Positions 1 to 64,000 of a DNA stretch of 64,000 bases are shown here, piece after piece. The first letter of the stretch is position 1, and every line of letters begins with the position of its first letter. The DNA is from Arthrobacter sp. MYb213 (GTDB lineage: Bacteria; Actinomycetota; Actinomycetes; Actinomycetales; Micrococcaceae). The stretch is from positions 310,001 to 374,000 of the forward strand of contig NZ_PCQA01000003.1 of assembly GCF_002979915.1 (NCBI RefSeq). The letters run 5' to 3'. The notes beneath the pieces are model-generated. The model saw only the letters and a program-made list of their open reading frames with translations. It did no database searches and was not told the DNA's origin. The translations under genes and the position numbers were made by a program.

Positions 1-447
1 CCGACTGAGCCGACTGTGGAGCCTACGGATCCTACGGTTGAGCCAACTGAGCCGACTGTTGAACCAACGGATCCTACGGTTGAGCCAACTGAGCCGACTG
101 TTGAACCAACGGAACCAACCGAGGAACCTTCGGAAGATCCAACGAAACCGACTCCGAGTGAATCGACTCCTACCGATCCAACCGAAGCGCCTTCGGAAGA
201 TTCAACCGAGTCGCCGGAGAAGAGCGAGGATCCTTCACAGGACCCAACTCCTACCGAGAAGTCTGATCAACCTTCGGCTTCCGAATCTGTGGATGGTTCT
301 GAAGAACCAAAGCAGACGCAGAAGCCAAAGGATGATGACAATCTGGCTGACACTGGTTTCAAGACCTTGTCATTGCTAGGTCTTGGTCTGCTCTTGGCAG
401 CAGCCGGTGTAGTTTTGGCTCGCCGTACTCGCGGCCGCCACAGCTAA
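1..447 (+). CDS. C-terminal part of a repeat-rich cell-wall protein with LADTG sorting signal (5' truncated)
   Basis: The frame is open from the first base, so only the last 148 residues are present and the true start lies outside the window. Residues 1 to about 105 are a low-complexity Pro/Thr/Glu/Ser stretch (PTEPTVEPTDPTVEP-like) typical of an extended wall-spanning stalk. The C-terminus has an LADTG pentapeptide, a hydrophobic segment (LSLLGLGLLLAAAGVVLA) and a basic tail (RRTRGRHS). This is the three-part cell-wall sorting signal, with LAxTG as found for class E sortase substrates of high-GC Gram-positives. The protein is therefore probably exported and covalently attached to peptidoglycan. 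What its N-terminal domain does cannot be told. Confidence 0.85.
   Translation, partial: PTEPTVEPTDPTVEPTEPTVEPTDPTVEPTEPTVEPTEPTEEPSEDPTKPTPSESTPTDPTEAPSEDSTESPEKSEDPSQDPTPTEKSDQPSASESVDGSEEPKQTQKPKDDDNLADTGFKTLSLLGLGLLLAAAGVVLARRTRGRHS
25..108 (+). repeat. Two exact tandem copies of a 42-bp unit in the stalk region
   Basis: Bases 25-66 and 67-108 are identical 42-mers, each encoding 14 residues of the Pro-Thr-Glu/Asp-Val stalk. A degenerate continuation follows. The repeat probably begins upstream of the window and is a likely site of length variation between strains. Confidence 0.9.
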
Positions 448-469
448 ACCGCTATTGAGATAACAAAAA

Positions 470-510
470 GGTAGTGCCCGGTTTTCCTTTTGGGGGATCC
501 GGGCACTACC
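470..510 (+). terminator. Hairpin terminator after the cell-wall protein gene
   Basis: GGTAGTGCCCGG (470-481) pairs perfectly with CCGGGCACTACC (499-510) around a 17-base loop, 22 bases after the stop codon. No strong T-run follows, but an A-run precedes the left arm. Confidence 0.7.
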
Positions 511-895
511 TGGTTAATCGATCAATCTTGCACGTAAACGATGCGTTGGGAAGTAGTTGAGAGTTTTTTTGGGTATTGCACATCCGGTTCGATGTTCGGC
601 GCCGTAAGAATCATATTTTGGCTTCCCACCTCAGCTTCGGCGTAGCGGAAACCATTTCGTGTTGACTCTCATTTCTAGCAAGTTTTTGATTATCAGGGTC
701 ACGCCGAATATCGACAGGTCCGTCAGTACCATTTTTGAAATCTGAGTCTGCAATTGCCCGGGAGCGTGGCTAGTGCACTAACCCAGAATTCCCCGAGATA
801 TATCGAATGCGGGCTAGCGGCGGCGCGGTATCGCTGACCGTGGCTGAACTTCATACTTCGCCCGCCTCGCGCCTTTTGGGCCAAAATACGAGTTA
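511..895. other. Gene-free stretch between convergent genes
   Basis: No ORF with a plausible start and ribosome-binding site was found on either strand here. It separates the terminator of the cell-wall protein from the terminator of the minus-strand catabolic operon. I see no repeats or RNA-gene structure. Confidence 0.6.
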
Positions 896-939
896 AAACT
901 CTCAGGTCGCTTCTCCGCGGCGAAGCGACCTGAGAGTTT
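896..939 (-). terminator. Strong hairpin terminator of the minus-strand operon 6228-959
   Basis: The 18-base arms at 896-913 and 922-939 (AAACTCTCAGGTCGCTTC and its exact reverse complement) flank an 8-base loop, 20 bases beyond the stop of the last gene. On the minus strand the stem ends in AGTTTTAAC, a short T-rich tail. Confidence 0.85.
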
Positions 940-958
940 ATGGGTAGAAATTGATGGC

Positions 959-1666
959 CTAGCGTCGGATTGAACCGCCATCTACCACCAAGGTTTGTCC
1001 GGTCACAAAACCTGCACCTTCGGAGAGGAAGAAGCGGGTAGGCCCCACATAGTCTTCGGTGATCGAGGCGCGTTTGATGGCACGAGAAGCAATATTCGCT
1101 TCTTCGCCACCGGCAAGATCGGTAGCCAGTGGTGTCATGACCAGACCGGGGGCGATCACATTCACCGTGATATTACGTGCCCCCAACTCGGCGGCCAGGC
1201 TCCGTGAAAAACCGATGATTCCTGCCTTTGACGCGGCATAAGCCGCGGCTCCGGCGGGAGCTTTAAAAACTGTGCCCGAGGAATACAGCACAATACGACC
1301 ACCATCTTCCACCAGATCCGCAGTGCCCTGGATGAAGTTCAACGTGCCGTGCAGGTTAAGCAACAAGGCTCGTTCCCATTCGGCCTTGGGCATATTCATG
1401 AATGGACCGAATACCCCGATTCCGGCGCAGTGCACAATCGAGTGGACGCTATCGCGCCCCTGGGCCTTGAGCGATTCGCGGACGACGTCTGGCGCATTAC
1501 CGGCCACGTCCCCAGCAACATAGGTGATCTGATCCAGTGGATCCTTGGGTAGTGAACGGGACACCGAGGTGACATCCCAATCGGCCCGTAGATCTGCGGC
1601 TAGTGCCGCCCCGATGCCCGAAGAACCTCCGGAGAGGATCAGCGCTGGTGCTTTAGTTTCTGCCAT
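959..1666 (-). CDS. Short-chain dehydrogenase/reductase (SDR)
   Basis: A 235-residue classical SDR, the usual length. It has an N-terminal nucleotide-binding motif SGGSSGIG, the HCAG motif (NNAG equivalent), the catalytic Tyr/Lys pair in YAASK and a C-terminal VVDGG. Members oxidise secondary alcohols or reduce ketones with NAD(P); the substrate cannot be read from sequence. It is the last gene of a five-gene minus-strand operon (ABC ATPase, hydrolase, BVMO, hydrolase, SDR), and its ATG overlaps the preceding stop by one base (TAATG), so translation is probably coupled. In the operon it could supply the ketone for the BVMO or oxidise an alcohol released from its ester product (inference). Confidence 0.85.
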   Translation of the reverse strand: MAETKAPALILSGGSSGIGAALAADLRADWDVTSVSRSLPKDPLDQITYVAGDVAGNAPDVVRESLKAQGRDSVHSIVHCAGIGVFGPFMNMPKAEWERALLLNLHGTLNFIQGTADLVEDGGRIVLYSSGTVFKAPAGAAAYAASKAGIIGFSRSLAAELGARNITVNVIAPGLVMTPLATDLAGGEEANIASRAIKRASITEDYVGPTRFFLSEGAGFVTGQTLVVDGGSIRR

Positions 1667-2529
1667 TAGTTTGCGCCGCTTTCGATAACCGAGGTCAGAA
1701 AATCATCAATGAGATCCCAGGCTTCCTCTGGGTGAGTGATATTTGGGCAGTGCTTTCGGTCCAACACCTCACGACGAGCATTACCCATCGACTCAGCTAG
1801 ATTCTTGGACCAACCTTCTTGGAGCAAGGTGTCCTTGGAACACTCGACCAACAATGCCGGAGTATTCACCGCCTTCAACTGCGCCGGAAAGGTATCCGCC
1901 GGACGCTCAACCTTTAGCGCCTCCGGAAGCTGGGTATGTGGGGCGCGCATGGTTATGAAGTGCCCCGGAGTAATCGCCCACTTGTAACGGGCCTCCACAT
2001 GAGCTGACTTATCATCGACCGGGTCGCATAGCAGGTCCACCAACTGCTCTAAAGACTCGCGGGTACCGTCGAACGCACCAAGTTTGGCCATATCAGGGGC
2101 CTTCCAAGGACCGCCTGTTCCGTTGAAGGTACTCACCGAGGCAATACGGTCACGGTACTTCTCATCGGCCAATGCGCGCAGGCCAATGGAGCCGCCGAAT
2201 GAGTTTCCGACAAAATGCACCGGAGCGGTGACGCCCAGCTGATCCAACAGTGAGAAAATGTGCCGGATACGGAAGGCAAATGGGGAGACATCCGCGCGGA
2301 TTGATTTGGCGCTTCCGCCATATCCGAGCAGGTCTGGGGCGATGACGCGGTACGTCTTTGCGGCTTCAGGTAAGATTTTCCCCCAGGTCACATCGGCAGC
2401 TCCGCCATAGGCGCCATCATGAATGAACACCACGGTCGGAGCATTCTGTGGGCCGCCAGACAAATAGCGGGTTTCTAAGTCAGAGACGAGGACTAGGTTC
2501 TCGGTGATTTCAGTGGTTTCGGTAAGCAA
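1666..2529 (-). CDS. Alpha/beta hydrolase (esterase, lactonase or C-C hydrolase)
   Basis: An alpha/beta-hydrolase-fold protein with the nucleophile elbow GNSFGG (Ser near residue 110), an oxyanion-side HDG motif, a late acidic residue in VECSKD and a catalytic His in KHCPNITHP. The elbow resembles that of meta-cleavage-product hydrolases and related esterases. The first ATG (2541) has no ribosome-binding site. Instead GGAGG lies five bases before a TTG at 2529, which I take as the start (287 residues). It follows the BVMO gene, so hydrolysis of the ester or lactone made by the BVMO is the obvious candidate reaction (inference). Confidence 0.82.
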   Translation of the reverse strand: MLTETTEITENLVLVSDLETRYLSGGPQNAPTVVFIHDGAYGGAADVTWGKILPEAAKTYRVIAPDLLGYGGSAKSIRADVSPFAFRIRHIFSLLDQLGVTAPVHFVGNSFGGSIGLRALADEKYRDRIASVSTFNGTGGPWKAPDMAKLGAFDGTRESLEQLVDLLCDPVDDKSAHVEARYKWAITPGHFITMRAPHTQLPEALKVERPADTFPAQLKAVNTPALLVECSKDTLLQEGWSKNLAESMGNARREVLDRKHCPNITHPEEAWDLIDDFLTSVIESGAN

Positions 2530-2566
2530 GATAACCTCCATTGAAGCGATTTTTGATTCTGTGGGT

Positions 2567-4480
2567 TTAGCGAAGTTCGTATTCGTCGGTGTTTAGCGTG
2601 AGCGTACCCTCGTAATATTCACGGGCTGGCAACGGCCACATGATGGTGGAGCGGCCCTCGGCGTTCATATACCAGCTATGGGTTTTGGACCAGCCCCAGG
2701 TGCGCTTGGCGCTTTCGGCGACTACACGTTGGTCATAGACCTCGAATACGTCGCTTCTCAGGTCCAGTGACTTCTTTCCGGTTTCTGCCAGGGTTTTTAC
2801 GGCCTCAACGATGTAGTTGGCTTGGCATTCGAGGAAAAAGACCAGATTGCCGTGGATAACGGTGTTGGTATTTGGTCCGTACATGCAGAAGAAATTCGGG
2901 TAGCCCGGTAGCGAGGTGCCCATGTAGGCGCTGGCATCAATGCCCCAGGTTTCGTGCAGGTCCTTCCCATCGATTCCGCTGACGCTCATGGGAAGCAAGA
3001 AATCAGAAGCTTTAAAACCGGTGCCTAGCAAAATAATGTCCGCGTCGATATGTTCGTCACCCAGCCATACGCCGGTTTCATCTACACGGTTCACACCCTG
3101 GCTGACCAGCCGAACGTTGTCGCGTTTGAGGGTCTTCACCCAGGTTCCATCGTCACAGATGATGCGCTTGGCGGCCGGCGGATAATTCGGAATAATTGCC
3201 TTGCGTAGCTCTTCGTCATCACCTGCCTGTTCCTCTAAGTAAGAGGTCAGATCCGCGCGCAATCTCTCATTGGCGGCAGATACTGCGAACTCGGTGGGCG
3301 GGTAATCCGGATCCACGGTTGCTGCAGCCAAATTACCCACCACTCGCGGCAGGAACAGTGAGTAACGGTAGAAAGCTCGGTACTGGTTCAGGTTTAGCAG
3401 TAACCAGCGTTCATGATCCTCAATATTTTGGCGTAGCACCGGGGTCTTGCGTAGCCAGGGCGCGCTGCGCTGGAAGATGGTCAGCTTCTCGGCAACTTTC
3501 GCAACGGCCGGAGCGAACTGCAAGGCACTGGCGCCGGTGCCGATGACCACAACCTTTTTGCCGGCGAAATCCAGTTCGTGGTCCCAGCGGGCCGAATGAA
3601 CTACCGGGCCGGTGAAGCTATCGAGGCCCGGCAAGTTCGGAATGGAGGGGCGGTTGAGCTGGCCGACGGCGCTGACCACGATGTTTGACTCAAAATTTTC
3701 TTCACTGCCGTCCGACTGACGGGTGGTGAGCATCCAAGTGCTGCTTTCCTCATTCCACACGGTGGCGGTGACTTCCTTGCCGAAGACCATGTGCTCAAGG
3801 AGACCGTTGTCGGCGGCGAACTTGTGCAGGTACTCATGGATTTTTTCTTGGCGCCCAAAGTGGGTTTCCCAATCATGCTGGGTAAATGAGTAGGTGTAGA
3901 TGTGACTGCGTACGTCGGTGCGGCAATCAGGGTAGGTGTTTTCCCACCACGTGCCTCCTACATCATGGCTCTTTTCAATGATTTTGAATGGGACGCCAGC
4001 CTGTTTGAGACGTAGCCCGGCCAGCAGGCCGGAAAAGCCTGCCCCAATCACGATGGCGTTCAGTTTGGTGTCAGGTTGAAGCTGATCTAGCGACCATCCC
4101 GGTTGACGGGGATCCGTGTCGTTAGGGACAAAAGAAACCTCAGAAAGCGCATATGCGTCGTCGTTTTCTGCGCTGAGCAGCCATTTGGTCATGGCCAGAC
4201 GCATTTGCTCGGTGGGTTTCGCAGCCCAATGTGCTTGATCCTCAAGGTAGGGTGCCAACCGGTCGATGCAGTAGTTGACAGCTTCGGCCTCAACCTCGGG
4301 GCTCAGACCGCTGATCGGAAGCGCGGGGATGCTGGGGCGCCATTCATCACGAAGTACGCTGGCGTCTTCGGTGATATGGGCGGTGAGCATGATCAGGGCG
4401 GGGGATTGGAACCCGTCATGATGAGCGCGCAGGTCATCTTCGAGTAGCTGCGCGTAGTGTCGTTCCAGCGTGGTGTGCAT
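2567..4480 (-). CDS. Baeyer-Villiger monooxygenase, 4-hydroxyacetophenone monooxygenase (HapE) type
   Basis: FAD- and NADPH-dependent type I BVMO that inserts oxygen next to a ketone to give an ester or lactone. The start at 4480 is set by GGAG upstream and gives 637 residues; the frame extends further upstream without support. Residues 1-135 form a helical N-terminal extension as in HapE. A first Rossmann motif GAGFSG follows at 146-151, the BVMO fingerprint FxGxxxHxxxWD at 289-300 (FTGPVVHSARWD) and a second Rossmann motif GTGASA at 314-319. Length and order match HapE from end to end. It lies between two hydrolase genes, consistent with a ketone-ester-alcohol sequence. Substrate unknown: aryl or alicyclic ketones are both possible. 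Confidence 0.93.
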   Translation of the reverse strand: MHTTLERHYAQLLEDDLRAHHDGFQSPALIMLTAHITEDASVLRDEWRPSIPALPISGLSPEVEAEAVNYCIDRLAPYLEDQAHWAAKPTEQMRLAMTKWLLSAENDDAYALSEVSFVPNDTDPRQPGWSLDQLQPDTKLNAIVIGAGFSGLLAGLRLKQAGVPFKIIEKSHDVGGTWWENTYPDCRTDVRSHIYTYSFTQHDWETHFGRQEKIHEYLHKFAADNGLLEHMVFGKEVTATVWNEESSTWMLTTRQSDGSEENFESNIVVSAVGQLNRPSIPNLPGLDSFTGPVVHSARWDHELDFAGKKVVVIGTGASALQFAPAVAKVAEKLTIFQRSAPWLRKTPVLRQNIEDHERWLLLNLNQYRAFYRYSLFLPRVVGNLAAATVDPDYPPTEFAVSAANERLRADLTSYLEEQAGDDEELRKAIIPNYPPAAKRIICDDGTWVKTLKRDNVRLVSQGVNRVDETGVWLGDEHIDADIILLGTGFKASDFLLPMSVSGIDGKDLHETWGIDASAYMGTSLPGYPNFFCMYGPNTNTVIHGNLVFFLECQANYIVEAVKTLAETGKKSLDLRSDVFEVYDQRVVAESAKRTWGWSKTHSWYMNAEGRSTIMWPLPAREYYEGTLTLNTDEYELR

Positions 4481-4526
4481 GTCGTCTCCGTAGTGCAATG
4501 AAGGTAAAAGATCAAAATCTTGGTGT

Positions 4527-5342
4527 TTAACGTGACCAGCAGTCCAGGTGGTCGAGGAATGGACGAATGACCCTGGCCACCTCATCGGGGTTGTCGAACG
4601 CAACCAGGTGCCCACCGTGGGCGAAGACCAGCTTGGCACCAGGGATTTGCGCCGCGAGAGCTTCGATGACCGGACGGGCGGTACTGCGGTCATCATCGCC
4701 GGCCACTACCAGCGTCGGTGGTGGATTTTGCAGTTGGAACTCGCCGACCTGCGTCATGGCTTCAAAGTAGTCCGCGATGGTGTCCCCGCCAGCCTGTAGC
4801 CACTGCTCACGGGCTTTGCGTACCAGTGGTGATTCGCTGTTTTGTGATTCGTCACCAAACCAACGATGCATGGTTGGTTCGAGAGCATCAAATAGTCCTT
4901 GCGGGGCTCGTACTTCGGCTGCGCGCGCTCGGGTGCCCTGGGCGGCGGTTTCGTCGAAGGCGCCGCGGGTAGCCATCAAGATTTGGGCATCCACTTTTTC
5001 AGGGAAACTGCCAGTTACTGCTTGGGCGACCATGCCGCCTAAGGAGATCCCCATAACGACTGTGTGTTCAACGTTTTCGGCCTCCCACATGGCGGCGATG
5101 TCCTTGGCTACCAGGGATAGGGAGACCGGCGAACTTCCCTGAGTGCTTTGCCCATGACCCCTAAAATCAGGGGCAAGAATGCTGTAATCTGCGTCGAGCA
5201 CCGTGGCTAATGGTTCGTACCAGGAGCCGTCTAACGCCAGCGAATGCAGGGCGGTAAGCACGCGCGGGCCGGTGCCATAACGGCGATACACGATGGTGGA
5301 ACCATCGGATCCACTCAGCTTTTGCAGTGTCTCATGAGGCAT
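4527..5342 (-). CDS. Alpha/beta hydrolase
   Basis: A 271-residue alpha/beta hydrolase with an HSLALDG motif at the oxyanion-hole end, the nucleophile elbow GISLGG, an acidic residue in VAGDDDRS and a C-terminal catalytic His in FAHGGHLVAFD. It resembles 3-oxoadipate enol-lactonase (PcaD/CatD) and related lactonases. The ATG at 5342 overlaps the end of the ABC ATPase gene by 11 bases; an ATG at 5354 is an alternative, and further upstream extension is unlikely. It is a second hydrolase flanking the BVMO, so one may act on the BVMO product and the other on a later lactone or an esterified substrate (inference). Confidence 0.82.
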   Translation of the reverse strand: MPHETLQKLSGSDGSTIVYRRYGTGPRVLTALHSLALDGSWYEPLATVLDADYSILAPDFRGHGQSTQGSSPVSLSLVAKDIAAMWEAENVEHTVVMGISLGGMVAQAVTGSFPEKVDAQILMATRGAFDETAAQGTRARAAEVRAPQGLFDALEPTMHRWFGDESQNSESPLVRKAREQWLQAGGDTIADYFEAMTQVGEFQLQNPPPTLVVAGDDDRSTARPVIEALAAQIPGAKLVFAHGGHLVAFDNPDEVARVIRPFLDHLDCWSR

Positions 5343-6228
5343 TTTTACGCTCATCTCGAAGGCGCTGTTCGGCCATCTCAACCTCGTCGCGCAGGCGGTC
5401 GGACATCTCGTGGAAGTATTCCTTAAACAACGGCGAATCCCTGCGCATTTCTTGGCTGCGTGGACGTTCAAGCTCAATCTTCATGTCTGCCACGATACGG
5501 CCAGGTCGGCTAGCCATGAGCACCACGCGGTCACTCATCAAAATGGCTTCCTCCAGATCGTGTGTCACGAAGATGACGGTGGGGCGTTCGGCCTCCCAAA
5601 GTTTGGTGAACTCTTCTTGCTGAATGGCGCGTGTCTGCGCGTCCAAGGCGGCGAAGGGCTCATCCATCAAAAGTACCTTGGGATTCTGCACCAGCGTCCG
5701 GGCAATGGCCACGCGCTGACGCATACCCTGAGAAAGATGTAATACGTCGGAGTCGGCGAATTCGTGAAGACGAACCTTATGCAACCATTCTTCGGCGCGT
5801 TCGCGGCGTTGCTGTGGTGGCACCCCGCGTACTTCCATGCCAAGTTCGACATTTGAACGCACCCGACGCCACGGAAGCAATGCATCCCGGGCGAAGAGGA
5901 AGGCTGCCTCATTGCTGCCCGGACTGACCGGGGAACCATCGATCAGCACCCGGCCGGCGCGTGGCGAGACCAGGTTGCCGAGCATTCCCAGTGCGGTGGT
6001 TTTGCCGCAACCTGAGGGGCCAACGAGGCTGACAAACTCCGAAGGTTGAATGTCGAGGTCAAAATCGTTCAGTACGCGTACCGGACGGTCTCCATGCAGG
6101 AAGCTGTGGTTAACGCCTTGGAACTGTACCGAGACGCCTCGGGCTCCCTGAGTTTCGGTCGGTGTGGCCGGTGAACTGGTCATTGATGGCTCACTGTCGC
6201 GCACCGAGCTGAGTGGCGGATTAGGCAT
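5332..6228 (-). CDS. ABC transporter ATP-binding protein, SsuB/TauB-like
   Basis: ABC ATPase of the nitrate/sulfonate/taurine importer family. It has Walker A GPSGCGKTT, signature LSQGM (Gln in place of the usual Gly), Walker B VLLMDEPFAALD and the H-loop in FVTHDLEEA. The start at 6228 has GGAG six bases upstream and gives 298 residues. It lacks a permease neighbour on its own strand; its likely partners are the permease at 7458 and the Tat-lipoprotein binding protein at 17029. It heads the operon that carries the BVMO, which ties uptake to ring or ketone oxidation. Confidence 0.88.
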   Translation of the reverse strand: MPNPPLSSVRDSEPSMTSSPATPTETQGARGVSVQFQGVNHSFLHGDRPVRVLNDFDLDIQPSEFVSLVGPSGCGKTTALGMLGNLVSPRAGRVLIDGSPVSPGSNEAAFLFARDALLPWRRVRSNVELGMEVRGVPPQQRRERAEEWLHKVRLHEFADSDVLHLSQGMRQRVAIARTLVQNPKVLLMDEPFAALDAQTRAIQQEEFTKLWEAERPTVIFVTHDLEEAILMSDRVVLMASRPGRIVADMKIELERPRSQEMRRDSPLFKEYFHEMSDRLRDEVEMAEQRLRDERKNAS

Positions 6229-6347
6229 GTTCGCTCCAATCGAAAATTTTGGGCTAAGACCCCTCTGAAACTGCTGAAGGGTGCTGGGCCGGCGCACCAT
6301 TTGAACCGGTTGCCGGTGCTAGTGAGTGCTGGAAGGCTGTAGATCCA

Positions 6348-6368
6348 CACAACAGTTGATGTGCTGTG
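6348..6368. promoter_or_regulatory. Imperfect 21-bp palindrome in the divergent promoter region 6229-6583
   Basis: The 355-bp gap between the divergent ATPase and SDR operons holds no gene. Within it CACAACAGTTGATGTGCTGTG shows dyad symmetry (CACAnCA at one end, TGnTGTG at the other), a plausible operator for one of the LysR or LuxR regulators in the cluster. A CCCTATG at 6374-6380 also recurs upstream of the LuxR gene. Confidence 0.35.
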
Positions 6369-6583
6369 CGTCACCCTATGGTTAATGAATCGTCTTCCAC
6401 TCAAGGGGTCGGGGTCAAGGAAAAGTGGGCCTCTACCCGGCTATCGCCACGATAGGCACTGGAATCTTGCAACGTGGGCTGAGTCACAGCAAGCTTTTCC
6501 AGAAGCACTGTATTAGGTTTTCTGCCGTTCCGACACTGGGTGTTTTACCCATTCTCGGCGTGCACCATCTAGGAGGACATTCA

Positions 6584-7420
6584 ATGTCGAACACCCCAAC
6601 CACCACCGCAAAGAAGAAGGCCGGAACCGTCACTTATGACTTCACCGACCAGGTTGTCATCGTCACCGGGGCCTCGGGTGGCATCGGTGGAGCGCTGGCA
6701 CTGAAGTACGCTCAGGCCGGCGCCGACGTGGTGATCCACGGGCGAAAAGCCGAGTCTCTGCAAGAACGGGCCGAGGCCATTGAGGCGACCGGACGTAAGG
6801 CCGTCATTGTCACCGGAAACATCAAAGAGCCCGAAACCGCACAACGGATTGTGCAGGCGGCGCTGGAGAATTTTGGTCGTATCGACGTGCTAATCAACAA
6901 TGCGGGTGGCAACTTTGCGAGCCGACTTGAGGACCTTTCGGCTAACGCGTGGAATGCAACCATCGGAACGAACCTGAACGGACCTTTCCACATGGCGTGC
7001 GCGGTGCTTCCGGTCTTCGAAGCCCAGGGCGGTGGGACGATCGTCAATGTCGGTTCGGGTTCGGCGAACTATGCTCACCCGATGCGTGGCGCCTATGCCG
7101 CGGCCAAGGCGGCCCTGGCTTCGTTGACCAAAACCATGTCCTGGGAATGGGCGGAGCGTGGGATCCGGGTGAATTGTGTTGAGCCCGGTGCCACCTTGAC
7201 TCCGTCCTCACGTTTTGCCCAGGGGGACACGGAGAAGAAGTTTGGAGAATTCTTGGCCTTGGGCCGCGTAGGTCTGCCCGAAGAAGTCGCCGACGCCTGC
7301 ATTTATCTATCCTCTGAGGCAGCAAGTTTCATCACCGGCACCGTACTTCAAGTGACCGGCGGTCCGCATACTTCTTCGCCACTAGATGGCAAGCTCGTGC
7401 GACAAGCCAGCAACGCATAA
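6584..7420 (+). CDS. SDR oxidoreductase, dienoyl-CoA reductase-like
   Basis: A 278-residue SDR whose start at 6584 is fixed by AGGAGG 7 bases upstream; the frame extends further upstream but unsupported. It shows TGASGGIG near residue 30, INNAGGNF (close to the NNAxGNF of peroxisomal and mitochondrial dienoyl/enoyl-CoA reductases), catalytic YAAAK and a C-terminal VTGG. The first 20 residues are a Thr/Lys-rich tail before the Rossmann fold. It begins the plus-strand operon with the ABC permease. It could be an enoyl-/dienoyl-CoA reductase in the CoA phase or an alcohol dehydrogenase; the motif favours the former only weakly. Confidence 0.85.
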   Translation: MSNTPTTTAKKKAGTVTYDFTDQVVIVTGASGGIGGALALKYAQAGADVVIHGRKAESLQERAEAIEATGRKAVIVTGNIKEPETAQRIVQAALENFGRIDVLINNAGGNFASRLEDLSANAWNATIGTNLNGPFHMACAVLPVFEAQGGGTIVNVGSGSANYAHPMRGAYAAAKAALASLTKTMSWEWAERGIRVNCVEPGATLTPSSRFAQGDTEKKFGEFLALGRVGLPEEVADACIYLSSEAASFITGTVLQVTGGPHTSSPLDGKLVRQASNA

Positions 7421-7457
7421 ACGACTCGTAGTATTTACCGGTAGGGACGGATTCATC

Positions 7458-8312
7458 ATGGAACCCAATACGCAATCGAATGGCATGGTCGCGACAATTC
7501 AAAAACCGCCAGCCTATGAAGACAGTTCAATTCTTGTCGAACGGCGCCGGACAAAGCAGAAGAATAAGGCTCTCGTTTGGGGGTTACGTCTTGGGGCACT
7601 GGCAATTTTTGTCGCTGTCTGGCAGGTTGTCACCTCGACGGGTCTTATGGATTCAACCCTGGTTTCCACTCCGTTAGACGTTGCTACCGCGTTTATTGTC
7701 CAGCTTACGGACAGTACATTCTGGGTTGATGTGCTTGCCACGTTCTCTGGAGCGCTCGTTGGCCTGATCGCCGGTGCGGTACTCGGAATTCTCTCCGGCG
7801 TGCTCTTTGCCCACGTTCCGGTGTTGCATACCGCGGCGCAGCCGCTGTTGACCCTCATCAACAGCCTTCCACGTCCGGCGCTCGCCCCGATCTTTATTCT
7901 GTGGTTTGGGCTCGGTTTTGGGCCCAAGGCACTGGTGGCTTTCAGCGTGGTGTACTTCGTGTTGTTGACTAGTACTTTGGGGGCATTGGTCGGCATTGAT
8001 CATGACATCAAACAGCTGACCACGTCGTTGGGGATGAGCGCGCGCCAGCGCTTCTTCAAAATTGAATTTCCGTCGGCTTTGCCAGCAATTGTCGGTGGAT
8101 TACGTCTTGGCGCGGTCTATTCGGTGCTCGGTGCGGTGGTTTCCGAAATGGTCGGTTCTTACACCGGCCTTGGCCAACGCCTTGTGGTGGTCACCAACAA
8201 CTTCCACGTAGATCAGACTTTTGCGATTCTGCTCGCTATGGGCTTGTTGTCCATGCTCATGGATCTATCGATCTCACTGATGGAAAAGAACGTGGCCAAG
8301 CGAAGCCGTTAG
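7458..8312 (+). CDS. ABC transporter permease, SsuC/TauC-like
   Basis: A 284-residue inner-membrane permease (BPD_transp_1 family) with about six hydrophobic segments and the cytoplasmic EAA-type loop (TSLGMSARQRFFKIEFPSA followed by LPAIVGGLRLG). The start at 7458 has AGGGACGG upstream. Its closest functional relatives are permeases of aromatic-acid/sulfonate/nitrate-type importers. The ATPase is the first gene of the divergent operon and the binding protein is 9.5 kb downstream, so the importer genes are scattered through the catabolic cluster instead of forming one operon. Confidence 0.9.
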   Translation: MEPNTQSNGMVATIQKPPAYEDSSILVERRRTKQKNKALVWGLRLGALAIFVAVWQVVTSTGLMDSTLVSTPLDVATAFIVQLTDSTFWVDVLATFSGALVGLIAGAVLGILSGVLFAHVPVLHTAAQPLLTLINSLPRPALAPIFILWFGLGFGPKALVAFSVVYFVLLTSTLGALVGIDHDIKQLTTSLGMSARQRFFKIEFPSALPAIVGGLRLGAVYSVLGAVVSEMVGSYTGLGQRLVVVTNNFHVDQTFAILLAMGLLSMLMDLSISLMEKNVAKRSR

Positions 8313-8393
8313 TTTCCAAATCCTACGGATGGCCCACGGCCCGGCAAGCTCCCGCGCTTTCCGGGCGGTGGCATTGACACTTTAAGGAAGTAA

Positions 8394-9242
8394 ATGAACA
8401 TCCCTAATCCGGCGCAACCAGTACAGGCACGCGAAATCGAACATCACCGACTATTTAGTCTGGAGGGCAAGAACTACGTTGTAGTCGGTGCCGGCAGCGG
8501 ACTGGGCGAACATGTTGCCCGAACAATCATCGCTCTGGGCGGCTCGGTGCTTGGCATTGACATCAATGACGAACCGTTGACCGCGCTCGCCGAAGAATTA
8601 GGCATGGCCTATCTGGTAGCCGACGCCACCACCGAGCAGGGCGTAGAGATCGTTGGGAAGCAGGCGGGCGAGCGGTTCGGGAAACTTGACGGTTTTGTGG
8701 ATGTGGTGGGGCAAATGCACCACAAGGACATGTCGGAGTATTCGCTGCTGGCGTGGGAGCAGGACTTTAAAACAAATCTGGGCCATGCCTTTCTCACCGG
8801 ACGCGTGCTGGCTCCAATGGTTGATCAAGGGGCCATTGTCTACGTTTCCAGCCTGATCGCCGCTCGCGGAGGACGAATGGCACCGGGCTACGCGCCGGCC
8901 AAGGCGGCGTTAGAAGCCTGGGTAAAGCAACTTGCCCAAGAACATGGTCCGCGCGGGGTGCGGGTAAACGCGGTAGCCCCGGGCCTTTTCCTCTCACCGC
9001 GGATGTCCTCTCGACAGCGCAGTGACAGCGATGAGCAGATCCTGCGCTCCAAGCCATTGCTTGGCCGGCTGGGTCAACCCTTTGAAATTGCCGCTGCTAT
9101 TGTCTTTTTACTTTCTCCGGCCGCTGGTTATATCACCGGAAGCACCCTTCCTGTTGAGGGTGGCGCACTGACCCGGGAGCCTTCGGGTGTGGACGAGCTT
9201 TACGGATTGGAGGGTGCATCTAGAGTCGGCGACTACTCGTGA
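8394..9242 (+). CDS. SDR oxidoreductase
   Basis: A 282-residue SDR with VVGAGSGLGEH (GxxxGxG variant) at about residue 30, an atypical VDVVGQ where NNAG normally lies, catalytic Tyr/Lys in YAPAK and a C-terminal PVEGG. AAGGAAG precedes the ATG. The altered NNAG motif marks it as a divergent member whose activity should not be assumed. It lies between the permease and the LysR gene, on the same strand and probably in one transcript with them. Confidence 0.83.
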   Translation: MNIPNPAQPVQAREIEHHRLFSLEGKNYVVVGAGSGLGEHVARTIIALGGSVLGIDINDEPLTALAEELGMAYLVADATTEQGVEIVGKQAGERFGKLDGFVDVVGQMHHKDMSEYSLLAWEQDFKTNLGHAFLTGRVLAPMVDQGAIVYVSSLIAARGGRMAPGYAPAKAALEAWVKQLAQEHGPRGVRVNAVAPGLFLSPRMSSRQRSDSDEQILRSKPLLGRLGQPFEIAAAIVFLLSPAAGYITGSTLPVEGGALTREPSGVDELYGLEGASRVGDYS

Positions 9243-9331
9243 AGTCACGCGATAATTGAACTAAATGAATGTGATCGCGGTAACGTTAGCGGGCGGCCGG
9301 TTTCGATCGCGCTCAACGAGGAGAAGCTTTC

Positions 9332-10240
9332 TTGAGATTTGCACAATTACGATATCTGGAAGCAGCGTTGCGAACCGGTTCGTTCCGCCAGGCGGCCAAA
9401 GAGTTGGATATATCCCAGCCCACGATCACTAATCAGGTCCAACGACTCGAAGAAGACCTGGGCGTCATCTTGGTGACTCGCGGAGCCAAGGGCGTGCGCC
9501 CGACCTATGCGGCCGAAAGGATTCTGCCGCATGTGGAAGCCGCCGTGTTGGCCGAACGAATGTTACGTGAGGAGGCCAGCGCTATCGGCGGGCTGAAGTT
9601 AGGCACCGTCCGGCTCGGTACGGTGCCGTCGGGTTCCCAAACCATTTTGCCGCGCACCGTTAAGCGTTTGTTGTCTGAATTTCCTAATGTGCGTTTTGAT
9701 GTAGATGAGGGTCCCTCAAAATTAGTGGTGCAAGGAGTTCTGGCAGGAAATCTTGATGTGGGGTTAGTGACCCGGCTGCCAGGTATCGAGCTCACCGCAG
9801 GAGAAGATGCGCTATTGCATCACATGGATCTGCTCACCGGCAGGCTGGTGCTTGCGGTGCACGAAGATCACCCCTTAGCCCTTAAAGACGAATTTAATCC
9901 TCAAGATCTGGAGGGCCAACCATTAATCTTCCCGGCAGAATCAAGCATTCTCCGCGTGGCCTTTGAACGTTTGCTAGAAGGTGTTGAAGCCAAGATTGTT
10001 TATACGACGCCCAACGCCGAAGCAACGCGGGCCATGACGCGTGCGGGCGTAGGTGTCTCGATCGCCAATACCCTGCTTGAATCCACGCAAAGCGGTGGCG
10101 GGATCTCGCTGATCCCCTTGCCTTATCCTTGGGCTTCGGCAAAGTTGTCGGCGGTGGTTCGCAAAGATGAATCCCGCTCCTCGGCGGTGCAAGCCTTCCT
10201 GCGTTTGCTACGTGAAACGGCAAAATCCGCAGCCTTCTAA
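9332..10240 (+). CDS. LysR-family transcriptional regulator
   Basis: A 302-residue LTTR that starts at TTG (9332) preceded by GAGGAGAAG. The N-terminal winged helix-turn-helix spans about residues 1-60 (FRQAAKELDISQPTITNQVQ is the helix-turn-helix), followed by a two-lobed effector domain. It lies downstream of and in the same direction as the SDR-permease-SDR genes and is closed by a terminator, so it is probably co-transcribed with what it regulates, not divergent as is usual for the family. The effector is unknown, presumably the transported compound or a metabolite. Confidence 0.9.
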   Translation: MRFAQLRYLEAALRTGSFRQAAKELDISQPTITNQVQRLEEDLGVILVTRGAKGVRPTYAAERILPHVEAAVLAERMLREEASAIGGLKLGTVRLGTVPSGSQTILPRTVKRLLSEFPNVRFDVDEGPSKLVVQGVLAGNLDVGLVTRLPGIELTAGEDALLHHMDLLTGRLVLAVHEDHPLALKDEFNPQDLEGQPLIFPAESSILRVAFERLLEGVEAKIVYTTPNAEATRAMTRAGVGVSIANTLLESTQSGGGISLIPLPYPWASAKLSAVVRKDESRSSAVQAFLRLLRETAKSAAF

Positions 10241-10277
10241 CTCACCTTGGGTGCGTTTTTAGTCGACATCCTCAGAC

Positions 10278-10316
10278 AGCCCGGTACACGCTTAGCGCAT
10301 GTGCCGGGCTATTTTT
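10278..10316 (+). terminator. Rho-independent terminator after the LysR gene
   Basis: AGCCCGGTACA (10278-10288) pairs with TGTGCCGGGCT (10300-10310), one G-T pair, followed by ATTTTT. The rest of the gap 10241-10557 (317 bp) holds no gene; it contains GATAGGG at 10421-10427 and the promoter of the next operon, not precisely located. Confidence 0.85.
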
Positions 10317-10557
10317 GTCATGCTTCGAACCCTGCGCCCTGTTGTTCGCCGGCCTTCACGTTTTTTGAGGTGCGGAGATGAAAGCGTTTGAGTAGGCCTT
10401 TCGTGAGAAATGGCGTTGGTGATAGGGGGTTCGATAGCGCAGTCATATCACCGTGCCAGCGTATTTTGGCTTCACACACTAGGCAACCCTAGAGAGACTT
10501 GGAACACACTTAGCGCACGAATCGGCGCTCAGCTCCAATGTCCAGTGAGGTAGTTAG

Positions 10558-12741
10558 TTGTCAGTCGAAACAGCAAAGACGAGTAACGCACGCAGCGTCG
10601 AGGAGTTCATCGCCCAGGCGAAGACCCGGGAATCTGCGATGTTCACCGAAGCCGAGGGCAAATCTGTGCTCGCCGCTTACGGTATTGACACCCCGCAGGG
10701 CGTAGAAATTTCGCTCGGCCAGCAAGTTCCGGAGAATCTGCGCGAACCGCTGGTGGTGAAGGCGATCTGCCCCACCTTGGTGCACAAGTCTGACGCCGGT
10801 GGTGTCCGTGTGGGGGTCACCCGTTCCGAAATCGCAGCTGTGAGCGCCGAGATGAGCCAGTCGCTGGCAGCACACGGCCACGAACTGGTTGGACTGCTCG
10901 TTGAGGAAATGATTCCCGCCGGCCACGAAATTATCGTCGGCGCCGTTCGCGTGCCGGGTCTGGGCTGGAGCGTGATGGTTGGCCTGGGTGGCGTCATGGT
11001 TGAAGTCTTCGAAGATGTAGCCTTTGGTCTGGCCCCCTTGAGCGAAACCCAAATCCACGACATGCTTGGCGAGTTGCGGGGGATGAAAATCCTCAATGGC
11101 GCCCGCGGGGGTATCAAGGCAGATATCAACGCCTTGGTTGAACTCATCTCCCGGCTGGCCGGGCCAAACGGCTTATTGGCCTCACTGCCAGCAGACGTGC
11201 GCGAGATCGATCTGAACCCGGTGATCGTCTCGGAAACCCGTGCGGTAGCCGTTGATGCCAGATTTGTGGTGGGTGAGGTTGAGCCCGATGAGGCGCAGCA
11301 CGCAGCGGCGAATACTGACGGCGCCACCGATTTTTCAGCACTCTTCGCACCACGACGCGTCGCCGTCGTCGGGGCCAGCAGCAAACGCCCCAACATGGCA
11401 AACCGTTTCATTCGCAATATGACGGACAACGGGTTTACCGGCACCATCATCCCGGTCAATCCCGGAGCAGATACCATCGAGGGCTTGCCTGCAATTGCTT
11501 CGCTCGCCGACCTGGACGAACCAGTCGATTATGTCTACGTGGCGATGCCTGGGGCACGAGTTGCCCAGGCCTTGGCCGCCGGCGCCGGCAAGGTGCGTTT
11601 CGCCCAGGTCATCTCCTCTGGTTTTGGCGAAGTGCCCGAAGGTAAGGAGTTAGAAGCCGAGCTGGTGGCTACCGTGCGCAAGGCAGGGATTCGGCTTATT
11701 GGACCGAACTGCTTGGGTACCCACGCCTCGGCGGGGCGACTTTCATTTCTTCCCGAGGCACCGCTCACCCCCGGTCCCACCGCGGTGGTCTCCCAATCCG
11801 GCGGGCTGAGCGTAGACATTTTGCGGGTGGGAGCGATGCGCGGCATCGATTTTCATTCGGTGGTGAGCATTGGCAATAGCGCGGATGTTAATGCAGCCGA
11901 GTTGGTAGCCTCCCACCTGAACAACGATCAGGTGCAGGTCATTGGCCTGTACCTCGAATCGATTGGGGTAGCCCGCGAGGTGATGGAGGTACTGAACGCC
12001 GCCACGCACCGCAAGCCTGTGGTGCTGCTGGCCGGTGGGCGGACCGCCGAAGGATCCCGGGCGGCCACCAGCCACACGGGCGCACTGTCAGGCAACCACC
12101 GACTCTGGCCGGCTATTGCCCGCCAGTCCGGAATCACACTGGTTGATTCGCTCACCGATTTCTCCACCGCGTTGCACGCACTGTCCACCTTGGATATGTC
12201 GGTTAAGCTCAGCGGGTCTGAAGCAGTGTTATTTGGCAATGGAGGCGGTGCTTCGGTGCTCGGCGCCGACGCATTAGACCGCCAGGGGGTGCGCACTTCG
12301 GCACTACCCGAAGCGGTCATCGCCCAACTTGAATCCATGGAATTGCCCCCGGGCAACGGTTTTCATAACCCGATTGACGTTCCAGCGGGAACCTTGGCGG
12401 TAAAAAACGGTGAGGTCGCCGAGGACATTCTCGGCGCGGTACTGGCAGGTAGCGACCCGTCGCTGCTCATTACCCACCTCAACGTGGGAATCATCCAACG
12501 AAACCTCGGGGCCACCCATGGGGACGTCAGCGGAAACATCATTGATTCCATCGCCACCGCCCGTGACGCAGCCAGCGCACAAACCCACCAGCTGCTAGTG
12601 CTCAAAAGCGATGGCAGCACACAAACCGAAGAGCTCATCCAAGGTTATGCACACCGTGCCCGCACCGCCGGTATCCCGGTATTCCCTACCTTTGAAGACG
12701 CAGCTCTCGCTGCGCGTGCAGTACTCGAACAAAGCCGATAA
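10558..12741 (+). CDS. ADP-forming acyl-CoA synthetase (fused ATP-grasp and CoA-ligase domains)
   Basis: A 727-residue protein of the NDP-forming acyl-CoA synthetase family. An N-terminal ATP-grasp domain (about 20-230; KAICPTLVHKSDAGGV) is fused to CoA-binding (from about 265, RRVAVVGASSKRPNMANR) and succinyl-CoA-ligase-like domains. SHTGALSGN carries the likely phosphorylated His. Such enzymes make acyl-CoA from a free acid with ATP and CoA giving ADP and phosphate; feruloyl-CoA synthetase FerA of Sphingobium SYK-6 is a family precedent for aromatic acids. The TTG start at 10558 has GTGAGG upstream. It opens the operon that continues with the acyl-CoA carboxylase, so it probably activates the acid that the rest of the pathway degrades. 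Confidence 0.9.
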   Translation: MSVETAKTSNARSVEEFIAQAKTRESAMFTEAEGKSVLAAYGIDTPQGVEISLGQQVPENLREPLVVKAICPTLVHKSDAGGVRVGVTRSEIAAVSAEMSQSLAAHGHELVGLLVEEMIPAGHEIIVGAVRVPGLGWSVMVGLGGVMVEVFEDVAFGLAPLSETQIHDMLGELRGMKILNGARGGIKADINALVELISRLAGPNGLLASLPADVREIDLNPVIVSETRAVAVDARFVVGEVEPDEAQHAAANTDGATDFSALFAPRRVAVVGASSKRPNMANRFIRNMTDNGFTGTIIPVNPGADTIEGLPAIASLADLDEPVDYVYVAMPGARVAQALAAGAGKVRFAQVISSGFGEVPEGKELEAELVATVRKAGIRLIGPNCLGTHASAGRLSFLPEAPLTPGPTAVVSQSGGLSVDILRVGAMRGIDFHSVVSIGNSADVNAAELVASHLNNDQVQVIGLYLESIGVAREVMEVLNAATHRKPVVLLAGGRTAEGSRAATSHTGALSGNHRLWPAIARQSGITLVDSLTDFSTALHALSTLDMSVKLSGSEAVLFGNGGGASVLGADALDRQGVRTSALPEAVIAQLESMELPPGNGFHNPIDVPAGTLAVKNGEVAEDILGAVLAGSDPSLLITHLNVGIIQRNLGATHGDVSGNIIDSIATARDAASAQTHQLLVLKSDGSTQTEELIQGYAHRARTAGIPVFPTFEDAALAARAVLEQSR

Positions 12742-12782
12742 AAACCTTCGGCCCCACAAAGCACCAATGAAGGATCAGTGAC

Positions 12783-14342
12783 ATGACACAGCAAGCAACC
12801 AAGCCCGAGGATGAAAAACTCACCCGCGAGCAAGAGCATGAAAACCGTCGTCTGGCCGCCCTGGCCATGGGCGGAAGTAAGAAGCTCGAAACCCGACGGG
12901 CCAAGGGTGAACTTAACGCCCGCGAACGCATCGCCTTGCTCTTAGACCCCGGAACTTTCCGCGAGTCAGGATTGTTTGTCACCTCCTCGGTCCCGGGAGA
13001 CCGCGACAAAACCCCTGCCGACGGAAAGATCACCGGCAGCGGGCAGATCGATAATCGCCGCGCCAGTGTCATCGCCTATGACTTCACCGTCAAAGGCTCC
13101 TCGTCGTCGCCGACAAGTAACAAGAAAATGTCCCACTTCAAGGAACTGGTAGTCAAAACCGGTCAACCGTTGATCTACCTGTCCGAGTCCACCGGGGTAC
13201 GCATGCCAGATGCCATGGGTGGCTCCGGAATGGGCAGCGCCAACGGCAAGACCCGCTTCCTGCGTCAGCGCGAAAGCCCGTGGGTTTCCGCGGCCTTTGG
13301 TTACTGCTTTGGTTCGGCCGCTTGGCACACCATGGCCTCGGACTTCGCGGTCTTCCGCAAGGGTGCGGTGCTCGCAGTATCTAGCCCCAACCTGGTCGCT
13401 CGCGCCACCGGGCAGCAAGTGGATCCGCAAGAACTCGGTGGCTGGAAGATGCATTCGGAAGTCACCGGATTTGCCGATGCGGTGGCCTCTAGCGATGAGG
13501 AAGCGGTTGAACTGATCCGCCGCTTCCTGTCCTACCTTCCCTCACACAATGGCGAAACCGCACCGCTGGCACCGGTGCCTACCGGTTCCGGGGACCGTGC
13601 CGATGAGATCCGCAGCATCGTTCCGGAAGAGCGCACCAAAACCTATGACGTGCGTAAGGTGATCGAGTTGGTAGTTGATACCGGATCGATGTTCCCGATC
13701 AAGGCACGCTACGGCAAGTCCTTGGTCACCGCGTTGGCGCGCATTGGCGGCCAATCGGTGGGCATCATAGCCAACAACCCGATGTTTAAAGGCGGCGCCC
13801 TAGATGGGGCGGCCTGCGACAAGGCCACCAGCTTTTTGGTGATGTGCGATTCGTACAACATCCCGATTATTCACCTGGTGGATCAGCCCGGATTCCTCAT
13901 TGGCTTGGAAGCAGAACGCAACAAGGTCGCAGGGAAAATCATTAACTGGATGAACGCTCTGTCATTGGTGACCGTTCCCAAAATCGCGGTAACCATGCGC
14001 AAAAACTACGGTCAGGCGCTGATCAATATGGGCGGCGGCGGCACCGCAGATTCCACCGCAGGCTGGTGGTCTTCAGAGGTGAGCTTCATGGATCCAACCT
14101 CCGCGGTATCGGTGGTTCACGGCGTTGACAAGGAAACCGACCCGGAACTTTACGAACTGCGTCTGGCCGAAATGAACAAGGGCACCACCGCCTATGACAC
14201 AGCCCAGGTCTTCGGATTTGAGCAGGTTATCGACCCGGCCGAAACTCGCGAATACATCCTCGGTGCGCTGAGCGACCACTACCGTGCCCGAAGCAACGGT
14301 GTGGGCGAACACCTGCTGCGAACCTGGCCAACGAGTTTCTAA
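12783..14342 (+). CDS. Acyl-CoA carboxylase, carboxyltransferase (beta) subunit
   Basis: A 519-residue carboxyltransferase of the propionyl-/methylcrotonyl-CoA carboxylase beta family. The N-terminal half has KGELNARERIALLLDPGTF and a glycine-rich oxyanion region (SGMGSANGK); the C-terminal half has GALDGAACDKATSFLVMCD, DQPGFLIGLEAE and RKNYGQALINMGGGG. It transfers carboxylate from biotin to an acyl-CoA. AAGGA precedes the ATG. The biotin carboxylase and a separate biotin carrier follow directly, making a complete enzyme. The residues around the acyl pocket differ from the usual PCC beta pattern, so the substrate is probably not simply propionyl-CoA (inference). Confidence 0.9.
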   Translation: MTQQATKPEDEKLTREQEHENRRLAALAMGGSKKLETRRAKGELNARERIALLLDPGTFRESGLFVTSSVPGDRDKTPADGKITGSGQIDNRRASVIAYDFTVKGSSSSPTSNKKMSHFKELVVKTGQPLIYLSESTGVRMPDAMGGSGMGSANGKTRFLRQRESPWVSAAFGYCFGSAAWHTMASDFAVFRKGAVLAVSSPNLVARATGQQVDPQELGGWKMHSEVTGFADAVASSDEEAVELIRRFLSYLPSHNGETAPLAPVPTGSGDRADEIRSIVPEERTKTYDVRKVIELVVDTGSMFPIKARYGKSLVTALARIGGQSVGIIANNPMFKGGALDGAACDKATSFLVMCDSYNIPIIHLVDQPGFLIGLEAERNKVAGKIINWMNALSLVTVPKIAVTMRKNYGQALINMGGGGTADSTAGWWSSEVSFMDPTSAVSVVHGVDKETDPELYELRLAEMNKGTTAYDTAQVFGFEQVIDPAETREYILGALSDHYRARSNGVGEHLLRTWPTSF

Positions 14343-14353
14343 GGAGAAAAACC

Positions 14354-15748
14354 ATGAATACTTTTCCCGAAAGTTTGCTGATCGCCAACCGTGGCGAAAT
14401 TGCCCGTCGCATCATTCGTACCGCAAATCAGCTCGGCGTGCGTACCATCGCGGTATATCACAAGGTTGATGCGTCCCTTCCGTACGTGGCCGAGGCGAGC
14501 GAAGCCGTCGAGTTGACCGGTGAGATTCCGGTGCAGGCTTATCTAGATGGCGCGCAGATCGTCAAGATTGCCCAGGCTACAGGCGCGACCTCGGTACACC
14601 CGGGGTACGGGTTCTTGGCAGAAAACGCAGGATTCGCCCGGGCCGTGGCGCAAGCGGGCCTGACCTGGGTTGGGCCTTCGGCCGAAATCATCGAGGTGAT
14701 GGGCGACAAGGTTGAATCCCGGCGTGCGGTGGCTGCGGCCGGCGTGCCAATCAGCGGGGATGCCGGCGCAGCGCTGGAGACCGGGGATGAAGCCGTGGCC
14801 GAAGCCGAACGTGTGGGTTATCCGGTGATGGTCAAGGCCTCGGCAGGCGGTGGAGGTATCGGCATGGCCGTGGCGCACACGGCGGAGGAACTGCGTGTGG
14901 CTTTCGAAAATACAAAATCCATGGCCGGACGCAGCTTCGGCTCGGATCGCGTTTTTGTGGAACGCTTTGTTGCTTCGGCCCGTCACGTAGAAATCCAGGT
15001 CCTAGGCCTTGATGACGGAACCATCATCGCCTTCGGCGAACGTGACTGCTCCACACAACGTCGGCACCAAAAGTTGGTTGAGGAATCGCCGGCACCGCAC
15101 CTGGATCCGGCGGTGCGTGCACAGCTGCGCGAGGCAGCGATCGCGGCAGCCGGTTCGGTGGGCTACCGTAACGCGGGCACCGTGGAATTTTTGCTCGATA
15201 CCGTCAGCGGTGACTTTGTATTCCTTGAAATGAATACCCGTATTCAGGTGGAACACCCGATCACCGAGATGACCCACGGTGTTGATTTGATCGAGCAGCA
15301 GTTGAGCATCGCCGCAACGGGTAGCACTACCAGCGGATTTGACCCACAGCAGCAAGGCCATGCATTTGAATTGCGGATCTGTGCTGAAGACCCGAAGAAG
15401 TTCTTCCCACGTCCCGGCCCCATCGATGGGTGGAGCGAACCAACAGGTCCAGGGATCCGTGTGGATTCCGGGTACCAGGCAGGCACCGAAGTCACCCAGC
15501 ACTTTGACTCCTTGGTAGCCAAGGCCTGTGCGTGGGGCGAGAACCGTGAGGAGGCCTTGGCCCGTGCCACACAAGCCTTGAGTGATTTTTCCATCCAAGG
15601 ATTGGTAACCAACCAGCCGTTCTTAAAATCCATTCTGGAAACCGAAGAATTTATTGCCGGACAGTACGATACCGGGCTGGTTGAAACAATCCAGCAGCGT
15701 CTCAAAGCCCAAGCAAAACTCGAAAAACTCGCACAAAGGAGCGCCTGA
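14354..15748 (+). CDS. Biotin carboxylase subunit of the acyl-CoA carboxylase
   Basis: A 464-residue biotin carboxylase without a fused biotin domain. It has LLIANRGEIARRIIRTA at the N-terminus, VHPGYGFLAEN, the ATP-grasp glycine loop KASAGGGGIGMA, the lid motif RDCSTQRRHQKLVEE and the catalytic EMNTRIQVEHPITEM. It carboxylates biotin with bicarbonate and ATP. AAGGAG stands before the ATG, 11 bases after the beta subunit. Actinobacterial acyl-CoA carboxylases commonly fuse this subunit to the biotin carrier; here the two are separate genes. Confidence 0.95.
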   Translation: MNTFPESLLIANRGEIARRIIRTANQLGVRTIAVYHKVDASLPYVAEASEAVELTGEIPVQAYLDGAQIVKIAQATGATSVHPGYGFLAENAGFARAVAQAGLTWVGPSAEIIEVMGDKVESRRAVAAAGVPISGDAGAALETGDEAVAEAERVGYPVMVKASAGGGGIGMAVAHTAEELRVAFENTKSMAGRSFGSDRVFVERFVASARHVEIQVLGLDDGTIIAFGERDCSTQRRHQKLVEESPAPHLDPAVRAQLREAAIAAAGSVGYRNAGTVEFLLDTVSGDFVFLEMNTRIQVEHPITEMTHGVDLIEQQLSIAATGSTTSGFDPQQQGHAFELRICAEDPKKFFPRPGPIDGWSEPTGPGIRVDSGYQAGTEVTQHFDSLVAKACAWGENREEALARATQALSDFSIQGLVTNQPFLKSILETEEFIAGQYDTGLVETIQQRLKAQAKLEKLAQRSA

Positions 15749-15750
15749 TC

Positions 15751-15972
15751 ATGGCAGAGACAATCAATGCAGACATGGGAGCAAACGTCTGGAAGATCTT
15801 GGTTAAAGAGGGAGACCAGGTTGAAGAAGACCAGGTGTTCTTGATTCTAGAAGCCATGAAAATGGAGATCCCGGTGATGGCAGAAGACGCCGGTACCGTC
15901 GGGCGCATTCACGTTGCCGAGGGTGATGTGGTTGCCAGTGGGCAACCGCTACTCGACTTCGAGGAGGAGTAA
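15751..15972 (+). CDS. Stand-alone biotin carboxyl carrier protein
   Basis: A 73-residue protein consisting only of a biotinyl-lipoyl domain, with the biotin-accepting Lys in EAMKMEIPV and the second hairpin motif GxVGxIHVAEGDVV. It starts two bases after the biotin carboxylase stop codon. It carries carboxybiotin between the carboxylase at 14354 and the carboxyltransferase at 12783. It is about as small as a functional carrier domain can be, with no N-terminal extension. Confidence 0.94.
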   Translation: MAETINADMGANVWKILVKEGDQVEEDQVFLILEAMKMEIPVMAEDAGTVGRIHVAEGDVVASGQPLLDFEEE

Positions 15973-15976
15973 AACC

Positions 15977-16981
15977 ATGACTCTTCCAAGCACGCTGAAG
16001 GCCTGGTCCGTCACCGAGCTGGGCGAACCAGCGTCTGTACTCGAACTGCGTGATATCGACGTGCCCACACCCGGTGTGGGCCAAGTAGCGGTCCGAGTTC
16101 TCGCCTCGGCCGCAAACTTTCCCGACGTACTCATGTGCCGTGGCATTTACCAGGTGAAGCCGGACCTTCCATTTACCCCGGGGCGAGAGGTCTGCGCCGA
16201 GGTAGTGGCTACCGGGCCAGAGGTAACTCGCGCCGCGGTAGGCGATCGAGTATTGGGCTTGACCACCTTGCCGTACGGGGGATTTGCCCAGTACGCGCTG
16301 ATGGACCAGTCGAAGGTGCATCAGGCTCCTGCCTCATTAGATAACGCTCAAGCCTCCTGTCTCTTCATTGGCTACCAGACCGGTTGGTTCGCCTTGCACC
16401 GACTGGCACGTATCGCTGCGGGGGAGACCTTGTTGGTCCATGCAGCCGCCGGTGGTGTGGGGTCGGCAGCTATTCAGTTGGGTAAGGCCGCCGGTGCCAC
16501 AGTCATTGGCGTGGTCGGTGGCCAGGCCAAAGCCGAATATGCGCGCAAGCTCGGTGCCGATCTGGTGATCGATCGCCGAAGCGAAGATTTTGTGCAAGCG
16601 GTCAAGGACGCCACCGATGGCCGTGGAGCGGATGTCATTTATGACCCCGTGGGCGGAGATACCTACCAGCGTTCTACCAAATGCATTGCCTTTGAAGGAC
16701 GAATAATCGTGGTCGGTTTTGCCGGCGGTGAGATTCAGAGTGCAAAACTCAACCATGCATTGGTGAAGAACTACTCGATTATGGGCATCCACTGGGGCCT
16801 GTATAACGACCGCAAGCCGGAACTGGTAGATCAATGCCACGCCGAATTGACCAAGCTGGCTGATGCCGGACTAATTAGCCCGTTTGTTTCCGAGCGTTTC
16901 ACCCTCGATGGAGTCCCGGACGCGTTGCAACGCCTGGCCGATGGCCAGACAGTTGGCCGCGTCGTCATGGAGTCCGTCTAA
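15977..16981 (+). CDS. Zinc-independent MDR oxidoreductase, NADPH:quinone reductase-like
   Basis: A 334-residue medium-chain dehydrogenase/reductase of the quinone oxidoreductase branch: GroES-like N-terminal domain (NFPDVLMCRGIYQVKPDLPF), no zinc-ligand cysteine cluster, and the nucleotide-binding motif HAAAGGVGSAAIQLGK near residue 155. The start at 15977 lies just after GAGGAGGAG, which overlaps the end of the biotin carrier gene. In this operon it may reduce an enoyl-CoA or enone intermediate, as some family members do (inference). Quinone reduction is the alternative. Confidence 0.87.
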   Translation: MTLPSTLKAWSVTELGEPASVLELRDIDVPTPGVGQVAVRVLASAANFPDVLMCRGIYQVKPDLPFTPGREVCAEVVATGPEVTRAAVGDRVLGLTTLPYGGFAQYALMDQSKVHQAPASLDNAQASCLFIGYQTGWFALHRLARIAAGETLLVHAAAGGVGSAAIQLGKAAGATVIGVVGGQAKAEYARKLGADLVIDRRSEDFVQAVKDATDGRGADVIYDPVGGDTYQRSTKCIAFEGRIIVVGFAGGEIQSAKLNHALVKNYSIMGIHWGLYNDRKPELVDQCHAELTKLADAGLISPFVSERFTLDGVPDALQRLADGQTVGRVVMESV

Positions 16982-17028
16982 AACCCAATGCACGTTTACA
17001 CCGCACGCATCACAACACAGGAGTAGAA

Positions 17029-18138
17029 ATGTTTGACTCAGGAAACTCAAGGTCCGCTGCCGGCGGGCTGCAACTGCTCAACGGCGCGGTATCTCGGCGC
17101 TCGTTATTGAAATTTGTCGGTCTTGGAGCTGCGGCTGTTGGCTCGGCGTCGTTGCTGACTGCGTGTGGTGGATCTGGAAAAGGTGACCTGACAAAGTTTG
17201 GTGTGGCAGCGTTCCCCGGTGACTCATTCTTTATCGACACGGCCAACCTGGCCAATAAGGATTATGCGAACCATGGACTAGATGTCCCCAAACATCTGAC
17301 TCCACAAAGTGGTGTGCAGTCTTACCAGCTGTTGGTTGCCGGAGCCATTGACGGTCTGGCCTCAGACACCGGCTTGCTGATGGCAACGCACGCAAATAGC
17401 TCAGAAGGCAAACGTCCGGTACTCGTCGGTTTCCGCACCCCCGAGACCTCCTATGGGATTGTCACCGGAGAAGGTTTCTCAGCTCCGCCTGCGTCGGCCA
17501 GCTTCGAAGAAAAGATGGCCTCCTTGAAGGGCAAAAAGGTCGGTGTGACAAGTGTCGGTTCCGGTAGCGACCTGCAGCTGAAACTGGCGTTGGAGTTGGC
17601 TGGCATGAAGTATTCGGATGTGACCGCGCTAGCCGTGGGAACCACTGCCAATGCCATTCCAAATCTGAAGCAGAAGCGCGTGGACGCTTATGTGACTGTG
17701 CAGTGGACTTCCACCCGCTATGTTGCCAAGGAAACAGGAGGCTCGGTGCTTCTAGACTTTGCCGAACAAAACGTCCCGGCAAAGTTGCGTGATCAAGCGG
17801 TCTTGGCGGTTGCGGTGCGTGAAGAGATGGCGCAGCAGAAGCCGGACCTGGTCAAACAGTGGATGGAATGTCAGTGGGATGCGCATCATTGGATCTTAGA
17901 AAAGCCAGAGGAAGCCGCGGCGCTGCTCAATAAGAGTGCCTTGGGCGATTCATCCCCGGAAATCGCGCGCGAATATATTGAGCATTACGCCCAGTCCATC
18001 GCTCCGAAACTTCAAGACATGTTTAAGGTCAAAAAAGAAACGGTGGTGCAGATGGCCGGGGTGGCGCAGAGCTTCGGAAGCATCAAGAAGGGGCAGATCA
18101 CCTACGAGACGCTCGTCCCCGAATTTGCGAGGGCGTGA
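17029..18138 (+). CDS. Tat-exported lipoprotein, NMT1/SsuA-type substrate-binding protein
   Basis: A 369-residue binding protein. The signal peptide is twin-arginine (SRRSLLKFVGLGAAA) and ends in the lipobox LLTAC, so the mature protein starts with a lipid-modified Cys near residue 46. The following two-lobed domain has the NMT1/THI5-like layout of binding proteins for sulfonates, nitrate, aromatic acids and thiamine precursors (FFIDTANLANKDYANHGLDV, GKKVGVTSVGSGSDLQ). CAGGAG precedes the ATG. It is the only extracellular component in the cluster that fits the ATPase at 5332 and permease at 7458. Tat export suggests folding before export. Confidence 0.9.
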   Translation: MFDSGNSRSAAGGLQLLNGAVSRRSLLKFVGLGAAAVGSASLLTACGGSGKGDLTKFGVAAFPGDSFFIDTANLANKDYANHGLDVPKHLTPQSGVQSYQLLVAGAIDGLASDTGLLMATHANSSEGKRPVLVGFRTPETSYGIVTGEGFSAPPASASFEEKMASLKGKKVGVTSVGSGSDLQLKLALELAGMKYSDVTALAVGTTANAIPNLKQKRVDAYVTVQWTSTRYVAKETGGSVLLDFAEQNVPAKLRDQAVLAVAVREEMAQQKPDLVKQWMECQWDAHHWILEKPEEAAALLNKSALGDSSPEIAREYIEHYAQSIAPKLQDMFKVKKETVVQMAGVAQSFGSIKKGQITYETLVPEFARA

Positions 18139-18143
18139 GTTTG

Positions 18144-19202
18144 ATGGTTGAAAACGCGACAAGCACGCTTTCCCCAACCGGACTGGATCTGGACAAACTG
18201 CGTCATTGGTTGGATGCCGAACGCCCGGGTTTGGTGACGGGTCAGCTGCGTGCGACCCTGATCCAGGGTGGACGCTCAAATCTGACCTATGATCTTAGCG
18301 ACGGCGTGAACAACTGGATTATTCGCCGTCCGCCGTTGGGCGAAATCATGGCAACAGCCCACGACATGCGGCGCGAATACACGATCGCGGCGGCTTTGGA
18401 AGCTACCGATGTGCCGGTGGCAAAGATGATTGCCTACTGCAATGACAAAGACGTGGTGGGTGCCGACTTCTACGTTATGGAACGCGTAGCTGGCGTGCCA
18501 TATAGGTATGCCGAGGAGATTCGCCCGCTGGGCGCTCAACGCACCGCGGCTATTGGTACCGAATTGATTCGCACGCTAGCAAAACTGCACCGTGTTGACC
18601 CAGCAGTCGTGGGGCTGGAGAAATTTGGTCGTCCCGAAGGCTTCCTTTCCCGTCAGGTCAACAGGTGGAAAAAACAGTTAGATGCTTCCCATACCCGTGA
18701 GCTTCCCGGAGCCGAGGAACTGTACAACAAATTGGTGCAGCTTGTTCCTAGCGAATCGGCCACAGGTATTGTGCATGGAGATTTCCGCCTAGACAACGTG
18801 TTGATGGGTGCCGATGATATGCCGGCTGCGGTCATCGACTGGGAGATGGCAACCTTGGGGGATCCACTCTTGGACCTTGCCTTGATGCTGACCTACCAGC
18901 GCCGGGCACGGATCATCTCAACCTGGGATTCCGCCGATCCGGCCACCAAGGATGTCACCTTGGCGGACGGATACCCCTCGGAAGAAGAAATCATGGCCAT
19001 TTATGAACGGGAAAGTGGCCGTTCACTGGATAAGTTTGGTTTTCATCTGGGATTGGCCTGTTTCAAACTGGCAGGTATCGCCGAAGGGGTGCGCTACCGG
19101 CACCTGAACGGACAAATGGTAGGCGAAGGATTTGAAGACAGTGGAAACACCGTTCCACTGCTCCTAGAGCTTGGGCTTGAATCACTAAAGGAGTACAAGT
19201 AA
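18144..19202 (+). CDS. APH-family acyl-CoA kinase, paired with ACAD11-like dehydrogenase
   Basis: A 352-residue aminoglycoside-phosphotransferase-fold protein. The ATP-side Lys/Arg motif is IIRRPP, the catalytic loop is HGDFRLDN (211-218) and the Mg-binding segment IDWEMATLGD (231-240). Proteins of this subgroup correspond to the kinase half of ACAD10/ACAD11 and to LvaA of Pseudomonas putida, which phosphorylate the hydroxyl of 4-hydroxyacyl-CoAs. The start is ambiguous (GTG 18135, TTG 18141, ATG 18144); GAGGG fits the ATG best. Its stop overlaps the dehydrogenase start (TAATG), a strong sign of a joint function. It is not an antibiotic-resistance gene. Confidence 0.9.
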   Translation: MVENATSTLSPTGLDLDKLRHWLDAERPGLVTGQLRATLIQGGRSNLTYDLSDGVNNWIIRRPPLGEIMATAHDMRREYTIAAALEATDVPVAKMIAYCNDKDVVGADFYVMERVAGVPYRYAEEIRPLGAQRTAAIGTELIRTLAKLHRVDPAVVGLEKFGRPEGFLSRQVNRWKKQLDASHTRELPGAEELYNKLVQLVPSESATGIVHGDFRLDNVLMGADDMPAAVIDWEMATLGDPLLDLALMLTYQRRARIISTWDSADPATKDVTLADGYPSEEEIMAIYERESGRSLDKFGFHLGLACFKLAGIAEGVRYRHLNGQMVGEGFEDSGNTVPLLLELGLESLKEYK

Positions 19203-20461
19203 TGGAATTCGCACATGACGAGCGCACCGAAGCGCTGATGGTAGAGCTCACCGATTTTATGGAATCTCACGTATACCCCGCAGAACTAGGGTATGCCGAA
19301 GAGTTGGCGAGCATGGAAAACACCCATGCTTTCACGGATTCTCCCACCATGAAGCGGCTACAGGCCGAGGCCAGACGCCGTGGCTTGTGGAACCTCTTCC
19401 TGCCGGGTACCGAGGGGGCCGGACTTACTAACTTGCAGTACGCCCCGTTGGCCGAAATTACCGGTCGTAGCAAGTTCTTGGCACCAGCGGCGTTGAACTG
19501 TTCAGCTCCGGACACCGGGAATATGGAACTGCTATCAATGTTTGGCACCGAGGAACAAAAGAGGCAGTGGCTTGAGCCGTTGTTGGAAGGCGAAATCCGT
19601 TCGGCCTTCGCGATGACCGAACCGGATGTGGCTTCCTCGGATGCCACGAATGTGGAAACACGAATTGAACGCGACGGTGATGACTATGTCATCAATGGGC
19701 GTAAGTGGTTCATCTCTGGTGCGATGAACCCCAACTGTAAATTGTTCATTGTCATGGGCAAAACCGATCCGAGCGCCCACCGCCACCGCCAGCAGAGCCA
19801 GATTCTGGTTCCGCGTGACACCCCGGGGGTGAAGGTAGTCCGTGCTATGGAAGTGTTGGGTTACAGCGATAATCATTCAGGCGGACACGCAGAGGTGCTG
19901 TTTGAGAATGTTCGGGTGCCGGTAGGTAACCTCATCGGCGGCGAGGGCGAAGGTTTCGCGATAGCTCAGGCACGTCTGGGTCCAGGCCGTATCCACCACT
20001 GCATGCGTGCAATCGGCATGGCTGAACGCGCCATCGACATGATGTGCGCGCGAGCCGATGAACGGGTCGCCTTCGGCAAACAGCTCAGCGAACAAGGCGT
20101 GATCCGTGACTGGATCGCCGAATCCCGCGTGCGTATTGAACAGTTGCGTCTGATGGTGCTGAAGACCGCGTGGTTGATGGATACCGTAGGTAATAAGGGT
20201 GCCCACACTGAAATTCAGGCGATTAAGATTGCCACACCGGCAGCCGTGGAATGGATCATCGACAAGGCGATCCAGATCCATGGGGCTGGTGGCCTCTCCC
20301 AAGACTTCATCCTTGCCGAATCCGCGGCCTACGTGCGCACCTTGCGTTTTGCTGACGGCCCCGATGAGGTACATAAGAACGCCTTGGCACGTAATGAGCT
20401 CAAGGCTCAGCGGGCACGTCGTGAGGCTTCGGCGCAACGCAGTGTGCAGCCGGTGGGCTAA
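19202..20461 (+). CDS. Acyl-CoA dehydrogenase, ACAD11-like
   Basis: A 419-residue FAD-dependent acyl-CoA dehydrogenase. The stretches MTEPDVASSDATN, GAMNPNCKLFIVMGKTDP, LGPGRIHHCMRAIG and LRFADGPDEVH are those of the ACAD10/11 subgroup. With the preceding kinase it would form a two-gene equivalent of the human fusion enzymes: the kinase phosphorylates a hydroxyacyl-CoA and the dehydrogenase partner processes the phosphorylated acyl-CoA so that it can enter beta-oxidation. Without that partner it would be an ordinary acyl-CoA dehydrogenase. It is the last gene of the operon that starts at 10558. Confidence 0.92.
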   Translation: MEFAHDERTEALMVELTDFMESHVYPAELGYAEELASMENTHAFTDSPTMKRLQAEARRRGLWNLFLPGTEGAGLTNLQYAPLAEITGRSKFLAPAALNCSAPDTGNMELLSMFGTEEQKRQWLEPLLEGEIRSAFAMTEPDVASSDATNVETRIERDGDDYVINGRKWFISGAMNPNCKLFIVMGKTDPSAHRHRQQSQILVPRDTPGVKVVRAMEVLGYSDNHSGGHAEVLFENVRVPVGNLIGGEGEGFAIAQARLGPGRIHHCMRAIGMAERAIDMMCARADERVAFGKQLSEQGVIRDWIAESRVRIEQLRLMVLKTAWLMDTVGNKGAHTEIQAIKIATPAAVEWIIDKAIQIHGAGGLSQDFILAESAAYVRTLRFADGPDEVHKNALARNELKAQRARREASAQRSVQPVG

Positions 20462-20750
20462 GCTTTTTTCTTCGCGAATGATCCCTCGTCATCTTGTGTG
20501 GCGGGGGATCTTCCGCATGCCCGGCGTTGTTCCTTGTTGCGTGTGTGACGTCCGGGAAGACGAAGACTAAAGCACCCGAAGAGCCGGGGAATAACCGAGT
20601 GAGCCGTTGAATTGGGAAAGGTGGTTCCCGTCGAATGGTTACGTGGCAGGGCAGCGAACTCGGGTTCGCCTAAGGGTGCAACCTTGAGCTATCGCGACGA
20701 TAGGTCATGTGATGTTGCTTACGGCTAGTGAAAAGGTGCAAGCTCTAGTC

Positions 20751-21767
20751 ATGCCTACTAATGTTGCCTCGAACCAGATTGATGAATCTGCGGCCGCCCA
20801 ACCAAAAAGTAGCCGCCCTGGCGTTAGGTCGCTGCGGGTGGCCCGCAAGGAATTGCTCGCCGAGGGCGTGGTTCGTTTGCGCCTTGAAGAGCCACACGGA
20901 GCGCGCGTTCCGGATTGGGGCCCCGGCGCTCATATTGAGCTGGTACTGCCGGTTTCTGAGGGTGAATCACTCTCCCGGCACTATTCACTGTGCGGGGATC
21001 GCGGGGATGCCAATGCTTATGAAGTGGCAGTACTCAACGAGCCTAACTCCCGTGGCGGCTCGCGCTATATCCATGAGGTGCTCGCCGAAGGGGACATAGT
21101 CACCGTCGGTACACCACGCAATAACTTTTTTCTTTCTCAAGCCGAACGGTTCGAGTTCATTGCCGGTGGCATTGGAATCACGCCAATTATGACAATGATT
21201 GCGGCCGCGGAAAAGTTGGGAATCGACTGGCATCTGCACTATGGCGGACGCAACCGTGACTCCATGGCATTCCTCAAAGAACTCGAAGCCTATGGAGACA
21301 AGATCACTATTTGGCCGCAGGATGAAATGGGCCACCTGAACTTGAGCTTCTTAGAAACCATGCCTCAAGGCGGGCGGGTTTACTGTTGCGGACCTGAACC
21401 TTTGCTCAACGCGGTCAAGGGTGCCGCCGCTAACTGGCCGGACTGGGCCGTGCGGTTTGAACGCTTCGTGGCCGCAACTTTGGAGGCTCCGGTACGTACC
21501 GAGCCATTTGAACTTGAACTTGAGGTGTCTCAAAAGACTGTCACCGTGAAACCCGATGAGACGGTGCTCTCCGCACTATCGGATGCGGGTATTCCGGTGC
21601 TTGCCTCATGTATGGAAGGGGTATGCGGAACCTGCGAGGTCAGCGTCCTGCGCGGCACCCCCGAACACCGTGACTCGTTGCTCAACGACGCCGAACGAGC
21701 CAAAAACGACCGAATGTTTGTCTGTGTTTCGCGTGCGGTCTCCGACCGTCTCGTATTAGATCTTTAA
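20751..21767 (+). CDS. Phthalate-dioxygenase-reductase-type electron-transfer protein (FMN/FAD plus C-terminal 2Fe-2S)
   Basis: A single-chain reductase that passes electrons from NAD(P)H through flavin to a 2Fe-2S cluster. Flavin motif RHYSL, nucleotide-binding GGIGITPIMTM and CCGPEPLLNAV, then a C-terminal plant-type ferredoxin domain with CMEGVCGTC and a fourth Cys in FVCVSRA. This order (flavin, NAD, 2Fe-2S) is that of PDR and VanB. Start choice is open: ATG 20751, or ATG 20712/GTG 20709 upstream. The P450 gene follows 15 bases downstream, so this is its probable redox partner in place of the usual separate ferredoxin and reductase. Confidence 0.9.
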   Translation: MPTNVASNQIDESAAAQPKSSRPGVRSLRVARKELLAEGVVRLRLEEPHGARVPDWGPGAHIELVLPVSEGESLSRHYSLCGDRGDANAYEVAVLNEPNSRGGSRYIHEVLAEGDIVTVGTPRNNFFLSQAERFEFIAGGIGITPIMTMIAAAEKLGIDWHLHYGGRNRDSMAFLKELEAYGDKITIWPQDEMGHLNLSFLETMPQGGRVYCCGPEPLLNAVKGAAANWPDWAVRFERFVAATLEAPVRTEPFELELEVSQKTVTVKPDETVLSALSDAGIPVLASCMEGVCGTCEVSVLRGTPEHRDSLLNDAERAKNDRMFVCVSRAVSDRLVLDL

Positions 21768-21782
21768 GGTAAGGGGAAAACC

Positions 21783-23000
21783 ATGTCGACGATTGCAAAT
21801 TGCCCGGCCCACAACTCCAGTGCTCCAACGCTTGCGGAGGATCCGTTCTCCTTTGAGAACCTTGAAGATCCGTTGCCGTTCCAGCAACGGCTCAGAGATG
21901 CCGGACCGGTCGCCTATCTGCCGCAATACGGGGTGTACGCCATTGGACGCTTTGCAGAACTATCCAGCACGCTGGAAAACTGGCAAGAAATGATCTCCGG
22001 GTCTGGCGTTGGCATGCACGAACCGTGGCGCGCCCGCGGTCTATTGCAGATGGACCCACCAGAACATGACGCCCCGCGCGAGGTGCTTCAAGAGATCCTC
22101 TCCTCACGAGCCCTGCGAGCGCTGCGCGAATCTTGCCTGGAACGTGCGGACTCAGTGATTTCCCCACTGCTTGATGGTGCGCAGAGCGGTGGTCAAGTAG
22201 AGCTCGATGCTTACCGCGACATTGCCTCGGTGATGCCGGTGAACTTCTTCCCCGACGCCTCGGGCATCTCCGAAGAGGGACGCGAAAACTTGGTGCCTTA
22301 CGCGGACCACATTTTTAATGCAGGAGGACCGCGCAATGAGTTGTATAAGAAAGGCGAATGTAGGGCCGAAGAGCTAGGCCAGTGGGCTAACGATAAATGC
22401 CAGCGGGATGCGTTGAAGCCCGAGGGGTTTGGTGCAGATATCTGGGCCGCGGCCGACCGTGGGGATATCACCCACGAATTTGCGCCATTGTTGACCCGTT
22501 CCCTGCTCAGTGCGGGAGTGGACACCACGGTGTACGGCATTACCGGGCTACTGTATGCCCTAGCAACTAACCCAGACCAGTGGGCAGCGCTAAAGGCGAA
22601 TCCGGGCTTAGCTCGCGTTGCCTTTGATGAGTCTCTGCGCTGGATTGCCCCGGTACAGTACCTGTTCCGAAAGGCTGGAACAGACGTGCGCATTGGCTCT
22701 CAGGTGATCCCCGAAGGTACCCGCGTGCTGCTCAGTTACGGGGCCGCGAACCGTGACCCGCGTCGTTGGGACAACCCAGATAAATTCGATCTGAGCCGCG
22801 ATCCTTCCGGACATCTGGCCTTTGGCATGGGAATTCACCAGTGCGTTGGCCAGCACGCTGCGCGCCTTCAGGCTGCTTGTCTGCTGGAGAAGCTGATAGA
22901 ACGCGTGGAACGTATTGAGCTGTCCGGTGAGGTCGAATACAACCACAACAACGCCTTGCGCGGGTGGGGTGCGGTACCACTGCGTTTGACCCTCAGCTAA
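21783..23000 (+). CDS. Cytochrome P450, CYP199-like
   Basis: A 405-residue soluble P450. I-helix SAGVDTT (243-249), ExxR at 283-286, heme-binding FGMGIHQCVG with Cys354. By memory it matches CYP199A4 of Rhodopseudomonas palustris closely along its length (FPDA, GFGADI, RSLLSAG, ANRDPRRW, NNALRG). The Arg of PWR (R83) and the Arg-Ser pair R239-S240 correspond to CYP199A4 residues that bind the substrate carboxylate; the CYP199A4 Ser95 equivalent is not conserved (Gly86). Known relatives O-demethylate or hydroxylate para-substituted benzoates and related cyclic acids. A ring-bearing carboxylic acid is thus the likely substrate (inference). AAGG precedes the ATG. Confidence 0.93.
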   Translation: MSTIANCPAHNSSAPTLAEDPFSFENLEDPLPFQQRLRDAGPVAYLPQYGVYAIGRFAELSSTLENWQEMISGSGVGMHEPWRARGLLQMDPPEHDAPREVLQEILSSRALRALRESCLERADSVISPLLDGAQSGGQVELDAYRDIASVMPVNFFPDASGISEEGRENLVPYADHIFNAGGPRNELYKKGECRAEELGQWANDKCQRDALKPEGFGADIWAAADRGDITHEFAPLLTRSLLSAGVDTTVYGITGLLYALATNPDQWAALKANPGLARVAFDESLRWIAPVQYLFRKAGTDVRIGSQVIPEGTRVLLSYGAANRDPRRWDNPDKFDLSRDPSGHLAFGMGIHQCVGQHAARLQAACLLEKLIERVERIELSGEVEYNHNNALRGWGAVPLRLTLS

Positions 23001-23017
23001 TAAGCATAACTACCTAA

Positions 23018-23050
23018 GCGCTCACCGACGGATTAACCTGCGGTGAGCGC
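23018..23050 (+). terminator. Hairpin after the P450 gene
   Basis: GCGCTCACCG (23018-23027) and CGGTGAGCGC (23041-23050) form a perfect 10-bp stem with a 13-base loop, followed by TTGAGTTCTG. It lies 17 bases past the P450 stop codon. Confidence 0.7.
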
Positions 23051-23089
23051 TTGAGTTCTGTCTGGACGGTAACCAACTGACAATCCACA

Positions 23090-23138
23090 AAGCCGGTCGA
23101 CTCATCTCCATACGGGTTGAGCCGACCGGCTTAGGTTT
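23090..23138. terminator. Second hairpin, between convergent P450 and thiolase genes
   Basis: AAGCCGGTCGACTCA (23090-23104) pairs with TGAGCCGACCGGCTT (23118-23132) with one mismatch, followed by AGGTTTTG. It lies 25 bases past the thiolase stop on the minus strand and probably serves both directions. Confidence 0.75.
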
Positions 23139-23162
23139 TGTTAATACTTGTTGCTGATGACC

Positions 23163-24365
23163 CTAGCGTGCCACTTCAAAAAGGCCAGCGGCCCCCATTC
23201 CGCCACCAACACACATGGAAATCACTACGAACTGCTCGTCGCGGCGCCGACCTTCCAAAAGCGCACTGCCCAACGCGCGCGACCCGGTCATCCCGTAGGG
23301 GTGACCCAGTGCGATAGCTCCGCCGTTAACATTCATCTTCTCCGGGTCTATGCCAAGGAAGTCCCGGCAATAAACCGCCTGCGCACCAAAAGCCTCGTTG
23401 AGCTCCCAGACCCCGATATCTTCAATTCTTAACCCATGCAGGCGCAGCAGTTTAGGGATTGCGGTGACCGGACCGATACCCATTTCCTCTGGTTCGCAAC
23501 CGGTCACCGTCATACCTTTATAGAACCCCAACGGGGTTAGGCCCAACGATGATGCATATTCGCTATCCATCAGCACCTGCGCCGAAGCGCCATCGGATAG
23601 CTGCGAGGCGTTGCCCGCAGTCACCGTGGGATGCGCGGTGAACTCGCCGGGTTTTAGCACCGTGCGCAGTCCGGCTAATGATTCGTGAGTTGTTCCTGGA
23701 CGTATTCCCTCATCATGGCTCAGCAGTTGTTCAAACTCGCTGACCTCACCGGTCTCCTTGTTGGTCTTGAGCGTGGTGACCTGGATGGGTGCAATTTCTT
23801 GGGCGAAGATACCGTTTTCCTGCGCATGGAGCGCACGCTGCTGAGAAACGGCCCCCATCTGGTCTTGGCGTTCACGGCTGACCGCATAGCGTTCTGAGAC
23901 GAGTTCTGCGGTGCGAAGCATCGGCAGGTAGGTGCCCGGACGGTGCTCTTCAATCCACGGATCTTGGCGTCGATAGTTGTTGAGGTGTTCGTTCTGAACC
24001 AGTGAGATAGATTCCACGCCGCCACCGACGACTACCTGCATGCCATCAACGAGAATTTGCTTCGCCGCGGTGGCCACGGCCATGAGCCCCGAGGAACACT
24101 GCCGGTCCATGCTTTGCCCCGGCACGCTGGTTGGAAGTCCGGCGCGCAACGCACCCTGCCGACCAATATTTGATCCGGTAGTCCCTTGCTGCACTGCGCA
24201 CCCGAGGATGACATCTTCTACCGTTGCAGAATCTATGCCGGCCCGCTCAATCGCCGCAGAAATGGCGTGTCCGGCGAGCTCTTGTGCCGAGGTGTTGTTG
24301 AAGGCACCGCGATAAGCCTTACCTATCGGGGTGCGAGCTGTCGAAACGATCGCTGCTTGACGCAT
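23163..24365 (-). CDS. Acetyl-CoA C-acyltransferase (thiolase)
   Basis: A 400-residue degradative thiolase. The nucleophilic Cys is C90 in MDRQCSSG, the catalytic His is in ALGHPYGMTG and the second Cys in CVGGGMG near the C-terminus. The ATG at 24365 has AAGGAG upstream; the frame runs 10 codons further without support. It cleaves 3-oxoacyl-CoA with CoA, the final step of beta-oxidation. It is transcribed divergently from the large LuxR-type regulator, which may control it. Confidence 0.95.
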   Translation of the reverse strand: MRQAAIVSTARTPIGKAYRGAFNNTSAQELAGHAISAAIERAGIDSATVEDVILGCAVQQGTTGSNIGRQGALRAGLPTSVPGQSMDRQCSSGLMAVATAAKQILVDGMQVVVGGGVESISLVQNEHLNNYRRQDPWIEEHRPGTYLPMLRTAELVSERYAVSRERQDQMGAVSQQRALHAQENGIFAQEIAPIQVTTLKTNKETGEVSEFEQLLSHDEGIRPGTTHESLAGLRTVLKPGEFTAHPTVTAGNASQLSDGASAQVLMDSEYASSLGLTPLGFYKGMTVTGCEPEEMGIGPVTAIPKLLRLHGLRIEDIGVWELNEAFGAQAVYCRDFLGIDPEKMNVNGGAIALGHPYGMTGSRALGSALLEGRRRDEQFVVISMCVGGGMGAAGLFEVAR

Positions 24366-24433
24366 ATTGACTCCTTTGGCTGAGGTTAAGATCAAAGTTG
24401 GTGTGTTTGCTCGCTCTAAAGTCCTCTGCGAGT

Positions 24434-24512
24434 CCCTATGTATTAGCTTGTCAGAGCGGAGTATCGCGCGACTATGGGGTTCCTCCTAGACTTCGGAGCG
24501 CAAAGCCCTATG
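24434..24512. promoter_or_regulatory. Two CCCTATG repeats in the thiolase/LuxR divergent promoter region
   Basis: CCCTATG at 24434-24440 and at 24506-24512, 72 bp apart (about seven helical turns), lie in the 250-bp region between the divergent thiolase and LuxR genes. The same 7-mer is at 6374-6380 upstream of the SDR-permease operon and a CCCTATC on the minus strand at 10421-10427. It is a candidate binding element; chance is not excluded. Confidence 0.3.
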
Positions 24513-24615
24513 GGTTGCGAGCGCTACCAGCTCGAGGCAACAACTTCGGCGTTGCGGCAGGCAACTATGTGACCTGCACCGCACGCGGCTCATGGTGGGC
24601 AGATAGACTGCTGGC

Positions 24616-27441
24616 ATGGATATTCATGGTGAAATACGGGCACGCCTCGATGCCGCCATGGATCATGTGGGTAGCGCAGCGGCAACAACTTTTCTCCTCC
24701 ACGGTGAAGGCGGCATCGGTAAAACGCAGCTACTGCGCTCATTGCTAAAACGCGCCGCCCTCGCAGGGTGGCGAACCATGTACACCGCCGCCCACGATTA
24801 CGACCGAGACCTCGCCTATGCAACCCTGCGCAATGTGACCGCGACGGTTGAAAACGCAGAATTACCCGCGGATGTTCGGGCGATCAGCGAACAGCTACGG
24901 TCAGCCCTAGATGAGCTGGCCATGACCGGCACCATCGGTGCACCTTCTACGGAATTGCACAGCCCACCGCTGACGCTTTTTACCCGTTTGGTGCGTGCTT
25001 TAAGTTTTTCGGCCCCCGTGCTGTTAGTCATTGATGACGCACACCTTTCAGACGAAGATAGTTTGATGGCCCTGACGCTGGCAGCCCGGCACCTTGTGGG
25101 GCGCAAGCTAATGTTGGTTTTCGCATCACGTACTGCCCCATGGATTTCAGGTCAGTACTTACACGCCACCATAGGTCATCTGGTCAGCGAACATGAGGGT
25201 ACGGTGCTTGAACTTCACCCTGCGGTGGGCGAAAGCCTGGCGACCTTGGCCGCTACAATTCTGGGCGCACAGCCGGAGGCTCGGCTGTGCGGGTATCTTG
25301 CAGAACGCACCCGCGGTAACGCATTACTGGTACAGGAGACGCTCCGAGCCTTGCAAAGTGCCGGAGCGGTACGCATTGAGCAATCTAGGGCCTACCTCGT
25401 GGATGACTCGCCTCCCATGTTTTCGCGCCATGAGGCGCTACTGCGCAGGGTGTTTTCAAGTACCGATACCGAATTTGAGGTTGCCAGGCATATTGCGGTC
25501 TGTGGCCGAGTGGATCTGGACTACTTGCCATTATTGGCGCAGCTCACCGGGTTTTCGGCGCAACGAGTGGCCAGTTCCTTTGATGCGTTGGTGGGAACCG
25601 GAGCGCTCATCCAAACGACCGGTGGATGGTACGAATTTAGTCACCCGCTCATAGGCGAACTGCTCTACGAAGGTATCGGTCCGGCCAGCCGGCGCACCAT
25701 CCACGCCGCCGTTGCGCAGCACTGCTCAATGGGTTCCCCTCAGCTGCGCATGACTCAGCTTGAACGCGACAGGCACTTGGTTGAAGGGGCCGCTCGAGGG
25801 GACACCGTGGCGATAAGCACGGCCTTGCGCACCGCGGACCAGGTGCTGCGGACCTCGCCGCTTTCGGCCGCACGCTGGTATGAGCGTTCTCTGGCGGTCA
25901 TTCCTACGGGAAGTCAACAGATCGGTGAAGCGCTCAGCCGTCAAACCATTGCTTACTGGAAGGGATCTCGTCCCACCCAAGCAATCTCCGCCGGGCAACG
26001 GGCGCTAAATATACTGCAACCCGGGCGCAGCCTAGACCGCACGGTAGCGACCATGGTGAATTGTTTTAACTCAATGGGACAACTGCAGCAAGCCGACGAT
26101 TTACTGGCCCAGCAGCTGCCGCATGTGCTGAACCCAGCAGCCTATCTGGCGCAGCGTGCCGCGATGCTTGCTCGGCTCGGTAAGTGTAAACAGGCTCGGT
26201 CTCTGATGAGTGAAGCGTGGGAGAAAGTCGCAAGTTGTCCACCCTCGGACCAAGTGATCGCCTACACCTATCTGGGACAGGCAGAATGCAGCATTGGAAC
26301 ATTCGACAAGCTTCGAGCAGCAGTTAATTCTCTGGAAGAACTGGGCCACAATGATCTGGAATTGCCTAGTGGAGCCCGAACTAGCGCGTTTGAATCGGCC
26401 GCCCATAACGCCGCGCTAGCCTCGGACACCGCCCACAGCATCCGGTTATTGGAGCTTTCCCAAGAATCCTCATTACTCGCGGGATTCGAAGATATTGGGG
26501 GACAAGCGGGGCTGGCCCGCTGCCTTGCGCTATTTCAGCAAGGACAATGGACCCAAGCGATGCACACCATTGCCAAGGAAGCTGTGCACCTAGAATTCTC
26601 TGGGCTTCGGAGCAACCTGACACGTCTGCGGATGGTGGAATTTCAGATCCTGCTCGGCAGAGCTGAGTTTTCCCGGGCGCAAGAAGCGTTGGAGCGCACT
26701 AAACCTAAAATCGTGGGAACGAGCGACTTTGCCCTCTGGCAGAGCGCAAGAGCCAGACTCGACGTGGCCATGGCACGCACGCTCCAAGCGATCCCGATGC
26801 TAGAACAACAGCTAGCCCATGCCCGGGAGCACGGTTGGAATGAAGTCTTCACGATGGCCAGCGCAAGTCTCATCGAGGCTTATCTGGCCAGCTCCATGGA
26901 GCACCAAGCACGCAAGCTAGCCGAAGAATTATCTGCGCATGCTCAGCACACCAAAATGCCACGAGACCAAGGGGTGGCAACTGTGTTTAGTGCGCTATGC
27001 AGTCAAGAGCTCGGTGCCGCACAACTATCCGTGGACACGGCCGAAGCCTCAGGTTATGAATTCCTGGCGGCACAAGGGCAATTCGCGTTGGCTCTGGCCG
27101 GACGCGAGGTGCAGGAAAACCTGAGTTCTGCGTGGAAAAAGTTTAAGAAAATGGAAGCTTCTCTATGGCTTAAACGCGTTGAAGCGGCAGCACGAGAGAA
27201 CGGAGTTCTCTTAGCACGGACAAGCAATCGGTCAGTTGAAGGTGGGCAGCTGACCGAGGTGGAACGGCAACTGATCACCATGCTGGCCGAGGGATTGAGC
27301 AATAAGCAGCTCGCCGAAGTGCTCAGTTACAGTAATAAAACCATTGAAGCTTATCTGACCAAGCTTTACCGCAAGAGCGGGTACCCGTCGCGAGTTGAAC
27401 TGATCGTGGCCTATGAGCGTGGCGATCTACAAATGTCCTAG
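24616..27441 (+). CDS. Large ATP-binding LuxR-family (LAL) transcriptional regulator
   Basis: A 941-residue regulator of the LAL type. The N-terminal AAA/NTPase domain has Walker A GEGGIGKT (30-37) and a Walker B VLLVIDDAH. A long helical, TPR-like middle follows, then a C-terminal LuxR helix-turn-helix in the last 65 residues (LTEVERQLITMLAEGLSNKQ, then NKTIEAYLTKLYRKSG). Such proteins switch catabolic or secondary-metabolic operons in an ATP- and ligand-dependent way. The ATG at 24616 has only a weak ribosome-binding site. It is divergent from the thiolase and central in the catabolic region, so it probably governs several of its operons (inference). Confidence 0.9.
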   Translation: MDIHGEIRARLDAAMDHVGSAAATTFLLHGEGGIGKTQLLRSLLKRAALAGWRTMYTAAHDYDRDLAYATLRNVTATVENAELPADVRAISEQLRSALDELAMTGTIGAPSTELHSPPLTLFTRLVRALSFSAPVLLVIDDAHLSDEDSLMALTLAARHLVGRKLMLVFASRTAPWISGQYLHATIGHLVSEHEGTVLELHPAVGESLATLAATILGAQPEARLCGYLAERTRGNALLVQETLRALQSAGAVRIEQSRAYLVDDSPPMFSRHEALLRRVFSSTDTEFEVARHIAVCGRVDLDYLPLLAQLTGFSAQRVASSFDALVGTGALIQTTGGWYEFSHPLIGELLYEGIGPASRRTIHAAVAQHCSMGSPQLRMTQLERDRHLVEGAARGDTVAISTALRTADQVLRTSPLSAARWYERSLAVIPTGSQQIGEALSRQTIAYWKGSRPTQAISAGQRALNILQPGRSLDRTVATMVNCFNSMGQLQQADDLLAQQLPHVLNPAAYLAQRAAMLARLGKCKQARSLMSEAWEKVASCPPSDQVIAYTYLGQAECSIGTFDKLRAAVNSLEELGHNDLELPSGARTSAFESAAHNAALASDTAHSIRLLELSQESSLLAGFEDIGGQAGLARCLALFQQGQWTQAMHTIAKEAVHLEFSGLRSNLTRLRMVEFQILLGRAEFSRAQEALERTKPKIVGTSDFALWQSARARLDVAMARTLQAIPMLEQQLAHAREHGWNEVFTMASASLIEAYLASSMEHQARKLAEELSAHAQHTKMPRDQGVATVFSALCSQELGAAQLSVDTAEASGYEFLAAQGQFALALAGREVQENLSSAWKKFKKMEASLWLKRVEAAARENGVLLARTSNRSVEGGQLTEVERQLITMLAEGLSNKQLAEVLSYSNKTIEAYLTKLYRKSGYPSRVELIVAYERGDLQMS

Positions 27442-27450
27442 CCAGCGGAT

Positions 27451-27492
27451 TCGTGGCCCGCCAGAACTTGGAAATTTTACCGCGGGCCACGA
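27451..27492. terminator. Bidirectional hairpin between convergent LuxR and MaoC genes
   Basis: TCGTGGCCCGC (27451-27461) and GCGGGCCACGA (27482-27492) make a perfect 11-bp stem with a 20-base loop containing AAATTTTA. It lies in the 70-bp gap between two convergent genes. Confidence 0.75.
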
Positions 27493-27511
27493 GATCACAT
27501 TGTGCAGATAA

Positions 27512-27988
27512 TTATTTGTTATCGCTGGGGTAGTAGAGACGTGAAACAACCTCGGCCACACAGCCTGGTTTTTTTATCTCGCCGTTTCGTTCTTGTTCAA
27601 CGGTGATCTGAACTACCGACTGTGCCCAGTGCTCGGCACGTTCCAGAGACAAAAGCTTCACCCGGCCGCGCACCCGCGAATCGACTAGCACCGGTGCGGG
27701 ATAGCGGACCTTATTTGACCCATAATTGACGCCCATCGCCACCCCGTTGACCTGGTAGGTTTCGAATTTGAACCCCGAGACCAAGGACAACGTCAGGTAG
27801 CCATGCACTAAAGTCGCACCGTACGGGCCAGATGCTGCCCGTTCGGGATCGGTGTGGATCCATTGATGGTCGTTGGTCACCTCAGCGAAGGAGTTTATAT
27901 CGTCTTGGGTGATGGTCCGCCAATCGGTCACTCCTATTTCTTGCCCGACAACTTGTTCAAACTCGTCGATGCTTTCAAAGATTTTCAT
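27512..27988 (-). CDS. MaoC-like (R)-specific enoyl-CoA hydratase
   Basis: A 158-residue hot-dog-fold hydratase with the hydratase-2 motif DHQWIHTDPERA (Asp/His catalytic pair) followed by GPYGATLVHGYLTLSLV. It hydrates 2-enoyl-CoA to (R)-3-hydroxyacyl-CoA or the reverse. Its ATG overlaps the stop of the upstream FabG-like gene by four bases (ATGA), indicating coupled translation, and the pair suits consecutive steps through an (R)-3-hydroxyacyl-CoA. Confidence 0.92.
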   Translation of the reverse strand: MKIFESIDEFEQVVGQEIGVTDWRTITQDDINSFAEVTNDHQWIHTDPERAASGPYGATLVHGYLTLSLVSGFKFETYQVNGVAMGVNYGSNKVRYPAPVLVDSRVRGRVKLLSLERAEHWAQSVVQITVEQERNGEIKKPGCVAEVVSRLYYPSDNK

Positions 27989-28743
27989 GCCTTCGGCCCG
28001 CCTGCCACGTAGAGCACCTGACCGGAGACGAAACCCGCCTGATCGTTGGCGAAGAATGAGACGGCGTTGGAAATGTCTGTTGGCTTTCCCGAGCGGCGTA
28101 CCGGAATCTCTGCGGCGCGTGCCGCGGTAAAATCCTCAAAGCTCATCCCCATGCGCTCGGCAGTCGCCGCCGTCATCTCCGTTTCGATGAACCCGGGGGC
28201 GATCGCGTTGGCGGTGACACCGAACGGACCAAGTTCCAATGCCAAGGTCTTGGTGAAGCCTTGTAAGCCAGCCTTGGCTGCCGAGTAATTGGCCTGGCCG
28301 CGGTTTCCTAGGGCCGAAGTGCTGGAGAGGTTGATGATTCGACCCCACTTGGCTTCCACCATGTATTTCTGCGTTGCCCGCGACATTAAGAAGGAACCAC
28401 GCAGATGGACGTTCATGACCAAATCCCAGTCGCTGACCTGCATCTTGAAGAGTAGATTGTCGCGGATAATTCCGGCGTTGTTCACCAACACGGTAGGTGC
28501 ACCCAGCTGCGTTGCAACCTGTTCAACCGCGGCGCTAACAGCCTTTTCATCAGACACATCCGCCTTGATGCCCAAAGCCTTATGCCCGAGGCCGCGCAGT
28601 TCTGCGGTGATGCTTTCGATACCTTTTTCATCCAGGTCAAGGATGGCAACATTCATCCCATCGGCGGCCAGTCGGCGAGCCACTTCTGCTCCGATGCCGC
28701 GTCCTGCGCCGGTGATGATTGCCGTGCGTTGTACCTCAGTCAT
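27985..28743 (-). CDS. FabG-like SDR, probable 3-oxoacyl-CoA/ACP reductase
   Basis: A 252-residue SDR with TGAGRGIG, VNNAGI, catalytic YSAAK and a C-terminal VAGGPKA. The sequence pattern (IITGAGRGIGAEVARRLAAD, LFKMQVSDWDLVMNVHLRG) is that of FabG-type 3-oxoacyl reductases. The start at 28743 is set by AAAGG; the upstream 23 codons are unsupported. It is paired with the MaoC hydratase by a 4-bp overlap. Together with the phosphatase-family gene 51 bp upstream it forms a minus-strand operon. Confidence 0.9.
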   Translation of the reverse strand: MTEVQRTAIITGAGRGIGAEVARRLAADGMNVAILDLDEKGIESITAELRGLGHKALGIKADVSDEKAVSAAVEQVATQLGAPTVLVNNAGIIRDNLLFKMQVSDWDLVMNVHLRGSFLMSRATQKYMVEAKWGRIINLSSTSALGNRGQANYSAAKAGLQGFTKTLALELGPFGVTANAIAPGFIETEMTAATAERMGMSFEDFTAARAAEIPVRRSGKPTDISNAVSFFANDQAGFVSGQVLYVAGGPKA

Positions 28744-28793
28744 GTTCAGACCTTTCGTCTGCCCGCAGGCAGGATAAATGTGTAAAAGTATTC

Positions 28794-29477
28794 TTAGCGG
28801 TAGGTAACCCAATTGCCCGGTAAATGACCATGATCGTTAAAACTGACCAAGGTGGTCCCGGAAGAACCTGCAACGATCTTGCTGACCCCCGAATTTACCG
28901 TCACGCGGTTCAAAGCGAGCCACTGGTCAAAGCCGCCACTAATCAACTGTGCGGCGGTCCAAGCGATGGCACCTGAACTGGACACTACGACGGCGCTCTG
29001 CCCGGAGCCTAGACCCGTCAGGGCATTGATCAAGGCGGTGCGCACACGCGAGGTAAAAGCCGTGAAGGTCTCTGCATAGTCGTCATCGTGATTCCCCGAA
29101 GCCCAGCGCGCCGAAGCCTTTTCAAGGATTCGTTGAAAAGCTCGACTATCGGTTTGAGCTTCCGGATCTTGCTGGGGATATGCCGCGATGAGGTTGGCGG
29201 CACTGAATTCGTCCCACCCGGTATCGGTAGTTATCGGCAGATCCCACTGTGCGCTACCGATAATCTCCTGCATGGTCTGCTGTTGGCGAACCATATTCCC
29301 GGTCAGCACCCGCGAAGGGCTGATGTTTAGCGCACGAAGCTGATGGCCCAGTGCTCTTGATTGCTGGTGGCCACGCTCAGAGAGCAGGTCATAGTTCAGG
29401 GAACCGAAGGATGCTTGTCCGTGACGGACTAAATATAGGACGCTCACATTCAGGACGCTATCGGCAAACTTGACCAA
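28794..29477 (-). CDS. Histidine phosphatase family protein
   Basis: A 227-residue protein with the phosphohistidine motif LVRHGQAS near the N-terminus and a later conserved SSSGAIAW segment where the second catalytic His is usually found (SHGG), so the second His position may differ. The TTG at 29477 has AAGGG upstream at good spacing; a GTG at 29447 just before the core is the alternative. Family members are phosphatases or mutases with varied substrates. The gene heads the operon with FabG-like and MaoC genes; a role in CoA-ester metabolism is possible but unproven. Confidence 0.8.
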   Translation of the reverse strand: MVKFADSVLNVSVLYLVRHGQASFGSLNYDLLSERGHQQSRALGHQLRALNISPSRVLTGNMVRQQQTMQEIIGSAQWDLPITTDTGWDEFSAANLIAAYPQQDPEAQTDSRAFQRILEKASARWASGNHDDDYAETFTAFTSRVRTALINALTGLGSGQSAVVVSSSGAIAWTAAQLISGGFDQWLALNRVTVNSGVSKIVAGSSGTTLVSFNDHGHLPGNWVTYR

Positions 29478-29619
29478 ATAGTACCCTTAGCAGGGTCTTG
29501 AATCGATGTAGGGGGAATACCCTACGCCTGTGGTGGACCCTGCGCGAAGAACGCCCGATAGATTGGTGCGCACAGTTCCTTCTCGCGAAGGAAACCGCCA
29601 TCTCGATGAGGAGACCAGA

Positions 29620-30426
29620 GTGAATCGCCGCGCTGAACATGACGTGTTACTGACCGAAATCATAGGCGAAGTGCTTGTCCTAAGTATTAATTCGACCGCC
29701 ACCCGCAACTCAGTGGGGCCAGAGTTTTTTCTGGCGGCTACCAAATGCATCAATGCAGCCGGAGCCAACAGAAAGGTTGGTGCAATTGTGCTTACCGGCG
29801 TGGGCCGGTTCTTTTCTTCCGGTGGCAACCTGAAACAACTAGACCTGATAGGCCAGAGCACCGTGAAGGTGAGACGGGCACGGCTGGAATTGTTGCATGA
29901 GCTGATTCGCGAAATTAGGACCTGCCCCAAACCCGTCATCATGGCGGTCGAAGGTGGTGCCGCCGGTGCTGGAATGTCTTTGGCGCTTGCCGGTGATCTG
30001 CTGGTATCGAGCAACACCGCTTTTTTCAGCGCGGCCTACATCAAGGCGGGTTTGAGCCCAGATGGTGGCTTGACGGCTTCCCTCGCCCAGTGCCTGCCTC
30101 GTCAGTTGTTTACCGAAATGTGTTTGCTGGGGCAACGGATCGAGGCGAAGCGCCTGCACCAGCTCGGCGTGGTGAATGTACTTACCGAACCAGGAGATGC
30201 GCAGCGGGCCGCCGTGGCGCTGGGGGAACAACTTGCTCACGGTCCCCGCAGAGCAACCGCGAGGATTCTTGAGTTGTGTCAAAGTGCTAGCGCGAACAGT
30301 TTTGAACAGCAGCTGGAAGCGGAGGCCCAAGCGATGGTCGCAAGTCTGGCTGATACTGAGTCCACGGAGGGAATCGCCGCGGTGATGGAACGTCGCCTGC
30401 CCGAATTTAGAGATTTGCGTCGTTAG
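29620..30426 (+). CDS. Enoyl-CoA hydratase/isomerase (crotonase) family protein
   Basis: A 268-residue crotonase-fold protein. It has the oxyanion-hole segments GRFFSSGGNLK and VEGGAAGAGMSLALAGDLLV, with Asp in the latter. The glutamates typical of true hydratases are not clearly both present, so it could be an isomerase or another crotonase activity. The GTG at 29620 has GAGGAG seven bases upstream, so the 30 upstream codons of the open frame are not coding. It is divergent from the phosphatase-FabG-MaoC operon across about 140 bp. Confidence 0.86.
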   Translation: MNRRAEHDVLLTEIIGEVLVLSINSTATRNSVGPEFFLAATKCINAAGANRKVGAIVLTGVGRFFSSGGNLKQLDLIGQSTVKVRRARLELLHELIREIRTCPKPVIMAVEGGAAGAGMSLALAGDLLVSSNTAFFSAAYIKAGLSPDGGLTASLAQCLPRQLFTEMCLLGQRIEAKRLHQLGVVNVLTEPGDAQRAAVALGEQLAHGPRRATARILELCQSASANSFEQQLEAEAQAMVASLADTESTEGIAAVMERRLPEFRDLRR

Positions 30427-30830
30427 AGCTCAGGTATCACCGTGATCGGTACTTCAACCGCCCAAATGGAATGGCCTACTCACGAAATGGTCCTCGCAGG
30501 AGGAGTGAAGTCTGCAAAAATCACGGATCTAACCTTGGATAACCGCTAATTATCGGGTGGACAGAGTGGTTCGCAAGGTTTCTAAAAAGCGTATAATCGA
30601 ATAGATCTAATGTGTCAAGGCTCACACCTTGCGATTTGTTCTTTGCTCCAGTTGGGTCGCCTTGAGCGATTTATTGCGAGCACCCTCGTTGCTAATGTGG
30701 TCTGCGTTACATGATCTGGCTTATTTATTCACGGTATTGATCTGATTTTTCGCGTTACCGTCAGAGCCCTCAAGAAGACGTGCGACTCACGAAGCGACGA
30801 TGAATCAAGAACAGTGAAGAGGTGTATCCC
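30427..30830 (+). promoter_or_regulatory. 404-bp gene-free leader with a TATAAT box upstream of the MFS gene
   Basis: No ORF here has a plausible start. TATAAT at 30592-30597 with TTCGCA at 30570-30575 (16-bp spacer) is a candidate promoter and would give an untranslated leader of about 230 bases before the MFS gene. I see no recognised riboswitch. Confidence 0.4.
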
Positions 30831-32180
30831 TTGTCAGTACCTGTGATGCTTTCCGGTAGCACGAAGATGGTTAAGACGCCCAAAAACAGCAAAAACTGGG
30901 GTTTGGTGGTGTTGCTTCTGATCTTCTTCACCATGAACTTTGCAGACAAGGCTGCCGTGGGGCTCGCCAGCGAACAGATTCGCGAGAGCATGAATTTGAA
31001 TGCGGCGCAGTACGGCATGCTCTCCAGCGCATTCTTCTGGCTTTTCGCCGTCGGCGCGGTGGTACTGACCGCAGTACTTAAACGGATCTCCTATAACTGG
31101 GCCGCGGGCATCTTGATGCTCACGTGGATTATGAGCATGCTTCCTGTCACGGTACCGACCACCTTCGGTGTTTTACTGACTAGTCGCATCCTCCTAGGAT
31201 TCTTCGAAAGCCCAGCTCACGCTTTGGTTCAGTCGATCTTGCATGAAAGATTCCCGCCAGAGAAACGTGCGCTTGCCGGTGCCATTGTGAACTCTGGTTC
31301 ATCAGTTGGCCCCTTGCTTGCTGCCCCGGCCCTCACCTGGGTCATCTTGACCTGGGACTGGCATGCATCATTCATTCTCTTATCGGCCATCAGCGTCCTT
31401 TGGCTTATTGTCTGGATGGCATATGCCGACAAGCTGCCATTCTTTAAGCCCAAAGGCGGGGTACACGCCAAGCAGGACGTTTACGACAGTAATGCCGACA
31501 TTAACGTGCCCTTCAGCCGCCTGCTGATGTCTCGTAGCTTCTGGGGGTTGGCAGCGTTGTCTTTCTCGGGATACCTGATTAGCTCGCTGAAGGTGACTTG
31601 GCTTCCTTCGTTCCTCCACGAGGGGCTTGGCTACAGCACCGAAATGGTGGGCCTGCTGGTCCCGATTCCTTATGCGGTGGCAATTGTCATCCTCATTTCG
31701 GCGGGCATAGTCTCTGGTCGTTTGCTGAAGAAGGGCTATTCGTCCCGAGTGGCACGGTCCTTTTTGACCGCAGGCTTCCTGTTGTTCTCCGGGGTTTGCA
31801 TGATGCTCTTTGCCGAGCTTCCACCCGGACCACTACAGCTTGCGATGGTGGTTGCCGCGTTCTCTATCAACTCGGTGGCATTCACTATCGGCTTTGCCGG
31901 AGCCTCGGACTTCTTACCAGCGCGTCAACGGACCGCATTTTTTGGCTGCATCATTGCCCTATATAGCGTCGCCGGAATGATCGCACCCTTGGGTTTGGGC
32001 ATCGTTGTTGAACTGGCTGCGACCCCCACCGAAGGGTATGCCAACGGCTTCTTTGTTGTCGGTATCTTGATCTGCGTCTTTGGCGTTGCTGGTGGGCTTT
32101 TGCTCGATCCGGCCAGAGAGCGCGAGCGGTTGTTGTTGCTCACCCAAAAATATGAGGAAGAAAAGGCACAACGCGCCTAA
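30831..32180 (+). CDS. MFS transporter, organic-anion symporter type
   Basis: A 449-residue major-facilitator protein with about twelve hydrophobic segments; the first starts at WGLVVLLLIFFTMNFADKAA, and the Asp in NFAD is typical of the anion:cation symporter group. Residues about 215-235 (KPKGGVHAKQDVYD) form the central cytoplasmic loop. The TTG at 30831 is chosen because AGAGG lies eight bases upstream. It is followed after a small hairpin by a glutaryl-CoA-dehydrogenase-like gene, so uptake of a dicarboxylate or related organic acid is a reasonable guess. Confidence 0.85.
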   Translation: MSVPVMLSGSTKMVKTPKNSKNWGLVVLLLIFFTMNFADKAAVGLASEQIRESMNLNAAQYGMLSSAFFWLFAVGAVVLTAVLKRISYNWAAGILMLTWIMSMLPVTVPTTFGVLLTSRILLGFFESPAHALVQSILHERFPPEKRALAGAIVNSGSSVGPLLAAPALTWVILTWDWHASFILLSAISVLWLIVWMAYADKLPFFKPKGGVHAKQDVYDSNADINVPFSRLLMSRSFWGLAALSFSGYLISSLKVTWLPSFLHEGLGYSTEMVGLLVPIPYAVAIVILISAGIVSGRLLKKGYSSRVARSFLTAGFLLFSGVCMMLFAELPPGPLQLAMVVAAFSINSVAFTIGFAGASDFLPARQRTAFFGCIIALYSVAGMIAPLGLGIVVELAATPTEGYANGFFVVGILICVFGVAGGLLLDPARERERLLLLTQKYEEEKAQRA

Positions 32181-32224
32181 ATACCTACGCTCAAAGCTTC
32201 CAGAGCATTGCGCGATTTCCCCGG

Positions 32225-32246
32225 GCCGACGTGCCTAAACGTCGGC
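32225..32246 (+). terminator. Short hairpin between MFS and dehydrogenase genes
   Basis: GCCGACGT (32225-32232) and ACGTCGGC (32239-32246) form an 8-bp stem with a 6-base loop followed by GAAAACTTTTC. It may be a weak or partial terminator within the two-gene unit. Confidence 0.4.
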
Positions 32247-32274
32247 GAAAACTTTTCGACAGGAAAGACGACTC

Positions 32275-33483
32275 ATGACAGATTTTCTTGACAACCCGGA
32301 TTACCTTTTACTGGATGCAGAGCTCAGCGATAACGATCTAGCCCTCAGAGACCGGGTGCGTTCCTTCGGGGTGCAGCGCATTGAGCCAATCATCAATGAT
32401 TATTGGGAACGGGCGGAATTTCCTCATGAGCTCATTCCCGGGTTGCGTGATCTTGGAATTGTTGGCACCTTCATCCAAGGTTATGGTTGCCCCGGGTTCA
32501 CCCGTCACGCTGCGGGAATTGTCGCCCGTGAAATGGGGCGTATTGATGGTTCGGTCAATACCTTCTTGGGAGTACATTCAAACCTCTGCATGGGCTCCAT
32601 CTATATGCTCGGTAATGAGGAACAGCGCCAACGGTGGCTACCAGCAATGGCGCGACTTGAAAAAACCGGTGCATTTGCCCTGACAGAACCAAACCACGGA
32701 TCAGATTCGGTCTCACTGGAAACCTCTGCTCGTCGAGAAGGAGATGTTTGGGTCCTCAACGGCCACAAGCGCTGGATCGGCAACGGGCATGAGGCCGATG
32801 TAATAGTGCTCTACGCCCGCGACGAAGCAGACGGAAACGTCAAGGCATTCATTGTCGAACGAGAAGAAAACGGTCATTACCCTGACGGTTACCGCCCCAC
32901 ACCTATTGCAGGAAAAATGGCCAAACGAGCCATCTTGCAAGCCGATATTCTCATTGAGAATCTCCGTGTACCTGTCGAAAACCAACTCGAGCACTGCGAG
33001 TCCTTTGCCGGTGTAAACCGCGTGTTAAAAGCGACCCGCGGCGGCGCTTCGTGGGAGGCGGTAGGTCACGGCATGGCCGCCTTTGAAATGGCAACTCGTT
33101 ATGCACTGCAGCGTGAACAATTTGGGGCGCCAATTGCCAGTTATCAGCTGGTTCAGGAAAAACTCTCCACCATGCTCTCGGAATTAACGAGTATGCAACT
33201 AATGTGCACTCGCATGGCCCAGTTGCAGGAGCGCGACGAACTAACCGCTCCGATGGCTTCAATGATTAAAATGACCACCTCACGCACCGCTCTGCGGATG
33301 TGCCGCGAGGCCCGCGACATGATGGCAGGTAATGGGTTGCTCTTGGAAAACCATGTGGCAAGACACCTGACCGATATGGAAGTCGTGTCTACCTATGAGG
33401 GGACCGATTCGATGCAGGCGCTTATTGTCGGGCGAGACATTACCGGAATTTCAGCGTTCACACGCAAACAGTCCAACAAATAA
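32275..33483 (+). CDS. Acyl-CoA dehydrogenase, glutaryl-CoA dehydrogenase-like
   Basis: A 402-residue acyl-CoA dehydrogenase. The FAD-binding motif FALTEPNHGSDS, KRWIGNG and the C-terminal STYEGTDSMQALIVGRDITG match the glutaryl-CoA dehydrogenase group, where the Glu of TYEGT is the catalytic base. AGGAAAG precedes the ATG. Glutaryl-CoA dehydrogenases oxidise and decarboxylate glutaryl-CoA to crotonyl-CoA; non-decarboxylating relatives exist, and the Arg needed for the second carboxylate cannot be assigned with confidence. It is paired with the upstream MFS carrier. Confidence 0.87.
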   Translation: MTDFLDNPDYLLLDAELSDNDLALRDRVRSFGVQRIEPIINDYWERAEFPHELIPGLRDLGIVGTFIQGYGCPGFTRHAAGIVAREMGRIDGSVNTFLGVHSNLCMGSIYMLGNEEQRQRWLPAMARLEKTGAFALTEPNHGSDSVSLETSARREGDVWVLNGHKRWIGNGHEADVIVLYARDEADGNVKAFIVEREENGHYPDGYRPTPIAGKMAKRAILQADILIENLRVPVENQLEHCESFAGVNRVLKATRGGASWEAVGHGMAAFEMATRYALQREQFGAPIASYQLVQEKLSTMLSELTSMQLMCTRMAQLQERDELTAPMASMIKMTTSRTALRMCREARDMMAGNGLLLENHVARHLTDMEVVSTYEGTDSMQALIVGRDITGISAFTRKQSNK

Positions 33484-33619
33484 TCAGTAGTCAGACTTCG
33501 CCGATCGGTGTCCGAAAGAGTGACGATAACCGCGCAGGGAGAACACAAATTCTGGATTTTCGTCGCTGGGCGTGAGCCATTTAGCGCGTCAATCCGCAGT
33601 TGCATCGAAAAGTAAGCGA

Positions 33620-33671
33620 CAATAAAGGAGCTTCGCGAGATGAAAATTCATTTCTCGAAGCTCCTTTATTG
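33620..33671. terminator. Bidirectional terminator between convergent dehydrogenase and UspA genes
   Basis: CAATAAAGGAGCTTCG at 33620-33635 pairs with CGAAGCTCCTTTATTG at 33656-33671; the inner bases (CGAGA/TCTCG) can extend the stem. A- and T-rich stem ends fit termination on both strands. Confidence 0.88.
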
Positions 33672-33696
33672 TGCGGGACTTCAACAGTCGAGTTCG

Positions 33697-34068
33697 TTAG
33701 CTTTTGACTGCCAGCACCGGACAGCCAGCCTCGATCAAAATGCGCTGGGCGATGCTTCCCATCAGTAGTTTTCCCACTCGTGAGCGTTTGCGTAGCCCTA
33801 AGACGATCATCGAAACTTCGTGTTCCTGTTCGGCTTGAAGCACGAAGTCGGCGCCGTCATGAACCATCGGGTTCGGTGGCAAGATCTGAACTGGCACACC
33901 GAAATCCATCAAGGTGTTTAGGTCTATACCTAGCTGATCTTCGGTCACCTGTCCTTTTTCAAGATTGGCGACCAACAACGAATCCTGTGACTTATGTGCC
34001 TCGGCTAATCCGCGGCGTATGGCAGCGCGCCCCGACTCGGTGTCGCTATAACAAGCCAAGATGGCCAT
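33697..34068 (-). CDS. Universal stress protein (UspA) family protein
   Basis: A 123-residue single-domain UspA protein. The C-terminal motif GLRKRSRVGKLLMGSIAQRI is the glycine-rich nucleotide-binding loop of the ATP-binding subgroup. It is 27 bases downstream of the TctA-TctB gene on the same strand and ends at a strong terminator. UspA genes are often found with TctABC and other secondary transporters, where they may modulate transport; that role is inference here. Confidence 0.92.
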   Translation of the reverse strand: MAILACYSDTESGRAAIRRGLAEAHKSQDSLLVANLEKGQVTEDQLGIDLNTLMDFGVPVQILPPNPMVHDGADFVLQAEQEHEVSMIVLGLRKRSRVGKLLMGSIAQRILIEAGCPVLAVKS

Positions 34069-34095
34069 GTGCTTCTCCTTTTCGAATGGTGTGGA

Positions 34096-36267
34096 CTACA
34101 ACCACGAGGTCAAGATCCCCTGGGGGAGATCGATAGGTAGCAATGATGGCAGTGCCAGCATCAGGATAAAGAAGACAAGGGTGTAGATGATTGTCGTCTT
34201 AATTTTTGCCCTAGCTACCAGTAACAAGAACGCCGGGATGAAGATTGATATCGCTGCCAGGTAGCCGATAAGTCCGGTCAGCAACAAGAAGCCGGCCATC
34301 CAGGCGAAGGTACGGAATGCGAAGGACGCATCTTGGGTCCAACCTGCGCCCCAACCAAACTTACCGGTCTTTGGCAGGTCACCGGACTGAATTCCACCCG
34401 GACCAGCCGGCTTCAACTGAGCTGGGCTGCCGGCAGCCACTGACCCGGAAGGGCTTTGCGCGGTGCCGCTGGTGGCATGCGTCGAAGCCAGCTGGAGGCT
34501 TTGACCTGGTGCGGTCGCGTAAGCGCTCGCGTTCACATTGACTCGGCGCAGTGAGGCCAGAGAAATCTTTCGTAAGCTCAGCTCCTGCAGTATCAACACC
34601 ACTGCCATGATCACTCCGATCCAACCGACAAGTTGCGGTACCAATCGAGCGTCAGGGGAGTAACCGGCCGACATGACCAGGGTGCTGGTGAAGATCACCA
34701 GTAGCACGGCGGCGGTCACCAAGGACCAGACCGAGTTCTTTAGTGGTGCTTCTGGATCAGGAGCACTCTCAGACTTTGGATCATCATCAGCGTTCAACTT
34801 ACGGCGAGCACGTACCCACTTGAAGACGTTCCAAAGAATTGGAAGGAGAAGAATCGCGATGAACACCATGGTGCCCGGACGTAGCATCCATTCGAAACCT
34901 TCGTACAGGCTATCGGTGAGGAAGTAGTAGCGTTCCAGCGGGATGGCCAGCACAAAGCCGATGAGGAATGGTGCGCGAGGGAAACCGGTGGACTTCAACA
35001 GCCAGCCTGCAACACCGAGGAGCAACATGACCCACAGGTCACCGATCTGGCCACCGTCCTGGAAGGAACCTAGCAACATGACAACTACCAAGCCGGCAGC
35101 CAAAATGGCGAAGGGAACCTTGGTCAGTGAAGAGAGCGGACGCACGGTCAAGAAGCAGAACAGTGCACCCAATACCGAGGCAATCGCGAAGGACCAGATG
35201 ATCAAGTACATCAGGTCTAGGTGTTCGTTGATAATACTTGGACCGGGCTGAATGCCATAGGTCAGCAGCATGCCAAGAAGCATTGCTGAAGGTACGCCGC
35301 CTGGGATGCCGAACAGGAAGGTAGGGATCAGGTCGCCGGCTTCCACCGAGTTATTTGCGCTTTCCGGTCCGACGATTCCGCGAGGGTCGCCCTTACCGAA
35401 CTGAGTCTTATCTTTGGCGGTAGCAACTGCCTGACCATAGGCCAACCAGGTGCCTGCGGTAGCGCCGACGCCGGGAAGAATACCGGCCCAGATACCAATG
35501 AGACCGCCGCGTAGTACCTGGCTCCAGTGTGTGAGCCATTCACGGATACCTTCACCCCATCCGCCGTCAACCTTCACCTGCGTCTTATCGCCGCGGCGCT
35601 GGCTTGCACGAGAAGCGATTTCAGCGAGACCGAAGACGCCCAAGGCTACCGCGACTAGGGACAAACCATCACCTAAGAAGAGTGATCCGAAGGTGAAGCG
35701 TTCTTCGGCGGTGGTAGGTGAGGTGCCAATCATGCCGACCATCAAACCAAGTACGCCTGCGGTCAGTCCCTTGATGACATTTCCTCGGGAGAGAACCGCT
35801 GCCAAGGCCACACCGAGCACGGTGAGCATGAATAGCTCTGGGCTGGCGAACGACAGGACCAGTGGACGAGCCAAAGGAATGGCTAGGGTCAGGCCGATGG
35901 CGCCAATGACGCCGCCTGCCATAGAGGAGAGGAAAGCCAGGCTCAAGGCCCGTTTAGCCTGTCCCTTTTTAGCCATGGAATACCCGTCAAGCATGGTGAC
36001 CGACGCCGAGGCAGAACCCGGGGCGCCTAGCAATACCGCAGAGACGGTATCCGAGGTGTGCACTACGGCAAGGGCGCCGATGAGCATTGCCAGCGCGGGG
36101 GCTGGTTCCATGCCGAAGGTAATCGGCAACAAGATGGCTACGGCGGCGGTGCCGCCTAGGCCAGGAATGAGTCCCATGACCAGGCCGGCAACTACACCTA
36201 CCAGCAGCATCAGCAGCAAGGCAGGATCCGTCAGCGAAACCAATGCGGTCATTGCAGAATCTAACAT
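34096..36267 (-). CDS. TctA-TctB fusion, membrane component of a tripartite tricarboxylate transporter
   Basis: A 723-residue polytopic membrane protein. Residues 1 to about 495 are TctA: GLIPGLGGTAAVAILLPITF, LLGAPGSASASVTMLDGYSM and many transmembrane segments. Residues about 510-723 hold four hydrophobic segments of a TctB domain, interrupted by a roughly 60-residue Ala/Ser/Pro/Gly-rich cytoplasmic-type insert. TctA and TctB are normally separate (about 500 and 150 residues). AAGGAGCG precedes the ATG, ten bases after the PrpF-TctC gene. The transporter imports carboxylates driven by an ion gradient, with substrate delivered by TctC. Confidence 0.9.
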   Translation of the reverse strand: MLDSAMTALVSLTDPALLLMLLVGVVAGLVMGLIPGLGGTAAVAILLPITFGMEPAPALAMLIGALAVVHTSDTVSAVLLGAPGSASASVTMLDGYSMAKKGQAKRALSLAFLSSMAGGVIGAIGLTLAIPLARPLVLSFASPELFMLTVLGVALAAVLSRGNVIKGLTAGVLGLMVGMIGTSPTTAEERFTFGSLFLGDGLSLVAVALGVFGLAEIASRASQRRGDKTQVKVDGGWGEGIREWLTHWSQVLRGGLIGIWAGILPGVGATAGTWLAYGQAVATAKDKTQFGKGDPRGIVGPESANNSVEAGDLIPTFLFGIPGGVPSAMLLGMLLTYGIQPGPSIINEHLDLMYLIIWSFAIASVLGALFCFLTVRPLSSLTKVPFAILAAGLVVVMLLGSFQDGGQIGDLWVMLLLGVAGWLLKSTGFPRAPFLIGFVLAIPLERYYFLTDSLYEGFEWMLRPGTMVFIAILLLPILWNVFKWVRARRKLNADDDPKSESAPDPEAPLKNSVWSLVTAAVLLVIFTSTLVMSAGYSPDARLVPQLVGWIGVIMAVVLILQELSLRKISLASLRRVNVNASAYATAPGQSLQLASTHATSGTAQSPSGSVAAGSPAQLKPAGPGGIQSGDLPKTGKFGWGAGWTQDASFAFRTFAWMAGFLLLTGLIGYLAAISIFIPAFLLLVARAKIKTTIIYTLVFFILMLALPSLLPIDLPQGILTSWL

Positions 36268-36277
36268 TGTTCGCTCC

Positions 36278-38599
36278 TTAGTGAATTTCTATTTCGTAGG
36301 AGTCCTTGAGCAAGTTGGTGACGTAGCTCTTGGTCTCCTCACTGACGGTGTAGGCTTCCTTAACTCGCTCTGCGAGCTGGTCATCGGCAACGATCGGGTA
36401 ACCGCCAAGGATGTCTTCGGCGCGATCGTTGAACTCTTTATTCTCCGAAAGCTCATGGGCCGATTCGCGTAAGAGGTCAATGGATTCGGCCGGTGCATCG
36501 TGTGGAGCCCACAAACCCTTTTGGTAGGTGTAGGTCAACCCGAGCAGCGTGCGGTAGGCCTCAAGTTTTTCGCCTTCTGGTGCTTGTCCATGAATTTTTT
36601 CGTAGGCTTCCACCACGGTCGGAACATCGGGGAAGTTTGGGTCCCGAACAATTTCGCCCTTGTCATTGAGCTGACCAAAAGACATCAATACTTTCGCCGA
36701 ACCATCTTCTGCAATCGGACGGACTGCCGAGTCATAGGAGGAGGTGGTGGTGTAGTCGATATCTACCTCTCCTCGCTGCAGCGCCAGGTTGACTGGTCCG
36801 CGACCTTCAAAGCCGAAGGTGGAAGAAATGTCGGCGTCCAACAGATCAAAGGCGACCAAGGTGGTTAGATCCAAGCCGGTGGCGGCAATGCCGCCAAAGA
36901 CTAGTGGCTTGTCGCGGTCCACCAGATCTTTGACACTGTTGATCCCTGCATCGGTGCGTCCGTAGATGACCCCGCCGGTGCCGTTGACCATAATTGGTTC
37001 GAGTTTGTCGAAGGAGTAACGCACCACGTCACGTCCCAAGACCCAGGGCACCACCGTGGTGGCGGTGCTGACCAGCAGCTCGGTCCCGTTATCGTTGGCC
37101 GAGCTGGCAAAACGATTACTTCCGGTAATTCCTTCGCCGCCGGACTCGTTGACCGGGGCGAACCCCGGCACTCCGGGGATCTCGTGGATGAGTTCTTGAC
37201 CGATGAAACGAGCCCAGGTGTCGGTGCCGCCGCCTTCGGCTAGCGGGATGACTACTTCGAGTGTTTCTCCGGCGTAGTCGCCATCGGTGGTAGTGGCAGG
37301 AGGATTGAGCAAGCCACCTCCGAGCAGGGTAGCTCCGAGACCCAGTGCTGCGAAAATTGCGACGGAGGCGAAGACCGTACGGCGCTTATGTGGTGCCGGA
37401 TCGGGTTGCTCTGCGTCATCCACTTCGGTGATCAGCGGTTCATCAAATTCTACGAGATCAGAATTTAGCTGCATGCTTGCAGGTACCGATTCGCTGCCTT
37501 CTACTGGGTCAAAGCTCAGTGTTGCCTGTGCCAGCAGCCGCGCGGTCCGCGTGGTGCCAACCACCTCGTCGCCAGCGATGTCCCGATGCCAGGTTTCGAT
37601 GACTCCGGCCGGTGATTGGAGGCGTAGCTTCTCGGTGATGGGTTTGGTCAAGAGCGCGTCGATGACCGAGCCCTCGGTTCGAGCCGCAAGGGTCAAGCCG
37701 ACGCTGCCGGTGATTGCTAACGCCGGGTGCGGTGCACCCATGGAGAGCATCATGACGTTGAAGTCGCAGTCTGAATTTGCTTCGCTCGCGGTGACGATGG
37801 CGAGCTTAGGGATAGCCCGTTGCGCCGATTGTGCATCGGTGGCCAAACCCATGGCTACGGCTCCGGCACGGCGAATTTGATCTAGCCGGTCAAGCTCGGT
37901 CAGTGATTCGGTGGGCCACGAGGCGAAGTCCAGGTTGTTCAACTGTGCGTCGGTGGCGTTGATGATGACCAGTGGAGCGCCGGCATCTAGCAAGGCGGCG
38001 GTGACCGTCTGGGCGGTCTCATCCTGCGAGGATCCGATGCTGAGCGTGGTTCGTGGCTCACCGGTGGGTAGTAGTTTGCCGGTAGTTCCGCCAGCGGGGT
38101 TCACAAAGCCAATTTCTACCGCTTCGCCGGGGAAGGGTACGCCTGGGATGTAGGTGTTTGCTGGTAGGTCGGTTGCCGGTGCGGCAATTCGTTCGTGTAG
38201 CACCTGTCCGGTGTTGGTATTGCGGATGTTTACCGAGACTTCGCCGTTAACTGCACTAACCCAGCCTTGGTCAAGTGCGTAGGGCGCGATGACCGCAGAG
38301 CAGTTTCCGCAGTTACTGCCCCAATCGACCACTGCCTGTTCGATACCAACCTGCGCAAAGGTGTAATCAACGTCGATTCCAGGTTCATTGCTTGGGCTGA
38401 GGATGACGGCCTTGCTGGTCGTGGAGCTTCCACCACCTACGCCGTCGATTTGGCGTGGGTCGGGAGAGCCGAAGAGCCGTAGAAGCACCTCGTCAACGGT
38501 AAAGCCTGGGATCTGGAGCGCGCTCCGCTCGAACACCCAGCATTTGCTGGTTCCCCCACGCATCCAGGTTGCCTTAACTATTCGTTTAATTGGACTCAC
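36278..38599 (-). CDS. PrpF-family isomerase fused through one transmembrane helix to a TctC substrate-binding domain
   Basis: A 773-residue two-domain protein in one uninterrupted frame. Residues 1 to about 365 are a PrpF (aconitate isomerase/DUF453) domain: WMRGGTSKC at the N-terminus, the conserved Lys in TSKAVIL (K63) and Cys in SNCGNCS (C97). An acidic linker (366-403) leads to HKRR and one hydrophobic helix (about 408-430), then a TctC domain (445-773; VVIPLAEGGGTDTWARFIG). The positive-inside rule puts PrpF in the cytoplasm and TctC outside. There is no lipobox Cys. Relatives of PrpF isomerise aconitate, 2-methylaconitate, methylitaconate or oxalomesaconate, so an unsaturated di- or tricarboxylate is the probable transported substrate (inference). 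Start GTG 38599, weak ribosome-binding site. Confidence 0.9.
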   Translation of the reverse strand: MSPIKRIVKATWMRGGTSKCWVFERSALQIPGFTVDEVLLRLFGSPDPRQIDGVGGGSSTTSKAVILSPSNEPGIDVDYTFAQVGIEQAVVDWGSNCGNCSAVIAPYALDQGWVSAVNGEVSVNIRNTNTGQVLHERIAAPATDLPANTYIPGVPFPGEAVEIGFVNPAGGTTGKLLPTGEPRTTLSIGSSQDETAQTVTAALLDAGAPLVIINATDAQLNNLDFASWPTESLTELDRLDQIRRAGAVAMGLATDAQSAQRAIPKLAIVTASEANSDCDFNVMMLSMGAPHPALAITGSVGLTLAARTEGSVIDALLTKPITEKLRLQSPAGVIETWHRDIAGDEVVGTTRTARLLAQATLSFDPVEGSESVPASMQLNSDLVEFDEPLITEVDDAEQPDPAPHKRRTVFASVAIFAALGLGATLLGGGLLNPPATTTDGDYAGETLEVVIPLAEGGGTDTWARFIGQELIHEIPGVPGFAPVNESGGEGITGSNRFASSANDNGTELLVSTATTVVPWVLGRDVVRYSFDKLEPIMVNGTGGVIYGRTDAGINSVKDLVDRDKPLVFGGIAATGLDLTTLVAFDLLDADISSTFGFEGRGPVNLALQRGEVDIDYTTTSSYDSAVRPIAEDGSAKVLMSFGQLNDKGEIVRDPNFPDVPTVVEAYEKIHGQAPEGEKLEAYRTLLGLTYTYQKGLWAPHDAPAESIDLLRESAHELSENKEFNDRAEDILGGYPIVADDQLAERVKEAYTVSEETKSYVTNLLKDSYEIEIH

Positions 38600-38712
38600 C
38601 TAATCTATCGAGATCATCATGCCGACACTATTTGTGACGCGAGGCACGTTTCCTATGTCTCGATAATCCAGCAACTGAGACTGTAATAGTAGTTACCAAT
38701 ATTGAATTAGGG

Positions 38713-38727
38713 TGAAGTGATACTTCA
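38713..38727. promoter_or_regulatory. Perfect inverted repeat, candidate LysR operator
   Basis: TGAAGT-GAT-ACTTCA lies in the 271-bp region between the divergent PrpF-TctC and LysR genes. The size and placement suit a LysR-type box; the rest of the interval is AT-rich and holds no gene. Confidence 0.6.
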
Positions 38728-38870
38728 TTTGTTGCATTTTCTAGGGTGGTAGTCGGTGTATTTGTGGAATTCTCCGGCACCGCAGGTGCGAAATTTAGGA
38801 AAATACCACCGAGTATCCAGTAAATGTTCTAGTTATGGAGTACCTTGAAGTATTGCTACAAGGAGATCAC

Positions 38871-39776
38871 GTGCTTGATGTTAAAAGATTGCAAATCTTA
38901 CTCGCAGTAGTCGAAGGCGGCTCGGTGACAGCCGCGGCAGATGAGCTTTTTTATACGCCTTCGGGTGTTTCGCAGCAGTTGCGCAAACTTGAAGAAGAAG
39001 TTGGGCAGCCACTGTTGCAACGTCATGCGCGTGGCATGATTCCCACCGATGCCGGACATGTGCTGGCCAATCACGCGCGGAGTATCCTGCAGCAAATGGA
39101 TGCAGCGGTAGCGGACCTTGGTCAGCTCGCCGGGCTGAATAGCGGGAGCCTGAGTCTTGGCACATTCCCCACCCTGGGTAGCTCGTTTATGCCATTGGTC
39201 ATCAGTCGATTCCGCAAAATGTATCCATCAATCAAACTTGATGTCCGCAGTACCCGGCTTCAAGAGCTCATGGCTTTACTCTCCAAGGGGGAGATCTCCC
39301 TAGGGCTGCTCTGGGAGTATGAATGGCTGCGATTGAACCGCAAAGATTTTGAACTAACCACCTTATTTACCGAACCGACGGTACTGGTGGTCGGGGTGGA
39401 ACATCCGTTAGCTCAGCGGGAGGAGGTTGATATGGCCGATACCGCTCGCGAACAATGGATCGTTCGAGCTAACGAGCACCCAGTGGCAGAGCTCTTGGAA
39501 AGGACCTGCAACTCCGCAGGCTTCTCGCCGAAAATTTCTTTTCAGGCCAATGACTATCAGGAGGCCCAAGCGATGGTCTCGGTAGGGCTAGGTATTGCCT
39601 TGGCGCCGAAATCTGCGGTGATGAATCATCATCCGGGCGTGAAGGTGTTATCCCTCGGGCAAGGTGCTGCCTCGCGAAGTGTAGTCCTCGCGCAACGCCG
39701 GGATCGTGTGCGCGCTCCGGCAGAAAATGCCTTTCAGTCGCTGCTGGTGGAAATGGGCCAAACTTGGATCCGATAA
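38871..39776 (+). CDS. LysR-family regulator of the tricarboxylate transporter
   Basis: A 301-residue LTTR. The GTG at 38871 has AAGGAG six bases upstream and directly precedes the winged helix (LDVKRLQILLAVVEGGSVTA, then the recognition helix SGVSQQLRKLEE). The C-terminal effector domain follows. It is divergent from the PrpF-TctC/TctAB/UspA operon, the usual arrangement for an LTTR and its target, so it probably activates the transporter in response to the carboxylate. Confidence 0.92.
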   Translation: MLDVKRLQILLAVVEGGSVTAAADELFYTPSGVSQQLRKLEEEVGQPLLQRHARGMIPTDAGHVLANHARSILQQMDAAVADLGQLAGLNSGSLSLGTFPTLGSSFMPLVISRFRKMYPSIKLDVRSTRLQELMALLSKGEISLGLLWEYEWLRLNRKDFELTTLFTEPTVLVVGVEHPLAQREEVDMADTAREQWIVRANEHPVAELLERTCNSAGFSPKISFQANDYQEAQAMVSVGLGIALAPKSAVMNHHPGVKVLSLGQGAASRSVVLAQRRDRVRAPAENAFQSLLVEMGQTWIR

Positions 39777-39799
39777 GCAAAAGTGCCCAAGTGCCCAAG

Positions 39800-40348
39800 C
39801 TAGGTCTGCGCCGGGTAGCGGACCATGGCGGACTCGTCGATGACGGCACCCGCGCTGAGTTGCGCGTCAACAGTTTTGCCTGGACCCATAATGTGCAGCA
39901 CCTGGAGCTGATGAGCGATCAGATGATCTGAGATGATTCTGCGGTGACAGCGCCACCACACTGCTTCGGAACACATCACCGCGGTGTGCTGCGCGGATGC
40001 TGCGTCGCGTAACTCGGCTAAGGCCTCGGTGAATTCTTGGGATAACGCGTGATCTGCGTAGTTATGAAAACTTCGATTTTCCCACCATGCGTTGGTCTCA
40101 AAAGGAATTTCCTTGCCTACCGTGCGCCGGCCATCCAGTGGTTCCAATTTCCACAGCTTGATGCCGATTGCGTCCAGAGATTCAGCCAAGGCATCGGAAT
40201 TAAAATGTGGAAACTTATCCGAGCCTGCCAGTTTCCTAACGTCCAGAACCTGTGTGATTGAATTTTCTTTCAGCAGGTCTGTGAACTCTTCCAGTGTCCG
40301 GTTCGAGTGCCCAATGGTCCAGATGCGTGCTGTGTTCAGGTCGCTCAT
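39800..40348 (-). CDS. DUF488 family protein
   Basis: A 182-residue DUF488 protein with the N-terminal IWTIGHSNRTLEEF and the DVRKL segment typical of the family, plus a Cys in CSEAVWWRCHRRIISDHL. Function is unknown; family members are small cytosolic proteins. It is translationally coupled (ATGA overlap) to the TUDOR-like gene upstream. Confidence 0.9.
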   Translation of the reverse strand: MSDLNTARIWTIGHSNRTLEEFTDLLKENSITQVLDVRKLAGSDKFPHFNSDALAESLDAIGIKLWKLEPLDGRRTVGKEIPFETNAWWENRSFHNYADHALSQEFTEALAELRDAASAQHTAVMCSEAVWWRCHRRIISDHLIAHQLQVLHIMGPGKTVDAQLSAGAVIDESAMVRYPAQT

Positions 40349-40563
40349 TGATCTTTCAGCAACTTCAGCGCGCCGCCCTTATGCGCGGCCACGTGGTCAG
40401 TCTTGTCGCTTTTGATTTCATACTGTGGGTCATCTTTTGACGCCCGATGGGTATGACCTTTGTAGTCAAAGTCGGAAGTGTGCACCTTGGTGATCTTGCC
40501 GGATACCCTGCCTGCCTCGGAATTCCACGAGACGTGATCACCTTTCGAAAATGCTTGCGTCAT
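40345..40563 (-). CDS. Small hypervirulence-associated TUDOR-like (DUF2945) protein
   Basis: A 72-residue protein: FSKGDHVSWNSEAGRVSGKI, followed by KGHTHRASKDDPQYEIKS and HKGGALKLL. This is the DUF2945 pattern of a small beta-barrel. The ATG at 40563 has AAGGAG upstream, so the 11 upstream codons are excluded. It overlaps DUF488 by four bases; the two are often seen together in actinobacteria. Its partner or nucleic-acid target is unknown. Confidence 0.88.
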   Translation of the reverse strand: MTQAFSKGDHVSWNSEAGRVSGKITKVHTSDFDYKGHTHRASKDDPQYEIKSDKTDHVAAHKGGALKLLKDQ

Positions 40564-40710
40564 GCTGGCTCCTTGCGTTTTTCTCCATTCAAGCACCTGT
40601 GTCTGGTGCTGTCACCATGTGGTGTGCCAGTTTCCCGGCCAGCCGGAGGGGTAGTCGAAGTTAAAAACCCTTGACCTGTGATCGGTATCTGTTTTAGGCT
40701 TCAAAGTATT

Positions 40711-40722
40711 CTGATATACCAG
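40711..40722. promoter_or_regulatory. CTGATATACCAG, candidate GntR site upstream of the cyclohydrolase-folD operon
   Basis: One mismatch from the palindrome CTGATATATCAG seen at other C1 genes in the window. It lies about 136 bp before the TTG start at 40858, within a 294-bp gap that holds no other recognisable gene. Confidence 0.5.
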
Positions 40723-40857
40723 TCGGATATTAACAAAATCTAAGGTGCATATGCCGGCGCGTTAGATCTCGCTACTGAGTATCTGCGCCTGCATTGCCCT
40801 GACAGCACTGCAAACCAAATCAGCATCTGCGCCTCATCCGGCCCGAAGGGGACCTCA

Positions 40858-41472
40858 TTGATTTCCAGCGAAACAGTCACCAGCTACCTCGAGCGACTGG
40901 CGTCCAAGGCGCCAACTCCGGGAGGTGGTGCGGCCGCGGCCATGCAGGTTGCTCAGGGTGCGGCCCTGGTATCCATGGTGGCCGAATTTACTGCCGGCCC
41001 ACGTTTTCGCGACGTTGAGGCGGAAGCCGAGCAAATCGCTAAGCGTGCTCGCATTCTGATGCGCTCTGCACTGTATGCCGCGCAGGAGGACGAACGTTGC
41101 TTCGGACAGCTGAGCAGTGCTTATCGAATGCCTAAAGATCAAACGGTGCAACGTTCGGCGGCAATTCAAGAAGCAACCGTGATAGCCAGTGAGCCATTGG
41201 TGAGTACCGTGGAAATCTCGACCGTCGTCGTGACGCTCGCTCAACGTTTATTAGCTATTGGTAATCCGTCGGTGCTTAGCGACGTGGCAGCCGCTGCGGA
41301 AGCGGCCCGCGCAGCAACGCGTACCGCGGTAATAACCCTAGAAATGAATATCGCTGCACTCCACGAGCAGAAGCATCGCGACCGGCTAAGCGACACCGTC
41401 AAGCAAGCAATGACAGCCATCGCCGAAGCAGAACAGCTCAGCGATCAGGTTCGTGCGGCGGTCACCGTATGA
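40858..41472 (+). CDS. Cyclodeaminase/cyclohydrolase family protein (FTCD C-terminal domain, FchA-like)
   Basis: A 204-residue all-helical protein of the formiminotransferase-cyclodeaminase C-terminal family. PTPGGGAAAAMQVAQGAALVSM near the N-terminus and NPSVLSDVAAAAEAARAAT with EMNIAAL near the C-terminus are the folate-site motifs. Stand-alone members such as Fch/FchA hydrolyse 5,10-methenyl-THF to 10-formyl-THF. It starts at TTG 40858 with AAGGGG upstream and overlaps folD by four bases. As the adjacent FolD lacks its key Lys, this protein is the probable cyclohydrolase of the pair. Confidence 0.88.
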   Translation: MISSETVTSYLERLASKAPTPGGGAAAAMQVAQGAALVSMVAEFTAGPRFRDVEAEAEQIAKRARILMRSALYAAQEDERCFGQLSSAYRMPKDQTVQRSAAIQEATVIASEPLVSTVEISTVVVTLAQRLLAIGNPSVLSDVAAAAEAARAATRTAVITLEMNIAALHEQKHRDRLSDTVKQAMTAIAEAEQLSDQVRAAVTV

Positions 41473-42356
41473 GCGCGCGCCTATTGCTCGGTGAACCCGT
41501 AGCCGAAAAAGTTCGCCAGCGAATCGGTGGCCTCGTCACGCAACTAGCCGCTGAGCACATCACGCCCAAAGTTGCTGTCATCGTAGCTACGGATAACGAA
41601 GCCACCAAGTGGTATGTCGGTTCGATCGCTCGGGCTGCGGCAAAGCTCTCGGTGGCCTGTGAAGTGTTTGATCTCGGAGAAGCTACCGAGGAGTTTATCG
41701 CCGAAACAATCAAGACACTGAATGCCGACGAGCTAATACATGGCATCATCTTGCAAACCCCGCTTCCACAGGGAGTTGACGTCTCATCGCTGGTTAAGCT
41801 GATAGACCCCGCCAAAGATATTGACGGAGCAAACCCAGTTAGTCTTGGCCGCCTCAGTGTTGGACAAGATGCCTTCGCTCCGGCCACCGCGCGGTCGGTG
41901 ATAGAAATCCTTGAGCACTATCGGATCGCGTTGTCCGGAAAACATGTGGCGGTGATAGGTCGCTCCGCGGTGGTTGGCAAACCACTAGCGCAGCTCCTGT
42001 TGCAGCGTGACGCGACGGTCACGATCTGTCATTCGCGCACCGTTAACTTAGCTGAACATACCCGGCGGGCCGCGGTGTGCGTGGTAGCCGCTGGACAGCC
42101 ACATCTACTCGCATCCAACGAGGTGACGGCGCACTCGGTGGTGATAGACGTAGGAACTCACGTGACCGAATCCGGTGAGCTCACCGGGGATGTGCAGAGT
42201 GACTCGGTGCAGCCGTTGGTCGCGGCATTGAGCCCGGTGCCTGGGGGAGTGGGCACGGTGACTACTGCCCTGCTGCTTTTGCACACGGTTCAAGCGGCTA
42301 CCAATTTCCTTGAACGTAGTCGTCGAGAGGAGTGGCAGATGAGCGCAGGCCGGTAG
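41469..42356 (+). CDS. folD: FolD-like methylenetetrahydrofolate dehydrogenase lacking the catalytic Lys
   Basis: A 295-residue FolD-family protein: folate-site region WYVGSI (49-53), GIILQTPLP (Gln96), DIDGANP (117-122), Rossmann GRSAVVGKPLAQLLLQ and the C-terminal PVPGGVGTVT. Bifunctional FolD has YVxxK, where Lys acts in cyclohydrolase (and assists dehydrogenase) chemistry. Here that residue is Ile53, and the usual FHP and CTP motifs are also altered (ANP, ATA). It probably oxidises 5,10-methylene-THF to methenyl-THF and leaves hydrolysis to the overlapping upstream cyclohydrolase. The substrate C1 unit would come from dimethylglycine and sarcosine oxidation. Confidence 0.9.
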   Translation: MSARLLLGEPVAEKVRQRIGGLVTQLAAEHITPKVAVIVATDNEATKWYVGSIARAAAKLSVACEVFDLGEATEEFIAETIKTLNADELIHGIILQTPLPQGVDVSSLVKLIDPAKDIDGANPVSLGRLSVGQDAFAPATARSVIEILEHYRIALSGKHVAVIGRSAVVGKPLAQLLLQRDATVTICHSRTVNLAEHTRRAAVCVVAAGQPHLLASNEVTAHSVVIDVGTHVTESGELTGDVQSDSVQPLVAALSPVPGGVGTVTTALLLLHTVQAATNFLERSRREEWQMSAGR

Positions 42357-42609
42357 TTGTCAGGCCGCCAACTTGACGTGTTTGTTGGGCAATCCAGCCC
42401 GCAGACGCGCAGAAGGAACGCGGAAACTGCAAGTACCTGGTGGACCCATAACTGACACCACGCACGGGCCAAGATCCTTGGTGGAATCGCTGGCCGTCGC
42501 TGCGTAGGTTGTTCGCCGCCGTATCATCGCAAGGAAGGTCGATGGTGCGGCGGTGCTGTGTGTTCTGCTAAATCAGAAAATCTTCAGATGGGACCTCGGA
42601 AAGGGTCCG

Positions 42610-43206
42610 TTAGGCAATAGCTGCCGTAAGTACCGCATCAAAGGCAGACTTCAGGGATGCTTCCAGCGATTTTGGATCTCCAAGGTATCCATTCACCATG
42701 GCGCCGTCACGCAACATCATGAGCTGGCGGGCAACGCCTTGGGAGTCATCAGTCCCAGCGTCCGAGGCGATCTCGGCAAATTTATCCAGCATCCATTGGC
42801 GGTGGGTGTGTACTACTTCTCGAACCGGGTCCTGTGGGTCGGAGAACTCGGCGGCGGCGTTGATAAATGCGCAGCCACGAAAGCCTGGGCTGCAGCTAGC
42901 GGTGCCAATTCCCGCGGCAATCGCATCTAGTGAACCTACTGGGTCGCTGGCTTGGTGCAAACTCGAAAACCAGGAGCTTTCCTGTTGCGCCTGCTGGGCC
43001 AGGTAAGCCACCACGAGGTCACTCTTGCTGCGAAAGTGGCGGTAGAAGGTCACCTTGGTGATGCCCACTTCTTCAATAATTCGGTCGGCACTGGTAGCCC
43101 GGATGCCCTGTGCGTAGAACAAATGATTAGTCGCTTCGAGGATGCGCTCACGAGTCGCGCCAGCCGAGCGTTTACCAGTGGCTGGAACCGTTGTTTTACT
43201 CTGCAT
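42610..43206 (-). CDS. TetR-family transcriptional regulator
   Basis: A 198-residue TetR regulator. An N-terminal helix-turn-helix spans residues about 18-62 (RERILEATNHLFYAQGIRAT; VTFYRHFRSKSDLV), and a helical ligand domain follows. It is divergent from the DUF308 membrane-protein gene, and an inverted repeat lies between the two, so it probably represses that gene and itself. The 253 bp between folD and this gene hold nothing I recognise. Confidence 0.92.
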   Translation of the reverse strand: MQSKTTVPATGKRSAGATRERILEATNHLFYAQGIRATSADRIIEEVGITKVTFYRHFRSKSDLVVAYLAQQAQQESSWFSSLHQASDPVGSLDAIAAGIGTASCSPGFRGCAFINAAAEFSDPQDPVREVVHTHRQWMLDKFAEIASDAGTDDSQGVARQLMMLRDGAMVNGYLGDPKSLEASLKSAFDAVLTAAIA

Positions 43207-43250
43207 GGGGCCTCCAAGTCGTCAATGCGGTTGCATAGGTGTACGAAGTA

Positions 43251-43271
43251 GTCTACCTTGAACATGTAGAC
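43251..43271. promoter_or_regulatory. Inverted repeat between divergent TetR and DUF308 genes
   Basis: GTCTAC-N9-GTAGAC with partial extension on both sides (AGT.. and ..ACT) lies 44 bp upstream of each start codon, at the place expected for a TetR operator. Confidence 0.6.
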
Positions 43272-43314
43272 GAACTAGTAACTCTACTTGTTTCGTATCT
43301 TTAAGGAGACTCTC

Positions 43315-43896
43315 ATGTCCGCACCGCCATACACTGTCACCAACACGGCCCAATACGGTCACAAGCTGCGCAACCTCTATTTTTTGCGCTTCACCTTCGC
43401 CCTGATCTGGGTTGGCATCATGTTCGCCACGGCGGCCCGGGCCGTGGAACCCAATGTCCTGCTGACCGTATTGCTGGTGCTGTACCCAGCCTTTGACGCC
43501 GGGGCGGTGCTGTGGCAATTGCGTGCCGACCCTGACCAGAACCGCTCGAAGAGCAGCGAATGGGTGGGCGTAGTGGTCAGCGTGGCCGTCGCCATTGCGC
43601 TGGGTATCACCTCGTCGATTTCCGTTTCGGCCGCACTAGCAGTGTGGGGACTATGGGCAATCGTGGCCGGCATTGCGCAGCTAATTACCGCAATCCGCAA
43701 CCGCCACGCAGGTGGCCAAGTCGCCCAGATGCTATCGGGCGGAATCTCGGTATTCGCTGGTGGCGGGTTCCTTTGGCAAGGACTGCAGGGCAGCGGAACG
43801 CTGGCCGGAGCCGCCGGCTATGCGGGACTAGGGGCGCTGTTCTTCCTAGTCTCCGCGATTCGCTTGAGTATCAAACTTCGCCGGGGCAACGCCTGA
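43315..43896 (+). CDS. DUF308-like membrane protein
   Basis: A 193-residue membrane protein with six hydrophobic segments after a short polar N-terminus (YGHKLRNLYFLRFTFALIW). The repeated short-loop topology resembles the HdeD/DUF308 acid-resistance family. AAGGAG precedes the ATG at 43315. It is probably controlled by the divergent TetR protein. Its function is not known. Confidence 0.82.
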   Translation: MSAPPYTVTNTAQYGHKLRNLYFLRFTFALIWVGIMFATAARAVEPNVLLTVLLVLYPAFDAGAVLWQLRADPDQNRSKSSEWVGVVVSVAVAIALGITSSISVSAALAVWGLWAIVAGIAQLITAIRNRHAGGQVAQMLSGGISVFAGGGFLWQGLQGSGTLAGAAGYAGLGALFFLVSAIRLSIKLRRGNA

Positions 43897-43906
43897 GCCG
43901 AGCGCT

Positions 43907-44914
43907 CTACTCCCAGCCGGTAAGAACTAACTTGCCCACGGTTCGTCCGCTCTCGATTAGCTCGTGTGCCTTGCGCAGGTTCTTGGCTGAGATGGGAGTG
44001 AGTGTGCTGGTGACCGTGGTGCGTAGTTGGCCCTGGTCCACTAGATCAGCCACTTGATTGAGCAGTCGGTGCTGCTCGATCATGTCGGCAGTTTGATACA
44101 GCGCACGAGTGAACATCAGCTCCCAGTGCCAACTAATGGACTTGCTCTTCAGCGGCGAGACATCACGCGAACCATCATCAATCGCCACTACCTGACCGAA
44201 GGGGCGGACAATCTGCGCGTAGGTTTCCAACTGCCCCTCCGAGTGTGCGGTGAACAGCCAGTCCACACCGTTGGGCGCGAGTGCGAGCACCTGGGCGGCC
44301 AGATCCTCGCGGTGGTGCACGGTGTGCTCCGCTCCGAGATCCCGAGCCCAAGTGGCTCGCTGATCATCTGAAGCCGTGGCGATCACGGTGACCTGAGGCA
44401 AGAGGATCTCGGCCAGCGCGAGCATGATTGATCCAACGCCGCCGGTTGCGCCGACTACCAAGAGTGTTCCGACTGATTTTTCGGTCAGCTGCAGTCGGTC
44501 AAACAGGGTCTCCCAGGCGGTGATTGTGGTTAGCGGGAGCGCGGCAGCCTCGGCGAAGCTCAGGGTCGCAGGCTTGCGTCCGGTGATCCGCTCGTCAACA
44601 AGGTGCAAGCGCTGATTGGTGCCTTGCCGGTCGATACTGCCGGCGTAGTACACCTCGTCGCCCGGGGCGAATAGCGTCACGGCCGAGCCGACTTCTTGAA
44701 CGATACCTGCGGCATCAAAACCGAGCACCTTGAAGCCGTCGGCGGGGCTGCTTAAGCGCACTTTCATGTCCACTGGGTTCACCGAGACTGCCTCGACCGC
44801 GACGAGTAGGTCATGTGGACCCAGCTCGGGTAGTTCAATTTCTTGAGTAATCAATGACTTGGGGTCGGTAGCTGGCAGGTTCTGTGTGTAGCCAATAGCT
44901 GTCGTAGTTTTCAT
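43907..44914 (-). CDS. MDR oxidoreductase, zinc-type alcohol dehydrogenase-like/quinone reductase
   Basis: A 335-residue medium-chain reductase: SVNPVDMKVR in the GroES-like domain, VVGATGGVGSIMLALAE as nucleotide-binding motif near residue 150, and no cysteine cluster for structural zinc, so it belongs to the quinone-reductase/enone-reductase side of the family. I chose ATG 44914 over 44923 because AGAGG is better spaced. It is divergent from the broken HxlR gene, which in homologous loci represses such reductases; loss of that repressor could leave it expressed without control (inference). Confidence 0.86.
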   Translation of the reverse strand: MKTTTAIGYTQNLPATDPKSLITQEIELPELGPHDLLVAVEAVSVNPVDMKVRLSSPADGFKVLGFDAAGIVQEVGSAVTLFAPGDEVYYAGSIDRQGTNQRLHLVDERITGRKPATLSFAEAAALPLTTITAWETLFDRLQLTEKSVGTLLVVGATGGVGSIMLALAEILLPQVTVIATASDDQRATWARDLGAEHTVHHREDLAAQVLALAPNGVDWLFTAHSEGQLETYAQIVRPFGQVVAIDDGSRDVSPLKSKSISWHWELMFTRALYQTADMIEQHRLLNQVADLVDQGQLRTTVTSTLTPISAKNLRKAHELIESGRTVGKLVLTGWE

Positions 44915-44985
44915 GTAGTCCATCCTCTCTTGCCGGCACTAGTTACCCGCAAGGGCACTTAGTATCTATTTGATAGCATCAGTCT

Positions 44986-45333
44986 ATGACTGAACTCAGT
45001 GAGGATTACCAGCGTAATGATGTGTACGCGGCCATGTGTCCTTGTCGCGACATGCTCGATTTACTCGCGAACAAGTGGAGCGCCTTGGCTATCGGTGCAT
45101 TAGAAGAGGGACCGCAACGTACCGGGGAACTCAAACGCCGGTTAGAAGGAATCAGTACAAAAGTCCTTTCATAGACGCTTAAAAGGCTGGAAGACCACGG
45201 TCTTCTGATCCGCACCATTTACCCTGAGGTGCCGGCGCGAGTGGAGTACGAACTGACTGGGCTCGGACTGGGTGCCGCGCAACCACTGAAGCAACTACGC
45301 TCGTGGGTTGAGCACAACGTAGGAACCCACTAA
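44986..45333 (+). pseudogene. HxlR-family regulator interrupted by an in-frame amber codon
   Basis: The frame encodes a complete HxlR winged-helix protein of about 115 residues: MCPCRDMLDLLANKWS, RTGELKRRLEGIS, then after the stop TLKRLEDHGLLIRTIYPEVP and VEYELTGLG, ending at TAA 45331-45333. TAG at 45172-45174 (codon 63) interrupts it between KVLS and TLKRLE, in the recognition-helix region where the family commonly has Gln (CAG to TAG is one transition). There is no other disruption. Reported here as a pseudogene; a sequencing error or readthrough would restore it. Confidence 0.85.
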
Positions 45334-45373
45334 ATATGTATTCTTTCGCGCATAGCCGCGCTGGGGGTGGCTG

Positions 45374-45417
45374 AAAAAGCTGGTGCCCCGGAATACTAAG
45401 CTTCCGGGGCACCAGCT
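45374..45417 (-). terminator. Rho-independent terminator of the gbcA-gbcB-dimethylglycine oxidase operon
   Basis: AGCTGGTGCCCCGGAA (45378-45393) pairs perfectly with TTCCGGGGCACCAGCT (45402-45417), loop of 8 bases; on the minus strand the stem is followed by TTTTTCAG. It lies about 30 bases past the dimethylglycine oxidase stop. Confidence 0.92.
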
Positions 45418-45447
45418 GCACTTCTTCTACCGGCTAAGTTCGCGTAA

Positions 45448-47976
<2,529 letters not shown>

Positions 47977-48039
47977 CTAAAACTTGTGTGGTGTGGAGAA
48001 TTGAGATGCTGCGAGTATTTCGGAAGAGCTCCGGCAGGC

Positions 48040-49431
48040 TCAGGCGTCGATCACCAGATCGGTGCTCGCGGTGGAACAACACGGGAGGAACTTGCCGGCC
48101 GAGATTTCTCTGGCACGGATTCCGCCCTGATGGTTCATTTGAACTTCACCATCGAGTTTGACCACCTTGCATGAACCGCACATACCTTCTTGGCAGTTCG
48201 CGCCGATACGAACTCCGGCACGTTGCGCGACTCCCAGGATGTGCTCGTCGCCATTGATCTTCACGTTCAAGGCGCTGCGCACAAAGGTCATCGTCAGCGT
48301 CCCGCTGCCAACGGTGGGGAAATTCGAAGGATCAACCGGCCCGGCCGGTTCCACCAAGGGTTTAGCCGGCGGCAAAGAAATATTGGAGTCGACGACTTCT
48401 AATTTCTGTCCCGTGGCTTCGATGGTTCCTTCCGCGTCATACTCCGGTTCATACATGACCAACTCAATCGGTTGGCTTTCGTAGAACTGATCCACCGACT
48501 CGGCGACTTCCTCGGCAATACCTTCGGCTAAGGTAACTTCCTGCTGGTATTCCAACAGTGTCTTACGGTCACCGGTGAAGAATTCCATGAACACCGAGGT
48601 GTCATCCACTCCCACCTCGCGCAAGAGCTTGGTGGCCAGATTCAAATAGCCTTCGGGACCGCAGGCGAACACCTTGCGCCCATTAGCGTCCGGTGCCACC
48701 GCTTCAATCATCTGTGCGGTGAGCCGTCCACTAAAACCGTCCCAACTTGCGGGCTTTTCACGATTGCCTAGGGAATAGGAAACCTTGATCCGCGAATCAA
48801 CCTGGGTGATGTATTCCAGCTCGGGCCAGAACGCGAAATCCCCGGGCACCGTGCCATGGCAAAGCACCACCACATCCGCCAGCCCGGGCAGCGAATGAAT
48901 GGTGCGCACCATGGACATGATCGGGGTGATCCCGGCGCCGGCAGATAAGAACAGGTAGCGCGCTCGCCGGTCGGAGTCTCCTAGGTGGAATGCGCCGACC
49001 GGGCCGAGCATGTCCAAAACCATTCCTGGGCGCAGATTTTCATGCGCCCAGTTGGAGACCAGACCGTTGGCATCCCTTTTAATGCTGATGTTAAAGGTCC
49101 ACGGCACGGTGGGCGCGCTAGATATTGAATAGCTACGGTCCACCGAGTCTTGGTCTTCACCGTGCACCGGGAAGGCAATATTCAAATATTGCCCGGCGCG
49201 GAAGGCCAATGGTGCCCCGTCTAGCCGGCGGAAGACGAAGGTCATCAATCCGCCGGCCTCGGCGATGGTCTGCACGCATTCGGCCATGAACTCTTGCGGG
49301 TGCCAGGGGCCCAGCGCACGGGCGGCACTGGCCGGTCCGTCTTGTCCGCTCAGTACCCGGTTCCAAGGCATTTCTAATCCGCGGATGCGCTGGGCTTCCG
49401 GGATGCCGATACGGGTGGTCGGTTCGGTCAT
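48040..49431 (-). CDS. gbcB: Glycine betaine monooxygenase reductase (GbcB-like) with long inserted linker
   Basis: A 463-residue electron-transfer protein. A flavin domain (RSYSISSAP near 99-107) and NAD domain (LSAGAGITPIMSM, ACGPEGYL) occupy residues 45-285; a C-terminal plant-type 2Fe-2S domain has Cys 413, 418 and 421 (CQEGMCGSC) and Cys 451. It passes electrons from NAD(P)H to the Rieske oxygenase GbcA. Between the two halves lies an extra acidic, Pro-rich stretch of about 90 residues (287-375); reductases of this type are commonly near 370 residues. Its ATG overlaps the GbcA stop by four bases. Confidence 0.92.
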   Translation of the reverse strand: MTEPTTRIGIPEAQRIRGLEMPWNRVLSGQDGPASAARALGPWHPQEFMAECVQTIAEAGGLMTFVFRRLDGAPLAFRAGQYLNIAFPVHGEDQDSVDRSYSISSAPTVPWTFNISIKRDANGLVSNWAHENLRPGMVLDMLGPVGAFHLGDSDRRARYLFLSAGAGITPIMSMVRTIHSLPGLADVVVLCHGTVPGDFAFWPELEYITQVDSRIKVSYSLGNREKPASWDGFSGRLTAQMIEAVAPDANGRKVFACGPEGYLNLATKLLREVGVDDTSVFMEFFTGDRKTLLEYQQEVTLAEGIAEEVAESVDQFYESQPIELVMYEPEYDAEGTIEATGQKLEVVDSNISLPPAKPLVEPAGPVDPSNFPTVGSGTLTMTFVRSALNVKINGDEHILGVAQRAGVRIGANCQEGMCGSCKVVKLDGEVQMNHQGGIRAREISAGKFLPCCSTASTDLVIDA

Positions 49432-50732
49432 GCCAGGTGCTCCAAAACGCGCTGGGTGTACCAGTTAAGGAATGCCTCAACCTGGTATTCGCTCAACATG
49501 TAAGGGCCAGGTTCGTACACTGGGCTGGCCGCTCCCTTTTGGCATAGTTCCACGAACGCCTTGTCCTGCAGGTTTGTCTGCTTCCAGGTGTGCGTCAGGG
49601 TATCCAGATCATAATCTTCGCCTTCTAACGCATCATCGGCTACCAGCCAGGTGGTGCGCACCAGGGTCTGGTGTTCGTTAATAGGGAAGACGGCGAAGGT
49701 AATGATGTGATCGCTTTGGAAGTGGAACCAACTATTGGGCTGCAGGTGCATGGAGCAACGTCCAAGGCGGAAGTCGCGTAGGTCCCCAAGTAGTTTTTTG
49801 GATAGTCGGTGGCCGTCGGGGGAGAAAGATTCACCGTCGCCGTCCAAGGATTCACGAGAGATACGAATTCCAGCAATGCGGGTATCTAATTCTTCGACGA
49901 CTTCGAAAGGGATGCCGTAACGACGGCAACGTTCTTCGAGACTTGCCTGAGCCTGCTTATTGCGTTCCCACACTTCTTCAAGATGCGTCGGAACAATCTC
50001 GTCGCTCAGCCCCCAGGTGGGGAACAATGAGCAGGCAAGTTCTGGGTGGCCGTCGCAGTGGTAGCACTCGCGATTATTCTCCATCACCAGTTTCCAGTTG
50101 GCCTCTTCGATGATGTTCTGTTGGTAGGCCACCTTGGTGCGGGAAATGTCGTGCGGCGCCAGATATGGTTCAAAGATTTGTGCGACCTGATCAAAGTCCG
50201 TAGGTGGTTCTTGGGCCAGGCAGACAAAAATGAGTCCCGCGCGAATCTGTCCGTGGGCTCGCTTGAGTGCAAAGCAGTTCTTGTCGAACTTTGTTTCTCC
50301 CGGAGTGGAGGCGTGGATCAGGTCCCCTTCGGGGGAGTAAGTCCAGGAGTGGTATCCGCAGACGAGGTTTCCGGTGCTTCCCGAAGCTTCGGTCAGCACT
50401 CGGGCGCCGCGGTGGCGACAAACATTGTGCAGGACGTTGACTCCTCCGTCGTCGGTGCGCAAGATGATCAACGAATATGGGCCGTAGTCTACGGTGACGT
50501 AGTCTCCGGGTTCGGGGATCTCGGCGACACTCGTGGCGAAGAGCCAGTGGGTTGCGAAGATCGCCTGCATGTCCAGCGCAAATACCGCCGGGTCCGTGTA
50601 GAACGGGGAGTCGAGCGAATACCCTAGGCGCCGGTTTTGGAAGAGCTCGGTAATTTCGGTGAGTTGTTCGGCTGTCACCGAAGAAGCCAACTTGCCTCGC
50701 GTGGGTTGCGGGGCGCTTACCGAAGCTGTCAT
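49428..50732 (-). CDS. gbcA: Glycine betaine monooxygenase, Rieske oxygenase subunit (GbcA-like)
   Basis: A 434-residue Rieske non-heme iron oxygenase alpha subunit. Rieske ligands are C105, H107 (CRHRGARV) and C125, H128 (CGYHSW); the mononuclear iron site is in NNRECYHCDGHPEL. The ATG at 50732 is set by AGGAG; the upstream 25 codons are not supported. Context identifies the substrate: the reductase and dimethylglycine oxidase follow, and formaldehyde dehydrogenase and a BCCT transporter are nearby. It removes one methyl of glycine betaine as formaldehyde, giving dimethylglycine. Divergent from a LysR gene that probably controls the operon. Confidence 0.94.
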   Translation of the reverse strand: MTASVSAPQPTRGKLASSVTAEQLTEITELFQNRRLGYSLDSPFYTDPAVFALDMQAIFATHWLFATSVAEIPEPGDYVTVDYGPYSLIILRTDDGGVNVLHNVCRHRGARVLTEASGSTGNLVCGYHSWTYSPEGDLIHASTPGETKFDKNCFALKRAHGQIRAGLIFVCLAQEPPTDFDQVAQIFEPYLAPHDISRTKVAYQQNIIEEANWKLVMENNRECYHCDGHPELACSLFPTWGLSDEIVPTHLEEVWERNKQAQASLEERCRRYGIPFEVVEELDTRIAGIRISRESLDGDGESFSPDGHRLSKKLLGDLRDFRLGRCSMHLQPNSWFHFQSDHIITFAVFPINEHQTLVRTTWLVADDALEGEDYDLDTLTHTWKQTNLQDKAFVELCQKGAASPVYEPGPYMLSEYQVEAFLNWYTQRVLEHLA

Positions 50733-50869
50733 TTTTACTCCTAGAAACCAGAAACCAAGTGTTGTCATGGTGGTGGATGCACTGCAGCAATTTGTGAAGT
50801 GAATCACCGTATATGTTGAGACTAAAGTCTGAAGAGTCGCATGAAAAGCGCAAGAAAGTGGAGGAAATC

Positions 50870-51823
50870 ATGCACAATAGGTGCATGATTGATCCTCGTC
50901 TGATTACCCTGAGAGTTTTCTCCTCGGCGGGCACCGTGGCACGTACCGCGGAGCTGACCGGGTATTCGCCTTCCGCGGTGTCTGCGCAGCTGCGTGAACT
51001 ACAACGTTCTCTGGGGATCAAGCTGCTGATCAAGGATGGACGCGGTATCCAGTTGACGGTTGCCGGCAGGCATTTTGTGGCGGGACTCGACGACATTGTG
51101 ACGCAATTGGAACAGTTGCGGGCTTCGGCTTTGGCCAGCGAGGGACAGTTGCAGGCGAGCTTTGGTTTGGGCGGTTTTTCCACGGCCGCTGCGCAGTTGC
51201 TCGCGCCCTTGGCGGAAGAGCTACACACCGTCCGCCCGCACGTTCAGGTGCAGCTGATGGAGGCCCATCCGCAGCGTTGCCTGGATCTCTTGCTCGCCGA
51301 GCGAATCGACCTGGCGGTGATTGTGGCTTCGCAGGCTCAGGGGTCAATCGATGCGAGTGCCAGATTTGAGCAGACGGTGCTGCTCGATGACCCATTGGAC
51401 GTGGTGTTGCCGGCGGGACATCGTCTCGCGCTGAACAAAACGGTTTCGCTGGAAGAGTTGGCTGAGGATCCATGGATTACTGAAAACGAGCAGTCGGTGT
51501 ATCGCTCGTTATTTGTCTCGGCGTTCGCTTCGCTAGGAGTCACGCCGCATATCGCCCACGAGGCCATCGAGTGGGAAACCATGATTGCCTTTATCGGTGC
51601 CGGCCTTGGCGTGGGGCTATTGCCGCGGTTGGCCACGTTGGGAAATGTGGAAACTGTGGTGCGCCGGCGCATTTCCGGAGCCGCTAAACCCTCGCGGCGC
51701 ATCGTTGCGGTGACCCGAAAGGGTGGGCGAGGTTCGCCGCTCATCGAAGAATCTTTAACTTTTTTGCAGCGCACCGCGAAAGCCATTATTTCCCAGCGAT
51801 TGACCGAGGAATTAGACGGTTAG
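50870..51823 (+). CDS. LysR-family regulator of the betaine operon
   Basis: A 317-residue LTTR with the N-terminal winged helix (LITLRVFSSAGTVARTAELT; SPSAVSAQLRELQRS) and an effector domain. GGAGG lies five bases before ATG 50870; an ATG at 50885 is possible. The 137-bp divergent gap to gbcA has no gene and probably holds both promoters. The known activator of gbcAB in Pseudomonas (GbdR) is AraC-type, so control by an LTTR here is a different design (inference). Confidence 0.9.
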   Translation: MHNRCMIDPRLITLRVFSSAGTVARTAELTGYSPSAVSAQLRELQRSLGIKLLIKDGRGIQLTVAGRHFVAGLDDIVTQLEQLRASALASEGQLQASFGLGGFSTAAAQLLAPLAEELHTVRPHVQVQLMEAHPQRCLDLLLAERIDLAVIVASQAQGSIDASARFEQTVLLDDPLDVVLPAGHRLALNKTVSLEELAEDPWITENEQSVYRSLFVSAFASLGVTPHIAHEAIEWETMIAFIGAGLGVGLLPRLATLGNVETVVRRRISGAAKPSRRIVAVTRKGGRGSPLIEESLTFLQRTAKAIISQRLTEELDG

Positions 51824-51926
51824 GCCGAGTCTCAAGCCCCCGGGAGTCAAGGAACTATTTTTCACTTGGCTATTGACACAGATCACACTCATGAGCAGAC
51901 TTTGGCTAAGTCCGATTAGTATCCAA

Positions 51927-51938
51927 CTGATATTTCAT
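51927..51938. promoter_or_regulatory. CTGATATTTCAT, candidate GntR site upstream of fdhA
   Basis: A near match to CTGATATATCAG, 15 bp before the fdhA start codon and nearly identical (on the opposite strand) to the site upstream of gntR. It would place a bound repressor over the start of the transcript. Confidence 0.5.
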
Positions 51939-51952
51939 GTGAAAGGTCACCC

Positions 51953-53167
51953 ATGGGCAACTTGGCAGTCAGCTACGCCGGTGCAGGCAAGGTCGAACTC
52001 ATCGACACGCCGTACCCAGATTTCGAACTGAAGGACGGTCCGGGAGTTCACCCGGCCAACATTGGACGCCAGGTGCATCACGGTGTCATCCTCAAAACCA
52101 TCGCCACAAACATCTGCGGATCCGACCAACATATGGTGCGCGGACGCACCACCGCTCCAGAGGGGCTAGTGCTTGGCCACGAAATCACCGGCGAGGTCGT
52201 GGAAGTCGGCCGTGACGTGGAGTTCCTTAAAGTCGGCGACGTCGTTTCGGTACCCTTCAATATCTCCTGTGGACGTTGTCGAAACTGTAAGGTCGGACAA
52301 ACCGGCATCTGCTTGAACGTCAATCCAGACCGCCCGGGTTCGGCCTACGGTTATGTGGACATGGGCGGCTGGGTCGGCGGCCAGGCCGAGTACGTGCTGG
52401 TTCCATATGCTGACTGGAACGCGCTGAAATTCCCTGACCGAGATCAGGCCATGGAAAAAATCTTGGACCTGACCATGCTCTCCGATATTTTTCCCACCGG
52501 ATACCACGGCGCCATCGGTGCCGGAGTGACGGTAGGCTCCACGGTGTACGTTGCCGGTGCCGGCCCAGTTGGACTAGCCGCTGCCACCTCGGCCCAACTT
52601 TTGGGTGCTGCCACGGTGATCGTCGGTGATCTAAACGCGGACAGGCTAGCCCAAGCCAGAAGCTTTGGCTGCGAGACGGTAGATGTTTCGCTGGGCGACC
52701 CGGGCGAGCAGATTGCACAAATCCTCGGCGTTCCTGAAGTGGATTGCGGCATTGACGCCGTGGGCTTTGAAGCTCGCGGACACGGCCAAAACGCCAAGAC
52801 CGAGCAACCTGCCACGGTGTTGAACTCATTGATGGAAATTACCCGTGCCGGTGGTGCCTTGGGCATTCCGGGACTCTACGTCACCGGCGACCCAGGAGCC
52901 ACTGATGAAGCGGCCAAGCAGGGTTCGCTGTCCATGCGTTTTGGCTTGGGATTCGCTAAATCGCATACCTTCGTTACCGGCCAATGCCCGGTAATGAAGT
53001 ACCACCGCGGGCTCATGCAGGCAATCCTCTCCGACAGGGTGAGCATCGCTAAAAACGTCAATGCGACCGCTATCGCCTTGAAGGATGCACCGCAGGGCTA
53101 CGCGGCCTTTGACGAGGGCGCTGCACAGAAATTTGTCCTTGATCCACACAATATGATCCGCGCTTAA
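51953..53167 (+). CDS. fdhA: Glutathione-independent formaldehyde dehydrogenase
   Basis: A 404-residue zinc-dependent MDR enzyme of the formaldehyde dehydrogenase/dismutase family: catalytic zinc Cys in NICGSDQHM, GHEITGEVVEVG, structural zinc cluster CGRCRNCKVGQTGIC, Rossmann VAGAGPVGLAAA and the long family-specific loop PDRPGSAYGYVDMGGW. GAAAGG precedes the ATG. It oxidises the formaldehyde released by GbcAB (and by sarcosine oxidation, not encoded here) to formate with NAD. A candidate GntR site overlaps its promoter. Confidence 0.95.
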   Translation: MGNLAVSYAGAGKVELIDTPYPDFELKDGPGVHPANIGRQVHHGVILKTIATNICGSDQHMVRGRTTAPEGLVLGHEITGEVVEVGRDVEFLKVGDVVSVPFNISCGRCRNCKVGQTGICLNVNPDRPGSAYGYVDMGGWVGGQAEYVLVPYADWNALKFPDRDQAMEKILDLTMLSDIFPTGYHGAIGAGVTVGSTVYVAGAGPVGLAAATSAQLLGAATVIVGDLNADRLAQARSFGCETVDVSLGDPGEQIAQILGVPEVDCGIDAVGFEARGHGQNAKTEQPATVLNSLMEITRAGGALGIPGLYVTGDPGATDEAAKQGSLSMRFGLGFAKSHTFVTGQCPVMKYHRGLMQAILSDRVSIAKNVNATAIALKDAPQGYAAFDEGAAQKFVLDPHNMIRA

Positions 53168-53183
53168 ACCCGCATCAGCTTGC

Positions 53184-53219
53184 CGGGCACGAGCAGGTTT
53201 TTAGATCTGTTCGTGCCCG
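53184..53219 (+). terminator. Hairpin after fdhA
   Basis: CGGGCACGAGCAG (53184-53196) pairs with CTGTTCGTGCCCG (53207-53219) with one mismatch. It lies 16 bases past the stop. The remaining gap up to the BCCT gene (about 250 bp) holds no gene I recognise. Confidence 0.7.
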
Positions 53220-53466
53220 TTATCTAACCCCAAGAGACTCGTATCTTCTGGGGCGGAATTATCCCAAGATGTCCATGCCCGAACTTGTTGCGCCCAAAAA
53301 TGGGTCACCGGTTCACCACATGTCGACCGCACTGGCGGACATCAAAACATCAGGCTACGGAACATCGTCTCGGCGGGTGGATTCAATCGCCATCGAGATG
53401 AAACTACTGACGCAAAAAAATCCTCAGTGAGTGTCGGTTGAAAAGTTCCGCCAACAAAGGAAAGCC

Positions 53467-55335
53467 ATGAAAAATAACGAGCAACCCGTCCAAGATCTGG
53501 TGAGCGAGCTTCATTCCGCGCGCAGACGAAAGCCGAAGAGATATCTTGCCACAGGCACAGACTACTGGGTCTTTGGAATAGCAGGAATCTTGACGTTGGC
53601 CTTTATTATCTGGGGATTTTCTTCCCCCGCCGGTCTGGGCAGTGCGGCAAGCACGGCCCTGGACTGGGTGATCACGAACACCGGCTGGGTCTTCGTCATT
53701 GCAGCGACGGTGTTCACGGTTTTTGTGCTTGTTGTGGCGGCCAAGGGTTTTGGTCGGATTCCGTTAGGTAAGGATGGGGAGAAGCCGCAGTTCAGCACGG
53801 TCTCATGGATCTCCATGATGTTTGCAACCGGCATGGGCATCGGGTTGGTCTTTTATGGTGTGGGCGAACCATTGTTCTTCTACATATCGCCGCCGCCGGG
53901 AACGGTTGACGGGCAGACCTCGGCCGCGGTGGGCACGGCAATGGGCACCACGCTCTTTCACTGGACACTCTTCCCCTGGGCAATGTACGCGATTGTTGGC
54001 TTAGGGATGGCCTATGGAAGTTTCCGTCTAGGACGTCCGCAATTGTTCTCCTCGATGTTCAGTTCGGTCTTTGGCGAACGGGTAGTTCACGGTGCCGGCG
54101 GTAAGACGATTAACATTTTGGCGATTTTGGCGACTCTCTTTGGTACAGCTTGTTCGCTTGGTCTCGGCGCGTTGCAGATAGGTGGCGGTATCCAGTCCGC
54201 CGGCATGCTGGATAAGGTCGGCTCGGGTATGTTGGTGCTGATTATTGCGATTCTGACGGCCATGTTTGTGGCCTCGGCAGTCTCTGGAATTGAACGCGGT
54301 ATTCAGTGGCTTTCAAACATTAATATGGTGCTTGCGGTGATCTTGGCATTGGTGGTCTTCATCGGTGGCCCGACGCTATTTATCTTGAATATCATCCCTA
54401 ACGCCGTAGGATCCTTTATTAGCGACCTGCCGCAAATGGCTTCGCGCACCGCTGCCTCGGGTGATGAGACGATGGCGACCTGGCTATCGTCATGGACTAT
54501 TTTCTACTGGGCCTGGTGGGTGTCATGGACGCCATTTGTGGGCTTGTTCATTGCTCGTATTTCGCGGGGTCGAAGCATTCGTCAGTTCGTTACAGGAGTC
54601 TTGCTCGTACCTTCCACCGTCACGTTGATCTGGTTCTCTATCTTTGGTGGCGGAGCCATTGGGTTGCAGGAACGTGCCGAACGAAGCGGCGACATGGGAC
54701 AAGCCATGGCACAGATGGTTGATGGCGCCCCAGACATCGTTTTTGATTCAGTGCTCTTTGACCTGTTGGACAAGCTACCCTTCCCTGCCTGGTTCGCCAC
54801 GGTGTTGATGGTACTGACTGTGGTGCTCATTGCGATCTTCTTTGTCACCGGAGCGGATTCTGCCTCGATTGTGATGGGTGCGCTCAGCGAGCGAGGCGCC
54901 GAGGATCCGAGCAAGAAATCCGTGATCTTCTGGGGTGTCTCTGTGGGTGCCGTGGCTGCGGTGATGCTGTTAGCCGGTGGAGATCATCCGGCGGCAGCAC
55001 TGAATGGTCTAAAGAACATCACCATTGTCGCCGCACTGCCATTTGTTCTGGTGATGTTGCTGCTCTGCGTGGCTATCTGGAAAGACCTGAGTCGTGATCC
55101 GCTGGTGCTGCGCGGCAAGGTAGCACTGGAGGTACTTGAACAGGCAGTTGATGATGGCCTTGAACGACATGACGGGGAACAGTTCAGCTTGATGACTAGA
55201 GAAAATTCGATAGTCACTGTCAAGGCGAATCCCGCCGTTGGTTTAGCGGAAGCACCTATGCGGTCTCCGGCCGATAGCGCCGAAACTGATGAAGATCGGG
55301 ATCCGCAATCGGAACCGGAACCGGTCGGTAGATAG
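53467..55335 (+). CDS. BCCT-family betaine/choline/carnitine transporter
   Basis: A 622-residue transporter with twelve hydrophobic segments. It carries the BCCT glycine motif GMGIGLVFYGVGEPLFFY and the substrate-site Trp motif WAWWVSWTPFVGLFIARISR. A charged N-terminus (SARRRKPKRY) and a long acidic C-terminal tail (about 80 residues, ending ETDEDRDPQSEPEPVGR) are cytoplasmic, as in osmosensing BetP. AAAGGAAAG precedes ATG 53467; the GTG at 53431 is less likely. Its place in the betaine cluster makes glycine betaine the probable substrate, for catabolism and possibly osmoprotection. Confidence 0.93.
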   Translation: MKNNEQPVQDLVSELHSARRRKPKRYLATGTDYWVFGIAGILTLAFIIWGFSSPAGLGSAASTALDWVITNTGWVFVIAATVFTVFVLVVAAKGFGRIPLGKDGEKPQFSTVSWISMMFATGMGIGLVFYGVGEPLFFYISPPPGTVDGQTSAAVGTAMGTTLFHWTLFPWAMYAIVGLGMAYGSFRLGRPQLFSSMFSSVFGERVVHGAGGKTINILAILATLFGTACSLGLGALQIGGGIQSAGMLDKVGSGMLVLIIAILTAMFVASAVSGIERGIQWLSNINMVLAVILALVVFIGGPTLFILNIIPNAVGSFISDLPQMASRTAASGDETMATWLSSWTIFYWAWWVSWTPFVGLFIARISRGRSIRQFVTGVLLVPSTVTLIWFSIFGGGAIGLQERAERSGDMGQAMAQMVDGAPDIVFDSVLFDLLDKLPFPAWFATVLMVLTVVLIAIFFVTGADSASIVMGALSERGAEDPSKKSVIFWGVSVGAVAAVMLLAGGDHPAAALNGLKNITIVAALPFVLVMLLLCVAIWKDLSRDPLVLRGKVALEVLEQAVDDGLERHDGEQFSLMTRENSIVTVKANPAVGLAEAPMRSPADSAETDEDRDPQSEPEPVGR

Positions 55336-55346
55336 TAGAAAACTCA

Positions 55347-55398
55347 GATGCTCGGCAACAAACCTAGGGTGACAACCAACTGGTTACTGCCGAGCATC
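55347..55398. terminator. Hairpin between convergent BCCT and GntR genes
   Basis: GATGCTCGGCA (55347-55357) pairs perfectly with TGCCGAGCATC (55388-55398); a small second stem (GGT..ACC) lies in the loop. It is placed in the 81-bp gap between the stops of two convergent genes. Confidence 0.7.
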
Positions 55399-55416
55399 GC
55401 GAGGCGTCGTGGGTGC

Positions 55417-56073
55417 TTAGGGTGCTTTTCGCAAGGCCTGCTCAAAGTGGGCCACGTGAGCGGAGACGAGCCGTGCAGCTTTCGTTCCGTCGCCATCCAG
55501 GATGGCTCTTAGCAGAGCTGAATGCTCAATAATATGTTCGGCTATGGGCGGCATTTGATCGATAACTAAACACCAAATGCGGGTGACTAGATTATCGAGG
55601 CGTACTAGCGTTTCTTCGAGATGCTTATTGGCGCTGGCGCGGTAAATCAGCCGGTGGATGTGCACGTCTAGGAGCAGTAAGGAGCGTTGATCCATGGACT
55701 CGTCCAGTGAATCAATCTTCTTCAGGTATTCGGCTAGTTCGGCGCGAATCTCGGGATCCTTATTTGCCGCTGCATTGTGCGCGGCCATGGGTTCGAGCAC
55801 CTGGCGAATCTCAGAAATTTGGTTCAGTTCGTGAAAGTCTACGGACGTGGCAAATGTCCCGCGACGTGGGTAGGAGACAACCAAGTGGTCGGTTTCGAGA
55901 CGTTTCAGCGCTTCACGTATGGGTGTACGCCCCACGTTGAGCTCCTCGGCCAAAGCAGGTTCATGAATGGGATGCGTCGGAGCGATTTCCAACAGCACAA
56001 GTCGATCCCTTAGCAGGTCGTAGGCGCGATCGGCCATCGAACTGGTAGTTGCTTGTGTGGGCGTAGGTGGCAT
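55417..56073 (-). CDS. GntR-family (FCD domain) transcriptional regulator
   Basis: A 218-residue FadR-type regulator: an N-terminal winged helix (ADRAYDLLRDRLVLLEIAPT; NVGRTPIREALKRLETDHLV) and an all-helical FCD ligand domain with metal/effector His residues (LLLDVHIHRLIYRAS; EHIIEHSALLRAI). Start ATG 56073 (a GTG at 56094 is open but has no ribosome-binding site). A copy of a CTGATAT-type motif lies just upstream, as in front of purU, fdhA and the cyclohydrolase-folD genes, so it probably represses C1/folate genes and itself (inference). Confidence 0.9.
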   Translation of the reverse strand: MPPTPTQATTSSMADRAYDLLRDRLVLLEIAPTHPIHEPALAEELNVGRTPIREALKRLETDHLVVSYPRRGTFATSVDFHELNQISEIRQVLEPMAAHNAAANKDPEIRAELAEYLKKIDSLDESMDQRSLLLLDVHIHRLIYRASANKHLEETLVRLDNLVTRIWCLVIDQMPPIAEHIIEHSALLRAILDGDGTKAARLVSAHVAHFEQALRKAP

Positions 56074-56096
56074 CAGAACGTCGCTCTCATTCACTT

Positions 56097-56108
56097 GTGA
56101 AATATCAG
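56097..56108. promoter_or_regulatory. GTGAAATATCAG, candidate GntR autoregulatory site
   Basis: The reverse complement is CTGATATTTCAC, sharing 11 of 12 bases with the site in front of fdhA. It lies 24 bp upstream of the GntR start codon at 56073. Confidence 0.5.
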
Positions 56109-56265
56109 TTGCCTATAAGCAAAGAGTATCTCGCAGAAGCGCATCTGGTCACCTTGATGATCAGTTACTCGCTTCGAATAGTGCTCCAGCATGTCTTCTT
56201 TCTAGCCTGGATCCGACGATGCTCGCTGCTGCGAGTGCCCAGTGAAAAATGATCGAAAATACCTA

Positions 56266-56294
56266 TTGACGATGGATAGACGCACGCCTAAGCT
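56266..56294 (+). promoter_or_regulatory. Sigma-70-type promoter for purU
   Basis: TTGACG (56266-56271), a 17-bp spacer and TAAGCT (56289-56294). It would start transcription near 56301 and leave a leader of about 230 bases before purU, in which I find no gene. The interval 56109-56534 otherwise shows nothing recognisable. Confidence 0.5.
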
Positions 56295-56306
56295 TGTGAT
56301 CAAACA

Positions 56307-56318
56307 TTGATATATCAG
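56307..56318. promoter_or_regulatory. TTGATATATCAG, candidate GntR site over the purU transcription start
   Basis: It contains the perfect 10-bp palindrome TGATATATCA (56308-56317), 13 bp downstream of the proposed -10 box, a classic repressor position. It is the best dyad among the four related sites. Confidence 0.6.
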
Positions 56319-56534
56319 TAGTTTTGCATCCGACGCTTACGTTGGTTTATTTTGAGTTTGCTGGTGGTCATCACCAAACTCAAGACAGATTTTCCTCTCA
56401 TGTCTTTATCTCTGCCAATGAAAACCACGGGCCCTGCCTAGCAGGCGCAATGAAGTATCTTGGCTCGTCTTCACCCAAACACGATTTATGGCGGACGTCT
56501 CCGTCAGCTCGGTGAACTATTAAGGAGCGGCACA

Positions 56535-57407
56535 ATGACCGAACCAAACAATATCTACGTCCTGACTTTCACCTGCGCCGAGCGTTCGGGAATCGTCCAT
56601 GCTGTTACCGGGTTGCTCTTGAAGCATCAGGGAGACATTCGCGAACTCAAGCAACATGATGACCAGCGTTCAGGCACCTTGTTCATGAGAATTGAATTCG
56701 AAGTCTGCAATGAGCCCGATACCACCCAAGACATTGCCGGACTTGAAGCGAGCCTCGAAGAGCTCGCGCAGGAATACCAAGCCCAGTGGGGGATGCGTGC
56801 TGCAGGTAAGAAGAAGCGCGTAGTTGTCATGGTCTCGAAATTCGGGCACTGCCTGCATGACCTATTGTTCCGCGCCCGAATGGGTGAACTGCCAGTGGAA
56901 ATTGCTGCGGTTGTCTCAAACCACCCAGACCACCGACAGCAGGTTGAATGGAATGGGATACCGTTCTTCCACATTCCGGTCACCGCTGAAACAAAGCCCG
57001 AAGCAGAGACCAAGTTGATGGAACTGGTAGACCGCTTTGATATCGACCTGGTGGTACTCGCTAGGTATATGCAAGTCCTCTCCGATGATCTGACCAAGAA
57101 GCTCACCGGTAGGGCAATTAATATTCACCATTCATTCCTCCCCTCCTTCAAGGGAGCTAAGCCCTACCACCAAGCATTTGAGCGTGGCGTGAAGACCGTG
57201 GGCGCGACTGCGCACTACGTCAACAGCGAACTGGATGAGGGGCCAATCATTGCTCAGCAGGTCCAAGAAGTAGACCACAGCTACGGACCAGAAAACCTAG
57301 TAGCAGCGGGCCGAGATACCGAATGCAAGGCACTCTCGGACGCGGTGCGCTGGCACTGCGAAGACCGTGTATTCCTCAACGGTTCACGAACCGTGGTGTT
57401 GCGCTAG
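56535..57407 (+). CDS. purU: Formyltetrahydrofolate deformylase
   Basis: A 290-residue PurU. The N-terminal ACT domain (YVLTFTCAERSGIVHAVTGL) is followed by a formyltransferase-fold domain with INIHHSFLPSFKGAKPYHQA and GATAHYVNSELDEGPIIAQ, which carry the catalytic Asn, His and Asp. AAGGAG precedes ATG 56535. It hydrolyses 10-formyl-THF to formate and THF. In betaine catabolism it recycles the folate loaded by dimethylglycine and sarcosine oxidation; purU also sits next to dmg genes in described Arthrobacter clusters. Confidence 0.96.
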   Translation: MTEPNNIYVLTFTCAERSGIVHAVTGLLLKHQGDIRELKQHDDQRSGTLFMRIEFEVCNEPDTTQDIAGLEASLEELAQEYQAQWGMRAAGKKKRVVVMVSKFGHCLHDLLFRARMGELPVEIAAVVSNHPDHRQQVEWNGIPFFHIPVTAETKPEAETKLMELVDRFDIDLVVLARYMQVLSDDLTKKLTGRAINIHHSFLPSFKGAKPYHQAFERGVKTVGATAHYVNSELDEGPIIAQQVQEVDHSYGPENLVAAGRDTECKALSDAVRWHCEDRVFLNGSRTVVLR

Positions 57408-57501
57408 GACATTGCTCGGCAAGCAAACCCGGTGGCGTATTCATGAAAGTGTCTGCACTGATTTACTGCCCATCACCGACTGCTGCTGGGTGAGTGTAGA
57501 A

Positions 57502-57924
57502 CTAGTCAGCCGAAGGACGCTTGCGCTGTGCCTTAGTTTCCGAGCGACGTGACTTTGATGCCAGTCGGCGCCGCTGCGATCCCTTAGTAGGCTTCGTGGC
57601 GCGCCGGCTCGGCCCGTCTGGTGCTAGTGCGGTGGCAATGATCTTGGCGAGTTTTTGCAAGGCAAGCTCGCGGTTGCGTAGCTGGGAACGTTGCTCCGAG
57701 GCGCTGACGGTAATGACGCCAGCAATGAGCTTTGAATCTAACCTCGTCACTAAGCGCTCGCGTTGATAATCGCTAAGTGCGCGTGAACCGGTAACTGACC
57801 ACGACAACTCAACGCGACTATCCGAGGTGTTGACATGTTGTCCGCCGGGGCCAGATGAACGAGAGAACCGCCAGTTGAGCTCCGAATCCGGAATGCTCAG
57901 TGCGCGAGTGATCTCTAAATCCAT
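57502..57924 (-). CDS. arfB: Alternative ribosome-rescue factor / peptidyl-tRNA hydrolase ArfB
   Basis: A 140-residue protein of the ArfB (YaeJ/ICT1) family: release-factor-like domain with SSGPGGQHVNTSDSRV containing the catalytic GGQ, and a basic C-terminal tail (KGSQRRRLASKSRRSETKAQ) that enters the empty mRNA channel of stalled ribosomes. It hydrolyses peptidyl-tRNA to free stalled ribosomes. Start ATG 57924; the upstream 11 codons lack support. Confidence 0.93.
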   Translation of the reverse strand: MDLEITRALSIPDSELNWRFSRSSGPGGQHVNTSDSRVELSWSVTGSRALSDYQRERLVTRLDSKLIAGVITVSASEQRSQLRNRELALQKLAKIIATALAPDGPSRRATKPTKGSQRRRLASKSRRSETKAQRKRPSAD

Positions 57925-58047
57925 ACTTCTAGCATCCCACGGGTGCCGTGCAAGCACAGAAAAACTCTTGGGTTCAAGGCACCCAAATCGGAGTACATTG
58001 AAATTGGAGGGTTCTCCATTTTCGAGTTGCCAAGGAGATGTTCAGCC

Positions 58048-58503
58048 ATGGGTGCTGAAATGAAGTACAAGATGCCTTTCAATTACGTTCAAGTGGTTAT
58101 CGCTACCTTTGGCGCGGTCGTCATGAGCGTTTTTGTTCTCTTAGTCAGTGAAGCTGCTGGCGCGTCCATGAAATTTACCGGTGGAATGTTCCAGAACGTG
58201 GACTTCATCCATGTCGTTCGTTTCATCGCGTTGCCATTCTTGATTCTAGGTTTCCTGACCTTTCTGATTGGCCGTGCCCGGCCAGGGTTCACCAAGATTG
58301 CCCAGTGGGTCGGCGTGGTTGTGGTGGTTGTATCCATCATCAACCCAATAATGTTTGCCCCTGATCTAGCCAGCGGTCTGGGGATGTCTTTGATCCTGCT
58401 CATTGTTGGTGCCTCGTGGTACATCGCGGTGAACAACTCAAACCATATTTCCCGGCAATCGAAGCTTGTACGTCTACAAGCGAAACAAGACGCCGTTGCC
58501 TAG
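58048..58503 (+). CDS. Small four-helix membrane protein of unknown function
   Basis: A 151-residue protein with four hydrophobic segments (VVIATFGAVVMSVFVLLV, VVRFIALPFLILGFLTFLIG, VGVVVVVVSIINPIMF, SLILLIVGASWYIAV), ending in a short basic tail. AAGGAG lies 10 bases before ATG 58048. I do not recognise the family with confidence; similar DUF proteins are common in actinobacteria. It is followed by the heme monooxygenase gene, 70 bp away on the same strand. Confidence 0.75.
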   Translation: MGAEMKYKMPFNYVQVVIATFGAVVMSVFVLLVSEAAGASMKFTGGMFQNVDFIHVVRFIALPFLILGFLTFLIGRARPGFTKIAQWVGVVVVVVSIINPIMFAPDLASGLGMSLILLIVGASWYIAVNNSNHISRQSKLVRLQAKQDAVA

Positions 58504-58573
58504 GAAACGAGATGTAGGCTGAGATGAGGAATCATCGGTGGCCCGAAAATGACCGGGCAGTGAAGGGAGAAAC

Positions 58574-58867
58574 ATGTCGATTGTTGTCATCAACGCGTTA
58601 AAGGTACCGGCCGAGGCAGGTCCCGAACTAGAGAAGCGTTTCGCTGCTCGTAAAAACTCGGTGGACAGCTCGCCAGGCTTTGAAGGCTTTAAGCTTTTGC
58701 GTCCCGTAGCCGGCGAAGATCGATACTTTGTTTTCACCCAGTGGGCCACCCGCGAAGATTTTGAGAACTGGCGCGATCAGCGCTCAGAAGCTGCCCATGC
58801 GGGAAGCGACAAGAAGCCTGTGGCTTCCGGCGCTGACCTGATGGAATTCGAGATTGTCGAGCTCTAG
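58574..58867 (+). CDS. MhuD-like heme-degrading monooxygenase (ABM domain)
   Basis: A 97-residue antibiotic-biosynthesis-monooxygenase-fold protein. It closely follows the pattern of Mycobacterium tuberculosis MhuD (VPAEAGPELEKRFAARK; SPGFEGFKLLRPVAGEDRYF), and the three heme-degradation residues Asn7, Trp66 and His75 fall at the same positions. As a dimer such enzymes open heme to release iron. GAAGGGAG precedes the ATG, and a strong terminator follows 18 bases after the stop. No heme uptake gene is nearby. Confidence 0.9.
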   Translation: MSIVVINALKVPAEAGPELEKRFAARKNSVDSSPGFEGFKLLRPVAGEDRYFVFTQWATREDFENWRDQRSEAAHAGSDKKPVASGADLMEFEIVEL

Positions 58868-58885
58868 AGCTTCCAATCCATGAAA

Positions 58886-58917
58886 TTGACCGGCGCTATT
58901 GCGCCGGTCAATTTTTT
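58886..58917 (+). terminator. Rho-independent terminator after the heme monooxygenase gene
   Basis: TTGACCGGCGC (58886-58896), loop TATT, GCGCCGGTCAA (58901-58911), then six Ts. It is a textbook structure and can also serve the convergent oxidoreductase gene. Confidence 0.96.
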
Positions 58918-58954
58918 CCTTCGAGACGTTCAGGGTGAGACTTCGCCAGCAGAG

Positions 58955-60520
58955 TTACGAGTCAGAGATGGAGAACTGCACGCGTTGCCAGCCGCTGGCT
59001 CCGTTAGGTACTGGGTCGGCACGGTCGCTGGTTTGCATCTCACCATCGGTATTGTAGGCACGCACGGTGACCGAGTGATTGCCCGGGGTTCCGCCTTTCC
59101 AGACATAACGCCACTGACGCCACGTGTCGAGCGTGGCTTCTTTGGCTAGCTCGACACGTTGCCAAGGCTCATCATCAATCTGGATCTCAACCTTGGAGAT
59201 ACCGATGGTCTGGGCCCATGCGGTGCCACCAAAGACAACTTCCCCGACAGGGAGTTTGGAGAATGAGCGCGGCACATCTACTCGGGAAGACATCTTTATA
59301 GGTCCGCGCTCGGACCAGCCACGCGTGGTCCAGTAGGCATCTTTTTCGCCGAAGCGGGTGACCTCAAGATCAACTACCCATTTAGTTGCCGAGACGTAAC
59401 CGTAGAGTCCTGGCACCACCATGCGTACCGGGAATCCATGTTCCAGCGGCAACGGTTCGTCGTTCATTCCGACAGCTAAAAGTGCCATGCGGTCATCGGT
59501 GAGTATTTCTAGCGGTGTCGAGGCGCTGAATCCATCGATGGAGGTGGATAGCACCATGTCCGCTCCTGCTTGGGGAACCGCGCGTTCCAGCAGTTTTCGC
59601 AGGGGATATCCCAGCCATTTGGCGTTGCCTACCAGATCTCCGCCGACCGGGTTGGATACGCAGGTCAGCGTCAGGTAACTTTCCACGAGTTCTTCGCGCA
59701 ATAGCTCGTCAAAACTCATCGTGAATTCATTGTCGACCATGCCATGCACACGCAGTGACCACTCGGCCGGATCGATGCGAGGTACTGAAAGCGCGGTATC
59801 AATACGGTAGAAATCTTCGTTGGGCGTGACGAACTGTGGCATTCCCTTGAGGTCCACTTGAGCGCCTGTTGGAATCTTTGCTGCCTTGATTTTAGGAGCG
59901 GGCAAACCCAGGGCTAGTCGCGCTGCTTCGGCGGCATTTCTTGTCGCGGCTATCGTGGTTCCTACACCAGCGGCAATGGCTGCCCCGAGCACAGAAAGCG
60001 AGGATGCCACCAAGAATTTGCGCCGGGAGAAGCCAGTTGCAGGCTCATCTTCGGCTATCGGTGAAGCGTCCTTGGCGGCCAGTGTCGTCAACCATTTGAG
60101 AGTTCCCAGACCGAATACCGTTCCAAAGAACAGTGGAACTAAATCCATGGGTCCCGTGGCGGAACGCGTGATGACTGAAGCACCGATCACTGCGGACAAA
60201 ATGAGAATAGCGGTTACCGCGGCAGTGAGGCTTCGCCTCGCCAGCAGTCCTACCGATGCAGCAAGTAAGGCGGAAACAACGCCCAGCGAGATAAACAGCG
60301 CTAGCTTGTCATTGGTGCCGAAGGTTGCAATGGCAAAATCTTTCAGCCACGGCGGTGTGAAATCAATGAACGTTGAACCCAACGCGACGAAGGGTGCCGA
60401 GGAGGTCGCAAAAAATACCGACAGCAATTGCGCGACGGAGAAGAGGACCGCCGCGGAGATGAACCCTGCGAGCCCAAACGCGAATAGCTCAAAACGCTTG
60501 GACCTGATTGCCTTGTCCAT
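58955..60520 (-). CDS. Membrane-anchored molybdopterin-dependent oxidoreductase (sulfite oxidase family)
   Basis: A 521-residue protein. The first 150 residues hold four hydrophobic segments; an internal twin-arginine-like segment SRRKFLVASSLSVLGAA precedes a fifth. The extracytoplasmic part is a sulfite-oxidase-type molybdopterin domain (YLTLTCVSN has the Mo-ligand Cys; GYPLRKLLERAVP; GFPVRMVVPGLYGY; KWVVDLEV), ending in a Mo-co dimerisation domain (WAQTIGISKVEIQIDDEPW). ATG 60520 has GAGG upstream. This layout is common in actinobacteria and its substrate is unknown; the family reduces or oxidises small oxyanions or sulfoxides. Confidence 0.9.
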   Translation of the reverse strand: MDKAIRSKRFELFAFGLAGFISAAVLFSVAQLLSVFFATSSAPFVALGSTFIDFTPPWLKDFAIATFGTNDKLALFISLGVVSALLAASVGLLARRSLTAAVTAILILSAVIGASVITRSATGPMDLVPLFFGTVFGLGTLKWLTTLAAKDASPIAEDEPATGFSRRKFLVASSLSVLGAAIAAGVGTTIAATRNAAEAARLALGLPAPKIKAAKIPTGAQVDLKGMPQFVTPNEDFYRIDTALSVPRIDPAEWSLRVHGMVDNEFTMSFDELLREELVESYLTLTCVSNPVGGDLVGNAKWLGYPLRKLLERAVPQAGADMVLSTSIDGFSASTPLEILTDDRMALLAVGMNDEPLPLEHGFPVRMVVPGLYGYVSATKWVVDLEVTRFGEKDAYWTTRGWSERGPIKMSSRVDVPRSFSKLPVGEVVFGGTAWAQTIGISKVEIQIDDEPWQRVELAKEATLDTWRQWRYVWKGGTPGNHSVTVRAYNTDGEMQTSDRADPVPNGASGWQRVQFSISDS

Positions 60521-60635
60521 CTTTGACCACCTCATACGTTGTTATGCACGTGTCTGCGAATAGGCCATGAGAGCACCTATAGGTTATTCGGAACCGTTGC
60601 CCTCTTGGATTGGCGGATTCGCAGAATCTTTGAAC

Positions 60636-62024
60636 TCATCTTGGCTGGAGTGATTTCATGTGGTTGTAAGATTCTAGGGCTTCTACCCTCGATTGTTTGA
60701 GGTCCACCACCGGGGCAACGGCCAGTGGTGCGTATTTGGCCACGTAAGAACCCTGTGGATCAAATTTTTTGGCCTGTAACTCCGGATTAAAGATCCGGAA
60801 GTACGGTGCGGCATCTGCACCGCAACCAGCCACCCATTGCCAGTTGGCAGTATTGCTGGCCAGATCAGCATCAACCAGGGTGTCCCAGAACCATTGCTCG
60901 CCGACCCTCCAATGGATTGCGAGGTTCTTCACCAACAAACTCGCGGTGACCATGCGCACCCGATTGTGCATCCAGCCGGTGTGCCACAGCTGCGCCATCC
61001 CCGCATCAACCAGGGAGAAACCGGTGCTGCCGCGCTGCCAATTTGTCACCAGATGTGCAGCTTCAGGAGAATCTTTGGGCCAGGACCAAGCAAAGTCATC
61101 AAATTCTTTGCGCAGGTTTTCGGTGGGTAACTGCGGGTGGTGATAGTACAGGTGCCAGCAGAAGTCCCGCCAGGCTACCTGGCGACGAAGTGCGGTTGCT
61201 CCTTCAGCCGCTGCCGGAGAATCAACAGCAAAACGGCTGAGCTCATCCCAGAGTTGGTGGGCGCTGAGGTGTCCCCAGCGCAATGCGGGAGATAGTGCCG
61301 AAGTGCCGTCCAGATCCGGGCGGTCGTGGTGGTTTACATAGTTGCCGGTGATGGATTCAAGGACTTCATCTAGGCGTTGCCTAGCTGCAGGTTCGCCCGG
61401 AGTCCAGGTGTTGCGCAGACCTGCTGCCCAATCCGGGGTGGTTGGCAGCAGGCCCCAATCTTCGAGCTTTTCACTATGCAGGGAAGTGCCATCGATGGGA
61501 GCTTGGGCACTTGGTGCTGGAAGGGGAGGGCGCACCTCGGTATTTCGCAGTGCGTTGTAAAAAGGAGTGAAGACCTTGAAGCCGGTTTGATTCTTGGTCA
61601 GTAGTTCCCAGGGCTCATGTAGCAGTGAGCCGGCGTAACTGTGGGCGTCGATTCCCGCGGCCTGAAGCTGGACTTTGAGCTGCGCATCCACCGCGCGTTC
61701 GGCGTGACCATAACGCCGGTTCCAACGAATAGCCTGTGGGGCGTAGTCCCGGCTGAGATCTGCCACGACATCTGCGGTGATGCCGCGTCGGAATAGTAGC
61801 GGGATGCCAAGCTTGCCAAGAGAATCTTCGAGGCTGATCAGCGCATAATGCAACCACCAGTGGGCTGCCGCTCCCAAGGGTCTGATACCCTGCGACTGCT
61901 CGTCCAGAATGAAGACTGCCACCGTGGAACCTGCATCGCACGAAGCCAACAAGGCGGGGTTGTCCATGGTGCGCAGGTCATCACGGAACAGCACCATTTG
62001 ACGGGGCTGCAGTCGCGGGGTCAT
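60636..62024 (-). CDS. Deoxyribodipyrimidine photolyase (class I CPD photolyase)
   Basis: A 462-residue photolyase/cryptochrome-family protein. The N-terminal antenna-binding domain (VLFRDDLRTMDNPAL) is followed by the FAD-binding domain with GFSLVDAGMAQLWHTGWMHN, RMVTASLLVKNL, WFWDTLVDADLASNTANWQW and YFRIFNP. These are the class I photolyase signatures, including the Trp-rich electron-transfer region. It repairs UV pyrimidine dimers with light. GAGGAAG precedes the ATG. It is next to but probably not in an operon with the sigma factor genes (74-bp gap). Confidence 0.95.
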   Translation of the reverse strand: MTPRLQPRQMVLFRDDLRTMDNPALLASCDAGSTVAVFILDEQSQGIRPLGAAAHWWLHYALISLEDSLGKLGIPLLFRRGITADVVADLSRDYAPQAIRWNRRYGHAERAVDAQLKVQLQAAGIDAHSYAGSLLHEPWELLTKNQTGFKVFTPFYNALRNTEVRPPLPAPSAQAPIDGTSLHSEKLEDWGLLPTTPDWAAGLRNTWTPGEPAARQRLDEVLESITGNYVNHHDRPDLDGTSALSPALRWGHLSAHQLWDELSRFAVDSPAAAEGATALRRQVAWRDFCWHLYYHHPQLPTENLRKEFDDFAWSWPKDSPEAAHLVTNWQRGSTGFSLVDAGMAQLWHTGWMHNRVRMVTASLLVKNLAIHWRVGEQWFWDTLVDADLASNTANWQWVAGCGADAAPYFRIFNPELQAKKFDPQGSYVAKYAPLAVAPVVDLKQSRVEALESYNHMKSLQPR

Positions 62025-62097
62025 CGAGTCTTCCTCATAAGCAAAGACTAATGTATTTAGCCTGTCTAGCTAAATCAATTTTTACTCTTCATCAAAC

Positions 62098-62841
62098 TCA
62101 GCCAACCAAGGCCATGACTGGATCGGTAGTTGGTGCCTGGGAGCCGCCAGCAGGTTCCACGGTCAAAGCGATCGTTGTTCCTTCGGGAATAGCAGGTAAC
62201 TGAGCGCTCCAGTCGCCGTGGGGAACCACGTCGGAAGGAACCGGCGTTCCGCCTGCGGCAATGGTCCACAGCTGGTAATCGTGCTCTTGGTCCATGACCG
62301 GCAGGTCATGGCCTAGCACCACGGTGCCAGCCGAGGAAGCCAATAGTGTCATGGCGCCTTCACCCTGTGGCATTTGTGTGTTGACAACCTTTACCTGCTG
62401 GCCGTCGAGAACTGAGAGCAGCTCATTATGTTGGGCTTCTGCAGTGACCGCACGCTGGTGTTGGTTGACCGCAATGGTTGTTGGCACGGCGACTATGACT
62501 ACTGCCGCTGCGGCGGCTGCGAGCCAGCCATAACGTGGCATGGTGCGGCGCTTTTGTTCCCGGCGTTCGCTCAGTGAAATCGGTGCGGGTACCTGGCGGG
62601 CCGGCAACTCGGCGAAGATTTTCGCACGTAAGTCCGCCGGTGGTTCCACGGACGTGGCTCGGTCGATCCGCGACAGAGTTTCCCGGTATCCACGCAACCA
62701 TTGGGCGGCCTGCTCATTGGAGCTGACCAGGTGCTCGGCGCGTTCGCGGTCCTCAGGTGAGTCGAAGGCTTCTAGCGCCAGGCCGGTGAGTAGCTCATGG
62801 TCTTCGGTGCTCAAGGAGCCGTCATAATTTTGGCGATCCAC
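62098..62841 (-). CDS. rskA: Anti-sigma factor RskA-like
   Basis: A 247-residue single-pass membrane anti-sigma factor. A cytoplasmic N-terminal domain (residues 1-90, LLTGLALEAFDSPEDRERAE) binds the sigma factor; it lacks the HxxxCxxC zinc motif, as RskA does. One hydrophobic helix follows (WLAAAAAAVVIVAVPTTIAV, near 110) and then an extracellular RskA domain (VLGHDLPVMDQEHDYQLWTI). The GTG start directly follows the sigma stop codon, with GGAGG inside the sigma gene end. It holds SigK inactive until regulated proteolysis. Confidence 0.93.
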   Translation of the reverse strand: MDRQNYDGSLSTEDHELLTGLALEAFDSPEDRERAEHLVSSNEQAAQWLRGYRETLSRIDRATSVEPPADLRAKIFAELPARQVPAPISLSERREQKRRTMPRYGWLAAAAAAVVIVAVPTTIAVNQHQRAVTAEAQHNELLSVLDGQQVKVVNTQMPQGEGAMTLLASSAGTVVLGHDLPVMDQEHDYQLWTIAAGGTPVPSDVVPHGDWSAQLPAIPEGTTIALTVEPAGGSQAPTTDPVMALVG

Positions 62842-63489
62842 TTATGCCACCTCCAAACATGTCTTCAAGCGCTGTAACGCGCTGCGGATTCTGGACTTCA
62901 CCGTGGCTAAGGGCATCTGGCGACGTTCGGCCACTTGCGCGTACGTGCTGCCGCCATAGTAGGTGTCGATGACCGTTTGTTTTTCTTTATCGGTCAAGGT
63001 GCCTAGACAGTTGCGGACCTGTTCCGAATCGACTTGGGCCATGAGCTCGTCATCGATTTGTGCAACCTCCCGGTCAACGGTGAAATTGCGGTCCTCGCGT
63101 TGGGTCCGCGCTTCCTCCGAACGAATCCGGTCAATGGCCCGTCGGCGAGCTATCGTTGACGCCCACGCGTAGATGGACCCGGTACTAGCCGAATAACTGT
63201 TCGCGTTGTTCCAAATTTCTAGCATCACCTCTTGAGTGACTTCCGAGGCCTGTGAGGGATTACGGATCAGTCGCACCGATATTCCATAAACAATGGGAGA
63301 CAGTTCCGTGTAGAGCGAATCAAATGCCTGATGATCGCCCTGGGCGACGCGTTGGCATAGGCCGCTGAAGTATTCGGTGGTGCCCGAGCCAACCTCTGCT
63401 CGTGTTCCGGTCCCGCTCGGTGCTCTGTCCATGAATTCGAGAATATCACCGGAGCCGGTGTTCGAATGTTCCGTGTCAGCTCTGTTCAT
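62842..63489 (-). CDS. sigK: ECF RNA polymerase sigma factor SigK-like
   Basis: A 215-residue ECF sigma factor: region 2 (AFDSLYTELSPIVYGISVRL, YAWASTIARRRAIDRIRSEE) and region 4 (LTDKEKQTVIDTYYGGSTYA, QMPLATVKSRIRSALQRLK). AAGGAG precedes the ATG. It is followed immediately by rskA, and a fasciclin-domain gene is next upstream. In mycobacteria SigK-RskA controls the fasciclin antigens MPT70 and MPT83, so this linkage supports the naming and suggests that the fasciclin gene is a target. Confidence 0.93.
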   Translation of the reverse strand: MNRADTEHSNTGSGDILEFMDRAPSGTGTRAEVGSGTTEYFSGLCQRVAQGDHQAFDSLYTELSPIVYGISVRLIRNPSQASEVTQEVMLEIWNNANSYSASTGSIYAWASTIARRRAIDRIRSEEARTQREDRNFTVDREVAQIDDELMAQVDSEQVRNCLGTLTDKEKQTVIDTYYGGSTYAQVAERRQMPLATVKSRIRSALQRLKTCLEVA

Positions 63490-63559
63490 ATCTCCTTTTC
63501 CACACTGCAGCGGAAGATTCCATAACCCCTAGCGATAAGTAGTGGGGGTTAACCGCGCG

Positions 63560-63606
63560 ATGGCCGGTACCTGGAGCTTGATGATCAAGCACCAAGTACC
63601 GGCCAT
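63560..63606 (-). terminator. Long hairpin between fasciclin and sigK genes
   Basis: ATGGCCGGTAC (63560-63570) pairs with GTACCGGCCAT (63596-63606), and the inner GCTTGAT/ATCAAGC continues the stem. It lies 35 bases past the fasciclin stop; no T-run is evident, so it may be a terminator or a processing site. Confidence 0.65.
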
Positions 63607-63641
63607 AAGGCGGTGAAAGTCTTCCTAGCAGTGGACTGCGA

Positions 63642-64000
63642 CTACTTCTTTGCTGGTGGCATCAACACTTCGTCCAACAGGTAAACAGTTGCGTTGGCGG
63701 TCTGCACGCCACCACAGATCACCGAAGCGCCGTTGACCTTCAGGTCATCTCCGCTGCCGGTAACCTCAAGGTCTTGGCCCGCAACGGTGGTGTAGTCACC
63801 CGAAAGGTCTGCAGGTGCAATCTGGCCGGGAACCACGTGGTAAGTCAAGATGCCGCTGAGCGTATCTGCGTCCTTGACCACTGCGTTGAGATCCTTTTCA
63901 GGGATGGCTGCGAAAGCCTCGTCAACCGGGGCGAAGACCGTGAACTCGTCACCATTGAGGGTGTCCACGAGGTCCACCTTCGGGTTCAGCTTTCCGGATA
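63642..64000 (-). CDS. Fasciclin-domain protein (5' truncated by the window edge)
   Basis: The C-terminal 118 residues or so of a fasciclin (FAS1) domain; the frame is open to the window edge, so the start and any signal peptide lie outside. FAS1 signatures are VDTLNGDEFTVFAPVDEAFAAI, LTYHVVPGQ and the C-terminal NATVYLLDEVLMP. A Cys in VICGGVQ is also present. It resembles the mycobacterial secreted antigens MPB70/MPT83 and is adjacent to sigK-rskA, as in mycobacteria. It is probably secreted or lipid-anchored. Confidence 0.93.
   Translation of the reverse strand, partial: SGKLNPKVDLVDTLNGDEFTVFAPVDEAFAAIPEKDLNAVVKDADTLSGILTYHVVPGQIAPADLSGDYTTVAGQDLEVTGSGDDLKVNGASVICGGVQTANATVYLLDEVLMPPAKK

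Follow-up and report, generated by a model that had tools for sequence, protein, structure and literature searches.

The window (the whole 64,000-nucleotide stretch analysed here, from Arthrobacter sp. MYb213 and assigned to the genus Glutamicibacter) was found to carry a gene in which a PrpF-type isomerase and a TctC-type solute-binding protein are encoded in one frame and joined through a hydrophobic helix. The gene lies with genes for a TctA protein and a UspA-like protein on the minus strand, next to a divergent gene for a LysR-type regulator (Table 1).

Table 1. Features of the prpF-tctC locus, with positions in the window
Feature	Position	Strand	Details
prpF-tctC fusion gene	36278..38599	-	773 aa; GTG start; single 773-codon frame
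PrpF isomerase domain, residues 1-366	37502..38599	-	Lys63 and Cys97 present
Acidic, Pro-rich disordered linker, residues 367-404	37388..37501	-	pLDDT and codon constraint
Met376 codon, candidate internal start, unsupported	37472..37474	-	
Lys-Arg-Arg and hydrophobic helix, residues 405-431, Tat-like signal anchor	37307..37387	-	Hydropathy; conserved Arg-Arg
Juxtamembrane motif NPPATTTDGDYAGE, residues 432-445	37265..37306	-	Similar in fused and split relatives
TctC solute-binding domain, residues 440-773	36278..37282	-	Fold and profile similarity
TctA with TctB-like end	34096..36267	-	723 aa; ATG 10 bases 3' of fusion gene; Pfam
UspA-like protein, after tctAB	33697..34068	-	123 aa; Pfam Usp
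Divergent LysR-type regulator	38835..39776	+	313 aa; Pfam

The PrpF half matches Pfam family PF04303 with 243.6 bits (cut-off 27) over residues 8-356. Lys63 and Cys97, to which the earlier note had drawn attention, align with the catalytic residues K73 and C107 of Shewanella PrpF and are invariant in all 29 rows. The half falls below the NCBIfam equivalog cut-offs both for 4-oxalomesaconate tautomerase (NF033377; 235.1 of 440 bits), which is its nearest NCBIfam model although far under the cut-off, and for 2-methylaconitate isomerase PrpF (TIGR02334; 184.2 of 440.55 bits). Its best sequence match among solved structures is methylitaconate isomerase. The Shewanella oneidensis PrpF structures (2pvz, 2pw0, 5k87) and 3-methylitaconate isomerase (3g7k) are single-domain proteins of 379-389 residues with 31-32% identity. 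The TctC half has the TctC/Bug fold and profile similarity to that family but is divergent, just missing the Pfam PF03401 gathering score (23.9 vs 27 bits). In the structure model, residues 368-435 (the linker and helix region) have a pLDDT below 50.

The TctA protein scores 425.5 bits against Pfam TctA and has hydrophobic segments at residues 509-560 and 649-710; Pfam does not recognise TctB in its TctB-like end. A low-complexity insert is present at about residues 575-640 of the same protein. TctA accompanies TctC in all 60 examined loci having both prpF and tctC (43 of them distinct). Clustering of 40 loci (39 relatives plus the window, with some loci from the same genome) found the LysR cluster in 36 of them and the UspA-like cluster in seven, the window among these. 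The layout resembles the tripartite tricarboxylate (TTT) transporters TctCBA described in passages of a review (PMC5812351) in its TctC fold, in the downstream position of TctA and in the fusion of the TctB-like part to TctA, fused TctAB being called rare there. It differs in that TctC, otherwise a separate binding protein in those passages, forms the C-terminal half of a protein that begins with an enzyme. Among the papers listed for PrpF with TctC, for TTT systems and for transporter-enzyme and aconitate isomerase fusions, this architecture was absent from titles and abstract openings. A PrpF domain joined through a helix to TctC is an unusual architecture; TTT uptake together with PrpF isomerisation is of a known kind.

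Nine of 18 Glutamicibacter genomes match the fusion protein and nine have no match. The whole fusion occupies one open frame of 773-803 aa in five species (the window's genome, G000, and G002, G008, G007 and G006), the orthologues of the four other species being 71-83% identical to that of the window. The claim of a one-frame PrpF-helix-TctC chimera is therefore borne out, with both folds found, and a sequencing frameshift in the window, which the earlier note had named among the findings that would overturn it, is ruled out by the same open frame in four further species. That note had also proposed looking for conservation of the fusion beside TctA(-TctB), and this holds within the genus. A sixth matching genome, G013, has a fusion gene interrupted by a frameshift 3' of the helix, likely a sequence error or decay, since its tctA is frameshifted too; the remaining three have PrpF matches only. 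The loci L007, L055 and L011 show these two frameshifted genes of G013, which is Arthrobacter sp. S41.

Selection on the joined frame was assessed in the two testable (gap-free) linker pairs of the genus. In frame 0, changes were found at 27.8 of 35.7 synonymous vs 31.2 of 117.3 nonsynonymous sites in one pair (p 5e-8) and at 21.2 of 31.7 vs 19.8 of 94.3 sites in the other (p 4e-6). In frames 1 and 2 of both pairs no codon constraint was detected (p 0.7-1) and stops are present. A chance open frame in GC-rich DNA is ruled out by this constraint. In three linker pairs of the fused sister group, codon constraint in frame 0 is not clear (p 0.18, 0.023, and 0.25). Strong purifying selection acts on both folded halves, in which dN is much smaller than dS (between G007 and G006, 0.08 vs 0.61 in PrpF and 0.05 vs 0.46 in TctC). 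The fusion is a real, conserved and derived enzyme-receptor chimera. At another locus (L135:1378-3525) a 715-aa frame has a first part which is not protein-like, with PrpF starting inside it; it looks like upstream read-through and is a warning for fusion calls made from the frame alone. The long "open frames" of G037 and G345 contain a stop after PrpF.

Most of the fetched relatives with both genes have prpF and tctC separate (L022, L023, L026-L037, L045-L053 and L056-L060; Arthrobacter, Pseudarthrobacter and Sinomonas where named). Their gene content and order are like those of the window and their TctC part is about 65-70% identical to it, but their prpF has a stop and their tctC has its own start, mostly with a Shine-Dalgarno (SD) sequence. 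In a midpoint-rooted tree of 42 rows from 43 distinct loci (L106, with a frameshifted TctC, was left out), all fused rows form a single clade (99/96), with the split genes, including the outgroups, on the other side. Glutamicibacter together with the frameshifted G013 forms a clade within it (100/100). All but two of the 14 fused-clade species (L007 and L024, both frameshifted) keep the frame open, and the linkers across the clade vary in sequence and in length (42, 44, 51, 55, 58, 69, and 72 aa). In the 30 split-class rows (two of them frameshifted) the phase from prpF to tctC is 0, 1 and 2 in 12, 7 and 11 rows, respectively, while the 13 fused rows are in phase 0 by definition.

A search at the family level gave matches in 186 of 395 genomes, with at least 12 intact fused frames among the loci fetched. 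The distribution of the fusion within genera is patchy: in the genus of G188, seven of 15 genomes match and two have the fusion, and in that of G184 all 10 match, with four intact fusions and one frameshifted (G118). At the class level 63 of 394 genomes match and, among the matches listed, only that of the window covers both halves; G571 and G569, also among the matches listed, have near matches to both halves which lie in different frames by their coordinates. Six further regions comprised four with split prpF-tctC (one of which, L214, is the same record as the Kocuria locus L107), one with split prpF-matC and one with prpF and neither partner. Independent fusions elsewhere were rejected from the class search and these six regions.

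The earlier note had raised the possibility that the TctC part is made as a separate protein from an internal start, for example Met376. This is very likely in sister genera and unsupported for the window. Where the genes are split, relatives near the window start tctC separately, for the most part at an ATG preceded by an SD, and this start typically lies 57-67 codons 5' of the TctC domain. The fused sister group (L016-L021, L024 and L025, the prpF of L024 being frameshifted) retains an SD of -8.5 to -10.8 kcal/mol and an ATG or GTG at the corresponding place inside the joined frame, and as this signal is strong these genera probably make free TctC besides the fusion, as from a nested gene. 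In Glutamicibacter the best SD at candidate TctC starts is -3.0 kcal/mol at Met376 of the window, -2.5 in G008, -1.5 in G007 and 0.0 in G006, as against about -3 to -11 kcal/mol in split tctC genes, although the true split lineage L033/L045 is also weak at about -3, a caveat on any argument from a weak SD. G002 has a TTG with an SD of -5.9 kcal/mol, yet this lies within the end of PrpF. At the tctA starts of these operons, the SDs reach -7.4 to -10.7 kcal/mol in four species (the window, at -7.4, G002, G008, and G006). The G007 and G006 linkers contain no Met, no start codon is common to the Glutamicibacter linkers, and no sigma-70-like site was found on the coding strand between 36200 and 38900. 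An internal start at Met376 was rejected for Glutamicibacter on account of the weak SD, the lack of a shared Met and the codon constraint on the linker.

Judged from these start and stop signals, Glutamicibacter has lost a recognisable TctC start, leaving an obligate fusion. The order of events read from the relatives is separate genes, then loss of the prpF stop with the internal start kept, then loss of that start. All of these stages survive in living relatives, as separate genes, a joined frame with an internal start, and the obligate fusion.

The helix appears to be older than the fusion. The Lys-Arg-Arg motif and helix, described in the earlier note as part of the link between the two domains, are present as stated, but they are no new linker helix; they correspond to a Tat-like anchor belonging to TctC itself and are found in split relatives. 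Arg-Arg precedes the helix in 42 of 46 distinct TctC sequences, as it does in Tat substrates, and the window is one of these; its genome contains a TatC gene. The four others are L121, with none, L038 and L125, of the lipobox type, and the frameshifted row L011. The outgroup sequences from Prauserella, Saccharomonospora, and Kocuria have Tat-lipoprotein-like signals (e.g., SRRNFLIGGALGVAAAGLAGC), and in this lipobox type Arg-Arg is preceded by 5-6 residues and the uncharged run measures 15-18. No lipobox is seen in split TctC proteins from the window's clade, where the stretch ahead of Arg-Arg is longer, at 21-38 residues, as is the uncharged run, at 20-24. We infer that the receptor was at first cleaved and lipid-anchored and then turned into a signal-anchored protein with its N terminus in and C terminus out, a step that permitted enzyme fusion; since a cytosolic tail is already predicted before Arg-Arg in split TctC, an enzyme of the cytosol could be attached there with no topological conflict. 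The Arg-Arg helix of the window would accordingly be a signal anchor of uncleaved appearance. As for the export route, the close relative L121 does without Arg-Arg, so Tat is not obligatory and a Sec/SRP route is possible.

The best model, in which moderate confidence is placed, is a single membrane-anchored unit for the import and isomerisation of an unsaturated di- or tricarboxylate, most likely trans-aconitate. The PrpF half would fold in the cytoplasm, and the uncleaved Tat-like Arg-Arg anchor would keep the N terminus inside while the TctC half is carried out. Outside, TctC would bind the unsaturated di- or tricarboxylate and pass it to TctAB, and the tethered isomerase would meet the substrate emerging from TctAB, supplying the TCA cycle with cis-aconitate made from trans-aconitate before the latter could inhibit aconitase. 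The divergently encoded LysR protein is the likely inducer. Passages of PMC13188880 state that trans-aconitate inhibits aconitase and that its fate is decided by transporters; such inhibition would be a reason for isomerising at the membrane. The mechanism is plausible; its substrate, topology and export route and the physical coupling of import and isomerisation are inferred.

A known system close to this one is the trans-aconitate system tarR-tarA-tarB of Bacillus velezensis, described in PMC11495376, which has a divergent LysR-type regulator and, in one operon, an isomerase of the PrpF superfamily and its importer, with isomerisation following uptake as proposed for the window. The importer described there is an MFS protein, whereas in the window it is a TTT system whose receptor is covalently linked to the isomerase. 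From gene layout and protein family, the window system is a candidate for a tar-like role in trans-aconitate use. The same report notes that more trans-aconitate transporters need identifying, and a TTT system can here be named as a candidate importer. A methylcitrate role for PrpF is less likely, as the window's genome has one PrpF match and two MmgE/PrpD-family genes, which make such a role less needed. Tricarballylate was rejected as the substrate in this organism, in whose genome no TcuA scores above the cut-off (best 40.8 bits vs 369). TcuA is encoded near split prpF-tctC-tctA in Prauserella (L118:2168-3640, 539.6 bits; L115:3310-4782, 523 bits; cut-off 369), which suggests that tricarboxylates are the right neighbourhood, and a relative in Pseudonocardia (L061) falls just under the cut-off at 363 bits. 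Clustering alone also pointed to TcuA-like genes in L099 and L112.

The joined frame could also be a passive outcome, in which first the prpF stop and then the tctC start were lost and the halves work as before, with a fixed ratio as the only gain. Such a history is possible though somewhat unlikely: it needs just the two losses, both of which are visible in relatives, and it agrees with a linker that is disordered in the model, variable in sequence and length and without clear codon constraint in the sister group, but the frame has stayed open in all but two of the fused-clade species despite linkers of 42-72 aa, and a whole clade has given up the separate start although extra receptor would result from it. 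That Glutamicibacter still produces free TctC, whether from an internal start that escaped recognition or through proteolysis within or after the helix, with the joined frame incidental, is improbable. Sister genera do have an SD and a start codon within the joined frame, and the small residues (GGG) after the helix might, from their sequence alone, permit cleavage by signal peptidase; this is opposed by the weak SDs and absence of a shared start codon in the Glutamicibacter linkers, by the lack of a sigma-70-like site on the coding strand over the stretch searched and by a codon constraint which spans the linker as a whole.

In sensors such as ToxR and CadC, a cytosolic domain is connected through a helix to a ligand-binding domain outside. 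The fusion resembles these in layout, and the TctC ligand might alter the activity or location of PrpF, which would then be a signalling domain and not a metabolic enzyme. The catalytic residues of PrpF are kept, however, Pfam shows no signalling domain in the fusion protein, the model shows a disordered linker and the gene already has a LysR regulator as its neighbour, all of which make a sensor highly improbable. A membrane-anchored import-and-isomerise unit is the preferred reading, and a membrane-spanning enzyme-receptor chimera of this kind would directly test the physical coupling of import and the first catabolic step.

A segment like that around the TctC helix was also identified in permeases. 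At the PrpF locus of many Arthrobacter relatives, LysR and PrpF are accompanied by a MatC_N/CitMHS permease, and the N terminus of this permease, with a cytosolic tail, an Arg-rich motif, a helix and GG..NPAAT, resembles that of TctC. The control set comprised 238 other segments (a basic pair and a helix) from the window and the fetched loci. Fifty-seven of 62 permease segments outscore the best control (maximum 52), a count which, like those that follow, is not a set of independent tests, as the rows are related; the top two controls themselves look like permeases of the same family. The segment is likely common to TctC and the permease by shared descent.

Among permeases with PrpF directly upstream, 53 of 60 score at least 47; the seven low-scoring ones are the distant L124, L129, and L131, without the segment, and L008, L013, L014, and L015 of the window's own genus, with a diverged one. 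The three distant loci speak against any general rule that a permease paired with PrpF must bear the Arg-helix segment. Where PrpF lies elsewhere in the stretch, eight of 12 permeases have the segment (scores 62-86, all beside TctC systems) and four do not. The 23 permeases whose stretch lacks PrpF all score at most 29; they are distant except L181, which has 83% identity and a trace of the segment without Arg-Arg. It is conceivable, if rather doubtful, that Arg-Arg-helix-GG-NP(A)T is an interchangeable membrane module which gathers PrpF isomerases at importers in Micrococcaceae, where it forms the N terminus of two unrelated transport proteins paired with PrpF, TctC and the MatC/CitMHS-type permease, and which in Glutamicibacter has become joined to PrpF itself. 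On this view an import-isomerisation complex that already existed, channelling an aconitase-inhibiting tricarboxylate across the membrane, would have been made covalent by the fusion. Segment-bearing permeases are found, for example, at L063:7183-8631, L064:7126-8574 and L053:9993-11438, and in Paeniglutamicibacter a second prpF (L054:11286-12353), followed by a MatC-like permease, lies about 3 kb 3' of the fused gene.
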